Shown here in pieces: positions 1-51,300 of a DNA stretch of 51,300 bases; position 1 is the first letter of the stretch, and each line of letters opens with the position of its first letter. A model generated the notes under the pieces. That model was given only the letters and a program-made list of their open reading frames with translations. It was not told the origin of the DNA and did no database searches. This DNA is from an uncultured Acidimicrobiaceae bacterium (GTDB lineage: Bacteria > Actinomycetota > Acidimicrobiia > Acidimicrobiales > Aldehydirespiratoraceae): contig CAJWHS010000009.1 of the NCBI GenBank assembly GCA_913041415.1, positions 1 to 51,300 on the forward strand, written 5' to 3'. The position numbers and the translations under genes are program-made.

Positions 1-1
1 C

Positions 2-487
2 GACACCGTGCTGGTGAACTCCAACTTCACGTACGGCGTGCGTACCGATGCGCGGCGCGGCTGGCTCGACGGTGTTGTCGATGTCTGTGAGGCCGAGGAT
101 CGCCCCTGGGTGTTGTCGCGCCATGTCGCCGAGCGAGGCCGGGTGTCGTATCCGGTGAGCGATCGTCCGGTCGACGAACTGCTGGCCGGAGCCGGCCACC
201 TCGTCAGCCGCTTCAGCACCGTGGCCCTCGACGCCCTGGCCTCCGGGGTCGAGTTGGCGTACCACAACCCACACGGCGAGCGGGAGCCCACATTCTCCGA
301 ACCGATGGGCGGTTTCACGGTCACTCGGTCGAGCGAGGAACTCCGGGCCGTGCTGCACGAGTCGCCCCGTGCCCGTGACGACGTGCGAGCCGGAGCCGAG
401 GCGTTCCTCGGTCATCACGTCCTGCTCGATTCGTCGACCACACCCGCCGAACGGGCGGCGGCGATTGTCGCCGACGCCATCGGCTAG
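2..487 (+). CDS. C-terminal part of a probable polysaccharide-biosynthesis / glycosyl- or glycerophosphotransferase-like protein (5' truncated)
   Basis: The frame is open from the first bases of the window and in frame with the codons before the first ATG at 8, so the true start lies upstream and only about 161 residues are present. The most telling stretch is [13 protein letters not shown] followed by AYHNPHGE. It resembles the part of CDP-glycerol glycerophosphotransferase-like and capsule proteins where a conserved Ser/Thr and a variant of 'ALALGKPVIYHNP' hold the donor nucleotide. It converges with rfbA and overlaps it by 3-4 bases. The rhamnose-donor neighbour supports a role in surface polysaccharide. 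The family assignment is an inference from this C-terminal motif only; UDP-GlcNAc 2-epimerase-like folds are an alternative. Confidence 0.6.
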
Positions 488-1371
488 CGACCCTGCGCGA
501 GGCCGCGCTCGGCCCGAGCAAGTAGACCTTCGCCGTAGCCCGACTTCAGCAGAGGTATAGCGAGATCCTTCAGCTGCTGGGCGGTGATGAAGCCCATCTC
601 GTACGCGACGTCCTCGGGCGAGCCGATCTTGAGTCGCTGACGGGTCTCGAGCACCCGGACGAACTCCGACGCCTCGACCAGCGAGGCGAAGGTGCCGGTG
701 TCGAGCCACGCAAGCCCTCGGCCCATCTGCACGACCCGCAGTTCACCTCGGTCGAGGTATGCCTGGTTGACCGCCGTGATCTCGAGCTCACCTCGTGCCG
801 ATGGGGAAATGGACTTGGCGATGTCGACCACTTCGCCATCGAAGAAGTAGAGGCCGGTGACAGCCCAGGTGCTCTGAGGTTGTTCGGGCTTTTCCTCGAT
901 ACCCGTGGCCGTACCGTCGTCGCCGAAGGCCACGACGCCGTAGCGTGCGGGATCGGGGACTTCCTTCGCGAACACGCGCGCCCCGGAGGGGGCCTCGGCT
1001 GCAGCGAGGAGAAGTTCGCGAAGACCGCCGCCGTAGAAGAGGTTGTCTCCGAGGATCAACGCACAGCCGTCGCCTTCGAGGAACTCCTCGCCGATGATAA
1101 ACGCCTCGGCGATGCCGTTGGGTTCGGCCTGGGTGGCGTACGAGAGCTTGACGCCCCACTGGGAGCCGTCGCCGAGCAGGCGTTCGAAGGCCGGGCGGTC
1201 GACCGGCGTCGTGATGATCAAAATCTCCCGTAACCCGGCCAGCATCAGCACGGACAGCGGGTAATAGATCATCGGCTTGTCGAAGACCGGCAGCAGCTGT
1301 TTCGAGGCGCCGAGCGTCAGCGGGTGCAGACGGCTTCCGGTACCACCGGCCAAGATGATGCCCTTCTGCAT
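484..1371 (-). CDS. rfbA: Glucose-1-phosphate thymidylyltransferase (RfbA/RmlA)
   Basis: Makes dTDP-glucose from dTTP and glucose-1-phosphate, the first step of dTDP-L-rhamnose synthesis, in the cytoplasm. The 295-residue length is normal. The N-terminus has the nucleotidyltransferase signature [11 protein letters not shown] followed by [18 protein letters not shown] (residues about 9-40). [13 protein letters not shown] near residue 105 carries the metal-binding Asp, and EEKPEQPQS is the sugar-binding block. It is the last gene of the minus-strand run rfbC-rfbB-rfbD-rfbA, 9 bases after rfbD, so it is very probably co-transcribed. Its 3' end overlaps the end of the convergent gene, leaving no room for a separate terminator. 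Confidence 0.96.
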
Positions 1372-1380
1372 GCTTCTGTC

Positions 1381-2235
1381 CTAGTCGCTGAGGGCCTGGA
1401 TCTGCTCGATCACGGCTGGGAGCGAGGTGCGCCACCCAGGGAGCCGGATGCCGGCGGCGTCGGCAATCGCAGTGCTGTCGAGTCGACTGTTGGCCGGACG
1501 GGGCGCTCGGGTTGAGTACTCGGTGGTGGCGATCGCCTCGACCTCAACATCGATCCCAGCCGCTTCGACGATGCCGACAGCGAACTCGTGCCAGGTCGCC
1601 TCTTCGGTGCCGGCGAGATGGAACGTGCCGAGGTGGTCGGTGTCGACCAGTCGGAGGAGCGCATCGGCCAGGTCGTGGGCGCTGGTCGGGCAGCCGACTT
1701 GGTCGGCGACCACTCGCATGTCGGCGTTGTTGGTCGCGAGTCGCAGCATCGTTTTCACGAAGTTGTGGCCGTGGGCGCTGTAGAGCCATGAGGTGCGGAG
1801 GATGAGGTGATTGTCGATCTGTGCTCGGATAGCTGCTTCGCCGAGTGCCTTGGTCCGGCCGTAGTGGCCGAGCGGCGCAGTGGCATCGTCCTCGACATAC
1901 CAGCCGCCCTTCGCGCCGTCGAAGACGAAATCGGTCGAGAGATGGATGAGGCGTCGCCCGAACCCTGCAAGCAGGCCAGCGCCGCCTTCGTTCGCGTTCA
2001 ACGCACGCCCGGGCTCGTCCTCGGCTTGGTCAACGTTGGTGTACGCAGCGGCGTTGATGATGACCTCGGGGTCGAATTCGGCCAATGTCATCTGCACCTG
2101 GGGGAGATTGCTGAGGTCGAGTGCGGCTCGTGTCAGGATGTGCACGTCGAGATGAGCAAAACGGGCTTCGTCGACGCGATCGGCGATCGATCGCCCAAGT
2201 TGCCCTCCGCCTCCGGTGACGAGAACTCGGGTCAT
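1381..2235 (-). CDS. rfbD: dTDP-4-dehydrorhamnose reductase (RfbD/RmlD)
   Basis: Last step of dTDP-L-rhamnose synthesis: NAD(P)H reduction of dTDP-4-keto-L-rhamnose. An extended SDR of 284 residues. The N-terminal Rossmann motif is [19 protein letters not shown] lies at the catalytic Ser/Thr, and YGRTKALGE supplies the catalytic Tyr-x-x-x-Lys. The start codon overlaps the stop of rfbB in an ATGA arrangement, which indicates translational coupling. The order B then D then A downstream of C is a common rml operon layout. Confidence 0.95.
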
Positions 2236-3284
2236 GCCAGCCCCAGTCGGTCACCGCCGTAAGTGCCGTCCTGGATCGGCCTCCACCAGGCTTCGTTGGC
2301 GAGGTACCAATCGACTGTCCGGGCGATACCTTCCTCGAAGGTCAGCGTCGGGCTCCAGCCGAGTTCTTGCTGCAGCTTTGAGGAGTCGACGGCGTAGCGG
2401 AGGTCGTGGCCGGGTCGGTCGGTGACCAGAGTGATGAGATCGCGCCGCGGGCCCTCCGTCCTCACGCCGAGTCGTTCGTCGACGAGGTCGCAGATTGTCT
2501 CGACGACCTGGAGGTTCGAACGCTCGGCAGCACCGCCGATCACATACGTCTCACCGACCGTGCCGGCGGTGAGCACCTGTGTGAGCGCAGCGGCATGGTC
2601 GGTGACGAAGAGCCAATCGCGCACGTTCTCGCCCGTGCCGTAGACGGGGAGCGGTTCACCGGCGATCGCCTTGAGCGTGATGAGCGGGATCAGCTTCTCC
2701 GGGAAGTGGAAGGGTCCGTAGTTGTTCGAGCAGTTGGTGATGAGCACCGGTACGCCATAGGTCTCACCCCAAGCCCGCACGAGGTGGTCAGCGGCCGCTT
2801 TCGACGCCGAATACGGCGATCGCGGGCTGTACGGCGTGGCTTCGTCGAAGGGTTCGGTTTCGTACCCGAGATCGCCGAAGACCTCGTCGGTTGAGACGTG
2901 AAGGAATCGAAAGCCGGCACCGTCGTCGCTGCGAGTTGCCATCAGCCGTCGAGACGCCTGCAGCAGCTGCATCGTGCCGACGATGTTCGTGAGCACGAAC
3001 TCCTCAGGCCCGTCGATTGAACGGTCGACGTGGCTTTCGGCTGCCAGATGCATGACCGCGTCGGGCTGGTGGTCGAGGAAGGCAGCTTTGACCGCCTCGG
3101 GGTCGCGGATGTCGATCGCAAGATGGCGGTATCGCTCGTCGTTCACGACCGACTTGACCGATCCCTCCGTGGCGGCATAGGTCATCAGGTCGACGTTGAT
3201 GACCTCGTGCTCGGTCTCCTGCATTAGATGACGCACGACGGCCGAGCCGATGAAACCACAGCCACCGGTGACGAGAACCCTCAC
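2232..3284 (-). CDS. rfbB: dTDP-glucose 4,6-dehydratase (RfbB/RmlB)
   Basis: NAD-dependent conversion of dTDP-glucose to dTDP-4-keto-6-deoxyglucose. An extended SDR of 350 residues with [11 protein letters not shown] at the N-terminus, [12 protein letters not shown], the family-specific [12 protein letters not shown] block (Thr-Asp-Glu of the dehydratase site) and [11 protein letters not shown] with the catalytic Tyr and Lys. [15 protein letters not shown] is also diagnostic of RmlB. The start is GTG and overlaps the rfbC stop (GTGA), so translation is probably coupled. No alternative function is likely. Confidence 0.97.
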
Positions 3285-3838
3285 GCTGTGACCTCGGCTA
3301 GGTAGGCCGACAGGGGAGCGGCGACTGCGTCCTTGTCGGACAGAACGGCGTCGGCCCGGTCGATCGGCCAGTCGATCCCGAGTTCGGGATCGTCGAACCG
3401 GATCGTTCGCTCGGCACCGGGGTCATACGGGGCATCGACCTTGTAGGTCATGACCGTGTCGTCCTCGAGTGTGCAGAATCCATGGGCGAACCCGGCGGGG
3501 ATCCAGAACAGCCGGGGAGTCTCGCCGCTCAGCTCGATCGCGACGTGCTGAAGGTGGGTTGGCGAATGGGGGCGGAGGTCGAGCGCCACGTCGAGCACCC
3601 GACCACGAGTCACCCGGATCAGCTTGCCCTGGGAGGCCTCGCCGGTCTGAAGGTGAAGGCCGCGGATCGTGCCGCGCCTCGCTGACCAGGACTCGTTGTC
3701 TTGCATGATGTCGAGGTCGACCCCGAATCCGGCAAGGGTCACCCGGTTGAACGTCTCCCGGAACGAGCCGCGATCGTCGCCGTGGATGGCGAGCTCGAAC
3801 TCGAGGAGTCTGGGGAGCGGTTCTCGGAGTAACTTCAT
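3281..3838 (-). CDS. rfbC: dTDP-4-dehydrorhamnose 3,5-epimerase (RfbC/RmlC)
   Basis: Double epimerisation of dTDP-4-keto-6-deoxyglucose to the L-rhamno form. A cupin of about 185 residues. [11 protein letters not shown] near the N-terminus, then RGLHLQ (catalytic His region; most homologues read RGLHYQ) and [10 protein letters not shown] chose the ATG that begins MKLLREP because the family starts there. Two upstream in-frame ATGs (3847, 3862) would add up to eight residues of low-similarity sequence, and no clear Shine-Dalgarno separates the options. First gene of the rhamnose operon. The 139 bases between it and guaB hold promoters for both directions. Confidence 0.94.
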
Positions 3839-3943
3839 CGGCGGCATCGTCGGGCGACGCACACGCGTCGGTCAACTCTGGTGAGTGTAGGAGGCCTGGG
3901 ACACGTCGTCGCCGTCATGACCCAGCCCCTCCTTCCCGGGTCC

Positions 3944-3971
3944 TTGTCAGCGGCGAGGTTTCCTCTATCGT
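3944..3971 (+). promoter_or_regulatory. Predicted guaB promoter, apparently giving a leaderless mRNA
   Basis: TTGTCA at 3944-3949 and TATCGT at 3966-3971 are separated by 16 bases, a good fit to an actinobacterial housekeeping-sigma promoter. The guaB ATG is at 3978, only 6 bases after the -10 box, and there is no Shine-Dalgarno. Transcription would therefore start at or next to the A of the ATG. Motif match by eye; no experimental support. Confidence 0.55.
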
Positions 3972-3977
3972 GAGACG

Positions 3978-5426
3978 ATGAACGACAAGGTGCTCTCCGG
4001 TTCCGAGGCGCTCACCTTCGACGACGTGCTGGTCGTCCCCGGTTGGAGCGAAGTCCTGCCCACCGAAGCTGACACCTCCACGTCCATGGCGGGTATCGAG
4101 TTGGCCGTGCCGTTGATGTCAGCGGCGATGGACACCGTCACCGAATCCCCGTTGGCGATCGCTATCGCTCGCGCCGGCGGGATCGGGGTGCTGCACCGCA
4201 ACCTCACCATCGAGCAGCAGGCCGAAGAGGTCGATCGGGTCAAGCGGGCGCAGGCCGGCATGATCTCGGCGCCGATCAGCCTCCCGCCCACCTCCACGCT
4301 TGACGATGCGGAGGCGCTGATGGCACGGCACAAGATCAGTGGCGTGCCGATCTGTGATCCCGACGGTCGCCTTGTCGGCATTCTCACCAACCGTGATGTG
4401 CGGTTCTGCACCCCCGATCAGTACTCCCAGCCCGTCACCGATTTCATGACCGCCGACGGTCTGGTCACCGCACCCGTCGGTACCAGCCTCGAGGAAGCAG
4501 TCGAGGTGCTGCACGAGCATCGCATCGAGAAGCTGCCGTTGGTCGACGACGCCGGTGTGCTCCAGGGCCTGATCACGGTCAAGGACATCGACAAGCGCAT
4601 CGAGTACCCCAACGCAACCCTCGATACGAATGGGCGGCTCCGGGTCGCCGCCGCCGTCGGGGTCACCGATGTCGCCGAGCGCACCGAAGCCCTCGAGGCC
4701 GCAGGCGTCGACATGATCGTGATCGACACTGCGCATGGCCACACCCAGGGGGTCGTCGATGCGGTCCGCACCATCAAGAAGGGTTGGCCCGATCTGCCAG
4801 TCGTCGGCGGCAACGTCGTCACGCGAGAAGGCGTCGAGACCCTCGTCGAGGCCGGTGCCGATGTCATAAAGGTCGGTGTGGGGGCCGGCAGCATCTGCAC
4901 CACCCGCATCGTCGCTGGTGCGGGAATGCCCCAGATGACCGCAATCCACAAATGCGTCCAGGCCGCCCGCGAACTCGGTGTCCCGATCATTGCCGATGGC
5001 GGCATCGTCACCTCCGGCGACATCGTCAAGGCGTTCGTCGCCGGCGCCGACGCCGTCATGCTCGGCAATCTGCTCGCCGGGGTCGACGAGGCACCGGGCG
5101 AGCTTGAGCTCGTCGACGGGGCGATGTGGAAGACCTATCGGGGCATGGGCTCCTCGGGTGCAATGCGAGGCCGGGCGAGTGATCGCTACGGCACCGGCCA
5201 GGCCCCCGGCAAGCACGTCGCCGAAGGCGTCGAGGGTCGTGTCCGGTACGCCGGGCCGATGTCGGAGCTCATCAGCCAGATCGTCGGTGGCCTGCGATCG
5301 GGCATGGGCTATGCCGGCGCCGCCGACCTCGACGACCTGCGCCACCGCACCAGGCTCACCCGCATCACCGGTGCCGGTCTCCGCGAAAGCCATCCTCACG
5401 ACATCACCGTTCTGCGCGACGAATGA
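3978..5426 (+). CDS. guaB: IMP dehydrogenase (GuaB)
   Basis: Oxidises IMP to XMP with NAD+, the committed step to GMP. The 482-residue length is typical. The N-terminal TIM-barrel half starts with [11 protein letters not shown]. Two CBS domains sit at about residues 95-215 ([20 protein letters not shown]), followed by the barrel with AHGHTQGV, the catalytic loop GAGSICTTR (Cys307) and [10 protein letters not shown] near the C-terminus. All key residues are present. Its last four bases (ATGA) overlap the next gene, so it heads a three-gene operon with an alpha/beta hydrolase and a Nei-like glycosylase. A leaderless promoter lies immediately upstream. Confidence 0.97.
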
Positions 5427-6472
5427 GCGTCCAAGAACGCATCGACAAGACTCTTGCCCGAGGGCAACGCCGTCTCCCCAAAGCGGCGCTGCGGCGCCGT
5501 CATGGCGAGTCCCCCACGATAGATGGCCACACCCTCGATCTTCACGTCCACGCCTACGCGTCGCTCGTCCAGGCGGCCCGAGCCCGCAGCGCAGACTCGG
5601 AGGTCACAACACAGACGATCCGCGACGGCTTCGAAGCAATGGTCAAAATCGGCTCGGGTGGTCCTGTCGCTGAGGTTTCGGTGCATGACCGCACGATCCC
5701 GGGCCCCGCAGGCAACATTCCCATCCGTCTCTACCACCCGCCCCGCACCTCAGGTCGATCCGACGCGATCGTCTGGTTCCACCAGGGCGGCGGTGTGATC
5801 GGCGGTCTCGAAACCGACCACACCCTGTGCACGATGCTCTCCGACGCCTGCCAGGCCGTCGTGATCTCGGTCGACTATCGCCTCGCTCCGGAGCATCCGT
5901 TCCCGGCGGACGTTGTCGATTCGCTCGCTGCGTACCAGTGGGTCATCGACCATGCCGACGGCCTCGGGATTGACCCCGCTCGCGTCGCCGTCGCCGGCAC
6001 TTCGCAGGGAGGTAAGATCTCTGCTGTCGTGTGTCAGGAACGTCGCCGGGAAGGTCTTGCGGCACCGGTCGCCCAGATCCTGCTCTATCCGGGCCTCGAC
6101 GCCACCTGGCAGGGCAACTCGCGCGACACGATGGCGGAAGCGTGGCCGCTGGGCGAACTCATACTGCAGTTCTTCGCGCTCATGGGTGGGATCACCGACG
6201 ACAATGCCGATGACCGCAGGGCTAGCCCGGGCCTCGAGTCGAACCTCGCCGGGCAGCCACCTGCGCTGATCGTCACCGCTGGCTTCGACCCGCTGCGCTC
6301 GGAAGGCGACGCGTACGCGGCGGCGCTGAAGGAAGCTGATGTCAGGGTTGTGCACCGCTGCGAAGGTGAACTCACCCATTCGTTCACGGTGATGGGTGCC
6401 GTCTCGAAGGCCGCCCAGGAGGCCACTGAGCGGATCGCACGCGACGCCGCTGCGCTGCTGGCCAACGCCTGA
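5423..6472 (+). CDS. Alpha/beta hydrolase of the hormone-sensitive-lipase (HSL/GDXG) family
   Basis: Probable carboxylesterase or lipase, cytoplasmic (no signal peptide), 349 residues. The oxyanion block reads FHQGGG at residues 119-124 where the family normally has HGGG. The nucleophile elbow is GTSQGGK (Ser194), followed by FDPLRSEGD (Asp289) and THS (His319), giving a full Ser-Asp-His triad. [12 protein letters not shown] after the oxyanion block is also family-specific. The start codon overlaps the guaB stop (ATGA), and its stop overlaps the start of the Nei gene (TGATG). The natural substrate cannot be read from the sequence, and co-transcription with guaB does not suggest one. Confidence 0.9.
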
Positions 6473-7230
6473 TGCCCGAGGGCGACACCCTCTTCAACAC
6501 GGCCCTCACCCTTCGTCCTGCGCTATTGGGTGAGTCGTTGACCGCTGTCAGCATCCGGTCCCGAGGCATGTACCGGCTGCGGGTCGGCGACACGGTCCGT
6601 TCGGTCGAGGCAGTTGGCAAGTTCCTCGAGATCGTGGTCGAACGGGGTCTTGCGCTCCGCACCCATCTCCACATGACCGGCGTCTGGCATCTCTACGAGC
6701 AAGGCGAGCGATGGCGCCGGTCGCGTCATCTCGCCCGCGCCGTGCTCGAGACGGAGTCACACGTCGCCGTCTGCTTCGCCGCCCCCACGGTCGAGGTCGG
6801 GCCGGCGGCCGATGATCGTCTCGCTCACCTCGGCCCTGATCTTTGTCACGCCGATGTCGATCTCGATGCGGTGCTCGAACGAGTCGCTTGCTCGGACCCA
6901 TCGACCGAAATCGCCGAGGTGTTGCTCGATCAGCGGCTCGCAGCGGGCATCGGCAACGTCTACAAAAACGAGGTGCTCTGGGCGTGTGAGGTCAGCCCAT
7001 TCCGCCCGCTCGCCGAGGTCGACGAGCCGATGCGGCGCCGCCTGTACGAGACTGCTGCCGAGCAACTCCAGGCCAACCTCGGCCGCTGGAAACGCCAAAC
7101 CCACCCGAAGGGTCTTGCGGTGTACAACCGGGCCGGTCAGGGCTGCTACCGCTGCCTCGGCCGGATTCGCACGATCGAGCACGGCGACATCGGACGACGC
7201 ACCTGGTGGTGCGCCGACTGTCAGACCTGA
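6472..7230 (+). CDS. Fpg/Nei-family DNA glycosylase / AP lyase (endonuclease VIII-like)
   Basis: Bifunctional base-excision repair enzyme. The start MPEGDT is the signature of the family: Pro2 forms the Schiff base and Glu3 is catalytic after removal of Met1; MPEGD with T is the Nei2-like actinobacterial form rather than Fpg (MPELPE). The helix-two-turn-helix region ends at GIGNVYKNEVLW. The C-terminal zinc finger has Cys225, Cys228, Cys247 and Cys250 (CYRC...CADC). Length (252) is typical. Third gene of the guaB operon. Fpg versus Nei2 substrate preference is inferred from the N-terminal motif. Confidence 0.92.
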   Translation: MPEGDTLFNTALTLRPALLGESLTAVSIRSRGMYRLRVGDTVRSVEAVGKFLEIVVERGLALRTHLHMTGVWHLYEQGERWRRSRHLARAVLETESHVAVCFAAPTVEVGPAADDRLAHLGPDLCHADVDLDAVLERVACSDPSTEIAEVLLDQRLAAGIGNVYKNEVLWACEVSPFRPLAEVDEPMRRRLYETAAEQLQANLGRWKRQTHPKGLAVYNRAGQGCYRCLGRIRTIEHGDIGRRTWWCADCQT

Positions 7231-7278
7231 CCAGCGATCAGGCCCGGTCTCTCGCCAAACCACAGCCGCTGGCGCGGA

Positions 7279-10200
7279 TTACTCGTGGCTGATCGCGTCG
7301 AGGACGTTCAGGCGGGCTGCTCGACGGGCCGGCACCATGGCGGCACCGATGCCGGCGATCGCAGCGATGGCGAGGTACTGCATCAGATCGGTGACTGGAA
7401 TGTCGAGAGTCGAGATAAAGGCGTCGGGGATCACCTGCACCGCTGCGGCACCGAACAAGGTGCCGAGAATGAGTCCTAAGAAGCCGCCGAACACCGCGAT
7501 GATTGCGCCCTCGAACAACACCATTCGGGTCATCTGGCGTGAGGTCATGCCGACCGCCCGGACGAGGCCGAGTTCTCTCGTTCGTTCGAACACGGACAAT
7601 GCAAGGGTGATTGCAATGCCGAGGAGAGCGATCACGATCGCCACGAGTAACAACACGTTGATGACGACTAGGGCCTGATCGATCGAGTTCTCCTGGCGCT
7701 CCTGGAACTCCTCTCGAGAATCGACGTTGAGCTGCGGGTAGCTGTCGGTGATCGCCAGGATGGCGGCGCGCGCACGGTCATCGTCGATACCGTTGGCGGT
7801 GGTGACTGACAGGAACTGATCGCCTCCGGTTGGATACCGGTCCTGCCAGAGTTCGAGTGAGATCACCCGGTTGCCATAGATCGATGCGTCGGTGAAAATG
7901 CCGCCGACCGTCACCGTCTCGACGACCTGATCGGGGAATTCGATCTCGAACGAATCGCCGATCTCCAACAGGTTGTCAGCAGCGAAGCCTTCGTGGATCC
8001 ATATCGTGTCTCGCCCGATCAACGACTCGTCGAGTTCGACAAAGTCCGGGTTGAGATGCTCGAGCGAGTTCGCGAGATCGGTAGCCGAGGAGTCCTGGAC
8101 CTCTTGGTTGACGACGGTGCGGTAGGCCTCAAATGAAAAGCGGTAACGCACCACCGTGTCGGTCTCGTCGAGCATGTCGAGATCACGGGCCAGATCGGTG
8201 CTGAAGTTGAACGTTGGGTCGCCCTGGGCGTTGCCGGAGATGAACCAGTCGCTGGTGACCGAATCCGACAAGATGTCGGCGAAGGTCGCCTTGAATGACG
8301 ACGCAACGACGGTGGCGGTCGAGACGAGGGCAAGGCCGATCATGAGTGCGGTTGCTGCCGATGCGGTTCGGTCGGGATTGCGACGCGAGTTCTCTCGGGC
8401 CATGCGGGCATTGGCGCGCATCGATGTCGGGAGGAAACGGCGCAGGCACGTCGCTGCGCCGAAGAGCACGACTCCGACGGGCAGCAGCGCGATCTCCGCC
8501 GTCTCGAGGGTCAAGAGGCCGGCCAGGCCCGTGAGCGCAAGCACCACACCGACGGCACCGACGAGGAAGACGAAGACCGCTGCGATCACCCGGGAGATAC
8601 GCCAGCCGAGAATGAAGGACGTGTCGATGCAGCGGAGGCCAAGCGCCAGCAACCCGAGGGCAAACGTGATCGCAAATCCGAAGCCGACAACCTCAACACC
8701 GGCCGCAAACCCAGGGTCGGTGAACAGGGCAACAAACCGGATCACGAAGAGGACTGCGCACCCGATGGTCGCCGCAGCGCCGAGCAGCGTTAGCGGTACC
8801 CCGACCAGGAGCAGAAGGATCGCTAGCGGCCATCGCCCCAGAGCCCCAACGATGCCCGGCGCCCACATCGGGCTGATTGAGGCGACGCCGAGGAAAGTTG
8901 TGCCGGCGGCGACACCGAGCAGGATGAGGACCGTGCCGGTGCCAAGGTCGAGAATCAGCGACAGCAACAACAAGGCGATACCGAACGCCGCTGTCGAGTA
9001 GCGAGCAACGCCCGGATTGAGCCGACGCGAGCCGATTGTGTTGCCGAATGCGGCGATCGGGCCCAGCAACAGCACCAGCTGCCAGTTGTCGCTGATCAAG
9101 GCGAATAGCAGGATCAGCCAGGACACGATGACGATGGAGCCACCAAGCACCGTGTTGACGGCCGGCTGGCGGTGGACGAGTCGAGCGTCGGAACGCAGGG
9201 CCGCCATCGGCGAGATATCACGTGCACGGAACGACGGCACGATGGCCGACACCATCGTCACTCCGACGCCGACTATCGCGCCCCAGATGAAGGTCGCCGG
9301 CTCAAGAAGAAGATCGTTGCCCTGCGGCGCGAACTCGAACCTCGACAAGAGCCAACGCAGTGTCCAACCGAGTCCGATGCCGGTCGCGATTCCGACCACG
9401 GTGCTGAACATCGCCACGATCGCAGCCTCGCCGAGGAGGGCCGTCGTGACCTGCCGACCGGTTGCCCCGATGGCTCGGAGCAGACCGAGTTCGCGAATCC
9501 GTTGGCCGACCAGGATCGAGAAGACGTTGTAAATGACAAACGCCGACACCAACAAGATGATGAAGGCGAAGACCAAGAGGAACGTCTGGAATCGGCTGAT
9601 GAAATCGTCGAAGTCCTGAGCCTGTTCATCGGCGGCCGCCTCGCTTGTGAGCGCCTCGAACCCGTCGGGCAGGGCTGCCTGAACCCGGGCCAGCAAGGTC
9701 GCAACGTCCTGGCCCTCGGCGGCGACGACGGTGAGGTCGTCATAGCCCTCGTTGCGATTCAAGATCTCAAGAGCGCTCTCGGTGTCGAAAGCGATCAGCT
9801 TGGCGCCGACCAAGGCGTTGGTCTCCGGATCGGCGAACGAGAACGTGCCGACGAGCTCGAAGCTGCGAGGGCTGTCGTTGGTGAGGACGGTATAAGTTCC
9901 GCCGATCTCGAACGTCCCGTCGGCGAAGGCATCGACATCCATCGCCATCTCGGTCGACGAGCGCGGCTCGCGGCCTTCTCGGACGAAGAGGCGGGGACTG
10001 GGAGTGTCGGACTCCCAGTTGACACCGAGGTTCGGCGGACCGAGTGTCACCTGGGCCTCCCCCTCGCCGTCGATGGCGATGGTGTTGAAGGAGATGATGC
10101 GGGGCTGGACCGCCTCGACGCCTTCGACGGCGGCGAGGGTGTCGCTGAGCTCAACGGGTACCTGCGGGGCATCGATACGTTCACCGAACGGAATCTCGCT

Positions 10201-10383
10201 CCGGACCTGGATGTCGAAGTTGCCCTGAATGTCATCGGCTAGGTCGCCGAACGTCGCTCGCAGACTGTCGGTGAAGACGAAGACACCGACAGTGAACATC
10301 ACGCCCAGCGTCACTGCCGAGCAGGTGAGAAGGAAGCGAAAGGGCTTGGCGGTGACGTTTCGCCAGATGAGGCGGAAGCCCAT
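7279..10383 (-). CDS. FtsX/MacB-type ABC transporter permease, large form
   Basis: Membrane subunit of an exporter or lipoprotein-release/mechanotransmission ABC system, 1034 residues. Layout: a first membrane helix (about 18-38), a large extracytoplasmic MacB-like domain (about 40-265), FtsX core helices (about 268-385) containing RELGLLRAIGATGRQ, a long hydrophobic middle (about 410-650), a second extracytoplasmic domain (about 700-890), and a second FtsX core (about 900-1034) with RELGLVRAVGMTSRQ. The two matching core motifs show the internal duplication normal for this type. The middle section holds more membrane helices than usual. The start overlaps the stop of the ATPase gene by one base. 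Substrate unknown. Confidence 0.93.
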   Translation of the reverse strand: MGFRLIWRNVTAKPFRFLLTCSAVTLGVMFTVGVFVFTDSLRATFGDLADDIQGNFDIQVRSEIPFGERIDAPQVPVELSDTLAAVEGVEAVQPRIISFNTIAIDGEGEAQVTLGPPNLGVNWESDTPSPRLFVREGREPRSSTEMAMDVDAFADGTFEIGGTYTVLTNDSPRSFELVGTFSFADPETNALVGAKLIAFDTESALEILNRNEGYDDLTVVAAEGQDVATLLARVQAALPDGFEALTSEAAADEQAQDFDDFISRFQTFLLVFAFIILLVSAFVIYNVFSILVGQRIRELGLLRAIGATGRQVTTALLGEAAIVAMFSTVVGIATGIGLGWTLRWLLSRFEFAPQGNDLLLEPATFIWGAIVGVGVTMVSAIVPSFRARDISPMAALRSDARLVHRQPAVNTVLGGSIVIVSWLILLFALISDNWQLVLLLGPIAAFGNTIGSRRLNPGVARYSTAAFGIALLLLSLILDLGTGTVLILLGVAAGTTFLGVASISPMWAPGIVGALGRWPLAILLLLVGVPLTLLGAAATIGCAVLFVIRFVALFTDPGFAAGVEVVGFGFAITFALGLLALGLRCIDTSFILGWRISRVIAAVFVFLVGAVGVVLALTGLAGLLTLETAEIALLPVGVVLFGAATCLRRFLPTSMRANARMARENSRRNPDRTASAATALMIGLALVSTATVVASSFKATFADILSDSVTSDWFISGNAQGDPTFNFSTDLARDLDMLDETDTVVRYRFSFEAYRTVVNQEVQDSSATDLANSLEHLNPDFVELDESLIGRDTIWIHEGFAADNLLEIGDSFEIEFPDQVVETVTVGGIFTDASIYGNRVISLELWQDRYPTGGDQFLSVTTANGIDDDRARAAILAITDSYPQLNVDSREEFQERQENSIDQALVVINVLLLVAIVIALLGIAITLALSVFERTRELGLVRAVGMTSRQMTRMVLFEGAIIAVFGGFLGLILGTLFGAAAVQVIPDAFISTLDIPVTDLMQYLAIAAIAGIGAAMVPARRAARLNVLDAISHE

Positions 10384-11123
10384 CAGCCCAGGCTCTTCAT
10401 CATGTCGAGCACGGCATCAGGTGTGGGCTCGCGCAACTCGTCAACGATCTTCCCGTCGACGAGGAAGATGACCCGGTTGGCGTACGACGCAGCGGCGGGA
10501 TCGTGGGTGACCATCACGATGGTCTGACCGAACTCGTCGACCGCGCTGCGCATGAACGACAGGATCTCGTTGCCGGTGGTGGAGTCGAGGTTGCCGGTGG
10601 GTTCGTCGGCGAAGATGATCTCCGGCCGTGTCGCTAGGGCCCGGCTCACGGCGACGCGCTGCTGCTGGCCACCCGAGAGTTCGTTGGGGCGATGGGTGGT
10701 GCGGTTGGCCAACCCGACAGTTTCGATCACCTGATCGACCCAACCCTGATCGGGGGTCGTGCCAGCGAGGTCCATCGGCAGCGTGATGTTCTCGATCGCC
10801 GACAGGGTCGGGACGAGGTTGAAGGCCTGGAAGACGAAGCCCACGTTGTCGCGTCGCAGCAACGTCAGATCTTTCTCCGAAAGCGTCGACAGCGCCGTCT
10901 CACCGATGACGACCTCACCGTCGGTCAGGTCGTCGAGCCCCGCCATGCAGTGCATGAGGGTCGACTTGCCCGAACCCGACGGGCCCATGATCGCAGTGAA
11001 ATCGCCTTTGTTGAAGGTCACGTCGACCCCGTCGAGGGCGCGGACTTCGGTGTCGCCGGATCCGTAGATCTTGGTGGCGCCGACAGCGCGCGCGGCAGGG
11101 GTGGTGGACGGGGCGTCGGTCAT
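10383..11123 (-). CDS. ABC transporter ATP-binding protein (LolD/MacB/FtsE type)
   Basis: Energises the adjacent FtsX-type permease. 246 residues with Walker [11 protein letters not shown]-loop [14 protein letters not shown], signature LSGGQQQR, Walker [13 protein letters not shown] and H-loop MVTHD. The combination PTGNLDS with [15 protein letters not shown] is typical of the MacB/LolD class that partners FtsX permeases. It is first in a two-gene minus-strand operon; its TGA overlaps the permease ATG. The 127 bases upstream, shared with the divergent cyclase gene, should contain both promoters. Confidence 0.95.
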
Positions 11124-11250
11124 CTCAAGACTCCATGGGGGGATGCACTCGCGTTACGGACAACGCTAACGGGATGGATGCCGAGCCAGATCGTAGTTTT
11201 GTGTGGCCGGAGCGAGCGAGGGCCGATGATGTCTTCCTGCGTAGATTGGG

Positions 11251-14200
11251 GTGGTGCAGTGTCCTTCCTGTCAGGCCGAGGTTGTCGATGGCGCCCGGTT
11301 CTGTAGCGCGTGCGGCCACGAACTCGCCCGACGGGCTGACGAGCGACGGGTCGTCACCGTGCTCTTCGCCGACATCGTCGGGTTTACCGGCCTCTCGGAG
11401 GACCGCGATCCCGAACAGGTCAAGAACCTGGTCGACAGCTGTTTCGCTCGGCTCGCCGACAACATCACCTCGTTCGGCGGACGGGTCGACAAGGTTGTCG
11501 GCGATGCGATCGTGGCGCTGTTCGGCGCGCCGATCGCTCATGAGGACGACGCCGAGCGGGCGGTCCGTGCGGCGCTGCGCATGCAGGAGACCGTCGGTCG
11601 CCTCGATGCCGACGACGGTGTCGGCATCCGGCTCCGCATTGGGATCAACACCGGCGAGGTGCTCGTCGGCGCAATGACAGCCGGCGACGACTACACAGCG
11701 ATGGGCGACGTCGTGAATACGGCGTCGCGGCTCCAGACCGCAGCCGAGCCGGGCACGGTCCTCGTCGGTCCCATCACCCACGAGGCCACCCAGGACTTCA
11801 TCCGCTACCGGTCGGTCGGTCAGCTGCACGCGCGCGGGCGGGAGGCGCCGGTCACCGCGTACCGGGCGCTTGCCCCGTTCGGCCGTCCCGGCGAACGACG
11901 TGCGAGCGCCGAGCTGCCCTTCGTCGGGCGCGAACGAGAACTCGATCTCGTCACGCTTGCGATCACCAACGCCTACGAAACCCGCCGCGGTCTGCTCCTC
12001 GGCATCACCGGAGAAGCGGGGGTGGGCAAGTCCCGTATCGCAGGCGAGATCGCTGACCTGGCCCGCTTCGATCACGACGCGGTCGTCCTCCATGGCCGGT
12101 GTCTGCCCTACGGCGAGACCAACATCTGGTGGCCGATCGCCGAGGTGATCCGATCGGCCATCGCGCTCGACGAGTCGGCCGAGGCCGACTACGCCCGGCC
12201 GGCGGTCGCGGAGATGGTCGAACGCACCCTCGGCGATCGGGCCCAACTGCTTGATGCGCCGCGTGTCACCGACGGCATCATGCACGTCCTCGGGTACGAC
12301 ACGCATCTGTCCCGGCTTGCGCCCGATCGAGCGGTCGCCGAGGTCATCCGCAGCACTCGCATCCTGCTCGGCATGCTCTCTCGCAGCACCTCGTTGGTCA
12401 TCTGGCTCTCCGATCTGGAGTTTGCCGATGACGCACTCCTGGCGCTGCTCGAGCACCTCATCGATCGGCTTGGTCGTCGGCCAGTCGTGATGATGGTGAC
12501 CGGCATGCCGAAGCTGTTCGAACGCTGGTCGCCCGCCACCGGGCGCTTCACCCTTCTGGGCATGGCCCTCGACGGCCTCGACGAGCACGCGATGCACCTC
12601 CTTGCGGCCGAGGTCGCCGGCTCGCTTGATCTCGAAACCCGGGCGGACCTCGTCGAACGAGCGAGCGGCAATCCATTGTTCCTCGAAGAGATGGCTCGCA
12701 CGCTCGCAGCAACGGGCGGCGACGACGCCGACAATCTGCCAGCCAACGTGCGCAGCGTGATCGGCGCCCGACTCGACGCGCTCGACGAACTCGCCCGCAG
12801 CGTCATCGGCAACGCCGCTGTACTCGGCCGCCGCGGCGACCGCGAATGGCTGCAGACGTTCGCCGACGTCACCATGGGCGGTGTCGACGTCACCGGGGCG
12901 GTAGCCGAACTCAGCCGCGCCGATCTGCTTGAGCTCACCACCAAGACGTGGGAGTTCCACTCAGACCTCGTGCGCGACGTCGTCTACGACCGGCTCACCA
13001 AGACACAGCGGGCCTTGAGTCACGCCGGGATCGCCGAGTGGTTGGCAGACAGAAGACCCGAAGACGTCGACACCGTTGCGTGGCACTACCGGCAGGCAGC
13101 CTCGTTACAGGAGGCCGTTGGCGGCATCGATGTGATTGGTCACGATGTTGCCTCGCTCGCCGTCGACTGGACCCTCCGAACGCTCGACGAGCCTCGTGTC
13201 CGGTCGAGCGTTGAGCGCTCCATCGAGCTTCAGACCGAGGCGCTCGCGCTCCTCGAGCCGACCGACCTGCGGCGAGCCGACCTGCTGCTGCGTCGGGCCG
13301 ACGTGCGGCTCCGCGGGCTTGCGCTCGAGGCGGCCCGTACTGATCTCAATGAGGCGACAGCGCTGATGGGCGACGAGGGCGCGCTCGGCTCGCGGTTCCG
13401 CTGCGAGCTGGTTGCGTCCGAACTCGCCCAGTGGTCCGACGATCATGACGAAGCCCTCGCTCGGGCGAGCACGGCGCTCGAACTCGCCCGCGCCGACGGT
13501 GATCCGCGCCTGATCGCCGATGCGCTTCGCCGCCGCGGGATGACTCACATCTTCCAGGGTGAGCACCAGGCTGCCGAGGCGTCGGTCCGCGAGTCGTTCG
13601 CGGCCTACGAGGCGGCCGGCGACGAGATCGGGATGGCGTGGGCGCGCCAGAACCTCGCCTGGATTGCCTTCACCGAGGGGCGCATGGCCGACGCTGAGGA
13701 ACGGCTGCTCGCCGCCTCTGAAGCGTTCGAACGGGCCGGCGATCTCGCCGGCAAAGGATGGTCGACCGGTCTGCTCGCCTATGTCCGCATCTACGACGGC
13801 CGTTTCACCGAGGCCGACGAACTCGCTCGTCAGACGCTCCTCGACGCACGAGAACAGGGCGACCGCTGGACGCAGGGGATGATGAACGTCGCCCTCGGCA
13901 CGTCGGCACTCTGGAGCGGCCGGATCGACGACGCACTTGGGCATGCCGAGTCAGCCTTGGCGAACTTTCCTGAAGGCGCGGATTCGGTCGGCGTGGTGCA
14001 GGCGCTCGCCACGCGAGGTCGAGCGCTTGTGCGGCGCGGTCGTCTCGATCTGGGCTTTCAGTTGCTCGTCAGCGCCGAGGCAGACCACCCGTTCGGCCCG
14101 CCTAACGACGTGTTGCGCACGTCGATCGCCGCCGCATCGGTCACGGTCGGTGATGCGGCACGGGCCCAGCAATACCTGGACGGGTCCGACGAGATCGACA

Positions 14201-14721
14201 TCGACATCGTCGGCGGGTCCGAACGCCGAGTTGCGCTCGGGCTGGCGCACCTGCAAGAAGGCGACGCCGCCGCGGCTTTCGAGATGCTCGATGCGCTTCC
14301 CGGCATCGCCGACGACACCTCGTCTCGCTGGGGATGGGCGGTCACGGCACTTGCCCGTGCTGCCACTGGGCGTTCGGTCGAGGAGTATGCCGACGCAGTG
14401 GAGACGTCGGGCCGCAGTACCTATTCCGATCGGGTTCTCGCTCGTCTCGCCGGCGCATGTGCCGCCGCCAGAGCAGGCGATGCTGCAGGCGCTGCGGTCG
14501 CGCTCGATCGGGCCCGTGCTGCGGTCCCGGCCGGCGGCGATCAGGTCTTCCCGACGATTGTCGCTGTCGCTTCGGCGGTCGTGGCCGAGAAGCTCGCCCT
14601 TCCCGAGTTGCCGGAGCGTCGAGCAGAAGCCGAGTCGGCACTGACGCGACTCGGTGTGCCTGATTCAGGCTGGTGGGCGGCGCTGCTAGCGGCGGCAGGC
14701 GTCGAGCCAGCCCGTGCCTGA
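11251..14721 (+). CDS. Zinc-ribbon / class III adenylate-guanylate cyclase / AAA ATPase / TPR signalling protein
   Basis: A 1156-residue multidomain protein. Residues 4-21 form a zinc ribbon (Cys4, Cys7, Cys18, Cys21). Residues about 33-205 are a class III cyclase: metal-binding Asp41 (LFADIVGFT) and Asp85, Lys81 at the purine-specifying position, and the Asn156/Arg160 transition-state pair in VNTASR, so it looks catalytically competent. Residues about 220-500 are an AAA/STAND ATPase (VGRERELD, Walker A GEAGVGKS at 254-261). The rest, to about 1150, is helical TPR-like repeats. The start is GTG; a second GTG lies three bases on, 6 bases after a TAGATT box. Probably a cytoplasmic sensor; the stimulus is unknown. 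Confidence 0.93.
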   Translation: MVQCPSCQAEVVDGARFCSACGHELARRADERRVVTVLFADIVGFTGLSEDRDPEQVKNLVDSCFARLADNITSFGGRVDKVVGDAIVALFGAPIAHEDDAERAVRAALRMQETVGRLDADDGVGIRLRIGINTGEVLVGAMTAGDDYTAMGDVVNTASRLQTAAEPGTVLVGPITHEATQDFIRYRSVGQLHARGREAPVTAYRALAPFGRPGERRASAELPFVGRERELDLVTLAITNAYETRRGLLLGITGEAGVGKSRIAGEIADLARFDHDAVVLHGRCLPYGETNIWWPIAEVIRSAIALDESAEADYARPAVAEMVERTLGDRAQLLDAPRVTDGIMHVLGYDTHLSRLAPDRAVAEVIRSTRILLGMLSRSTSLVIWLSDLEFADDALLALLEHLIDRLGRRPVVMMVTGMPKLFERWSPATGRFTLLGMALDGLDEHAMHLLAAEVAGSLDLETRADLVERASGNPLFLEEMARTLAATGGDDADNLPANVRSVIGARLDALDELARSVIGNAAVLGRRGDREWLQTFADVTMGGVDVTGAVAELSRADLLELTTKTWEFHSDLVRDVVYDRLTKTQRALSHAGIAEWLADRRPEDVDTVAWHYRQAASLQEAVGGIDVIGHDVASLAVDWTLRTLDEPRVRSSVERSIELQTEALALLEPTDLRRADLLLRRADVRLRGLALEAARTDLNEATALMGDEGALGSRFRCELVASELAQWSDDHDEALARASTALELARADGDPRLIADALRRRGMTHIFQGEHQAAEASVRESFAAYEAAGDEIGMAWARQNLAWIAFTEGRMADAEERLLAASEAFERAGDLAGKGWSTGLLAYVRIYDGRFTEADELARQTLLDAREQGDRWTQGMMNVALGTSALWSGRIDDALGHAESALANFPEGADSVGVVQALATRGRALVRRGRLDLGFQLLVSAEADHPFGPPNDVLRTSIAAASVTVGDAARAQQYLDGSDEIDIDIVGGSERRVALGLAHLQEGDAAAAFEMLDALPGIADDTSSRWGWAVTALARAATGRSVEEYADAVETSGRSTYSDRVLARLAGACAAARAGDAAGAAVALDRARAAVPAGGDQVFPTIVAVASAVVAEKLALPELPERRAEAESALTRLGVPDSGWWAALLAAAGVEPARA

Positions 14722-14732
14722 CACCCTTCCGG

Positions 14733-15626
14733 CTAGAGGCCGATGTCGATACCGAAGGCGTCGTTAAACGCAGCGACGTAATCGTCGAGCGACTCGATCG
14801 TGCCGAGCATCACCCAGTCCTCATCGCTCATTGCAGCGCGTCCGGCGACCATCTCGGCCCCGCCCCAGCTCACCTGGTAGCGCAGCTTCGGATCGTCGGT
14901 CTCGATCGCGTGACGGATCACCTCGCCGACCTCGACCGCCGGCGTCGCGTTGGCGGCACCGGCTGCGTACATCTGCAGCATGCGTTCGTTGGCGGGGCCA
15001 TAGGCACCGGTTTCGTTCGGCATGTCGACGTTCTTGCCGAAAATCGACGACTGCGTGATCCCCGGCTCGACGATCGCGACGCGCACGCCGAAGCCGGCGA
15101 CCTCGAGCGCCAGTTGCTCACTCACCCCCTCGAGCGCCCACTTGGCGGCGACATACGGGGCCTGTGCCACCGCAGCGAGGCGACCAGCCACCGACGTGAT
15201 GTTCACGATCGTGCCGCTCCCACGTTCACGCATCTCCGGCAGCACCGCCTGGATACAGCGAGTCGCGCCACAGAGGTCGATGTTCATGACATCGAGGTAG
15301 CGCTTGGCGCTTGTCTCCTCGACGGCACCATTGCCGCCGACGCCGGCGTTGTTGATCAGATGATCGATGCGCCCCGCCCGATCGAGAATGTCCTCGAAGC
15401 CCTCGCGGACCGACTCGCCGCTGGCGATGTCGAGCTCGGCCAGTTCGATGGTGAGGCCACGCGCCTCGGCCTCGGCCAAAAGCTTCTCGGCCCGATCGAT
15501 CGACCGGACCGTGCCGTAGACCGCATGGCCGTGTTCGGCCAGGTGGAGGGCCGTGGCCCGACCGATGCCGCTGTTGGCTCCGGTGACGACGGCGACAGCA
15601 GCGGGGGACACTTCGGAGTTCGGCAT
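14733..15626 (-). CDS. Short-chain dehydrogenase/reductase (classical SDR)
   Basis: NAD(P)-dependent oxidoreductase of 297 residues. Cofactor motif TGANSGIGRA near the N-terminus, INNAGVGGNG, a conserved Ser in VNITSVAGRL and YVAAKWALEG carrying the catalytic Tyr and Lys. Arg after the first strand (YGTVRS) suggests NADP preference. It converges on the cyclase gene (11 bases apart) and is divergent from the ABC operon. The C-terminal extension (about residues 210-297) is longer than the minimal 250-residue SDR. Substrate not predictable. Confidence 0.88.
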   Translation of the reverse strand: MPNSEVSPAAVAVVTGANSGIGRATALHLAEHGHAVYGTVRSIDRAEKLLAEAEARGLTIELAELDIASGESVREGFEDILDRAGRIDHLINNAGVGGNGAVEETSAKRYLDVMNIDLCGATRCIQAVLPEMRERGSGTIVNITSVAGRLAAVAQAPYVAAKWALEGVSEQLALEVAGFGVRVAIVEPGITQSSIFGKNVDMPNETGAYGPANERMLQMYAAGAANATPAVEVGEVIRHAIETDDPKLRYQVSWGGAEMVAGRAAMSDEDWVMLGTIESLDDYVAAFNDAFGIDIGL

Positions 15627-15702
15627 GCGTGCAACCTAGGGGACATCTCAGGGTCGGTTCATGTGATGGGCGAACCTCGGATACCCACGACCTGGGCCTA
15701 CC

Positions 15703-16635
15703 ATGCCCTTCGTGACTGTGATCTCGGCCGCAGGCCTCACCATGCAGTTCGGCTCGCAGCGAGCCCTCGACTCCCTCAACCTCGAGGTACCCAAGGGCGT
15801 CACCGGGCTGGTCGGCGCCAACGGCGCCGGCAAAACCACCCTGATGTCGATCGCGCTCGGCCTGCGTCCTTCGACCTCGGGCACTATCACGGTGCTCGGG
15901 CTCGACCCAACCAAGGACGCAGCCCAGCTTCGCTCGGTTGTCGGCTACGGCCCGGAGCGCAACGTGTTGCCCGAAGACATGCCGGCCTCGGATTTCGTGA
16001 AGCACCTCGCCGAGGTGCGAGGCATGCCGAAGAGCGAGGCCCGAGGCCGAGCCAGCGACGCACTGTGGCTCGTCGGACTCGGCGAAGAACGCTTTCGGGC
16101 GCTCGGCACCATGTCGACCGGTCAGCGCCAGCGCGTGAAACTCGCCCAGGCGATCGCCGCCGACCCCTCGCTCGTGCTGCTCGATGAACCGACCGACGGT
16201 CTCGACCCCGTCCAGCGCGACGAGATACTGGCCTTGATCCGTCAGATCAGCGCCGATTACGGCATCGATGTCCTCCTCTCGAGTCACCTCCTCGAAGAGG
16301 TCGAGCGCATCTGCGACAACATCGTGGCGCTCGACGCGGGACGACTCGTCGCCCAAGGCCCCTTGGCGTCACTCGTCGGCGACACCACCACGATCACGGC
16401 CGAACTCGTCGAGATCGTCGAGCGCCCCGGCGCCGTTGATGCGGTGGAGGAGCGGCTCCGTGCTGCGGGGCTCGACGTCCGCCGCGATCTCAACCAGCTT
16501 CGCGTCACCGCAGCCGACCAGCAGACCAGCCTCGACGCGATCCGCGACGCTGTCGCCGCCGAGCAGGCGCGTCTCCGGCGGGTCGTCGTCGATCGCACCA
16601 CACTCGAAGATCTGTTCACGGAGGCACCGGCATGA
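15703..16635 (+). CDS. ABC-2-type transporter ATP-binding protein (first of two)
   Basis: ATPase of 310 residues with Walker A GANGAGKTT, Q-loop GYGPERNVLPEDM, Walker B LVLLDEPTDGLDP and switch His in LSSHLLEE. The signature is MSTGQRQR rather than LSGGQ, common in ABC-2 (DrrA/CcmA-like) ATPases. Residues about 230-310 are a C-terminal extension after the nucleotide domain. Its stop overlaps the start of the permease gene (ATGA). It opens an operon of ATPase, permease, ATPase, permease, which suggests one export system with two different ATPases and two different membrane subunits, or two recently joined transporters. Confidence 0.92.
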   Translation: MPFVTVISAAGLTMQFGSQRALDSLNLEVPKGVTGLVGANGAGKTTLMSIALGLRPSTSGTITVLGLDPTKDAAQLRSVVGYGPERNVLPEDMPASDFVKHLAEVRGMPKSEARGRASDALWLVGLGEERFRALGTMSTGQRQRVKLAQAIAADPSLVLLDEPTDGLDPVQRDEILALIRQISADYGIDVLLSSHLLEEVERICDNIVALDAGRLVAQGPLASLVGDTTTITAELVEIVERPGAVDAVEERLRAAGLDVRRDLNQLRVTAADQQTSLDAIRDAVAAEQARLRRVVVDRTTLEDLFTEAPA

Positions 16636-17513
16636 CCGCCGCCGAGATCTTCGACCGTGGGTACCGCAAGTTCGACGGCGAGCGGGCCGGTGTCGGGAAA
16701 GCCGTCCGTTCGGTCACGTGGCACACGATCCGCAGCATCCTTGGGCTCGGGCGCAAGGGTCGCCACAAGGTCTTCCCGGTCATCGTGGCGATCGTCGCCT
16801 TCCTGCCCTCGATCGGTTTTCTCGCCCTGGCCGTGCTCATCGGCGACCTGATGGAGGGGGAACTTCAGCCCGAGTACTGGGAGCTCTTCGGCCTTCCGAT
16901 CGTCGCAGTGATGCTCTTCGCCACATTGGTCGCACCGGAGGCAATCGTTCGCGATCGCCGCGACGGCATGTTGCGGCTCTATCTCTCCACACCACTCACC
17001 GCGCCGACGTACCTGGCCGCCAAATTCGCTGCGGTGATGACCTCGATGGCAATCGTCGTGGCCGGGCCTGCGCTGCTCTACCTCGCCGCAAACACAATCC
17101 AGGGGCTCGGCCCTGACGGCTTCGCCAACTGGCTTGAGGTCGCCGCCAAGCTGCTCTTGTCCTCCGGGATCATCGTGGTGTTCTTCGCCGCCGTCAGCCT
17201 CGGTGCCGCCAGCGTCACCGATCGCCGGGCATTCGCCAGCGTCGCCGTGTTGGCTGCACTCTTCGGCGTGTCGATCGTCGTGAACATCTCGGTCGAGTCG
17301 GTCGGCGCCCCTCGCAGCCTGCTCGTCCTCGATCCACTGAGTGTTCCACTCGAGACGGCTGCCCGGATCTTTGGCGAGAACAGTGACGGATTCACCGATT
17401 TCGACACCGGCGAGGTCGTCCCCACGGGGCTGGTCTACGGCGGTACCGCACTGTGGATCGCCGCCGGATTCGGTGTGCTCGCCGACCGCTACCGACGGAT
17501 CGGCGCAGTCTGA
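16632..17513 (+). CDS. ABC-2-type transporter permease (first of two)
   Basis: Integral membrane protein of 293 residues. It begins with a hydrophilic stretch and then has about six hydrophobic segments (for example around FPVIVAIVAFLPSIGFLALA, then FGLPIVAVMLFATLVAPEAI). IVRDRRDGMLRLYLSTPL is the cytoplasmic coupling-loop motif typical of ABC-2 permeases ('RE.GTL..LL..P'). It is translationally coupled at both ends: ATGA with the upstream ATPase and TGATG with the next ATPase. Substrate unknown. Confidence 0.88.
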   Translation: MTAAEIFDRGYRKFDGERAGVGKAVRSVTWHTIRSILGLGRKGRHKVFPVIVAIVAFLPSIGFLALAVLIGDLMEGELQPEYWELFGLPIVAVMLFATLVAPEAIVRDRRDGMLRLYLSTPLTAPTYLAAKFAAVMTSMAIVVAGPALLYLAANTIQGLGPDGFANWLEVAAKLLLSSGIIVVFFAAVSLGAASVTDRRAFASVAVLAALFGVSIVVNISVESVGAPRSLLVLDPLSVPLETAARIFGENSDGFTDFDTGEVVPTGLVYGGTALWIAAGFGVLADRYRRIGAV

Positions 17514-18538
17514 TGTCCGACCTGCCGCCCCCGCCCCCGACCGGTCTGCCCGTGCAGCCACCACCACCAACCGGCGAACCGGTGATGCAGGTCGCCCGTC
17601 TCGTCGATGGCGGCGAGGTGATGGTCGAGGCGATCGGTGTGACGAAGTCGTTCGGCGATGTGGTCGCCGTTTCTGACGTCACCTTCCAGATCGGGTCGGG
17701 GATCACGGCCATCCTCGGCCCGAACGGTGCGGGGAAATCCACCCTCTTCCGGATGTTGTGTGGCCTCACCCCGCCTTCGCGTGGCACGGTCACCCTGCTA
17801 GGCGAGAACCCCCGCACCGATCGCGGGGTTCGTGGTCGCATCGGTCTCGCGCCGCAGCAAGACGCTCTCTTCGATCGACTCTCTGTGCTCGATTTCGTGA
17901 CCTTTGCCGCCCTCACCCATGGGCTGACGCCCGCCGAGGCCGACACTCGATCCCGGCGGACGATCGCCTGGGTCGATCTCGATCCCGACGACCCGAAACC
18001 CGTCGGCTCGTTCTCGAAGGGCATGCGGCAGCGGGCCAAGCTCGCCGCTGCAGTCGTCAATGATCCGGCCGTGCTCATACTGGACGAGCCGCTGACCGGC
18101 CTCGACCCCGTGCAACGACAACGCATGATCACCCTCTTTAACGAACTCGCAGCGCAGGGCACCTGCCTGCTGGTCTCCAGCCATGTGCTCGACGAGGTCG
18201 CCCGACTCGGATCCAACGTGCTCGTCATCGCCCAGGGCCGGCTCGCAGCGGCCGGCGACTACCACACCCTGCGCGATCAGATGGACGACCGCCCGCACCG
18301 GGTTCGGATCGGCACCGATCAGCCGAAGGAGATCGCTGCTGCCCTGATCGAGCGCAGCCTGGCCGAGGGTGTCGCCGTCACCGCCACGGGGGTCGAGGCC
18401 AACACCACCGACGTCGACTCGTTTGGGCGGGCGATCGCGCCGCTTGCGGTCGAACTCGGTGCCCGTCTCAACGAGGTTGCACCGCTCGACGACGATCTCG
18501 AATCCGTTTTCCGTTACCTCGTGGAGCGTCGCCGATGA
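17513..18538 (+). CDS. ABC-2-type transporter ATP-binding protein (second of two), with proline-rich N-terminus
   Basis: 341 residues. The ATG at 17513 overlaps the TGA of the permease gene; an earlier in-frame start at 17453 would lie inside the permease and gives non-family sequence. The first 25 residues are proline-rich (LPPPPPTGLP, QPPPPTGEP). Walker A GPNGAGKST, Walker B VLILDEPLTGLDP, His switch VSSHVLDE. The signature reads FSKGMRQR, which differs from the partner ATPase (MSTGQRQR), so the two could form a heterodimer with non-equivalent sites or serve two separate permeases. Followed by its permease with ATGA overlap. Confidence 0.92.
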   Translation: MSDLPPPPPTGLPVQPPPPTGEPVMQVARLVDGGEVMVEAIGVTKSFGDVVAVSDVTFQIGSGITAILGPNGAGKSTLFRMLCGLTPPSRGTVTLLGENPRTDRGVRGRIGLAPQQDALFDRLSVLDFVTFAALTHGLTPAEADTRSRRTIAWVDLDPDDPKPVGSFSKGMRQRAKLAAAVVNDPAVLILDEPLTGLDPVQRQRMITLFNELAAQGTCLLVSSHVLDEVARLGSNVLVIAQGRLAAAGDYHTLRDQMDDRPHRVRIGTDQPKEIAAALIERSLAEGVAVTATGVEANTTDVDSFGRAIAPLAVELGARLNEVAPLDDDLESVFRYLVERRR

Positions 18539-19275
18539 GCGGCTCGGTTCCGTTCTTTCGTGCTGCGGTGCTCACCCACCGTCTGCTTCTGCGTCAGCTC
18601 GTCACCCGTGGCCGGATCATCGCTCTGCTTGCGCTCGGTGGGGTCCTGATCCTCGCCGCGGTCGGTGTGGCGACGAGCGACGAGATTGACGATCAGGTCG
18701 AGGCGATGATCGGCGTCATCGATGGCCTCGGGCTTGTGCTGGTCGTGCCGGTGGTGGCCCTGGTGTTCGCATCGGCGTCACTCGGCGACGGCCGTGAGGA
18801 CGGCACCCTCGTGTATCTCTGGCTCCGGCCCATGGACCGGCTGCCGGTCGTCATCGGCGCCTTCCTCGCTTCGATCACCATCAGCCTGCCGCTCACGGTA
18901 GTTCCGATGTCGATCGCCGCCGCTGTCGGCGGCACGGGAAGCGATGGCATCACCGCCACGGTCGTGGCGAGTGGTGTCGGCGTGCTGGGCTACTCGGCTG
19001 TCTTCGTGCTGCTCGGTCTGATGGTGAAGAACGCCATCATCTGGGGCCTCGCTTACGTGCTCCTGTGGGAGGGCTTGTTCACCCAGTTCTCCTCGGCGAT
19101 TGGGCGAGTGTCGGTGCGCGGCTATCTGCGGGCGATCGTCGACAACATGGCCGGTGTCCGCCTCAACGGAGCGCTCGACGTCTCGACACCGATTGCGGTG
19201 ATCGTGTGTCTCGGTATCGTCGTCGCCGGGCTCCTTCTCGGTTCGCAGCGGCTTCAGCGGATGGAGATCGACTGA
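18535..19275 (+). CDS. ABC-2-type transporter permease (second of two)
   Basis: 246-residue membrane protein with about six hydrophobic segments: LLALGGVLILAAVGVAT, then LGLVLVVPVVALVFASASLG, and so on to VIVCLGIVVAGLLLGSQ. GDGREDGTLVYLWLRPMDRLPVVIGAF is the coupling-loop region. Shorter than the first permease and not obviously its duplicate. Last gene of the four-gene operon; start coupled to the ATPase stop (ATGA). It is convergent with the enoyl-CoA hydratase gene 39 bases away. Confidence 0.87.
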   Translation: MSGSVPFFRAAVLTHRLLLRQLVTRGRIIALLALGGVLILAAVGVATSDEIDDQVEAMIGVIDGLGLVLVVPVVALVFASASLGDGREDGTLVYLWLRPMDRLPVVIGAFLASITISLPLTVVPMSIAAAVGGTGSDGITATVVASGVGVLGYSAVFVLLGLMVKNAIIWGLAYVLLWEGLFTQFSSAIGRVSVRGYLRAIVDNMAGVRLNGALDVSTPIAVIVCLGIVVAGLLLGSQRLQRMEID

Positions 19276-19314
19276 CCGAGCCGGCCGTCGCCGGTCCGTG
19301 CTGCCGGTACCTCC

Positions 19315-20097
19315 CTAGCGGCCGGTGAACGTGGCCTTGCCGGGACCGTTCTCCATGAAGCTCTGCACGCCGGTGCGGCAGTCGTCGGTGGCGAAACAGG
19401 CACCGAACTGTTCGGCCTCGACCTTGACGGCCTCGTCGAGCGGCAGCGCAAGGCCACCGAGGATCGCCCGCTTGGCCATGCGCAACGCCGCCGGGCCGGT
19501 GGCGTAGTCGGCGGCCTTGGCGATTGCTGCGTCCTGCAGTTCGTCGGGATCGTGAATCGACGACACGATCTTGTTGGCAAGGGCCTCCTCGGCACCGACA
19601 TGGCGCCCGCTGTACACCATGTCCTTGGCCATGGTGACGCCGGCGAGTCGAGCGAGACGCTGGGTTCCGCCACCGCCCGGAATCAGGCCGAGCTGGATTT
19701 CGGGCACGCCCATGCGGCCGTCCTCGGCGATCATGCGGAAGTCGGTCGAGACGGCGACCTCAAGGCCACCTCCGAGCGCAAAGCCGTTGATGGCCGAGAT
19801 CGTGACCTGCGGAAGGTTCTCGAGGGCAAGAAGCGAGTCGTTGAACATGTCCGAGAACTGCTGAGCCGTCTCGGCCGTGAAGCTCGGGAACTCGGAGATG
19901 TCGGCGCCGGCCGCGAAGTTCTTTCGCCCACCGGTGACCACCACGGCCCGGGTGGTGTCGTCGACGGCGAGCTCGTCGCAGATCGCGTGCAGGTCGCGCA
20001 TCATTTCGCTGCTGAGCGCATTGACCTTCGGGCGGTCGAGGCGGATGACGGCGACGCCGTCGGCGACGTTCTTTTCGAGGTAGATGTTCTCTCCCAT
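19315..20097 (-). CDS. Enoyl-CoA hydratase/isomerase (crotonase) family
   Basis: Hydrates trans-2-enoyl-CoA in beta-oxidation or a related acyl-CoA pathway. 260 residues from the ATG at 20097; a TTG three codons earlier is an alternative but adds nothing conserved. VRLDRPKVNALSSEM at the N-terminus, GRKNFAAGADISEF (first oxyanion/CoA block), INGFALGGGLEVAVSTDF (second block), then MGVPEIQLGLIPGGGGTQRL, which carries the catalytic Glu of hydratases in VPEIQLGL. The match to true enoyl-CoA hydratases is good along the whole length. It borders an AT-richer, gene-poor insert upstream. Confidence 0.93.
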   Translation of the reverse strand: MGENIYLEKNVADGVAVIRLDRPKVNALSSEMMRDLHAICDELAVDDTTRAVVVTGGRKNFAAGADISEFPSFTAETAQQFSDMFNDSLLALENLPQVTISAINGFALGGGLEVAVSTDFRMIAEDGRMGVPEIQLGLIPGGGGTQRLARLAGVTMAKDMVYSGRHVGAEEALANKIVSSIHDPDELQDAAIAKAADYATGPAALRMAKRAILGGLALPLDEAVKVEAEQFGACFATDDCRTGVQSFMENGPGKATFTGR

Positions 20098-20183
20098 GCC
20101 CGGCAATCTAGCTCAGGTCGAACGGACTGATTCAGCCGACAGCTCTCAAGGACCGCAACGCTGCCGACAGGACCACAATGTCC

Positions 20184-20524
20184 TTAGCGGAGCTTTAGAA
20201 GGGCCGCGAGCTGCCACTTCGACGGATCGACACGGTACTGAGCGAAGAGCGCCTCGCTGACACGTTTCTGGACAGCTGGAGGGAGTGTCGCCCGACTTCC
20301 TGCTTGGCTCCGTCGAGCGGATCTCGTCTGGCGGTGGCGATGAGTTGCCGTTGTGCCTCGCTGACACTTGTCTGGATTGGACAGTTTGTCTTACGACTGC
20401 GGTTGAGGAGTGCTCTCAGGCAAACTGCTGTGGCTTGTTCACGACGAGGTGATTGCGAGCGATGTGGGCTAAAGAACCGCTCCACTTCTCTACTTCCGGT
20501 TAGGTCGTTACGTAGGTTTAGCCA
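20184..20524 (-). pseudogene. Possible remnant of a small gene, frameshifted
   Basis: No intact gene is seen here, but two adjacent minus-strand frames look protein-like. One is open from 20524 and includes EVERFFSPHRSQSPRREQ and VSEAQRQLIATARRDPLDG. The other ends at a TAA at 20184-20186 with VQKRVSEALFAQYRVDPSKW then QLAALLKLR. The two frames carry similar sub-motifs (IQTSVSEA...ARRDP and VQKRVSEA...YRVDP), matching a DNA direct repeat (20251-20272 and 20355-20376). A single frameshift near 20285 would join them. I do not recognise the family. It lies at the edge of the AT-richer insert, where remnants are expected. Confidence 0.28.
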
Positions 20525-20880
20525 CTAACTAGTTCAACTTTGAAATACTGACTGCGCAAAGCCAATCGCAGCATGAGCGAGGTGAACGGATGAGGCTGGT
20601 CCTGACTTAGTCATGATCAAAGTTGGCTGGACTCGGACGACCAATGCTCGGGATCCCGGCGGCGACGTCGACTGACTTCTATTCACCACGCGGGAGCTGA
20701 ATGCCGTCGATGGGTAGAAAACAGCTGAGTTTTTCGCCATTGATTACTCACCACGAATCAAAAAATCAGTGATCTAGATTCACAGCAGTAACTGACGAGG
20801 GAAGGCCACCGGATGCTCTCAGATTTGGCGCTCTTTGTATCGCAGCGGCGACAAGCTCGCTTCACTTGTATTTTCTTGCG
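20525..20880. other. Gene-poor AT-richer stretch
   Basis: No convincing gene. The only open frame of note is a 68-codon minus-strand frame (20534-20740) starting MAKNSAVF, with no recognisable domain and a serine/valine-rich composition that could be chance. The bases around 20740-20790 are markedly AT-rich (an A-run at 20759-20765), unlike the surrounding chromosome. Confidence 0.4.
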
Positions 20881-22965
20881 CTATTCGAAGACGCCAGTCT
20901 CTTGCATCTCGTTCCAAAGCCAACCAGCACTGGCTTTTGCAAAGTCGACTGACAAATGGTTTGTGTCCTTTCGTATAACAACCCCTTCAATTATGGCAGG
21001 ACACCCCCCGGAGTCACTGCAAGCAAGAAGCGGGTTTGGGTCTGCGGAGAAGGCACCTGAGTGATCGCGTGCGAGCGACTGAATTATCTCTTTCTCAGGG
21101 GTTGGAGGACGGGGTAGAATCTCGCATTCGTCAATGAAACGAGCTCCGGATAGACAATCAAGGGGATCTGTGGTCACCTCGGTGAGTGGCTCAATGATCA
21201 GAATGGGTATGCCTAAGGTTTCGAGTTGCTTGATGGTTTCAGTCGCAGTAAGCCGGAAAAGCTCAGGCCCACTCTGCGAAGGGAATGAGACCGAACTCCT
21301 TGGCCGAATGTGCCCGCCACCTCGGCTCGCCACGATCACGAGGTCAGGTTCAATCGACGACAACTGGCCACCCCAGGTCATCGCATCTCGCTCGACGCAC
21401 GCCTCAAACCATTGTCCCAACTCGCTCGTTATGAGAGTCGCAGGCCATGGGCAACCAAAGGAGACTTTCATCTGCAACTCAAAGGCGTGCTCTTGAGCAA
21501 GCGCTCGCAAGGCAGGAACCCACTGTCCAGCGTGACTGTCACCCAAGATCAACACTCTGGGTCCTGCGCCAGCCTCAACTAGACAATCAGATCCGAGAGG
21601 GTCTTCGCATCGGGCGCGTGGGCCAGACCCAAAGTTCTCTTTGATTGAAATCCAGTCGAGATCGGGGACCTCTTGCCGCGGCAAGGAGCCAGATTGGAGA
21701 CTGTCTACCTCCACCGCGTCGCTGAGATCAGCGGTTTGGTTCGCGGCAGGTGGCGTCAAAGGTGCATTCGACATTGCCGGGCGAATTTGCGGTGGACTGT
21801 CGCTTTGAAGAACCGTCGGTGCAGCAACGAGTCCGACCGCTAAAGCCGTTGCAACACAAGCAACTCCCACGAGTCCATTTCTCGAATCAAGCCGTAAAGA
21901 CCGCCGAACGGGGGTCTCGATGATCGCGTAACTCAAAGCGGCCATCGCAGTTCCTAAAGTTGCACTAACCAAAGCCGCGGCTATGGGCTCAAGCAAGAGT
22001 TGGCGTTGGGCGAGCACAAGGATGGGCCAGTGCCAGAGGTAGGTACCGTAAGAGATCTGGCCCAGATAGGTAACCGGTGAAGACCCTAGAACTCGCAACG
22101 AAGGGCCTACCCCTGCCTCAAGTCCGAACAAGATTGCAACGGCGAGCGCTGTTGCCGTGAATCCACGAGTCGAGACCGACATCGAAAGGAGATCGGTTGA
22201 TAACGCGAGGTAGAGGAGGAGCAACACTGGAACGATCGCGGGCGACCAAACCCGCGCCCGACGACCGAGGGGCTCTCGCCACAGCCAGGCTGCCAAACCG
22301 ATACCTGCAATTATCTGATAAATCCGAGCGTCAGTGCCCCAATAAGCGCGGCTGGAGTCCGCTGATGCCCAATACAGCTGTAGAACAACTCCACAAATAA
22401 GAGATATCCCAATTGCCGAAGTAATTAGCCAGCGATGGCGGATGCGTAGCATAGCTAGAGCTACGATGGGAAAGACGAGGTAAAACTGCTCCTCGATAGC
22501 GAGTGACCAGAAATGCAGAAATGGGCTGGGAGCGTCATCGGCGGCGAAGTAGTTGCCCTCGTCGGCAATGAAGTGCCAATTCGCAAACCAAAGTGACGCC
22601 GCCCTTGCATCGGGAACAAGGTCGACTCGATCAAGTGGATTCGTGATGAGAAGTGCACCCACTGCCGTGCCGATGATCGCAAGGCATGCAGCTGGGAGTA
22701 GGCGGCGGGCGCGGCGTGCATAGAACCTTGCAAAACGAAACTCCCCAGTCTCGTGCAACTGTTGAAGAATCACATTTGTAATGAGAAAGCCAGAGAGGAC
22801 GAAGAACAGATCGACACCGATGAAACCGCCTTGAAGATGCGCAAGCCCAGCGTGGAAACCCACAACTAGGTAGACAGCAAGCGCGCGAAGACCGTCAATT
22901 GCTGGCCGATGGCTCCAACTATTTGCTGGAGACCCAACGAAAGCTGTTTGCCCTCTAAGTCTCAT
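20881..22965 (-). CDS. OafA/YrhL-type membrane acyltransferase with C-terminal SGNH domain
   Basis: Transfers acyl (often O-acetyl) groups to surface polysaccharide or peptidoglycan. 694 residues. Residues about 18-370 are the acyltransferase-3 membrane domain: RPAIDGLRALAV, then the His in GFHAG, GGFIGVDLFFVLSGFLIT and RFYARRARRLLPA, with about ten helices; FWSLAIEEQFYLVFP is diagnostic. Residues about 470-694 are an SGNH-hydrolase-like domain: ILGDSHAGQW holds the catalytic Ser, and DTNHLS gives the Asp-x-x-His near the C-terminus. Base composition and codon use are visibly more AT-rich than the neighbours, and the gene is flanked by gene-poor DNA, which suggests horizontal transfer. Confidence 0.93.
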   Translation of the reverse strand: MRLRGQTAFVGSPANSWSHRPAIDGLRALAVYLVVGFHAGLAHLQGGFIGVDLFFVLSGFLITNVILQQLHETGEFRFARFYARRARRLLPAACLAIIGTAVGALLITNPLDRVDLVPDARAASLWFANWHFIADEGNYFAADDAPSPFLHFWSLAIEEQFYLVFPIVALAMLRIRHRWLITSAIGISLICGVVLQLYWASADSSRAYWGTDARIYQIIAGIGLAAWLWREPLGRRARVWSPAIVPVLLLLYLALSTDLLSMSVSTRGFTATALAVAILFGLEAGVGPSLRVLGSSPVTYLGQISYGTYLWHWPILVLAQRQLLLEPIAAALVSATLGTAMAALSYAIIETPVRRSLRLDSRNGLVGVACVATALAVGLVAAPTVLQSDSPPQIRPAMSNAPLTPPAANQTADLSDAVEVDSLQSGSLPRQEVPDLDWISIKENFGSGPRARCEDPLGSDCLVEAGAGPRVLILGDSHAGQWVPALRALAQEHAFELQMKVSFGCPWPATLITSELGQWFEACVERDAMTWGGQLSSIEPDLVIVASRGGGHIRPRSSVSFPSQSGPELFRLTATETIKQLETLGIPILIIEPLTEVTTDPLDCLSGARFIDECEILPRPPTPEKEIIQSLARDHSGAFSADPNPLLACSDSGGCPAIIEGVVIRKDTNHLSVDFAKASAGWLWNEMQETGVFE

Positions 22966-23200
22966 CCTTAATTTTCATTCCGAACAGCAATCTCAAGCGA
23001 TCGCGCAGATCCTCAAGCTCACTAGAGCTGGAGAGTTCTCGACTAGGTGCCCTCTCGTGGAAAAAGAATGTTGATGAATTAGCTCTAGACGCGAAACAGG
23101 CCTCGAAATAGCAGTACCGAGAGAGCGCGCCCGCCTCTAACGATTTAGATCGCCAGGCCGAACCTAGCTGCAACTTGAAAAAGTTCCTTCGTGGGAAAAT
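22955..23200 (-). pseudogene. Possible 3' remnant of an unrecognised gene upstream of the acyltransferase
   Basis: A minus-strand frame is open from 23200 to a TAG that overlaps the acyltransferase start by 11 bases (GATGAGACTTAG). It reads FFKLQLGSAWRSKSL, YCYFEACFASRANS and ends ELEDLRDRLRLLFGMKIKDET. The charged, Leu-patterned end looks like a real helical C-terminus. Only a TTG is available as an early start and there is no ribosome site, so I read it as the tail of a decayed gene rather than an intact one. The family is not recognised. A chance open frame is a real alternative. Confidence 0.25.
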
Positions 23201-23676
23201 TTAGGTTGTCTGGCCAGCGACTTTTCCCACCGGAATTTCTAGGTGCTGGTCGCCGCCTCATGACCGGATGAGAATTGGGCGGCCGTGCATGGCTCTCTAT
23301 TCGTTAGAGCGTTGGAAACGAGCATGGCTCAGGGGCGATCTGTGCTTTGCATGTCGCCCGTAACGCCTGCCCCTGAGCTAGCCCAACTTAGAGCTGGCAG
23401 CACCAAACTTGGTCGAAGTGTCGGTGCAACTGCCCCAGCGTCATGAGTCGGATAGTCAAAGTCGACCAAAGCAAGTGGCTTTTAGGCGGAGGACATCCAC
23501 TTAATCGATCGATGTTTGCTCGCAGTAACGTCCCGACTGTGCTGGACCTGAATCTGGAATGCCCAGTGACGCAAGACGAAGGCTCGGGGCTGGCCAACCG
23601 CCGTCAGCACCGAGCGCTCTGAGGGGGGTATGGCTCAATACCGCCGAAGTGCTTCGCAGCGGTCGCTCTGGCACCG
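23201..23676. other. Gene-poor stretch at the right edge of the AT-richer insert
   Basis: No gene with family features is visible on either strand. The open frames are short, start inside nonconserved sequence and have no ribosome sites. It contains the inverted repeats listed separately (23327-23378). It ends at the stop codon of the thiolase-like gene. Confidence 0.45.
23327..23378. repeat. Long-stem inverted repeat with a competing inner hairpin
   Basis: GCTCAGGGGC (23327-23336) and GCCCCTGAGC (23369-23378) are perfect 10-base complements. An inner pair, GGGCGA (23333-23338) and TCGCCC (23354-23359), overlaps the left arm, so the two hairpins cannot form together. No T-run follows on either strand, so it is not a simple terminator. 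Function unknown; it could be a structured RNA, a mobile-element end or a protein-binding site. Confidence 0.5.
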
Positions 23677-25137
23677 TTAGGGACAAAACTCGCCGCCCGC
23701 CACCGAGACCGTGGTGCCGACGAGTTCCTCGCTGACCGCTGCGCGGAGGATTGCCCGATCTGACGAGTTCGCCCACAGCCGACCGCGGCCGTCTACGAAC
23801 CGGCAGATCGCCACGGCCCGGGTGGGCCCCGACCGTTCGTACTCGACCGTGATCCCGTCGATCACGGCGTCGCCGGCTGCGTCGTCATCGGCGCGGGGTA
23901 CCTGATCTCCGACGGACTCAGCGGTTCGGGTGAGCACCAGTTCGTCGGGCGGGCTGCTGCTGAACACACCGAGTGCGTGTTTGGTCGCATGCCCGCCGTT
24001 GCCCTGCACGAGCCCGAGTTCGCCGGGATGCTCACGAAGTCGGCGGACCATTGCGATCAAGGCTTGCCCGGCAGCAAAGTTGAGCGGTGCGCCCATGAAG
24101 CCGAGACCGCCTGCCACGGTCAACTCTCGTCCAGGGTCAAGGCCCATCGCCTCGGCGGTGTAGGCCACCATCGAGGGAAAGCAGCCATAGAGGTCGATGT
24201 GATCAAGGGTGGCGAGGTCCCCCCAGCGCTCCCGGAGCGCAGCGACGGCGTTGTCGAGGCCGGGCACGCGTGCGATGTCGGCTCGGGTCAAGAAATTGTC
24301 GGAGTCGGCGGTGGTGACCAGGTCGCGCAGATACACCCGATGGTCGGCGGGCACGCCGAGCGCCTCGGCCTGTTTGTGGGTCGTGAGGATGAGGGCGCCA
24401 CCATGATCGACGGTGTTGTTGGCGCACATCGCCTTCGTGTACGGCCACGACACCATCCGGTTGGTGGGGGAGGGCTCGCGGATCTCGTCGGCGTTCATCG
24501 CATCGACGTCGAGGTCGGGGTTTGTGGCGGCGACTGCGGAATACCCGGCCCAGAGTGCCGCCGCAGCGTTGCGGGCCTCGTCGAGTGTGTGACCAGCCGC
24601 GGCGCGGCGGGCACTGTCGAAGACGGCGTAGGTGTTCCGAGGGAGTTCACCGCCGCGAGCGGCGTCGGCGTTGGCGCCCATCGTCAGTGCGGCCCCCCAC
24701 GCCGCCGGCTCTTCGATCGGTGATTCCCTGATCAACGCGGGGCTCGGAAGGCCGGCCTTGCGGAGCGCGGCGCGGGTGAGGCCCGTCTCACCGCCGACCA
24801 TCACGATCATGTCGGCCTCGCCCCGAGCCAACCGGTCGCCCAGTTCTCCGACGAAGGCGATCGGCGTATTGCCGCCCCAGGTGGTGAGCACCGAGGTCGC
24901 CGAGGCGGGGATCCCGATCGCGTCGCCGATTGCCCGCCCAGGGTTCGGGTGGCGGAACAAGCCGGCGACGACCCCTACGAGATCGATTGACGAGGCATCG
25001 ATACCGGCGTCGGCGACAGCGGCGGCAGCGGCACGGGTCATCAACTGGATCGGGTCGGTGGGGTTGTCGAGATCGGGTGCGGTATTGACGATCTGGGCGC
25101 GACCCACGATGACGGGCGTTCGAGCGGGAACGGGCAT
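23677..25137 (-). CDS. Thiolase-like / acetyl-CoA acetyltransferase-like protein lacking the usual nucleophilic Cys
   Basis: 486 residues with a thiolase fold: TPVIVGRAQ at the N-terminus, ADMIVMVGGE, and a C-terminal GNGGHATKHALGVFS block that holds the thiolase His. Where canonical thiolases have the acyl-accepting Cys (near residue 88) this one reads TTWGGNTP. LYGCFPSMV provides a different conserved Cys. About 100 extra residues at the C-terminus, including EYERSGPTRAVAICR, form an OB-like appended domain. This pattern is known for a subgroup of actinobacterial SCP2-type thiolase homologues of uncertain reaction. Divergent from an SDR gene 41 bases away. Confidence 0.85.
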   Translation of the reverse strand: MPVPARTPVIVGRAQIVNTAPDLDNPTDPIQLMTRAAAAAVADAGIDASSIDLVGVVAGLFRHPNPGRAIGDAIGIPASATSVLTTWGGNTPIAFVGELGDRLARGEADMIVMVGGETGLTRAALRKAGLPSPALIRESPIEEPAAWGAALTMGANADAARGGELPRNTYAVFDSARRAAAGHTLDEARNAAAALWAGYSAVAATNPDLDVDAMNADEIREPSPTNRMVSWPYTKAMCANNTVDHGGALILTTHKQAEALGVPADHRVYLRDLVTTADSDNFLTRADIARVPGLDNAVAALRERWGDLATLDHIDLYGCFPSMVAYTAEAMGLDPGRELTVAGGLGFMGAPLNFAAGQALIAMVRRLREHPGELGLVQGNGGHATKHALGVFSSSPPDELVLTRTAESVGDQVPRADDDAAGDAVIDGITVEYERSGPTRAVAICRFVDGRGRLWANSSDRAILRAAVSEELVGTTVSVAGGEFCP

Positions 25138-25178
25138 TCGCGTAGGGTAGGAGCGTCTGTTCTCCTAGAGGAAGTCTC

Positions 25179-25982
25179 GTGCCTGTCTCCGCCGACCAAT
25201 TGATGCTCACCGACCGAATCTCGGTGGTGACCGGCGCCGCCCAGGGCATCGGCGAGGCAACGGCATTGGCGCTCGCGTCGCTCGGCGCCGACGTTGCGAT
25301 CTGCGACCGACAGGCCGATGGGCTCGCTGAAACCGCCGCGGCGATCGAAGCCACGGGCCGTCGGGTACTCGCCGACGTGTTCGACCTGCGCGATGCCGAT
25401 TCGGTCGAGTCGTTCATGGCCCGAGCGGCCCGCGAACTCGGCCCGATCGACATCCTGGTCAACAATGTCGGCGGTGGTTTCCACGCCGAGTTCGCCGACG
25501 TGTCACCAAAGGGCGAGGCGGCGCTCATCGCCGAGAACTTCAGCACCGTGACCAACGGTGTGCGTTCGGCGCTGGACCGTCTGGCCGACGGCGCTGCGAT
25601 CGTGAACGTCACGTCGGTCGAGGCCTACCACGCCGCCCCCGGCTTTGGGATCTACGCCGCTATGAAGGCCGCGGTCGAGCAATTCACGAAGACGCTGGCC
25701 CTCGAACTCGGCGGCCGAGGCGTCCGGGTCAACTGTGTCGCGCCGGACATGATCCCGACGCCCGGCGACGCCGGCCTTGCTGCGGACAGCTCCGCCATGT
25801 CGACCGAGCACCACCCGACACCGCTCCGCCGGATGGGGTCGACCGATGAGTGCGCAGCGGTGATCGCGTTCCTGGCGTCGGATCTGGCGTCGTTCGTAAC
25901 GGGCGCATCGATCCCTGTCGATGGCGGCACCGTCGCTGGTGCGGCCTGGAAGGTCGGTCTCGACGGCACGTTCCGGATGTAG
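25179..25982 (+). CDS. Short-chain dehydrogenase/reductase
   Basis: 267-residue classical SDR: VVTGAAQGIGEATA, CDRQADGL (Asp after strand 2 suggests NAD preference), VNNVGGG and YAAMKAAVEQF with the catalytic Tyr and Lys. The C-terminal block FVTGASIPVDGGTVAG is standard. The start is GTG at 25179, chosen because GAGGAAG ends 4 bases before it; the next ATG (25203) would remove family-typical N-terminal residues and has no ribosome site. Divergent from the thiolase-like gene, which suggests a shared acyl-CoA or ketone pathway. Substrate unknown. Confidence 0.9.
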   Translation: MPVSADQLMLTDRISVVTGAAQGIGEATALALASLGADVAICDRQADGLAETAAAIEATGRRVLADVFDLRDADSVESFMARAARELGPIDILVNNVGGGFHAEFADVSPKGEAALIAENFSTVTNGVRSALDRLADGAAIVNVTSVEAYHAAPGFGIYAAMKAAVEQFTKTLALELGGRGVRVNCVAPDMIPTPGDAGLAADSSAMSTEHHPTPLRRMGSTDECAAVIAFLASDLASFVTGASIPVDGGTVAGAAWKVGLDGTFRM

Positions 25983-26003
25983 TCGCCCCGGCAGTCGCCG
26001 GAG

Positions 26004-26813
26004 TCAGCGCTTCAGGCGATCCCGCACCACGACCGACTGGCTGGCGATCGCCTGGAGATTGCCCTGATCGTCCCAGATCCGGAGCTGGCCATGCCCGAAC
26101 CCGTTGGCGATCCCGCCGGCCTCGATGTCGAGCAGATACCACTCGCTCGGCCGGACATCGATGATCCGCAGCGTGTTGTCGAGGCTGTTCGATCCGACTG
26201 GCTGTGACGCGACGTTGGAGATGCCCATTGGGACGAAGTCGCCGAACACTGCGAGGGTCGCGGCGCTGTTGCCGACACCATCGGGCGGCTTGGTCCAGAC
26301 ACACAGCCGGCCCGGGCCGTGGCCGGTAGGACCGCCCAGCTTCTTGCCAGTCGTCGGCGCGAACCGTTGGTCGAGGTGCTTGCCGAGTGAATCCTGGTCG
26401 TAGTCGTACCCTCGGGGCCGACACGCATCGGGCGAACGGACATCGGGGGGTGTCGGCCACGTCTCGGTCAGGTCGAGTTCGCGCCTCCCGAGCGCAGCGT
26501 TGACCGTGATGATCTCGCGATCGCCGACGCGGCCGATCACGCGGGCCTGAGTGGTGTAGCGGCCCGAGACCGAGACGTGGACGTCGAGATCCATCGTCTC
26601 GCCGACCTTGGCGAAGTCGAGGTACTGGGCGGTCGCCCAGACGACGGGCCGCTCGGTGGTCTCCTCGAGCGCAGTGGTGGCTGCGGCGAGACCGGCCCCG
26701 CCAAACAGGAAGATCTCCCGGACGCTCAGTCGGGGGATGACGGGCAGATACCACCGGTGCGGATTGTGCGTGGCCTCGAGGCCGAGCCACTCGCGCGGTG
26801 TGAGTCCGCTCAT
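26004..26813 (-). CDS. Acyl-CoA thioesterase II-like (double hotdog, TesB-like)
   Basis: Predicted hydrolysis of acyl-CoA to free acid and CoA. 269 residues from the ATG at 26813, which overlaps the stop of the upstream hydrolase (ATGA); longer frames add only Arg/His-rich out-of-family sequence. Two hotdog halves are visible: IFLFGGAGLAAATTALEETT with VVWATAQYLDFAKVGE in the first, and SLDNTLRIIDVRPSEWYLLDIEAGGIANGFGHGQLRIWDDQGNL in the second, which matches the TesB end pattern '.D.....G.....rd..G.l'. Last gene of the six-gene minus-strand run. Confidence 0.85.
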   Translation of the reverse strand: MSGLTPREWLGLEATHNPHRWYLPVIPRLSVREIFLFGGAGLAAATTALEETTERPVVWATAQYLDFAKVGETMDLDVHVSVSGRYTTQARVIGRVGDREIITVNAALGRRELDLTETWPTPPDVRSPDACRPRGYDYDQDSLGKHLDQRFAPTTGKKLGGPTGHGPGRLCVWTKPPDGVGNSAATLAVFGDFVPMGISNVASQPVGSNSLDNTLRIIDVRPSEWYLLDIEAGGIANGFGHGQLRIWDDQGNLQAIASQSVVVRDRLKR

Positions 26814-27625
26814 CGGAGGTTGGCCCGAATCTCGGTGGCGGCGCGTGCCGGATGAGTGAACGGCCCGAAGTGGGTCTCGCCTTCCCACGCGACAAGGCGG
26901 GCGGAGTCGATTCCGTCGGCCACCATCGGGGCGACCGTCGCAGGTGGCGCCCCGTCGGTCGACGCGATCACGGTGATGTCGGCATCGATGCCGCCGAGGC
27001 GCCCGTAGACCTCGTAGTCGACGCTTTCGAAGGTGCGGGCCTCACTCTCGGGCGTGCACTTGAGCGTGACCCCCTCCGGCGACGGTGTGAAGCCGTGGCG
27101 GACATAGTCGTCGAGCACGGCAGGGTCGACCGCTGAAAACGGTGGGCGCGATCCGTAACGCTCAAGCACGGCCTCGATGGTGTCGAAGCTGGCCCGACGG
27201 TTACGGGCAACGACAGACATGGTGCTCGGGTTGTCGCCCATCGGGGGGAAGACGATCGGCTCGAAGAGCCAAGCGGTGCGGATCGTGCCGGGCCGACGGA
27301 GTTCGGTGGCGAGCACGGTGGCGCCGCCCATCGAGTGACCGACGAAGTCGACCGGCTCTTCGATGTCGAGTGCGTCAAGCACAGCGCAGAGGTCGTCGGC
27401 CATGCCGCTCCAGTGGAAACGGTCGTCCGCGGGGACGTTGCTGTCGCCGTGGGCCCGAAGATCGGGTGCCCAACAGTGGCGGATGTCGCCGAGTCGCTCG
27501 GCGATGCGGGTGTAGCACCGGCCATGGAAGCCGGTGGCGTGCACGAAAATGAGCGGTGGTCCTCCGCCACCGAGATCATGGATGGCGAGCTCGACGTCGT
27601 CGCTGGAGCTCGCGTGGAGTGTCAC
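26810..27625 (-). CDS. Alpha/beta hydrolase
   Basis: 271 residues from a GTG at 27625 that overlaps the stop of the upstream gene (GTGA). The frame continues upstream but with low-complexity Arg-rich sequence inside the neighbour. PPLIFVHATGFHGRCY is the oxyanion segment, DLRAHGDS follows strand 4, the nucleophile elbow is VGHSMGGA (Ser98) and the C-terminal ETHFGPF provides His252. Typical of actinobacterial ester or ring-cleavage-product hydrolases. Located between an AhpD-like gene and a thioesterase gene in a coupled run, consistent with a catabolic role; substrate unknown. Confidence 0.9.
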   Translation of the reverse strand: MTLHASSSDDVELAIHDLGGGGPPLIFVHATGFHGRCYTRIAERLGDIRHCWAPDLRAHGDSNVPADDRFHWSGMADDLCAVLDALDIEEPVDFVGHSMGGATVLATELRRPGTIRTAWLFEPIVFPPMGDNPSTMSVVARNRRASFDTIEAVLERYGSRPPFSAVDPAVLDDYVRHGFTPSPEGVTLKCTPESEARTFESVDYEVYGRLGGIDADITVIASTDGAPPATVAPMVADGIDSARLVAWEGETHFGPFTHPARAATEIRANLR

Positions 27626-28140
27626 CGGTCGCCCTCGTTCACGAAGTAGTGCCCGGCGTCGTCGGCCTCCACGCCGAGCACGGTGAAGAAGCGGCCATTG
27701 CCGAGCGTCATCGCACACAGCGCTGTGAGCTCGATCACCTCGACGTCGGTGAAGTGATTGCGGAGGTCAGCCATGAACGTGTCATCGAGTCGGTGATGGT
27801 CCGACGCGAAGCGGTCGGCGAACTCGCCGGCGAGTCGTTCGCGTTCGTTGAGGTCGCCGAGGGTGTGCACGCCACCAAGATCACAGGCGACGACGACTTG
27901 GACCGTCGCCTCGTCGAAGCCGTCCTCTGTCGCATGGGCGGAGCGGGTGTTCAGACAGACGGGACAACCATTCGCTGCGGCGATGCGAAGCCGCGCCACC
28001 TCCCGGACCCGCGGTGGAAGCGAGGTCTTCTCGTAGATCGCTGCTGAATAGGCGCCCATGCCCATGGCGACGTCGAGCTGCATCATCAGCAGGCGCTCTC
28101 GCTCTAGTCCGGAGCCGTCGGGAACATCGATGCGAGCCAT
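27622..28140 (-). CDS. Carboxymuconolactone decarboxylase / AhpD-like family protein
   Basis: 172-residue helical protein. AAANGCPVCLNTRSAHA carries the Cys59-x-x-Cys62 pair and His69 that define the AhpD-type redox-active subgroup, so a peroxidase-reductase role is more likely than lactone decarboxylation. LPPRVREVARLRIA before it and VEVIELTALCAM after it are the other family blocks. The stop overlaps the GTG of the next hydrolase. Often found next to catabolic hydrolases in actinobacteria. The actual reductant or peroxide partner is not encoded here. Confidence 0.92.
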   Translation of the reverse strand: MARIDVPDGSGLERERLLMMQLDVAMGMGAYSAAIYEKTSLPPRVREVARLRIAAANGCPVCLNTRSAHATEDGFDEATVQVVVACDLGGVHTLGDLNERERLAGEFADRFASDHHRLDDTFMADLRNHFTDVEVIELTALCAMTLGNGRFFTVLGVEADDAGHYFVNEGDR

Positions 28141-28149
28141 CGGGCGAGC

Positions 28150-28959
28150 CTAGGTCGGAGCGCTGTTTCGTCCACGATCGAACACGAGGACGACCCAGCC
28201 ATCCTCGCCGAGGCGGTCGGTGGGCACCCGGCCATAAAGCCGTGCTGCTCGCTCGGCCTGCTCACCGTCGAGGATTCCGGCGACGATCAGTATGGGAACG
28301 TCGAGACGTTGGACCGCAAGGGCGACGGATTCGTGGATGTCGATCGTGACGTTGAGCAGAGCGACATCAGGCGGTTCGTCGCCGCTGATGTCGGCGATGT
28401 TGCTGATACGCACATCGACGCGTTCGCTGACGCCGTTGGCGATGGCGTTCGCCCGGACGGCAGGTGCTGCCGCGGGGTCGAGGTCGATCCCGATCACGTC
28501 GGCGCCGAGCCGGGCTGCGGCGATTGCGAGAACGCCGCTCCCGGTTCCGAGGTCGACGACGCAGTCGCCGGGCCCGATGTGCTCGGCGAGCGCGGTCAAC
28601 ATCAGACGGGTCGTCGGGTGACTGCCGCTGCCGAAGGCATGCCCCGGGTCGATCACCAGATCGACGAACCGGCCGGTGGGATCCGGATCGATCCATGGTG
28701 GACGAACGTGGAAGCGGCCCGCCCGGTAGTCGGCTGCGTGGTCCCGCCAGCTGTCGAGTCCGGTCGTGTCGGCGACGTCCTCCGCCCATCCACTATGCCG
28801 GAGGGCCACCGAGGCAGCAGTGCCGGTGTCGGTGAACGCAGCTCGGATCAAGCGGTCGGTCTCCTCCACGCCGACAGCACCAGCACGCCAGAGGTCGTCG
28901 ACGAGAAGTTCAGTGGTTGAGTCGTTGCCAGGCCGGACGATCGTGACCAGGTGATGCAC
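28150..28959 (-). CDS. prmA: PrmA-like 50S ribosomal protein L11 methyltransferase
   Basis: SAM-dependent methyltransferase expected to trimethylate ribosomal protein L11. 269 residues from a GTG start only 2 bases after the stop of the PAC2 gene. The PrmA-specific block is DPGHAFGSGSHPTTRLML (residues 104-121; most PrmA have GTGTH). The SAM motif I is VVDLGTGSGVLA (about 135-146) followed by GIDLDPAA, then LLNVTIDIHES in place of the usual 'NI' post-II motif. The N-terminal substrate domain is shorter than in E. coli PrmA, so the target could differ. Its place inside a catabolic-type run is unusual. Confidence 0.85.
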   Translation of the reverse strand: MHHLVTIVRPGNDSTTELLVDDLWRAGAVGVEETDRLIRAAFTDTGTAASVALRHSGWAEDVADTTGLDSWRDHAADYRAGRFHVRPPWIDPDPTGRFVDLVIDPGHAFGSGSHPTTRLMLTALAEHIGPGDCVVDLGTGSGVLAIAAARLGADVIGIDLDPAAAPAVRANAIANGVSERVDVRISNIADISGDEPPDVALLNVTIDIHESVALAVQRLDVPILIVAGILDGEQAERAARLYGRVPTDRLGEDGWVVLVFDRGRNSAPT

Positions 28960-28961
28960 CC

Positions 28962-29882
28962 TCAGTCTTCCTGCTGGCGCAGGAAGCGTTCGAACTCGGC
29001 GGCGAGATCGTCGGCATTGGGGATGCTCGACTCGGCTCGGCGGTCGTAGTGCTCCTCGAGCCGTCGGACGTACGCCGTGACATCGTCGTCGTCGACCATG
29101 GCCTCGTCGACGCGGCGCTCCCAGGCTCGAGCTTCATCTTCGAGGTCGGACCACGAGGTCGGCAGACTGGTGATGCGTTCGAAGCGTTCGAGGAGGGCTC
29201 CGCTGGCCTTCGGATTCGGTGATCCCGAGACATAGTGAGGGACCGACGCGCGGAGCGACACGGCGGGGATACCAGCGCGTTCGAGGCGTTCGTGGAGCAC
29301 CCCGATCACGCCGGTCGGCCCCTGGTAGCTCGGTCGTTCGAGTCGCATGACGGCGGCGAGGTCTGCGTCGGTGGTCGAACCGGTGATGGTCGGCGGGCGG
29401 GTATGGGGCACCTCGGCGATCATGGCGCCGAAGGTGACCACCATCGCTGCGTCGACCGCAGTCGCGACCTCGGTGATGGCGTCGCTGAAGGTTCGCCAGA
29501 GCAGGTGAGGTTCGACCCCGTCGACCAACACGAGATCGCGGGACTGGTCGGGCAGCGCGAGGACGTGGATCCGGTGGTCGGGCCAGTCGATGACACGACG
29601 GCCGTCGTCAGCGATGCGAATCTCGGGCCGACGCTCGCTGAAGTCGAAGAAGGGGTCGGCGTCGATGATCCCGACCTCGATCCCGCCAGTGCCTCGCAGG
29701 GATTCGATCGCTCCGGTGGCGGCGCCGCCGACGTCGAAGAGGCCCTCGAACGCAGTGACAAGGATCGGAGAACGCAGGGATGGCAGATCGGCGGTCCATT
29801 GGAGCACGGTCACGGGACCAGCATGCCCGCGCGCCATGGCTTCGGCACGGTCGGCCGGTGAATCGAGCGTCCGCCTGGTCAT
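28962..29882 (-). CDS. PAC2-family protein (proteasome-assembly-chaperone-like)
   Basis: 306 residues. SPILVTAFEGLFDVGGAATGAIESL (about residues 34-58) and VLVDGVEPHLLWRTFSDAI, then TFGAMIAEVPHTRP, form the PAC2 fold pattern. The last 70 residues are charged and probably helical (FERITSLPTSWSDLEDEARAWERRVDEA). The ATG at 29882 is 23 bases after the upstream gene; the frame runs further upstream but there overlaps the amidohydrolase and is not family-like. A second ATG at 29837 is possible. Actinobacteria carry PAC2 proteins alongside proteasome-like systems, but their role is not established and no proteasome gene is in this window. Confidence 0.85.
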   Translation of the reverse strand: MTRRTLDSPADRAEAMARGHAGPVTVLQWTADLPSLRSPILVTAFEGLFDVGGAATGAIESLRGTGGIEVGIIDADPFFDFSERRPEIRIADDGRRVIDWPDHRIHVLALPDQSRDLVLVDGVEPHLLWRTFSDAITEVATAVDAAMVVTFGAMIAEVPHTRPPTITGSTTDADLAAVMRLERPSYQGPTGVIGVLHERLERAGIPAVSLRASVPHYVSGSPNPKASGALLERFERITSLPTSWSDLEDEARAWERRVDEAMVDDDDVTAYVRRLEEHYDRRAESSIPNADDLAAEFERFLRQQED

Positions 29883-29905
29883 CGTGACGCCGATCAGCGG
29901 CCGAG

Positions 29906-30808
29906 TCAGTCGAGCTTCAGCACTCGACGGGCGTTGTCCCGAAGGAACTTCGGCCAGACCTCGTTCTTGAACGGGACATTGCGAAGCTGTTGGAAGATCT
30001 TGTCGAGCGACAGGCCCATCGGGAAATAGCCGGCGTAGATGATCCTGTCGGCACCGCGAGTGTTGGCGTAGTCGATGATCGCTTTCGGGTAGTGCTTCGG
30101 CGCAAATGCAGACGTGGAGTAGTGGAGCCCGGGCCATTTGAGCATGAGCTTCACTGCGAGGTCTTCCCACGGTTCGCAGCCGTGGCGGGTCACGAAGGTG
30201 AGCTCCGGGAAGTCGTACATCACCTGATCGATGCGCTCGACGTGCTGAGGCGCAGCAGGCACACGCGGCCCTGGGATGCCGGCACAGCAGAAGATTGGGA
30301 TGTCGAGTTCGCAGCACAGGGCGTAGATCGGGTACATAAGCGGCGCGTCGATCGGCACCTGAGGCATGCGGCCCGACGGGAACGCCGTGACCGCCTTGAG
30401 GCCGAACTCGTCGTGGAGCCGCCGGATGGTGCGGATCGCCTCGACGCCGTCGTTGGGGTCAGGCTCATGGCACGGGATGAAGCGCTCGGGGTGCTGGGTG
30501 ACGCACCGAACGCCTTCACCTTCACCGGAGGCCGGGATGCCGACCATCGCGATCTCGACGTTGCAGCGATCCATGAACGGCAGCAGCAGATCGGGGCCCT
30601 GCGGCGGTTCGTCGAGGTTGCCGTCGGTATCTCGGGCCTGATCGGAGAACGGCACGTCCTTGAACATGTACTGCGCAGGGAAGTTCATGTTCGCCGACTC
30701 GGCGTCTTTCAGGGCCCGCTCGAGGAAGGCGTAACGGTTCTTGCCGGTCGTCCCCGCAGTAGTGCCCATCATCGTGTCGATGACGCCGATGTCTTCCGGA
30801 AAGCCCAT
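29906..30808 (-). CDS. Amidohydrolase-2-family protein (metal ligands degenerate)
   Basis: 300-residue TIM-barrel protein of the ACMSD/amidohydrolase-2 type. Typical blocks: HPERFIPCHEPDPNDGVEAIR, ALCCELDIPIFCCAGIPGPR, FPELTFVTRHGCEPWEDLAVKLMLKWPGLHY, and IIYAGYFPMGLSLDKIF at the position of the usual 'GSD.P'. The N-terminal metal motif Asp-x-His-x-His is replaced by VIDTMMGTT, and the final Asp is replaced by the YAGYFP block, so metal hydrolysis is doubtful. This looks like the trait of a known actinobacterial subgroup. A strong ribosome site, AGGGGA (30813-30818), precedes the ATG. First gene of the six-gene run. Confidence 0.85.
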   Translation of the reverse strand: MGFPEDIGVIDTMMGTTAGTTGKNRYAFLERALKDAESANMNFPAQYMFKDVPFSDQARDTDGNLDEPPQGPDLLLPFMDRCNVEIAMVGIPASGEGEGVRCVTQHPERFIPCHEPDPNDGVEAIRTIRRLHDEFGLKAVTAFPSGRMPQVPIDAPLMYPIYALCCELDIPIFCCAGIPGPRVPAAPQHVERIDQVMYDFPELTFVTRHGCEPWEDLAVKLMLKWPGLHYSTSAFAPKHYPKAIIDYANTRGADRIIYAGYFPMGLSLDKIFQQLRNVPFKNEVWPKFLRDNARRVLKLD

Positions 30809-30863
30809 GAATTCCCCTGTCGATTCCGAGTGACCCTAACGCGAGGGCCGCCGTCCCTTCGAA

Positions 30864-31709
30864 ATGGAACCGACCCCCTTGCGTTTCACCGCATCCGATG
30901 TCGTGATCGCGGCCGATCGCCGCGGCGATCCGCGTGACCCGCCGGTGTTCTTCCCGCACGGTGGCGGTCAGACCCGTCGCTCGTGGGGCAAGGCCGCTGA
31001 GGTGGTGGCCGAACGAGGCTGGTGTACCTACACCCTCGATTCTCGGGGGTACGGCGAGAGCGACCGGTCGGCCGAGGGGAACTACTCGTTGCAGGACTTT
31101 GCGCTGGACCTGATCGCGATCGCCGACGCCGACGGGTCAAACCCGGTGATCGTTGGGGCATCGCTCGGCGGACTCGCCAGTCTGCTTGCGATGGGGCGCA
31201 GACGCCCTGGGCTCGGTCGCGGTCTGGTGTTGGTCGACATCGTCCCCGAGATGGAGCAGGCCGGCACGGACCGCATCGGCGCGTTCATGTTGCGCCATGT
31301 CGAAGCCGGGTTTGCCTCGTTGCAGGAGGCCGCCGTCGCCGAGTTCAGCCCTCGGCCCGGCCGAATGATCGACCCTGACAGCCTCCGCAAGAACCTCCGG
31401 GAGCGCGACGGCCGCTGGTACTAGCACTGGGACCCGGTCTTCATGTCGTCGATCAAGCGGAGTAGCGGCGGCTTGGAGGTCTTCGCTCAAGATGTTCTGA
31501 CTGAGTGCGCCCGCGCGATCGATGTCCCCAAGTTGCTCGTGCGTGGCGGGATGAGCGACGTCGTCACCGACGAGGCCGCCCGACGCTTCGTCGCCGCCGT
31601 GCCCGGCACCGGCTACGTCGACATCGCCGGTGCCGCCCACATGGTTGCCGGTGACAAGAACGACGTGTTTCGGTCGGCGGTGCTCGGCTTCCTCGCCGAG
31701 CTCGACTAA
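30864..31709 (+). pseudogene. Alpha/beta hydrolase interrupted by one in-frame TAG
   Basis: One continuous reading frame of about 281 codons apart from a TAG at 31422-31424. Before the stop (186 residues): PVFFPHGGGQTRRSW, LDSRGYGESDRS and the nucleophile elbow GASLGG. After it, in the same frame: HWDPVF, RGGMSDVVTDE with the acid residue and IAGAAHMVAG with the catalytic His. The junction reads RWY-stop-HWDP; family members commonly have 'RW.WHWDP' here, so TAG most simply replaces TGG (Trp) by a single base change. The truncated product would lack Asp and His. Starts 55 bases from the divergent amidohydrolase gene. Confidence 0.85.
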
Positions 31710-33188
31710 TCAGCGCAGATAGATGTACTGGTCGTCGTTCAAGATGGCGTCGATCCCGGCGTCTCGTAGGGCGCCCGCCAGGTCGAACGGCTCGGAGATT
31801 TCAAAGCGCTGCATGCCGTGGTCGGCGAGCACGATGACCGCCGTGCGGTCGAGCTTTCCGGCGGACTCGATCTCGGCGAGCACATCGCGCATGCGCGCAT
31901 CGGTGTCGCGGATGGCGGCGCGAAGGATCTCCGAGTGCGGCCCGCCGGCGTGCCCGCAGGCGTCAGTGAGGTTGAATGTGAACCAGCTATAGCGGGGGAG
32001 CGCCCCGAACTCGCCCCGCCAGATGTGTAGGGCCTCGTTGCGGGAGTGGGCGTCGTAGATCGATGCGTTGCGGAACTCCTTCACCGCCATGAAGTCCTCG
32101 GTTCGGTGCAGACGTCGGTCGGCGTCGGAGAGGGTGGGGATCGGTCCGTTCGTCGTCATCTGGGCATAGGTGGAGTAGTCGGCGCCGCGATCGCCGTATT
32201 CGTAGGTCGTGGCGGTGAACGCCTCGGGCTCGTGACGCTTCAGCGCCTCGTGGATCGTCTCCACGCCGGGGGCCAGGTGATCGCGGGCTCGGATCATCTG
32301 GTGATAGTCGAGCAGGTCGACATGGACGCCTCGGTTCCGGTCGTACCAAGTGTTGTGGAGTACTCCCGACCGTCCGGGGAACACACCGGTGCACTGTGTC
32401 GTGTGGTTGGCCAACGTGGCGGTCGGCAGCGCCGAGATGCAGCCGTTTCGGTAGGAGGTGCCGCGTTCGATCAGTGAGGCGATGCCAGGAGCCTCCCCTT
32501 TGTCGACGGCGTCGTGCAGCGCGTTGGGGTTCACTCCATCCCACAGAAACACGACCACATGGTCGGGACGCTCGTCGGGGTCGAGGAGTTCGGTGATCTC
32601 GTCACCGTCCTGCATCGCGAGCCGGGCTCCGTTGCGGGCGCGACTGCGGCCATCGACCCCATCGCCGGACGGAATGCCGAGCAGGGCGGCAATCGTCGGC
32701 GCGACATCGACAGTGCGTAGATGCTTGGGCACGATGCCGCAGGGCCGGATCCCAGGCCCGGCCGCAATGAACGGCGCCCGGGCTTGGATACCGCCGAGCG
32801 AGCCGTGGTTCCCAACGCAGTCGTGAAACATCTGCTGGGGCGACCACATGACGGCGGCGTCGGGTGCGTGTTCCGCGTCGAAGTACTGCACGATCGATTC
32901 GTACGCAAGGGGCGTGGCGAGTTCGCCAAGCGGCACCCCCTCGACCGTGACCTCGGCCTCGGTCCCGATGCCCTGATCGAGCGCCTGGTTCCGCAGCGGG
33001 TGGTTGCCGGAATCAGCGAGGATCTCGATCGACCCTTCGGGAGCTTCGCAGAAATCGACGGCGCCGTTGGCTGACGCGGCCCGGAATCCGTCATCGGTTC
33101 GCATTACCACGGTGTCGACGTAGCGGGTCATGGACGAATCGGTGAGGAACGATTCGAGCCGGGAGATGGGGGTATCGGCGAGGGGCAC
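31710..33188 (-). CDS. Alkaline-phosphatase-superfamily hydrolase with circularly permuted motif order
   Basis: 492 residues, probably a phosphodiesterase/phosphatase with two metals. In NPP-, iPGM- and sulfatase-like enzymes the order is Asp, nucleophile Ser/Thr, Asp-His, Asp-His, His. Here what is normally the C-terminal His block comes first: NHGSLGGIQARAPFIAAGPGIR (His128), then TVDVAPTIAALLGIP. Next come VVFLWDGVN (Asp217), PTATLANHT (Thr258, the nucleophile site), TDACGHAGG (Asp409, His413) and LADHGMQR (Asp456, His457). It ends shortly after at DDQYIYLR. All metal ligands are therefore present but rotated. No signal peptide. It ends directly against the broken hydrolase gene. Confidence 0.85.
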   Translation of the reverse strand: MPLADTPISRLESFLTDSSMTRYVDTVVMRTDDGFRAASANGAVDFCEAPEGSIEILADSGNHPLRNQALDQGIGTEAEVTVEGVPLGELATPLAYESIVQYFDAEHAPDAAVMWSPQQMFHDCVGNHGSLGGIQARAPFIAAGPGIRPCGIVPKHLRTVDVAPTIAALLGIPSGDGVDGRSRARNGARLAMQDGDEITELLDPDERPDHVVVFLWDGVNPNALHDAVDKGEAPGIASLIERGTSYRNGCISALPTATLANHTTQCTGVFPGRSGVLHNTWYDRNRGVHVDLLDYHQMIRARDHLAPGVETIHEALKRHEPEAFTATTYEYGDRGADYSTYAQMTTNGPIPTLSDADRRLHRTEDFMAVKEFRNASIYDAHSRNEALHIWRGEFGALPRYSWFTFNLTDACGHAGGPHSEILRAAIRDTDARMRDVLAEIESAGKLDRTAVIVLADHGMQRFEISEPFDLAGALRDAGIDAILNDDQYIYLR

Positions 33189-33225
33189 GGACGCGACCGT
33201 AACCCGTGTCGCTCACCACCGCCGG

Positions 33226-33253
33226 TTGACATTGCCGCCGAACGGGTTAGCGT
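33226..33253 (+). promoter_or_regulatory. Predicted promoter of the leuA leader
   Basis: TTGACA (33226-33231), 16-base spacer, TAGCGT (33248-33253), fitting the actinobacterial housekeeping consensus. The leader peptide GTG is at 33261, 7 bases after the -10 box, so transcription should start at or next to that codon. The spacing is almost identical to the guaB promoter in this window. Confidence 0.65.
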
Positions 33254-33260
33254 GCGAGCC

Positions 33261-33299
33261 GTGAAGTGCTGCAGCAACATCCTGCTTCTTCTCGTGTAG
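33261..33299 (+). CDS. Leucine leader peptide for leuA attenuation (12 residues)
   Basis: GTG-initiated peptide MKCCSNILLLLV with four consecutive leucine codons (CTG CTT CTT CTC, 33282-33293), preceded by Ile and followed by Val, so all three branched-chain amino acids are sampled. It has no Shine-Dalgarno and begins where the upstream promoter should start transcription, which implies leaderless translation. The stop codon abuts a perfect hairpin, and an intrinsic terminator lies before leuA. Attenuation of leuA by such leaders is established in other actinobacteria. Slow translation of the Leu run at low Leu-tRNA is the presumed signal. Confidence 0.8.
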   Translation: MKCCSNILLLLV

Positions 33300-33324
33300 G
33301 CGAGCGCCGCATACCGGCGCTCGC
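33300..33324 (+). promoter_or_regulatory. Leader hairpin directly after the leader peptide stop
   Basis: GCGAGCGCCG (33300-33309) and CGGCGCTCGC (33315-33324) form a perfect 10-base-pair stem with a 5-base loop. The left arm begins at the base after the leader stop codon, so a ribosome at the stop would block it. Probable pause or switching hairpin of the attenuator. A short alternative pairing, CGCTCG (33318-33323) with CGAGTG (33340-33345, one G-U pair), would open the terminator loop and is a weak antiterminator candidate. Confidence 0.7.
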
Positions 33325-33326
33325 TG

Positions 33327-33366
33327 AACCCTCCGTGCCCGAGTGGCCCGGAGGGTTTCTTGTTTT
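33327..33366 (+). terminator. Intrinsic terminator of the leuA attenuator
   Basis: AACCCTCCG (33327-33335) pairs perfectly with CGGAGGGTT (33349-33357) over a 13-base loop and is followed by TCTTGTTTTT. It sits between the leader peptide and leuA, about 42 bases before the leuA ATG, so it would stop transcription of leuA unless antitermination occurs. Confidence 0.85.
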
Positions 33367-33407
33367 TCCGTACACTTTCCACCTGACCGACTCCCTGGGA
33401 GCGACCC

Positions 33408-35168
33408 ATGAACCCGGCATCGTCTGACAACCAGACCGCACCTGCTGCGACCGCCTCACCGCCACGTGGGGGCACCATGCCCTTCGAGAAGTATCGGCCC
33501 TACCCGGCCGTGGAGCTTCCCGATCGCACCTGGCCGGACAAGCGACTCGAGTCCGCCCCGATTTGGTGCTCGGTCGACCTACGTGACGGTAACCAGGCGC
33601 TGGTCGACCCGATGGATTCCGTGCGCAAGCGTCGCATGTGGGACCGTCTCGTCGGGATTGGCTTCACGGAGATCGAGGTCGGCTTCCCCGCTGCGTCGCA
33701 GACCGACTTCGACTTTGTGCGTGAGCTGATCGAAGAAGACCTCATTCCCGACGGTGTCACCATCCAGGTCCTTACCCAGTGCCGCGAGGATCTCATCCGC
33801 CGCACCTTCGAGTCGATCGAAGGCGCCAAGAGCGCCATCGTGCACTTCTACAATTCGACCTCGACCACCCAGCGTCGCGTCGTGTTCCGCACCGACCGGG
33901 CCGGCATCATCGACATCGCCGTCCAAGGGGCCAAGCTCTGCAGGGAACTCCGCGACGCCGACGCGAGCCCCGAGCGCATCCGCTTCGAGTACTCGCCGGA
34001 GTCCTACACCGGCACCGAGCCCGAATTCGCCGTCGAGGTCTGCGAGGCGGTCATGGACGTCATCGAGCCGACCCCGAACAACCCGCTGATCTTCAACCTG
34101 CCGGCGACGGTCGAGATGTCGACCCCCAACCTCTACGCCGACATGATTGAACGCTTTCTGCGCGACGTGAAGAACCGCGACTCGATCATCCTCTCGCTGC
34201 ACCCGCACAACGACCGCGGCACTGGTGTCGCTGCCGCCGAGCTCGGCCTGATGGCTGGCGCCGACCGGGTCGAGGGCACGCTCTTTGGCAATGGCGAGCG
34301 CACCGGCAACGTCGACGTGGTGACGATCGCGCTCAACATGTTCACCCAAGGCGTCGACCCCGAACTCGATTTCTCCGACATCGAGGAAGCCCGGCGCGTG
34401 TATGAGTTCTCCAACCGCATGACGCTGCCGGACCGGCAGCCGTACGTCGGCGATCTCGTCTTTACCGCCTTCTCCGGTTCGCATCAAGACGCCATCAAGA
34501 AGGGCATGGCCGACATCTACGACGTGCAGCCCGGCGAGCCGCTGGAGGGCGAGTACGACACGTGGGATGTGCCGTATCTGCCGATCGATCCCCGTCACCT
34601 CGGCCGCAGCTACGAGGCCGTGATCCGGGTCAACAGCCAGTCCGGCAAGGGCGGTGTGGCGTATGTGCTGTTGCACGAGTACGGCCTCGACCTCCCTCGT
34701 CAGCTTCAGGTCGACTTCGCCAAGAAGATTCAGGCCGTCACCGAGGACACAGGCACTGAGATCACCTCCTACGAGATCCACCGGCGGTTCATGAGTGCCT
34801 ATGTCGAGTCGTCGAGCCCGAAGGTCGAGATCATCGGTCACCGGTCGTCGAGCGACACGCTCGAGTCCGGCACGACGACGATGGAAGCGAAGCTGATCGT
34901 CGACGGCAAGGAACAGATGGTGACGGGTGAGGGCAACGGCCCGATCGATGCCTTCGTCGCAGCGCTCACCGGTGCCGGGCTCTTCGAGGGCAAGGTCGCC
35001 GACTACAGCGAACACACGATGGGCGCCGGCTCTGACGCCACCGCCGTCGCCTATGTCGAGATCGACACGGGCAGCCGAGACACTACCTGGGGAGTCGGCA
35101 TGCACGAATCGATCGTGTCGGCCTCGCTCCGGGCGATCGTTTTGGCGGTCAACACCCTCCGGAGCTGA
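33408..35168 (+). CDS. leuA: 2-isopropylmalate synthase (LeuA, actinobacterial type)
   Basis: Condenses acetyl-CoA with 2-ketoisovalerate, first step of leucine synthesis. 586 residues. The family N-terminus is MPFEKYRPYPAVELPDRTWP, then WCSVDLRDGNQAL (catalytic Arg-Asp and metal-binding residues), EVGFPAASQTDFDFVR, SLHPHNDRGTG with the metal-binding His-x-Asn and GNGERTGN. The C-terminal regulatory (Leu-binding) domain covers about residues 445-580. I chose ATG 33408 because GGGAG lies 6 bases before it; ATG 33477, at the conserved MPFEKY, is an alternative. Controlled by the upstream leader/terminator. Confidence 0.96.
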   Translation: MNPASSDNQTAPAATASPPRGGTMPFEKYRPYPAVELPDRTWPDKRLESAPIWCSVDLRDGNQALVDPMDSVRKRRMWDRLVGIGFTEIEVGFPAASQTDFDFVRELIEEDLIPDGVTIQVLTQCREDLIRRTFESIEGAKSAIVHFYNSTSTTQRRVVFRTDRAGIIDIAVQGAKLCRELRDADASPERIRFEYSPESYTGTEPEFAVEVCEAVMDVIEPTPNNPLIFNLPATVEMSTPNLYADMIERFLRDVKNRDSIILSLHPHNDRGTGVAAAELGLMAGADRVEGTLFGNGERTGNVDVVTIALNMFTQGVDPELDFSDIEEARRVYEFSNRMTLPDRQPYVGDLVFTAFSGSHQDAIKKGMADIYDVQPGEPLEGEYDTWDVPYLPIDPRHLGRSYEAVIRVNSQSGKGGVAYVLLHEYGLDLPRQLQVDFAKKIQAVTEDTGTEITSYEIHRRFMSAYVESSSPKVEIIGHRSSSDTLESGTTTMEAKLIVDGKEQMVTGEGNGPIDAFVAALTGAGLFEGKVADYSEHTMGAGSDATAVAYVEIDTGSRDTTWGVGMHESIVSASLRAIVLAVNTLRS

Positions 35169-35285
35169 GCCCAACCGGTCGCCGTGCGCGACCACGGTGC
35201 GCTGCGGAACTTGCTCGGCGTCGCGGAAACGTGTGGGATTCCTTTCGAAGAACCGTCCGATGCCCGCTGCTGGGCGAGGAGTCCC

Positions 35286-36260
35286 ATGGCCTACACCGTC
35301 TTTCGACTGAATCATGTCCATCCGGACCCGAGTGACGGATCCGAGATGAGCGATCGTTACCGGGCAGCGCTCGACATGGTCGAGTTCCTCGATCAACGCG
35401 GCCTGAACGCCGTGCAATTCGATGAGCACCACGTCAGCAGCACGGGCTGGTCACCGACGCCGATGATGAGTGCCGGTATGGTCCTGGCGCGCACCGAGAA
35501 CGTGCTGTGCATGATCGGGGCGCTCCTGCTCCCGCTCCACGATCCGATCCGGGTCGCCGAAGATCTCGCCGTGCTTGATCTCGTCGGGAAGGGACGCGTC
35601 GTCGTCACGATGGGCCTCGGCTATCGGCCGCTCGAGTACACGGCGATGGACAAGGAATGGGGTCGCCGCGGCAAGATCATGGACGAGTCGCTCGACGTGC
35701 TGATGAAGGCATGGACGGGCGAGCCGTTCGGACACAATGGCGAGACGGTGCAGGTGCTGCCGAAGCCGTTCACCTCGCCGCATCCCCAGATCATGATCGG
35801 AGGATCGGCGAAGGCGTCGGCCCGCCGAGCTGCCCGCCTCGGTCTGCCCCTCTACATGAACGGCAACCCGCCTGGAATCAAGGAACTCTACGAAGAGTTG
35901 TGCGCCGAGAACGGCAGCGTGCCGTTCTGCATCGCCCCCGAGGAGGCGCCGCAGTTGTTCATCACCGAAGACCCCGACCGCGCCTGGGCCGAATTGGGCG
36001 AACACTTTATGCTCGAGGCCCGCGTGTACGCCGACTGGCAGCCCGAGGGACAGAACTCGCCGGTGCACTCGCATGCGATGACGGTCGACGATCTGCGCGA
36101 CGAGGGCATCTACCGCTTCCTGACCCCCGACGAGGCCCGTGAGTTCGTGGCCGGCGCCCGGTCGTGCACGCTTCATCCGCTCGTCGGCGGGATGCCGATC
36201 GACGAGGCGTGGCGTTCGGTCGAACTGTTCGCCGAAGCGGTGCTCAGCGGCGACTCGTGA
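35286..36260 (+). CDS. LLM-class flavin/F420-dependent oxidoreductase (luciferase-like)
   Basis: 324-residue TIM-barrel oxidoreductase. ALDMVEFLDQRGLNAVQFDEHH near the N-terminus, LLPLHDPIRVAEDLAVLDLVGKGRVVVTMGLGY (the strand carrying the coenzyme-binding loop) and PHPQIMIGGSAKASARRAARLG are standard LLM blocks. The ATG at 35286 has GAGGAG ending 5 bases before it; upstream in-frame sequence from 35184 is not family-like. Whether it uses F420 or FMN is not decidable by eye; Acidimicrobiia usually use F420. Its stop overlaps the next start (GTGA). Confidence 0.9.
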   Translation: MAYTVFRLNHVHPDPSDGSEMSDRYRAALDMVEFLDQRGLNAVQFDEHHVSSTGWSPTPMMSAGMVLARTENVLCMIGALLLPLHDPIRVAEDLAVLDLVGKGRVVVTMGLGYRPLEYTAMDKEWGRRGKIMDESLDVLMKAWTGEPFGHNGETVQVLPKPFTSPHPQIMIGGSAKASARRAARLGLPLYMNGNPPGIKELYEELCAENGSVPFCIAPEEAPQLFITEDPDRAWAELGEHFMLEARVYADWQPEGQNSPVHSHAMTVDDLRDEGIYRFLTPDEAREFVAGARSCTLHPLVGGMPIDEAWRSVELFAEAVLSGDS

Positions 36261-37150
36261 CCGACTGGAACGACCTCTCCGCTCGAGGAGGTCGCGTCGG
36301 GCACGACCTCGTCGGGTGGGTCATGTGGGACGAACAGGCAAAGGCTGGTCTCGGCGAACTCGGCTTCCCCAACACCGGCGTCTGGATCGTGGCTTGGCGT
36401 CTCGCTGGGCTGGGCAACACGCCGCATCCCGTTGCGGCTGCGATGACCTATTCGATTCATCCCGGCTTCATCGAGGCCATTCATGGAGCGATTGACACCG
36501 TCACCACCAACGACGCCGTGCTCGGTGTGCTCGACGATGCCATCGTGCCTGGGCTGGAGTCGATCGTGCCTGGCCTTGCTGCCGATCTCGGCGAACTGGC
36601 CGACGACCTGTGGGCTGGGGTCGATGCCATGTTCCACGGCATGCGGCCGTTCTTCTCCGCGTTCCGGGCGCGTCCACGACCCGCTGATCGGGATCCGGGC
36701 CTGTCTGCCTGGCACGCCATCAACTGCATCCGTGAGCTGCGCGGCGACAACCACTGGGCGTTGCTCGCGAGCGAGGGGATCGACGACGTCGAGGCGGGCT
36801 TGCTCCACTCGGCGATGGTCGATGTCGACGAGTACGGCGGCGAGGAGTGGATCGCGCGTAGCCGAGGCGGCGACGATCAGTCGGTCGCTGCTGCGTGGTC
36901 CCGTCTCGAAGCTCGCGGACTTGCGGACGACGGGCGGCTGAGTGACACCGGCCGAGCCCTCCGTCTCGACCTCGAACAACGCACCGACGAGCTCACCGCA
37001 CCCGTGTGGCAGGCGATCGGCGAGACGGCCACGGTGAAGCTGCTCGACCTCGTCGAACTCCACCAGGACGCGTTCGTTCAGCGGATCGACGAAACGGCCG
37101 GCCCCCGCTGGATGCCGGCGGTCCGGCCGGGTGGCTCGGCGAGCGTCTGA
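36257..37150 (+). CDS. SCO6745-family protein
   Basis: 297 residues from a GTG that overlaps the previous stop (GTGA). Recognised by the order WRLAGLGNTPHPVAAAMTYSIHP, then LSAWHAINCIRELRGDNHWALLASEGI (family signature 'LW.A...LRE.RGD.H...L'), WSRLEARGLADDGRLSDTGRALRLDLEQRTDEL and PVWQAIG. The C-terminal half resembles a winged-helix module. Members are widespread in actinobacteria and of unknown function. Coupling to an LLM oxidoreductase suggests a shared pathway or regulation. It ends 4 bases before the convergent DJ-1 gene. Confidence 0.88.
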   Translation: MTDWNDLSARGGRVGHDLVGWVMWDEQAKAGLGELGFPNTGVWIVAWRLAGLGNTPHPVAAAMTYSIHPGFIEAIHGAIDTVTTNDAVLGVLDDAIVPGLESIVPGLAADLGELADDLWAGVDAMFHGMRPFFSAFRARPRPADRDPGLSAWHAINCIRELRGDNHWALLASEGIDDVEAGLLHSAMVDVDEYGGEEWIARSRGGDDQSVAAAWSRLEARGLADDGRLSDTGRALRLDLEQRTDELTAPVWQAIGETATVKLLDLVELHQDAFVQRIDETAGPRWMPAVRPGGSASV

Positions 37151-37154
37151 CGGT

Positions 37155-37790
37155 TCAGAAAATCCCGGCGGCGAGTGCGGCGATCTCTGGCCCGGCCTTA
37201 TCGGCCGATCCGCTGTCGAATGGTGGCTGCGGGTCGTATTCGATGCCGAGCTGAATCGTCTTGGCGACATCGTCGCCCGCGACCCGGGCGGCCAGGGTGA
37301 GCGCCATGTCGATACCGGCCGACACGCCTGCGGCTGTCACGTACTTGCCGTCGATGACCACCCGCTCGTCGCTCACCGGCGTGGCCCCGAATCCCTCGAG
37401 GGCCTCGACGGCGGCCCAGTGCGAGGTCGCCCGCTTCCCGTTCAGAACGCCGGCCGATCCGAGGATCAGCGGACCCGTGCAGACCGAGGTGGTCCATAAG
37501 GAGTTGGCGTCGATCATGCGCACCCACTCCTGGATCTTCTCGTCGGCCGCGGCGGTAAAAGTGCCGTCGACCCCACCGGGCACGACGAGGATGTCGGCTT
37601 CGTCGACCTGGTCGATCGTGTGGGTGGCGGTGAGCCCGAGGACACCGGTGTCGGCCATGAACGGCCCCGTCGTCCTGCCGACGCTGATCGCTTCCGCCTC
37701 GGGGAGACGGCTCAGAACGTCGTGCGGCCCGATGATGTCGAGGGTGGTGAGCCCTTCGTAGAGAAAGAGGGCGATCCGCATGTTTTGCAT
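37155..37790 (-). CDS. DJ-1/PfpI family protein (glutamine-amidotransferase-like)
   Basis: 211 residues. MRIALFLYEGLTTLDIIGPHDVLSRLP is the standard start of the isonitrile-hydratase/AraC-N-terminal-like DJ-1 subgroup; DILVVPGG precedes the active site. The nucleophile elbow is TSVCTGPLILGSAGVL (Cys104), and KRATSHW supplies the adjacent His. There is no AraC DNA-binding domain, so it is an enzyme-type member. Start ATG 37790 or 37781 (MQN-MRIALF); the longer frame upstream runs into the divergent gene. Only 31 bases separate the two divergent starts. Confidence 0.9.
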   Translation of the reverse strand: MQNMRIALFLYEGLTTLDIIGPHDVLSRLPEAEAISVGRTTGPFMADTGVLGLTATHTIDQVDEADILVVPGGVDGTFTAAADEKIQEWVRMIDANSLWTTSVCTGPLILGSAGVLNGKRATSHWAAVEALEGFGATPVSDERVVIDGKYVTAAGVSAGIDMALTLAARVAGDDVAKTIQLGIEYDPQPPFDSGSADKAGPEIAALAAGIF

Positions 37791-37821
37791 GGTGTCATGT
37801 TGCTGCCTCACACTGCGAGCC

Positions 37822-38694
37822 ATGGAGATCGTCCACCTGCCCTCGTCCGCCTCCGGCGCTGAGATCGCCGAGGTGCTTCGCCGCGACGGCGCCGTCGTTG
37901 TCGACGAGATGGTCGACCCCGTGCTCCTGGATCGCTTCTTCGACGAGATGCGGCCTTTTGTCGACGCCACCCCCAACGGCAGCGACGGGTTCACCGGGTT
38001 CACCACCCGCCGGACCGGTGGCCTGCTCGCGCGCTCGGCGACGGCGCAGGAACTCGTGATGCATCCCTCGGTCATCGCCACGTGCGACGACTTCCTCGGG
38101 CACGTCACCAGTTACCAACTCCACCTCACTCAGATCATCGACATCGGCCCGGGCGGCGAAGCGCAGCCGATCCATCGGGACCAATGGGCGTTCGACTTCT
38201 TTCCGTTCCCCACCGGCTACGACGTGCAGTGCAACACGATCTGGGCCGGCGAAGACTTCACCGAGGAAAACGGTGCGACCCGGATCGTGATCGGGAGCAA
38301 CCAACTCGAAGACGGGCTGCGGTTCACCCTCGAGGACTCGATCCCCGCCGAGATGACGAAGGGCTCGGTGCTCTTCTACAGCGGCAGCGTCTACCACGGC
38401 GGTGGCGCCAACGACTCAAGCGCGAATCGCCGTGCGATCAACATCACCTACAACGTGAGCTTCCTCCGTCAGGAGGAGAATCAGTACCTGTCGGTGCCAC
38501 GCGGGCAAGCGGCCATGTTCCCGGAGCCACTCCAGCGGCTGATGGGCTACCAGATGGGGGCCTACGCACTCGGCTACATCGATGACCTGCGCGATCCGAT
38601 CAGCGTGCTCAACGGAGGGCAATCGACCGAGGTGTCTTTCGCCGGCGAATCCGAGGACGCCCGGGCGACGGTGGAAGCGCGCCAACAGGGATAG
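37822..38694 (+). CDS. Phytanoyl-CoA dioxygenase (PhyH) family protein
   Basis: Fe(II)/2-oxoglutarate-dependent hydroxylase of 290 residues. The iron triad is clear: His118-Arg-Asp120 in PIHRDQW and His192 in VYHGGGAND. An Arg in ANRRAINITYN is placed for 2-oxoglutarate. VLRRDGAVVVDEMVDPVLLDRFF at the N-terminus is the usual PhyH opening. Start ATG 37822 chosen because the upstream 14 codons lie in the divergent promoter and are Cys-rich and nonconserved. Substrate unknown; PhyH proteins act on lipids, amino-acid derivatives or natural products. Confidence 0.93.
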   Translation: MEIVHLPSSASGAEIAEVLRRDGAVVVDEMVDPVLLDRFFDEMRPFVDATPNGSDGFTGFTTRRTGGLLARSATAQELVMHPSVIATCDDFLGHVTSYQLHLTQIIDIGPGGEAQPIHRDQWAFDFFPFPTGYDVQCNTIWAGEDFTEENGATRIVIGSNQLEDGLRFTLEDSIPAEMTKGSVLFYSGSVYHGGGANDSSANRRAINITYNVSFLRQEENQYLSVPRGQAAMFPEPLQRLMGYQMGAYALGYIDDLRDPISVLNGGQSTEVSFAGESEDARATVEARQQG

Positions 38695-38751
38695 CTCCAT
38701 CACGCTCCGAGGTGCTCACCAGCGCGGCTCGGGCCAGTGGGCCGCTCCGCT

Positions 38752-40245
38752 TCAGATCTTGCGGTCGTGGCCTTCCCAGTACGGGTCACGCAACGACGAG
38801 AGGTACAGCTTGCCGTTCGGCTGGCGGGGGAGTGACTCGTGAACATCGATCGAACGCGGCACTTTGTAGCGACCGAGGCGTTCGCTGGCGAAGTCAATGA
38901 GCTCGGTGTCGGTGACGGTCTCGCCAGCAGTGAACTCCACCGCCGCCTTGACCTGTTCGCCCCACTCCTCGTCGGGAACGCCGAACACCGCGACGTCGAT
39001 CACGGCTGGGTGTTCGAGCAGGGCCTGTTCGACCTCGGCCGGATACACGTTGACCCCACCGGTGATGATCATGTTCGTGGCCCGGTCGGCGAGGAAGATC
39101 CACCCTTCGTCGTCGACATGGCCCATGTCGCCGAGTGTGAAGACCCCGGCTCGCAAATAGCTGGCGGCTGTCTTCTCTGGGGCGTTCCAGTACGCGAACG
39201 GTTCGGGCTTGTTCGGCGTATGGCAGAACAGTCGTCCGACCTCGCCAGGAGCGAGTTGCGCGCCGTCCTCATCCACGGCGAAGACTTCGAAACCAGGCAC
39301 CGGTCGCCCGACCGTCCCGGGATGCGCCAGCCAGTCGGCGGAATCGACCCGGGTAAACACGCCCGCCTCGGAGGTCCCCCAGTACTCGACCAAGATCGGA
39401 CCCAGCCAGTCGATCATCTGACGTTTCACCGCCGGCGCAATCGGTGCGGCCCCATGAAGCACGACCTCGAGCGACGAGATATCGCGCAGACGAGCGCTGT
39501 CGTTGAGACGCAGCATCCGGACCATCATCGTCGGCACGAGATGCGTGCGGCGGACCTGCTCCTGCTCGATCAACTCGAGGGTGCGGGCCTCGTCGAACTT
39601 TCGCATGATCCGCAGAGTCGCCCCGTTGCATAGATCGAAGAACGCAAAGCCGCCGACGGCCGCGTGGTACGCCGGCCCGGTGACAAGGTGAACGCCCTCG
39701 CCCGTCATCGCAACGTCGTGGCCGGCGCTGCGCTGCACGGCGAGCATCTCGTCGAGCGCAGCGGGGATGGACCGCTTCACCCCTTTGGGATGGCCGGTCG
39801 TACCCGACGTGTAGGAGAAACGCGACCCTGCCGGAGCGTCGAGCGCAAACGGCGTGGGATCGCCCTCCGTGATCATCGCCTCATACGGCACGCCGAAGCA
39901 GATCGTCGTGATGTCATCGGGGGCGAGGAAGGCGAGGTCGTCCTCGGCGAAGATCATCGCCAGATCGGCGTCGCGGGCGACATAGGTCACCTCGCTCGGT
40001 GCGAGCAGTCCGTTGATCGGCACGAGCCAGATGCCGGAGAGCATCGATGCGAGGTAGAGCTCGAAGAACTCGGCTCGGTTCTCGGTGAATGTGCCGACGT
40101 GACCACCGACGGGCACGCCGGCGGCGTGCATGGCCCGGCCGAGTCGAGTCGCTCGGTCGAGGAGTTCGGCGAAGGTGACCGTCGTTCCGAGGTCGTCGAT
40201 CAGGGCGGGACGTCCGGGGTGGATGAGAGCGATATCGACGGGCAT
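38752..40245 (-). CDS. AMP-dependent acyl-CoA synthetase / ligase
   Basis: Activates a carboxylic acid to acyl-CoA via acyl-AMP. 497 residues with all core motifs: A3 P-loop SYTSGTTGHPKG (144-155), A5 EYWGTSEAG, A7/A8 LGDMGHVDDEGWIFLADRATNMIITGGVNVYPAEVE and A10 PRQPNGKLYL with catalytic Lys479. The sequence after the first motif (VKRSIPAA) is typical of acyl-CoA synthetases of lipid or aromatic acid catabolism. Its start overlaps the stop of the M15 peptidase gene by one base, so the two may be co-transcribed despite unrelated functions. Confidence 0.94.
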   Translation of the reverse strand: MPVDIALIHPGRPALIDDLGTTVTFAELLDRATRLGRAMHAAGVPVGGHVGTFTENRAEFFELYLASMLSGIWLVPINGLLAPSEVTYVARDADLAMIFAEDDLAFLAPDDITTICFGVPYEAMITEGDPTPFALDAPAGSRFSYTSGTTGHPKGVKRSIPAALDEMLAVQRSAGHDVAMTGEGVHLVTGPAYHAAVGGFAFFDLCNGATLRIMRKFDEARTLELIEQEQVRRTHLVPTMMVRMLRLNDSARLRDISSLEVVLHGAAPIAPAVKRQMIDWLGPILVEYWGTSEAGVFTRVDSADWLAHPGTVGRPVPGFEVFAVDEDGAQLAPGEVGRLFCHTPNKPEPFAYWNAPEKTAASYLRAGVFTLGDMGHVDDEGWIFLADRATNMIITGGVNVYPAEVEQALLEHPAVIDVAVFGVPDEEWGEQVKAAVEFTAGETVTDTELIDFASERLGRYKVPRSIDVHESLPRQPNGKLYLSSLRDPYWEGHDRKI

Positions 40246-41441
40246 CAGCCGCCCGTCGTCGACCAGTGCCAGGGCTCACTCGGGAGGTTGTAGAAGCCGA
40301 ACTGTGGGGCGACCTCGGCGAGGGCACGGAACACGTCGCTGTTCCGGGTGCGCAGGACTCGACCGTTGAGGGTGAAATCGATCGCCAGGCCGACCTCATG
40401 CTGGCTCAGGCCAGGCCGGGCTGTCGGCGGGCGGCACCGACTCGCCGGCATCTCCCAGATCGCATAGTCCGAGGTCCCGCAATTGGCTCGCCGAAGGCGA
40501 ATTTGACTCTCAATGCTGCGGTAGCCGCCACCGCCGAGGTTGAACCCCCGAGCCGACATGGCGGCGAGGATGCCGCGCACCTGGTCCTCTACCAGAACGT
40601 TGACGGTAATGCCGCCGACCGTCACGAGCTCGATATCGGAATTTGGGGGCACCGTGACGCTGCCACCGCCCGGCGGGATGCGATTGGCGATCGCGTCGGC
40701 GATGCGTTGCTCCTCGACGCGGATCTGCTCGGAGAGTTCTGCTTCGAGTGTCTCGAGCGCGACCGCCTCGCCGAGACGACGCTCCTGACGATTTATTGCC
40801 TCGAGAAGGAGCTGGTCCTCGATGGCGAGAGCGGTCTCAAGTTCGGCGAGACGGAACTGCATCTCCTCGCGGTTGCTTTCGGCTTCGACAGCGGCTTGTT
40901 CGGCGAGCAGGCGCTGGAACTCGAGCTCGGCCCCGATCGATCGAAGGTTGTCGAGCCCTTCGAGGCTGGTGCCAGTGCCAATCTCCACCAGCGTCTCGGC
41001 CCGTGAGGCCTCCCACGGGTCGTCACCGAGGATCTCGAGATCATCGAAGCCCTGGAAGGAGACGTAGCTGTCGATCACGGCGTTCTGCAGGTCGATGCGG
41101 GCCTGTTCTTCTTGAAGCTCGAGATCGATGATCGCCTCAAGTGCAGCGGCCTGGGCGGCGTCAGCGTCGATGACGGCTCGATTGGCGGCCTCGACGGCCG
41201 CCTGCTGGGCGTCGACATTGGCCTGCGCAGCAGCGAGCGCGACCTCAAGATCGGCGACATCGGCAGTTGCTGCGTCGACCTCGCTTGCGAGTTCGGCAGC
41301 CTGGGCTTGGACCTCACGCCGCTCTTCGCGGAGCTCGTCGGGGGTCGCCGCGTTGCCGACGGTCGCAAGCGTTGCCAGGACCGCGACGGCAGTGAGGAAG
41401 GCCACTCGTTGGTGGCGAGCGAAGATCGGACCAGTATCCAT
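40245..41441 (-). CDS. Secreted coiled-coil protein with C-terminal M15 (VanY-like) D-Ala-D-Ala carboxypeptidase domain
   Basis: Predicted peptidoglycan peptidase exported by a Sec signal (RVAFLTAVAVLATLATVGNA, about residues 11-30) from ATG 41441. Residues about 35-260 are Ala/Glu-rich heptad repeats, a long coiled coil (AATPDELREERREVQAQAAEL and on). Residues about 290-398 are the M15 domain: GGGGYRSIESQIRLR, LSQHEVGLAIDF (His348, Asp355) and SEPWHWS (Glu389, His392), a full zinc and catalytic set. The coiled coil resembles the N-terminus of EnvC/PcsB/RipA-type proteins that answer to FtsEX. No FtsX gene is adjacent; the nearest in the window is 30 kb away. Confidence 0.92.
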   Translation of the reverse strand: MDTGPIFARHQRVAFLTAVAVLATLATVGNAATPDELREERREVQAQAAELASEVDAATADVADLEVALAAAQANVDAQQAAVEAANRAVIDADAAQAAALEAIIDLELQEEQARIDLQNAVIDSYVSFQGFDDLEILGDDPWEASRAETLVEIGTGTSLEGLDNLRSIGAELEFQRLLAEQAAVEAESNREEMQFRLAELETALAIEDQLLLEAINRQERRLGEAVALETLEAELSEQIRVEEQRIADAIANRIPPGGGSVTVPPNSDIELVTVGGITVNVLVEDQVRGILAAMSARGFNLGGGGYRSIESQIRLRRANCGTSDYAIWEMPASRCRPPTARPGLSQHEVGLAIDFTLNGRVLRTRNSDVFRALAEVAPQFGFYNLPSEPWHWSTTGG

Positions 41442-41472
41442 TTCGTCACACGTTCGTAACCGAACTGCGGAG

Positions 41473-41501
41473 ACGATACTGCCGAGTAACGGCCGAGTCA
41501 C
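41473..41501 (-). promoter_or_regulatory. Candidate promoter of the M15 peptidase gene
   Basis: On the minus strand GTGACT (41496-41501) and TATCGT (41473-41478) are 17 bases apart, about 32 bases before the ATG at 41441. The -10 hexamer is identical to that of guaB in this window. The -35 match is only moderate. Confidence 0.35.
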
Positions 41502-41512
41502 CCCCAGCGCAG

Positions 41513-41713
41513 TCAGGAGCGCGGCGTGAGCGTTGCCCCCTCGGGCAACGCTCTCGGTGCGGCGTTCAGTGTCTCGACCGCAAAGCCGGCGGCCACCTTG
41601 TAGCGGGCCATCGACGACTCCAAGACGCGGACCGGTGCCCCGATTTCATGAGGCGTGGTGGCCATGGTCAGCCCGCCGATGCCGCTACCAGCGATGATGA
41701 TCGGTTCGTTCAT
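41513..41713 (-). pseudogene. FAD-dependent monooxygenase with large internal deletion
   Basis: A 66-codon frame that begins exactly like a UbiH/PHBH-type monooxygenase: MNEPIIIAGSGIGGLTMA (GxGxxG FAD motif) and VRVLESS, with the acidic residue that holds the FAD ribose. It then jumps to ARYKVAAGFAVETLNAAPRALP, which resembles the C-terminal end of the same family ('RYK..AGFD.E.LN..PS'). The roughly 300 residues between are missing, so the gene looks like an in-frame deletion of the middle. The family of the C-terminal half is my reading and less secure than the N-terminal half. Not expected to be functional. Confidence 0.6.
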
Positions 41714-41752
41714 CTCAGATCCGTTCCGTCGATCGCGCCGTCTCCACGTCGA

Positions 41753-42535
41753 TCAGTCGTTCTTGGCGGTCAGGCCGCCGTCGACCGGAATGATGGCACC
41801 GGTGATGTACGAGGCAGCGGGGAGCGCCAGGCTCAACGTGAGGTGGGCCACCTCTTCGGGATCGCCATAGCGACGCAGCGCCGTTCGACGTCGGGCGAAG
41901 GTGTCACGCATGTCGTCGGGGATGTCCTCGGTGATGCCGGTGAGGATCGGGCCGGGGCAGATCGCGTTGACGGTGATGCCATGCACGCCGAGGTTCACCG
42001 CCATCGACCGGGTGAGGCCGACGACGCCATGCTTCGCTGCCGTGTACGGCATGGCGCCGCGCTGGGCGGTGATGCCTTCGGTCGAGGCGATGTTGATGAT
42101 CCGCCCCTCCCCACTGGCCTTGAGATCGTCGAGGCAAGCCCGAACGAGGCGTTGGTGCGGCGTGAGCAGGACGTCAAGAGCCTTCATCCATTCGTCTTCG
42201 AAGTTCGGGTCCTCGAGCGCACCACCCACGGCGAGGCCCGCATTGTTGACCACTACGTCGACCGGGCCGAGCTCGGCCCGGATCTCCTCGACCGCGGCGA
42301 TGATCGCGTCGGCGTCGGTGACGTCGAGCACGATGCCGTGCGCCGTGCCGCCGGCGGTGCCGATCTGGTCGACAACGGCATCGACCCGTTCTCGACTCAG
42401 GTCGGTGACGGCAACCTTGGCGCCCTCATCGGCGAACAGGAAGGCGGTGGCCCGGCCCATGCCGGACGCTGCTCCGGTGATGACAACGACCTTGTCGGCA
42501 ACCGACCGGCTGCGGGTCGTGATGCGGTTGGTCAT
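41753..42535 (-). CDS. Short-chain dehydrogenase/reductase
   Basis: 260-residue classical SDR: VVITGAASGMGRATAFLF, VTDLSRER (Asp after strand 2, so NAD is likely), VVNNAGLAVGG, IINIASTEG and YTAAKHGVVGL with catalytic Tyr and Lys, ending SYITGAIIPVDGGLTAKND. ATG 42535 overlaps the stop of the aldose epimerase gene (ATGA); upstream frame is Arg-rich shadow of that gene. Coupling with an aldose epimerase suggests a sugar or polyol dehydrogenase (NAD-dependent sugar oxidation after anomer correction), but the substrate is not proven. Confidence 0.9.
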   Translation of the reverse strand: MTNRITTRSRSVADKVVVITGAASGMGRATAFLFADEGAKVAVTDLSRERVDAVVDQIGTAGGTAHGIVLDVTDADAIIAAVEEIRAELGPVDVVVNNAGLAVGGALEDPNFEDEWMKALDVLLTPHQRLVRACLDDLKASGEGRIINIASTEGITAQRGAMPYTAAKHGVVGLTRSMAVNLGVHGITVNAICPGPILTGITEDIPDDMRDTFARRRTALRRYGDPEEVAHLTLSLALPAASYITGAIIPVDGGLTAKND

Positions 42536-43524
42536 GGGGCCTCCGTGGCGTCGGTGGTCAGTCGGAACTCGAGATGATGCCGGTAGGGCTCGCCGGGGCG
42601 CACGACCGGGCTTGGTGCACACGGCAGGTTGGGTGCGTCGGCGACGTGCTGGGGTTCGAGGGCAAGCGCGGCGAACGCATCGTGGGTGCGGCCGCCGCCC
42701 TCGGTGCCGGGCAGAAACGCCCCCGTGTAGCACTGGCAGGCCGGCTGATCCGACCACACCTCGACCCGCCGCCCGGTCGCCGGGTGATCGACCCGGGCGT
42801 GGCGCCGAAACCCGGCGCCGTCGACCATGAAGCAGTGGTCATAACCGGCGGGAAGCGGAAATCCGATGCGGCCGCCGAGCATCACACCCGCCCGCAGGTC
42901 GAAGGACCCCTCGGCAGCAACGGGCTCACCGTTGGGAATCAGGTCAGCGTCGACGGGGACGAGGGTGGAAGCGTCGAGCGTGACGACATGATCGTCGATC
43001 GTGGTCTCGGTCGGCCCGCCGAGGTTCCAGTAGGTGTGGTTGCTGAGCGAGCACACGGTCGGGGCGTCGGTCATGGCGCTCATATCGACATGAAGGGTCG
43101 TGTCGACGAGCCGATAGTGCACGGTTGCGTTGAGCGTGCCAGGGAAACCCATGTCGCCATCGGGACTCGCGAGCGAGAAGGTGACGCCGTCGTCAGTGTC
43201 GACGACCTCCCATCGCCGCCGGCCGAAACCGTCGGCCCCGCCGTGCAACAGGTTGTCGCCCTCGTTCGTGGCCAGTTCGTGCACGACGCCGTCGAGCTCG
43301 AACCGGGCCCCGCCGATGCGGTTGGCAAAGCGCCCGACGGTGATGCCGAGGTGGGGGTTTCGGTCATGGTCGGTGCGAGCCTCGTCATCGTCGAGGCGAA
43401 GGGTGATGTCGTCGACGGCGCCATGGCGGTCGGGGGCTCGAATCACCTCGACCGCTCCGCCAAGATCGACCAGTTCGGCCTCGATCCCGGCTGCAGACCA
43501 GAGGGTGAAACGTCGCAACGGCAT
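42532..43524 (-). CDS. Aldose 1-epimerase (galactose mutarotase-like)
   Basis: Interconverts alpha and beta anomers of aldoses. 330 residues of beta-sandwich. VGRFANRIGGARF, NLLHGGADGFGRRRWEV (His94), SLSNHTYWNLGG (His163, the second catalytic His) and LPGTEGG in the region of the catalytic Glu are the family blocks. Its stop overlaps the SDR start. A 79-base gap separates it from the divergent LLM gene. Specific sugar unknown. Confidence 0.92.
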   Translation of the reverse strand: MPLRRFTLWSAAGIEAELVDLGGAVEVIRAPDRHGAVDDITLRLDDDEARTDHDRNPHLGITVGRFANRIGGARFELDGVVHELATNEGDNLLHGGADGFGRRRWEVVDTDDGVTFSLASPDGDMGFPGTLNATVHYRLVDTTLHVDMSAMTDAPTVCSLSNHTYWNLGGPTETTIDDHVVTLDASTLVPVDADLIPNGEPVAAEGSFDLRAGVMLGGRIGFPLPAGYDHCFMVDGAGFRRHARVDHPATGRRVEVWSDQPACQCYTGAFLPGTEGGGRTHDAFAALALEPQHVADAPNLPCAPSPVVRPGEPYRHHLEFRLTTDATEAP

Positions 43525-43603
43525 GGTCGCACCCTACGTTGCGCCGCCATTCGCGTTCGTATGGAATCGGTGTGCTGCGCTCGCGGCGGGTACCGTCCGC
43601 GTC

Positions 43604-44608
43604 ATGGATCTGGGACTCACACTTGGCTACTGGGGCCGTTCGATGCCACAGGACATGGTCACCTTGGCCGTCGAAGCGGAGAAGGCCGGCTTTGACGCCG
43701 TCTGGACGGCGGAGTCGTGGGGCTCCGACGCGTTCTCGCCGCTCGTACTTATCGCCGCCCACACCGAACGCATCCGGCTCGGCACCGGTGTGGTGCAGCT
43801 CTCGGCCCGCACCCCGGCGGCGACGGCGATGCAGGCCGTCACGCTCGACCACATCTCCAATGGTCGCACGATCCTCGGTCTCGGCGTGTCGGGCCCGCAG
43901 GTCGTCGAGGGCTGGTACGGCATGCCGTCGCGCAAGCCGCTCGCCCGAACTCGCGAATACGTCGAGATCCTGCGCCAGGCCTTCCGTCGAGAGGGCCCGC
44001 TTGAGTTCCAGGGCGACCACTATCAATTGCCCTACACCGGCGAAGGAGCGGAAGGCCTCGGAAAGCCGCTCAAGATCATGACGCATCCGCTGCGGGAGAT
44101 CCCGATCTGGATCGGTGCGGAAGGGCCCAAGAACGTCGCCCAGACCTGCCAGATCGCCGACGGTTGGATCCCGCTCTACTACTCGCCGTGGCGGGCCGAG
44201 GTGTATCACGAGCACATCGTGGATCGGCCGCTCGACTTCGAGATCGGAGTCAATGTGTCGTTCCGGGTCGGTGATGTCGAAGAGAGCCTCTGGGCGACTC
44301 GTGGATTCCTCGGCTTCTACATCGGCGGCATGGGGGCCAAGGGGCAGAACTACCACACCAAGTTGATGGCCCGGATGGGCTTCGAACAGGAAGCCCACGA
44401 GATCCAAGACCTCTTCTTCGAAGGCAAGCGCGATGAGGCGATTGCGAAGGTCCCGATCGAGTTCGCCGATGAGATCTCGCTCGTCGGTTCACCCGAACGC
44501 ATCAAGGACCGCCTCCAGGCGTGGGAGGAGAGCGCGGTCACAATGATCAATGTCGCCCCCCGCACGGTCGAAGAGGTCTGGCAGATTGCGGAACTGGTCA
44601 AGGGGTGA
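43604..44608 (+). CDS. LLM-class F420-dependent oxidoreductase
   Basis: 334 residues from ATG 43604; the reading frame is open far upstream but overlaps the divergent epimerase gene. MDLGLTLGYWGRSMPQDMV, EKAGFDAVWTAESWGSDAFSPL, IRLGTGVVQLSARTPAATAMQAVTLD and GRTILGLGVSGPQVVEGWYG are hallmarks of the actinobacterial F420-dependent LLM family, whose members often carry the GVSGPQV block. IPIWIGAEGPKNV follows. The two LLM proteins in this window differ clearly from each other. Coupled to a methyltransferase gene by a GTGA overlap. Confidence 0.92.
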   Translation: MDLGLTLGYWGRSMPQDMVTLAVEAEKAGFDAVWTAESWGSDAFSPLVLIAAHTERIRLGTGVVQLSARTPAATAMQAVTLDHISNGRTILGLGVSGPQVVEGWYGMPSRKPLARTREYVEILRQAFRREGPLEFQGDHYQLPYTGEGAEGLGKPLKIMTHPLREIPIWIGAEGPKNVAQTCQIADGWIPLYYSPWRAEVYHEHIVDRPLDFEIGVNVSFRVGDVEESLWATRGFLGFYIGGMGAKGQNYHTKLMARMGFEQEAHEIQDLFFEGKRDEAIAKVPIEFADEISLVGSPERIKDRLQAWEESAVTMINVAPRTVEEVWQIAELVKG

Positions 44609-45195
44609 GTCGCTGGCTCCTGCGCGACGACGTCCCGCGCGGCGACGACTATGACCAGCGATGGCGTGATCTCGCGGATTCGGGTGAGGGGATCCATGGT
44701 GAGGCTGATCTGATCAGTGCGCTGAGCGCTGGAGGACCGGTGCTTGATGCGGGCTGTGGTACTGGTCGGGTCGCGATCGAACTCGCTCGTCGCGGCCACG
44801 AGGTCGTCGGCATCGACCTCGACTCGGGGATGCTCGACACCGCCCGAGCGAAGGCGCCCGAACTCGAGTGGCATCTCGCCGACCTGCTCGACGTCGACCT
44901 CGACCGCACCTTCGACCTCGTCGCCCTCCCCGGCAACGTCATGATCTTCCTCAGTCCCGGAACCGAAGCCGACGTCGTCGCCAACATGGGGCGTCACCTC
45001 GCCACGGACGGCCGACTTGTCGCCGGTTTCCAACTCGGCGAGGGCCGTTACCGGCTCGCCGACTTCGACGCCGCCGCCGCTGCAGTTGGCCTCGAACTCG
45101 AACATCGATGGTCGACGTGGAGTCGTGCGCCATTCGTCGCCGATGGCGCCGACTATGCGGTTTCGGTGCACCGCCAAACCATGGTGGCCCGGTGA
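44605..45195 (+). CDS. Class I SAM-dependent methyltransferase
   Basis: 196 residues from a GTG overlapping the LLM stop (GTGA). VLDAGCGTGRVAIELARRGHEVVGIDLDSGML (residues 46-77) is SAM motif I with the acidic ribose-binding residue. WHLADLLDVDLDRTFDLVALPGNVM covers motifs II-III. YDQRWRDLADSGEGIHGEADL before it is a common opening for small UbiE/methyltransferase-11 types. No target-specific domain, so the substrate is open. Its stop overlaps the next start (GTGA), forming a coupled three-gene run. Confidence 0.9.
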   Translation: MSRWLLRDDVPRGDDYDQRWRDLADSGEGIHGEADLISALSAGGPVLDAGCGTGRVAIELARRGHEVVGIDLDSGMLDTARAKAPELEWHLADLLDVDLDRTFDLVALPGNVMIFLSPGTEADVVANMGRHLATDGRLVAGFQLGEGRYRLADFDAAAAAVGLELEHRWSTWSRAPFVADGADYAVSVHRQTMVAR

Positions 45196-45977
45196 CCGCA
45201 GCCGACAGTTCGGGAGAGGCGGCCGCCCTCGACGACCATGCGGTGGCGCTCGACGTCGCCCATCGGGCCGGCGAGATGCTCGTCGATCTGATTAACTCGC
45301 CCGACCTCGACCGACGTTGGGGCGGACTCGAATACGAAGGCGACGCCCGAGCACACCGGTTCATCATGTCCGAGCTCCGCCGCATGCGGCCCGACGACGC
45401 GATCCTGTCCGAAGAGGGCGCCGACGACCGATCCCGCGTCGGGAAGGAACGGGTCTGGATCGTTGATCCACTCGATGGCTCAAGCGACTACGGCTACTCG
45501 CCGCACTGGTCGGTCCATGTCGCACTTGTCGTCGACGGCGAACCAACGGTCGGCGCCGTCGCCGTGCCCGGCTGGGAGACAACGTGGGGCACGGACCCCG
45601 CCCCGCAGCGGGTCCCGGCCGGGGTCGAAGCGGGTGAGGCGCCCCGCATCGTCGTATCCCGTTCGCGCAGCCGCTTCGACGGCAGCCGACTGCAGGCCGC
45701 ACTCGGAGCCGACGTCTACACCGTGGGCTCCGCCGGCGTGAAAGCGATGGCGGTCGTGCGCAGCGACGTCGACGCGTACGTTCACGGCGGCGGCCTCTAT
45801 GAGTGGGACTCGTGCGCGCCGGTCGCCGTAGCTCGCGCCGCTGGTCTCGTGTGCTGCCAACTCGACGGCTCGCCGCTCGAGTTCAACAAGCCCGATCCGT
45901 GGTCACCGGGTCTCGTCATCAGCCGTCCCGATCTCGCTGACGACATCTGTGCGGTGATGGGCGATCGGCAGCCGTAG
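45192..45977 (+). CDS. Inositol monophosphatase-family phosphatase (CysQ/3'(2'),5'-bisphosphate nucleotidase-like)
   Basis: Mg-dependent phosphatase of 261 residues. The metal-binding Glu pair is in LSEEGADD (Glu74/75), then WIVDPLDGSSDYGY (Asp92, Asp95) and the third site LYEWDSCAPVAVARAAG (Asp206). The WD-S-CAP form with an early EEG rather than EE-x-G-T favours the CysQ/PAP phosphatase branch over true inositol phosphatase, but the two overlap. GTG start overlapping the methyltransferase stop (GTGA). Third gene in the LLM operon. Confidence 0.9.
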   Translation: MTAADSSGEAAALDDHAVALDVAHRAGEMLVDLINSPDLDRRWGGLEYEGDARAHRFIMSELRRMRPDDAILSEEGADDRSRVGKERVWIVDPLDGSSDYGYSPHWSVHVALVVDGEPTVGAVAVPGWETTWGTDPAPQRVPAGVEAGEAPRIVVSRSRSRFDGSRLQAALGADVYTVGSAGVKAMAVVRSDVDAYVHGGGLYEWDSCAPVAVARAAGLVCCQLDGSPLEFNKPDPWSPGLVISRPDLADDICAVMGDRQP

Positions 45978-45986
45978 CCTGCAACC

Positions 45987-46337
45987 GTGGCCCCCAAGAA
46001 GATCCGCTACCAGTCCCGCTCGGTCGAAACCCAAGTCGATGCCACGCGCGATGCCGTTTGGCAGCGCATCGTCGCCGTGATCCGCGATGAGGTCCGGCCC
46101 GCTCAGGAACTGTCGTTCGAGCCGCCGTGGCGCTTCGCCTACGAGGTCGACACCGTCGACTCAGCCCTCGACTTCTGGCAGAGCACCGTGCTGATCCGCG
46201 ACGACGGCCCCACCTGTCACATCGCCTGGGGTCTCGTGTTCGATCCCGAACCCAGCGAGGCCGCCCTCAACGAATCGGTTGAGATCCTGGCGCGCATGCA
46301 GGCGTCGCTCGACGCCATCGCCGCCGAACTCGCCTGA
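45987..46337 (+). CDS. Small SRPBCC-like (START/polyketide-cyclase-type) hypothetical protein
   Basis: 116 residues from a GTG 9 bases after the phosphatase stop. VETQVDATRDAVWQRIVAV at the start and FEPPWRFAYEVDTVDS then CHIAWGLVFDPEP fit the first strand, helix and central beta sheet of SRPBCC lipid-binding proteins. It ends in a predicted helix (NESVEILARMQASLDAIAAEL), as these proteins do. Short for the family (usual 140-150 residues). Function unknown; may bind a hydrophobic ligand. Confidence 0.65.
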   Translation: MAPKKIRYQSRSVETQVDATRDAVWQRIVAVIRDEVRPAQELSFEPPWRFAYEVDTVDSALDFWQSTVLIRDDGPTCHIAWGLVFDPEPSEAALNESVEILARMQASLDAIAAELA

Positions 46338-46414
46338 CCGGCTCAGCGGAACGGGCTCGTCGCGTGCCCGGGGGTGCGTTCCCTCTTCCAAAACCGGTCG
46401 TACGATAGTGAGCC

Positions 46415-47698
46415 ATGTCCAGCCAGCTCCTCCTGCCGTCTCCTCGCGCTCTGCGCCGGATCGTGTTGCCGACCGGCCTATTCGTTGTTGCCGTTCTCGT
46501 CGGTGCGTGTGGTGGCGGAGATGATGGCGCCGCCGCCGAAGATGTCGTGGCCGACGAGACGACCACCACCACCGAGGCTGCCATCGCTGTTGACGAGACG
46601 ACCACCACTGCGCCCCAAGAGCAGCCGCTTTCACCTCCGACCACGCGTGGCCCAGCCCCGGTACTCGACGTTGACCCAATCGAGGGTTTCGGTGCGATCA
46701 ACGTCGTCTCGGGCCAGCCGCCGTACAGCGGGATCCTGGCCCAACTCGATGCCAACCGAGCCGTCGTCCAAGCTGCTGCGCTCCCGCCCGAGCAGGCGCC
46801 GGGTACGGCGCCGCTGACCGGACTTCCCCTTGTCGATTCGTCGATCGCTGAACGGCCGGCGATGGTGGTCAAGATCGACAACACCGCTGCGGCCCGCCCC
46901 CACGCTGGACTCAATGATGCTGACCTGGTCTATGTCACCCAGGTGGAGGGAGGCTTCACACGCCTTGCGGCCGTCTTCCACTCCCAGACCCCGCCCGAGA
47001 TCGGCCCAGTGCGTTCGGCGCGTACGACGGACATTTCCGTCTTCAGCTCGCTGAACCAGCCGATTTTTGCGTGGTCCGGCGCCAACCCGGGTCACCGAGT
47101 ACTCATCCGTCGGTACGAAATGGTTGACCTGGGCGCCGCCACACGAAGCGAGTACTACCGGGCGGCTGATCGTCCCAGTGTCTACGACCTCATGACCGAC
47201 CCGACCGTGCTGTGGGGTATCGCCGAGTCGGACGGTGAAGGCGGAGCGCCACCCGCCCACTTCGAGTACCGAAACGAGGCCACCGGCCTCCCTGCATCCG
47301 CCCAGGCCACCTCATCGTTCCGAATCGACTACCCCTCTGCGGCGATGGAGTACGCCTGGAACGGCAGTGGATGGGCCCGAACGCAGAACAGCGAACCCCA
47401 CCTCGATGCTGATGACATCCCGATCGCGCCAGAGAACGTTGTCATCGCCGAGGTGCGTCTGGTCGATACCGGCAAGCGCGACAGTGCCGGATCGCCGGTC
47501 ATCGAGCAACAGTTCATCGGCAGCGGCCGCGGCTGGGTGTTCACTGATGGCCAGTTCGTCCGGGTCGTGTGGACAAAACCATCACTGGACGCAGCCGCGA
47601 CCTGGACCACGCCCGACGGCGTGCCGGTGCCGCTCACGCCAGGCCAGACCTGGATCGAGCTTGCACCGGCCGACTCCGTCACCATCGGCGACTCCTGA
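46415..47698 (+). CDS. DUF3048 (YerB-like) lipoprotein
   Basis: 427-residue secreted lipoprotein. The signal peptide has an Arg-rich start, IVLPTGLFVVAVLVGAC and lipobox Cys32, then a Thr/Glu/Asp-rich linker (residues about 40-75). The DUF3048 domain begins ERPAMVVKIDNTAAARPHAGLNDADLVY and continues GGFTRLAAVFHSQTPPEIGPVRSARTTD, FAWSGANPGH and later WTTPDGVPVPLTPGQTWIELAP. The blocks AMVVKIDN and IGPVRSAR are the family signature. Role not known; similar proteins sit on the outer face of the cell. TACGAT, 8 bases before the start, is a possible -10 box, without a clear -35. Confidence 0.92.
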   Translation: MSSQLLLPSPRALRRIVLPTGLFVVAVLVGACGGGDDGAAAEDVVADETTTTTEAAIAVDETTTTAPQEQPLSPPTTRGPAPVLDVDPIEGFGAINVVSGQPPYSGILAQLDANRAVVQAAALPPEQAPGTAPLTGLPLVDSSIAERPAMVVKIDNTAAARPHAGLNDADLVYVTQVEGGFTRLAAVFHSQTPPEIGPVRSARTTDISVFSSLNQPIFAWSGANPGHRVLIRRYEMVDLGAATRSEYYRAADRPSVYDLMTDPTVLWGIAESDGEGGAPPAHFEYRNEATGLPASAQATSSFRIDYPSAAMEYAWNGSGWARTQNSEPHLDADDIPIAPENVVIAEVRLVDTGKRDSAGSPVIEQQFIGSGRGWVFTDGQFVRVVWTKPSLDAAATWTTPDGVPVPLTPGQTWIELAPADSVTIGDS

Positions 47699-47748
47699 GA
47701 CCCGACACCGGGCGTCCGCGCGCCAGGCGGGCGGGCAGGTCGGGAGAA

Positions 47749-48930
47749 TCAGACCTTCTTGATCAGGGTGCCGGTGCCGAGACCGCCACCGCAGCACATC
47801 GAGACGATGCCGTACGCCCCGTCGCCGCGCTGCAGCTCGTGAACAGCCTTCGTCATGAGGATCGCGCCGGTGCCGCCGAGCGGATGACCGAGGGCGATCG
47901 CGCCTCCGTTCGGATTGACCTTGTCCATGTCGGCGCCGAGTTCCTTGGCCCAAGCCAGCACGACCGAGGCGAAGGCCTCGTTGATCTCGAAGACGTCGAT
48001 GTCGTCCATCGAGAGGTCGTTGTCGGCGAGCAGCTTCTTGGTCGAGTCGATCGGACCTTCGAGCATGGTGACCGGGTCGACGCCGACGAGGTTGACATCG
48101 ACGATCTCGGCGAGCGGGGCGAGGCTAAGCTCGTCGGCCTTCTCCTTCGTCATCATCATGACGGCACCTGCGCCATCGCTCACCTGGCTGGAGGTGCCGG
48201 CGGTGTGCACCCCGTCCTCCCGGGCGACGGGCTTCAGGTTGCGAAGACCCTCAAGCGTGGTGTCGCGCAGGCCCCCGTCCTTGGTCACGGTGATCGTGTC
48301 GCCGGTCTCCTTGCCCTCCTCGTCGAGGACGGGGACTATTACGGGCACGATCTGGGTGGCGAAGGCATCTTCCGCCCAGGCCCTGGCGCCGAGTTGCTGG
48401 CTGCGCAGGCCAAAGGCGTCGGTGTCGTCACGGGTGATGTCCCACTTCTCGGCGATGCGCTCGGCCCCCTCGAACTGCGAGGTGAACTCGTAGTGCTCCC
48501 AGTACCGCTTGTTGACCGGGCGGCCGAGGCTCTTGTCGCGTGTGGTCGACCCCATCGGCACCCGGCTCATCAGCTCCACGCCGCAGGCGACGGCGGCGTC
48601 GACGACGCCCGATTTCACCATCGAGTAGGCCAGGTTGGTGGCCTGCTGCGACGAACCACACTGCGTGTCGACGGTGGTGGCAGGCACCTCGAGGGGCAGA
48701 CCCGCGGCAAGCCACGCATTGCGAGCCACGTTCATGGTCTGCATGCCTGCTGCTGACACACAACCGCCGACGACCTGGCCGATCTCGGTCGGATCGATGC
48801 CGGTGCGATCGAAGAGGGCCTTCTGGACATCACCCAGCACGCTGATGGCGTGTCCGGTGGAGAGTTCGCCGTTGCGGCGCCCAACGGGGCTGCGAACGGC
48901 ATCGACGATGACAACCTGACGTTCACTCAT
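47749..48930 (-). CDS. Acetyl-CoA C-acyltransferase (thiolase), FadA-like
   Basis: Thiolytic cleavage or condensation of 3-ketoacyl-CoA. 393 residues from ATG 48930. VIVDAVRSPVGRRNGEL at the start, catalytic Cys91 in VDTQCGSSQQA, His in ALGHPLGGTGA and the second Cys379 in SMCCGGGLGTG are all in place. NPNGGAIALGHP is the standard thiolase block, and a full catalytic set means it should be active, unlike the thiolase-like protein at 23.7 kb. An upstream in-frame open stretch to 49785 is not family-like and overlaps the DUF3237 remnant. Confidence 0.95.
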   Translation of the reverse strand: MSERQVVIVDAVRSPVGRRNGELSTGHAISVLGDVQKALFDRTGIDPTEIGQVVGGCVSAAGMQTMNVARNAWLAAGLPLEVPATTVDTQCGSSQQATNLAYSMVKSGVVDAAVACGVELMSRVPMGSTTRDKSLGRPVNKRYWEHYEFTSQFEGAERIAEKWDITRDDTDAFGLRSQQLGARAWAEDAFATQIVPVIVPVLDEEGKETGDTITVTKDGGLRDTTLEGLRNLKPVAREDGVHTAGTSSQVSDGAGAVMMMTKEKADELSLAPLAEIVDVNLVGVDPVTMLEGPIDSTKKLLADNDLSMDDIDVFEINEAFASVVLAWAKELGADMDKVNPNGGAIALGHPLGGTGAILMTKAVHELQRGDGAYGIVSMCCGGGLGTGTLIKKV

Positions 48931-48989
48931 TCCTGGCAGCGTACGTGAACGGTCGTTAACTACGCCAGCGGCGCGGGGGTTTGCCTCGC

Positions 48990-49406
48990 TTAGCGGACCT
49001 CGGCGATCTCGTAGGTCACCGTGCCGGCACCGGGATGGCCCTTGCCGACCGCCTGGACGGCGTTGAGCCAGCTGTAGCGCTCGTCGCTCGTTTCGAACTT
49101 CGGCACCACGTAGATCGGTTTGGTACCCGGGCCCTCGGATCAGTCGGCTCGGCCTTCGTAGGTGATGTAGATCAGCGCGCCATCGTCGGGCTCCCCTACC
49201 ACCTGCAAGTCCAGCGAGGCGATCCCGTGCTTGCTGGTTCGCATCCAGTCGGCAGCGGCGTTGCCCTTGACGGTGCCGTTGAGCCGCTCGCCGGTCACCG
49301 AACCGCCGGAGACCTCGGCGATCGTGCGCGCGCCGGCTGGATCGGTGCCGATCAGGTGCATGCCCCCGATCGTGGCGTCGAGCGTGCAGAGCGGGATGAG
49401 TTCCAT
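48990..49406 (-). pseudogene. DUF3237-family gene interrupted by one in-frame TGA
   Basis: One continuous reading frame from ATG 49406 to a TAA at 48990-48992 (139 codons), broken only by TGA at 49140-49142. Before it: MELIPLCTLDATIGG, GGSVTGERLNGTVKGNAAADWM and DLQVVGEPDDGALIYITYEGRAD. After it: SEGPGTKPIYVVPKFETSDERYSWLNAVQAVGKG. Both halves match DUF3237 (YRGRAD...PIYV.PRFET.D.RY.WLN). The stop falls in the gap between them. The truncated product would lose about 50 C-terminal residues. Divergent from the molybdopterin gene 47 bases away. Confidence 0.85.
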
Positions 49407-49453
49407 GCGGCGCACCGTAGATGGTTGGGTGCGCGCTGGGCACGCCTGCAAGC

Positions 49454-51300
49454 ATGGCGATCATGACCAGCACCGCTCCGGCCGACCGCACCGTGTTTCG
49501 CACCTGCCCACTCTGCGAGGCGACTTGCGGTCTGCAGATCGAGATCAAGGACGGCGCGGTCAAGCGCATCCGCGGAGACCAGGACGACGTGTTCTCCAAA
49601 GGCTTCATCTGCCCGAAAGGTTCGACCCTCAAACAGCTGTACGAAGACCCTGACCGGCTTCGCAAGCCGGTCGTGCGACGTGGATTCAACGACGACGGTG
49701 CGCCGATCTTCGAAGAGGTCGAGTGGGACGAGGCCTTCGCCGTGGTCGGCGAGAAGCTCGCCGCAGTGAAAGCCGAGCACGGCAACGAGGCGATCGGTGT
49801 CTACCTCGGCAACCCGAATGCGCACAATCTCGCCTGGAACACGCATGCACGAGCGTTCCTCCAGGCGGTCGGTTCGCACTCGATGTTCTCGGCAAGCACC
49901 GTCGACCAGATGCCCCGCCACGTGGCGTCGGGCTACCTATACGGCAACGGCATGCGGATGCCGGTTCCCGACCTTGACCGCACCGACCTGCTCGTGTTGC
50001 TCGGCACCAACCCGTTCGTGTCAAACGGCAGCATCTGCACCGCCCCCGATTATCCCGGCCGCATCCAGGCCGTTCGCGATCGAGGCGGCAAGGTCGTCGT
50101 CATCGATCCGAGCCGCACCCGCACCGCAGAGGCCGCCGATGAGCACATCGCCATCCGTCCGGGTACCGACGCCGTCCTCCTCGCCGCCATCGTCCATCGC
50201 TTGATCGGCACCGATCAGGTGTCGATGGGTCGAGTCGCAGCGCTGGTCGATGGGATGAACGAACTCCGCGGCGCCGTCGAGCCGTTCTCGCCCGAGTACG
50301 CCGAGGTCGTCACCGGGATCGCTGCCGAAACGATCGAGCGACTCGCCGACGACATCGCCACCGCGCCGACCGCTGCGGTTCACGGTCGCATTGGCACGAC
50401 CACGGTCGAGTTCGGCACGCTCACCACCTGGTTGATCGATGTCATCGCGATCCTCACCGGCAACCTCGACGAACCCGGCGGTTCGATGTTCCCCCGATCG
50501 GCGATCGAACGGGTCCGCCCCGAGAAGCAGGGCCGGCCCTACCGCACGGGCCGCTGGCAGAGCCGAGTTAACGCCAACCCCGAGATCCAGGGCGAACTCC
50601 CCGCCGCCGACCTGCCGGTCGAGATCCTCGAGCCGGGCGAAGGCCAGCTCAGGATGATGTTCACCGTCGCCGGCAATCCGGTGCTGTCGTGCCCCGACGC
50701 TGAACAGATGAACGAGGCCTTCGCGTCGCTCGATGCGATGGTGAGCATCGACGTCTACCTCAACGAGACCACCCGCCACGCCGACGTCGTGCTGCCCCCG
50801 GCGTCGGCACTCGAAAAGAGCCATTTCGACATCGCCTTCTCAAACCTGTCGGTGCGCAACGTTGTCAACTACTCGGCGCCGGTGTTCGACTCGGAACAGC
50901 CCGCCGAGGACGACATCATCGCCCGCCTCTCCCTCCTTGCGATGGGGATGGAGGGCGACGCCACCCTCGTCCACGACCAGCTCGTCAACCAGCTGCTATC
51001 CGCCGAGGTCGGGGCCTCAGGTTCGCCGGTCGAGGGCCGCAACGTCGATGACCTCATCGCCATGGTCGACGGCGACACCGGCAGTGACCGGATGCTCGAC
51101 GCGATGTTGCGCACCGGCCCGCATGGCGATGCCTTCGGTACGAATCCCGACGGCCTTAGCCTGCAGAAGCTGAGCGACAACCCGCACGGCATCGACCTCG
51201 GCGCCCTCGAGCCTCGGCTGCCCGACGCGCTCCAGATGCCGGAACAGCGGATCGATCTCTTCGCCGGTCCGTTCCTCGAAGAGCTCACTCGTCTGGAGGC
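49454..51300 (+). CDS. Molybdopterin-dependent oxidoreductase (bis-MGD, DMSO reductase superfamily), 3' truncated by window end
   Basis: About 615 residues visible from ATG 49454; the C-terminal MGD-binding domain lies beyond the window. The N-terminal [4Fe-4S] site is Cys18, Cys21, Cys25 and Cys53 (CPLCEATC and FICPKG). HARAFLQAVGSH, SASTVDQMPR, LVLLGTNPFVSNGS (a pterin-binding block), IDPSRTRTAEAADEHIAIRPGTDAVLLAAIVH and ETTRHADVVLPPAS follow the superfamily order. SASTVDQ at the presumed metal-ligand region suggests a Ser or no protein ligand rather than Cys/Sec, so formate dehydrogenase is unlikely. Substrate and redox partner not in view. An ATG at 49463 is an alternative start. Confidence 0.93.
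   Translation, partial: MAIMTSTAPADRTVFRTCPLCEATCGLQIEIKDGAVKRIRGDQDDVFSKGFICPKGSTLKQLYEDPDRLRKPVVRRGFNDDGAPIFEEVEWDEAFAVVGEKLAAVKAEHGNEAIGVYLGNPNAHNLAWNTHARAFLQAVGSHSMFSASTVDQMPRHVASGYLYGNGMRMPVPDLDRTDLLVLLGTNPFVSNGSICTAPDYPGRIQAVRDRGGKVVVIDPSRTRTAEAADEHIAIRPGTDAVLLAAIVHRLIGTDQVSMGRVAALVDGMNELRGAVEPFSPEYAEVVTGIAAETIERLADDIATAPTAAVHGRIGTTTVEFGTLTTWLIDVIAILTGNLDEPGGSMFPRSAIERVRPEKQGRPYRTGRWQSRVNANPEIQGELPAADLPVEILEPGEGQLRMMFTVAGNPVLSCPDAEQMNEAFASLDAMVSIDVYLNETTRHADVVLPPASALEKSHFDIAFSNLSVRNVVNYSAPVFDSEQPAEDDIIARLSLLAMGMEGDATLVHDQLVNQLLSAEVGASGSPVEGRNVDDLIAMVDGDTGSDRMLDAMLRTGPHGDAFGTNPDGLSLQKLSDNPHGIDLGALEPRLPDALQMPEQRIDLFAGPFLEELTRLE

Follow-up and report, generated by a model that had tools for sequence, protein, structure and literature searches.

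The window, by which we mean the whole 51,300-nucleotide stretch of DNA analysed, carries at 31710-33188 on its minus strand a single ORF for a protein of the alkaline phosphatase superfamily. Along the chain the catalytic residues come in the order H128 (GNHGSLGG), D217 (FLWDG), T258 (LPTATLANH), D409 and H413 (NLTDACGH), and D456 and H457 (ADHGM). The parts of the ORF and the codons of the active-site residues are located as follows; all of the residues listed are invariant in the 49 distinct proteins that were aligned.

31710..33188, minus strand: whole ORF of the permuted alkaline-phosphatase-superfamily protein, 492 aa, GTG start
32637..33188, minus strand: residues 1-184, matching the C-terminal half of canonical relatives (second hhalign match and C-half tree)
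32805..32807, minus strand: codon of H128, last ligand in canonical order
32565..32636, minus strand: linker, residues 185-208, from the old C-terminus to the old N-terminus (rotation-scan plateau)
31713..32564, minus strand: residues 209-492, matching the N-terminal half of canonical relatives (PF01663 positions 1-250 and N-half tree)
32538..32540, minus strand: codon of D217, first ligand in canonical order
32415..32417, minus strand: codon of T258, predicted nucleophile
32352..32354, minus strand: codon of N279, an Asn 21 residues past the Thr
31950..31964, minus strand: D409 to H413, metal ligands
31818..31823, minus strand: D456 and H457, metal ligands

Residues 1-184 comprise a helix/strand subdomain, the H128 block and VDVAPTIAALLG. 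The linker contains a Q193-D194-G195 motif that is invariant in the alignment of homologues, and the half with D217, T258, D409/H413 and D456/H457 stops at the strand YIYLR. The original prediction had named the seven ligands, each of which an exact check found at the residue number given, and had placed the usual last His block ahead of D217 and T258, which was confirmed by the residue positions and by matches to PF01663 and to a known structure. The type I phosphodiesterase / nucleotide pyrophosphatase profile (PF01663) aligned to residues 211-488 over positions 1-250 of its 342 with 114 bits, against a curated cut-off of 23, so that only the first three quarters of the profile were matched, at the C-terminus of the protein. 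The best PDB match by sequence, the Xac NPP (2gsn), was recovered by phmmer in three out-of-order pieces: residues 225-286 matched the start of the chain (19-79), residues 383-461 its middle (144-223), and the His-block residues 126-176 its end (322-372), the last piece being weak on its own (5.8 bits).

Profile-profile comparison with hhalign was used to compare 26 aligned members of the family with 17 actinobacterial proteins of canonical order, and the family alignment was cut at 26 points, each rotated form being rescored. In native order the best alignment covered 264 columns with a score of 190, and a second match joined residues 27-181 to canonical columns 366-506, thus pairing the first half with the canonical end. 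Rotation at residue 205 raised the score to 275 over 450 columns; the scan showed a plateau at residues 175-215, in the linker, with scores of 272-275 and 439-450 columns only for cuts at 175-210, and fell steadily on either side. With another canonical set, of more uniform makeup, rotation lifted the score from 139 to 189. When the family was rotated at 205, all seven ligands fell in one colinear alignment with the canonical protein L047, in which H128 pairs with the His of SDHGSL. A profile search with the halves swapped had been proposed as a check, and its outcome is that the family is colinear with canonical relatives only if rotated at the linker. The new termini lie right after the strand YIYLR, past DHGM, and right before the helix RLESFLTD, which in canonical relatives follows the strand equivalent to YIYLR. 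A Pfam search with the rotated single window sequence extended the PF01663 match hardly at all (from 1-250 to 1-256), and the evidence for permutation is therefore evidence at the profile level.

With respect to family membership, the protein has the seven metal-site residues of PF01663, including the Thr nucleophile, and lacks the canonical order in which the last His follows DHG. Because H128 precedes D217, we file it as a permuted PF01663 variant and not as an ordinary member. It shares with the family (Xac NPP 2gsn, ENPP1-7) the seven ligands, the Thr nucleophile, the Asn at T+21 and DHGM, and differs in that its halves are swapped and that the half now in first place carries an additional helix/strand subdomain. 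The nearest canonical proteins, actinobacterial relatives of the L047, L048 and L118 type, have the N half first and the C half last; they are about 20% identical to the window protein and, once it is rotated, colinear with it, including the subdomain ahead of the His block. The likeness to PafA and PhoY alkaline phosphatases and to phosphonoacetate hydrolase PhnA lies in the nucleophile half, the order of the window protein being permuted; these partial matches (PafA, NF042991, 2e-12, 46 bits against a cut-off of 650; PhoY, NF051873, 2e-11, 43 against 1000; PhnA, TIGR02335, 4e-8, 33 against 408) score far under the NCBIfam curated cut-offs, and equivalog identity with any of the three was rejected. 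A sulfatase assignment (PF00884) was likewise rejected: the score is borderline (25.1 versus 25 bits), the formylglycine-type Cys/Ser-x-Pro-x-Arg motif is absent, and T258 in PTATLANH occupies the nucleophile position.

Four ORFs of 1181-1389 aa (L062-L065) show the half order C-N-C-N. They begin with a hydrophobic stretch resembling a signal peptide, and two of them (L062 and L065) end in a weak carboxypeptidase-regulatory-like tail. Both ligand sets are present in all four, the second-copy His of L063 (GEHGH) having been read by eye. In Pfam searches the inner N-C pair comes out as a single canonical domain (in L062, residues 293-678 on profile positions 2-340). In a tree of N halves the window family takes in the second N of these proteins (99/99) but not the first; in a tree of C halves it is the first C that joins the window family (91/97), the second lying outside. 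In the joint tree the window family forms one group (95/86), to which the outer pair of the C-N-C-N proteins is sister (100/99), and a single clade for the inner and outer pairs is rejected (AU p 0.009). Given these placements and this rejection, the C-N-C-N proteins are most readily explained as a permuted domain whose two halves flank a canonical one. Such an arrangement could have come from a partial tandem duplication or from insertion of a canonical copy in the linker of a permuted gene. The original prediction had proposed that the permuted gene arose by duplication and trimming. This route, in which a canonical gene would be duplicated in tandem and the outer halves then lost, is plausible insofar as tandem C-N-C-N relatives exist; the direction of events is one that we infer.

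A second permuted group, here called P2, is found in several families of the phylum; its ORFs are about 550-700 aa long, and many of them carry a hydrophobic segment at the N-terminus. Its His block (GGWSHSGPWPYLQ) lies ahead of VWDGGG, none of the seven ligands varies among 16 proteins, and rotation at its own linker lifts the score from 139 to 173. The N part ends at canonical column 371 in the window family and at column 408 in P2, hence the breakpoint of P2 lies later in the chain. In the best trees P2 stands apart from the window family, whose nearest neighbours include canonical proteins. We tentatively suggest, as a reading that may well prove wrong, that permutation arose at least twice in this one phylum, at different breakpoints, and that the C-N-C-N proteins still embody the intermediate stage of a tandem duplication. 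A single old permutation that gave rise to both groups, with breakpoints that diverged by later trimming, is a serious possibility, if not quite a probable one: the AU test allows all permuted proteins to form one clade (p 0.146 for N halves, 0.415 for both halves), and the window family and P2 are colinear in native order over 331 columns, against which stand the differing breakpoints and the separation in the best trees. An origin by a single permutation would be compatible with our preferred account of the window ORF, that of a natural circular permutation, and the two are not exclusive. One locus (L068, G147:C4:630000-646000) holds an array of tandem paralogues, with four to five consecutive P2-type ORFs in 16 kb. 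Elsewhere P2 and canonical-order PF01663 genes (L111 and L112, G130:C142:10500-37500) share a 27-kb neighbourhood, where the origin of P2 might be sought.

In NPP and PafA, two metal ions are held by Asp and His ligands, a Thr serves as nucleophile, and an Asn 21 residues past this Thr touches the phosphoryl group. The position of N279 we take to be that of N111 in Xac NPP and N100 in PafA. The window protein starts with the half that is C-terminal in canonical relatives; some 25 residues of linker then connect the old ends and lead into the canonical N-terminal half. Together the halves would form a single ordinary domain of AP type, with a two-metal site. T258 and the invariant N279, at the spacing seen in NPP and PafA, point to ordinary AP-superfamily hydrolysis, in which T258 would become covalently phosphorylated and water would hydrolyse this phospho-enzyme intermediate, with the phosphoryl group held by N279. 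The activity is thus most likely a two-metal, Thr-nucleophile phosphoester hydrolysis, and the likeliest substrate would be a phosphodiester or phosphomonoester inside the cell. Inspection of the 492-aa ORF by eye revealed no evident signal peptide, and for this reason the enzyme is probably cytoplasmic. An AlphaFold2 model, made from only five near-identical sequences (the window protein and four close relatives), reached a pLDDT of 36, and so it is from the alignment that we infer assembly of one active site within one chain. In order of sequence an intramolecular and a domain-swapped assembly look alike, and the two half-domains could in principle sit in a swapped dimer, the first half completing the site of the neighbouring chain. 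We regard this arrangement as improbable, since the linker of about 25 residues with its invariant QDG is conserved and the AP fold tolerates new termini, as seen in an engineered, active, permuted E. coli alkaline phosphatase (as cited in PMC2395249).

The permuted gene is conserved well beyond the window. Contiguous homologues of the same order span 94% to about 36% identity, and in a profile search 55 of the 296 genomes of the class held a single open frame over profile positions 1-6 to 484-485 of 485. Full-length copies were found in 13 of 198 genomes of another actinobacterial order, and further contiguous copies with the same order occur in other families of the phylum; full-length relatives with this order are among the homologues at 36-62% identity. 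Among the viral contigs searched no relative was found, and the plasmids searched gave a distant match in Thermomicrobium only. Compared with four relatives, dN/dS is 0.09-0.13 over the whole gene and is low in the first half (0.11-0.21) as well as in the second (0.05-0.10); purifying selection acts on both halves. The window's own genome has one copy of the gene, and neither a second copy nor a missing half was found there; separate PF01663 genes are also present in that genome, one of which fits the whole profile in canonical order. It is extremely improbable that the permuted order is an accident of one genome (a fusion of two gene fragments, as the original prediction itself had cautioned, a pseudogene or an assembly chimera): the gene is broken in two other genomes (L025/L029 and G150), so decay or misassembly does occur locally, but dozens of independent genomes have a contiguous ORF of identical order, every ligand is retained in the 49 proteins, the gene is under purifying selection and its own genome has no donor copy. 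With this conservation across families, a broken gene, a chimera and a fragment fusion were ruled out. The view that this is not a broken gene is thus borne out by the conserved order, kept ligands, low dN/dS and missing donor; the comparison of homologues that had been suggested as a check found the order retained in dozens of independent genomes; and circular permutation itself is supported by these same-order homologues, by the gain on rotation at the linker and by the lone copy in its own genome. We are highly confident that the ORF at 31710-33188 encodes an intact and conserved member of the type I phosphodiesterase / alkaline phosphatase superfamily that has undergone natural circular permutation, and, to judge from the sequences compared, the swapped order is an old, conserved trait of a whole bacterial enzyme family.

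Active circular permutants of E. coli alkaline phosphatase have been engineered (Kojima et al. 2005, cited in PMC2395249, PMC3281007); as far as these citing texts describe them, they are laboratory-made and have their termini elsewhere than in the window protein. AlgX and AlgJ are naturally permuted SGNH hydrolases, with catalytic blocks reordered to H-S-G-N (PMC9487903), a parallel case of block reordering in which fold and chemistry are unrelated to those of the window protein. In a survey of superfamily outliers, carbohydrate phosphatases and one further superfamily are listed with circular permutation, the AP-like fold with an insertion only (PMC3779223). The original prediction knew of no described permuted subgroup of this kind, and in the open-access literature we likewise found no natural circular permutation in the alkaline phosphatase superfamily; an earlier description elsewhere is possible. 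The permuted enzyme family is thus apparently undescribed so far. Enzyme evolution and promiscuity have a model system in the alkaline phosphatase superfamily. With a conserved permuted family and its canonical, tandem and otherwise cut relatives all present in one phylum, duplication as a route to permutation can be tested stepwise. There is also a consequence for annotation, since profile searches see the second half only, so that permuted proteins look truncated or receive a partial name.

Comparison of neighbouring genes across relatives gave no pathway or functional lead. Synteny of the permuted gene with leuA, an alpha/beta hydrolase, an amidohydrolase and others is limited to the window organism's own family. 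In one other genome the window-family gene is split at about residue 280 across two contigs (L025 and L029; G055 C26 end and C17 start), each piece running into unrelated sequence, by insertion or misassembly. The alpha/beta-hydrolase gene at 30864-31709 (plus strand) contains an in-frame TAG at 31422-31424, where seven relatives with intact copies (L031-L034, L124, L132 and L133) have Trp (WHWDP); either the gene has locally become a pseudogene or the window genome contains a sequencing error here. On the plus strand, a small ORF at 33261-33367, encoding VKCCSNILLLLV followed by a stop, lies just before leuA (33408). Rfam gave no match for this element, which has a run of four Leu codons and is followed, ahead of leuA, by two GC-rich hairpins and a T run; it looks like a leucine leader peptide with an attenuator.
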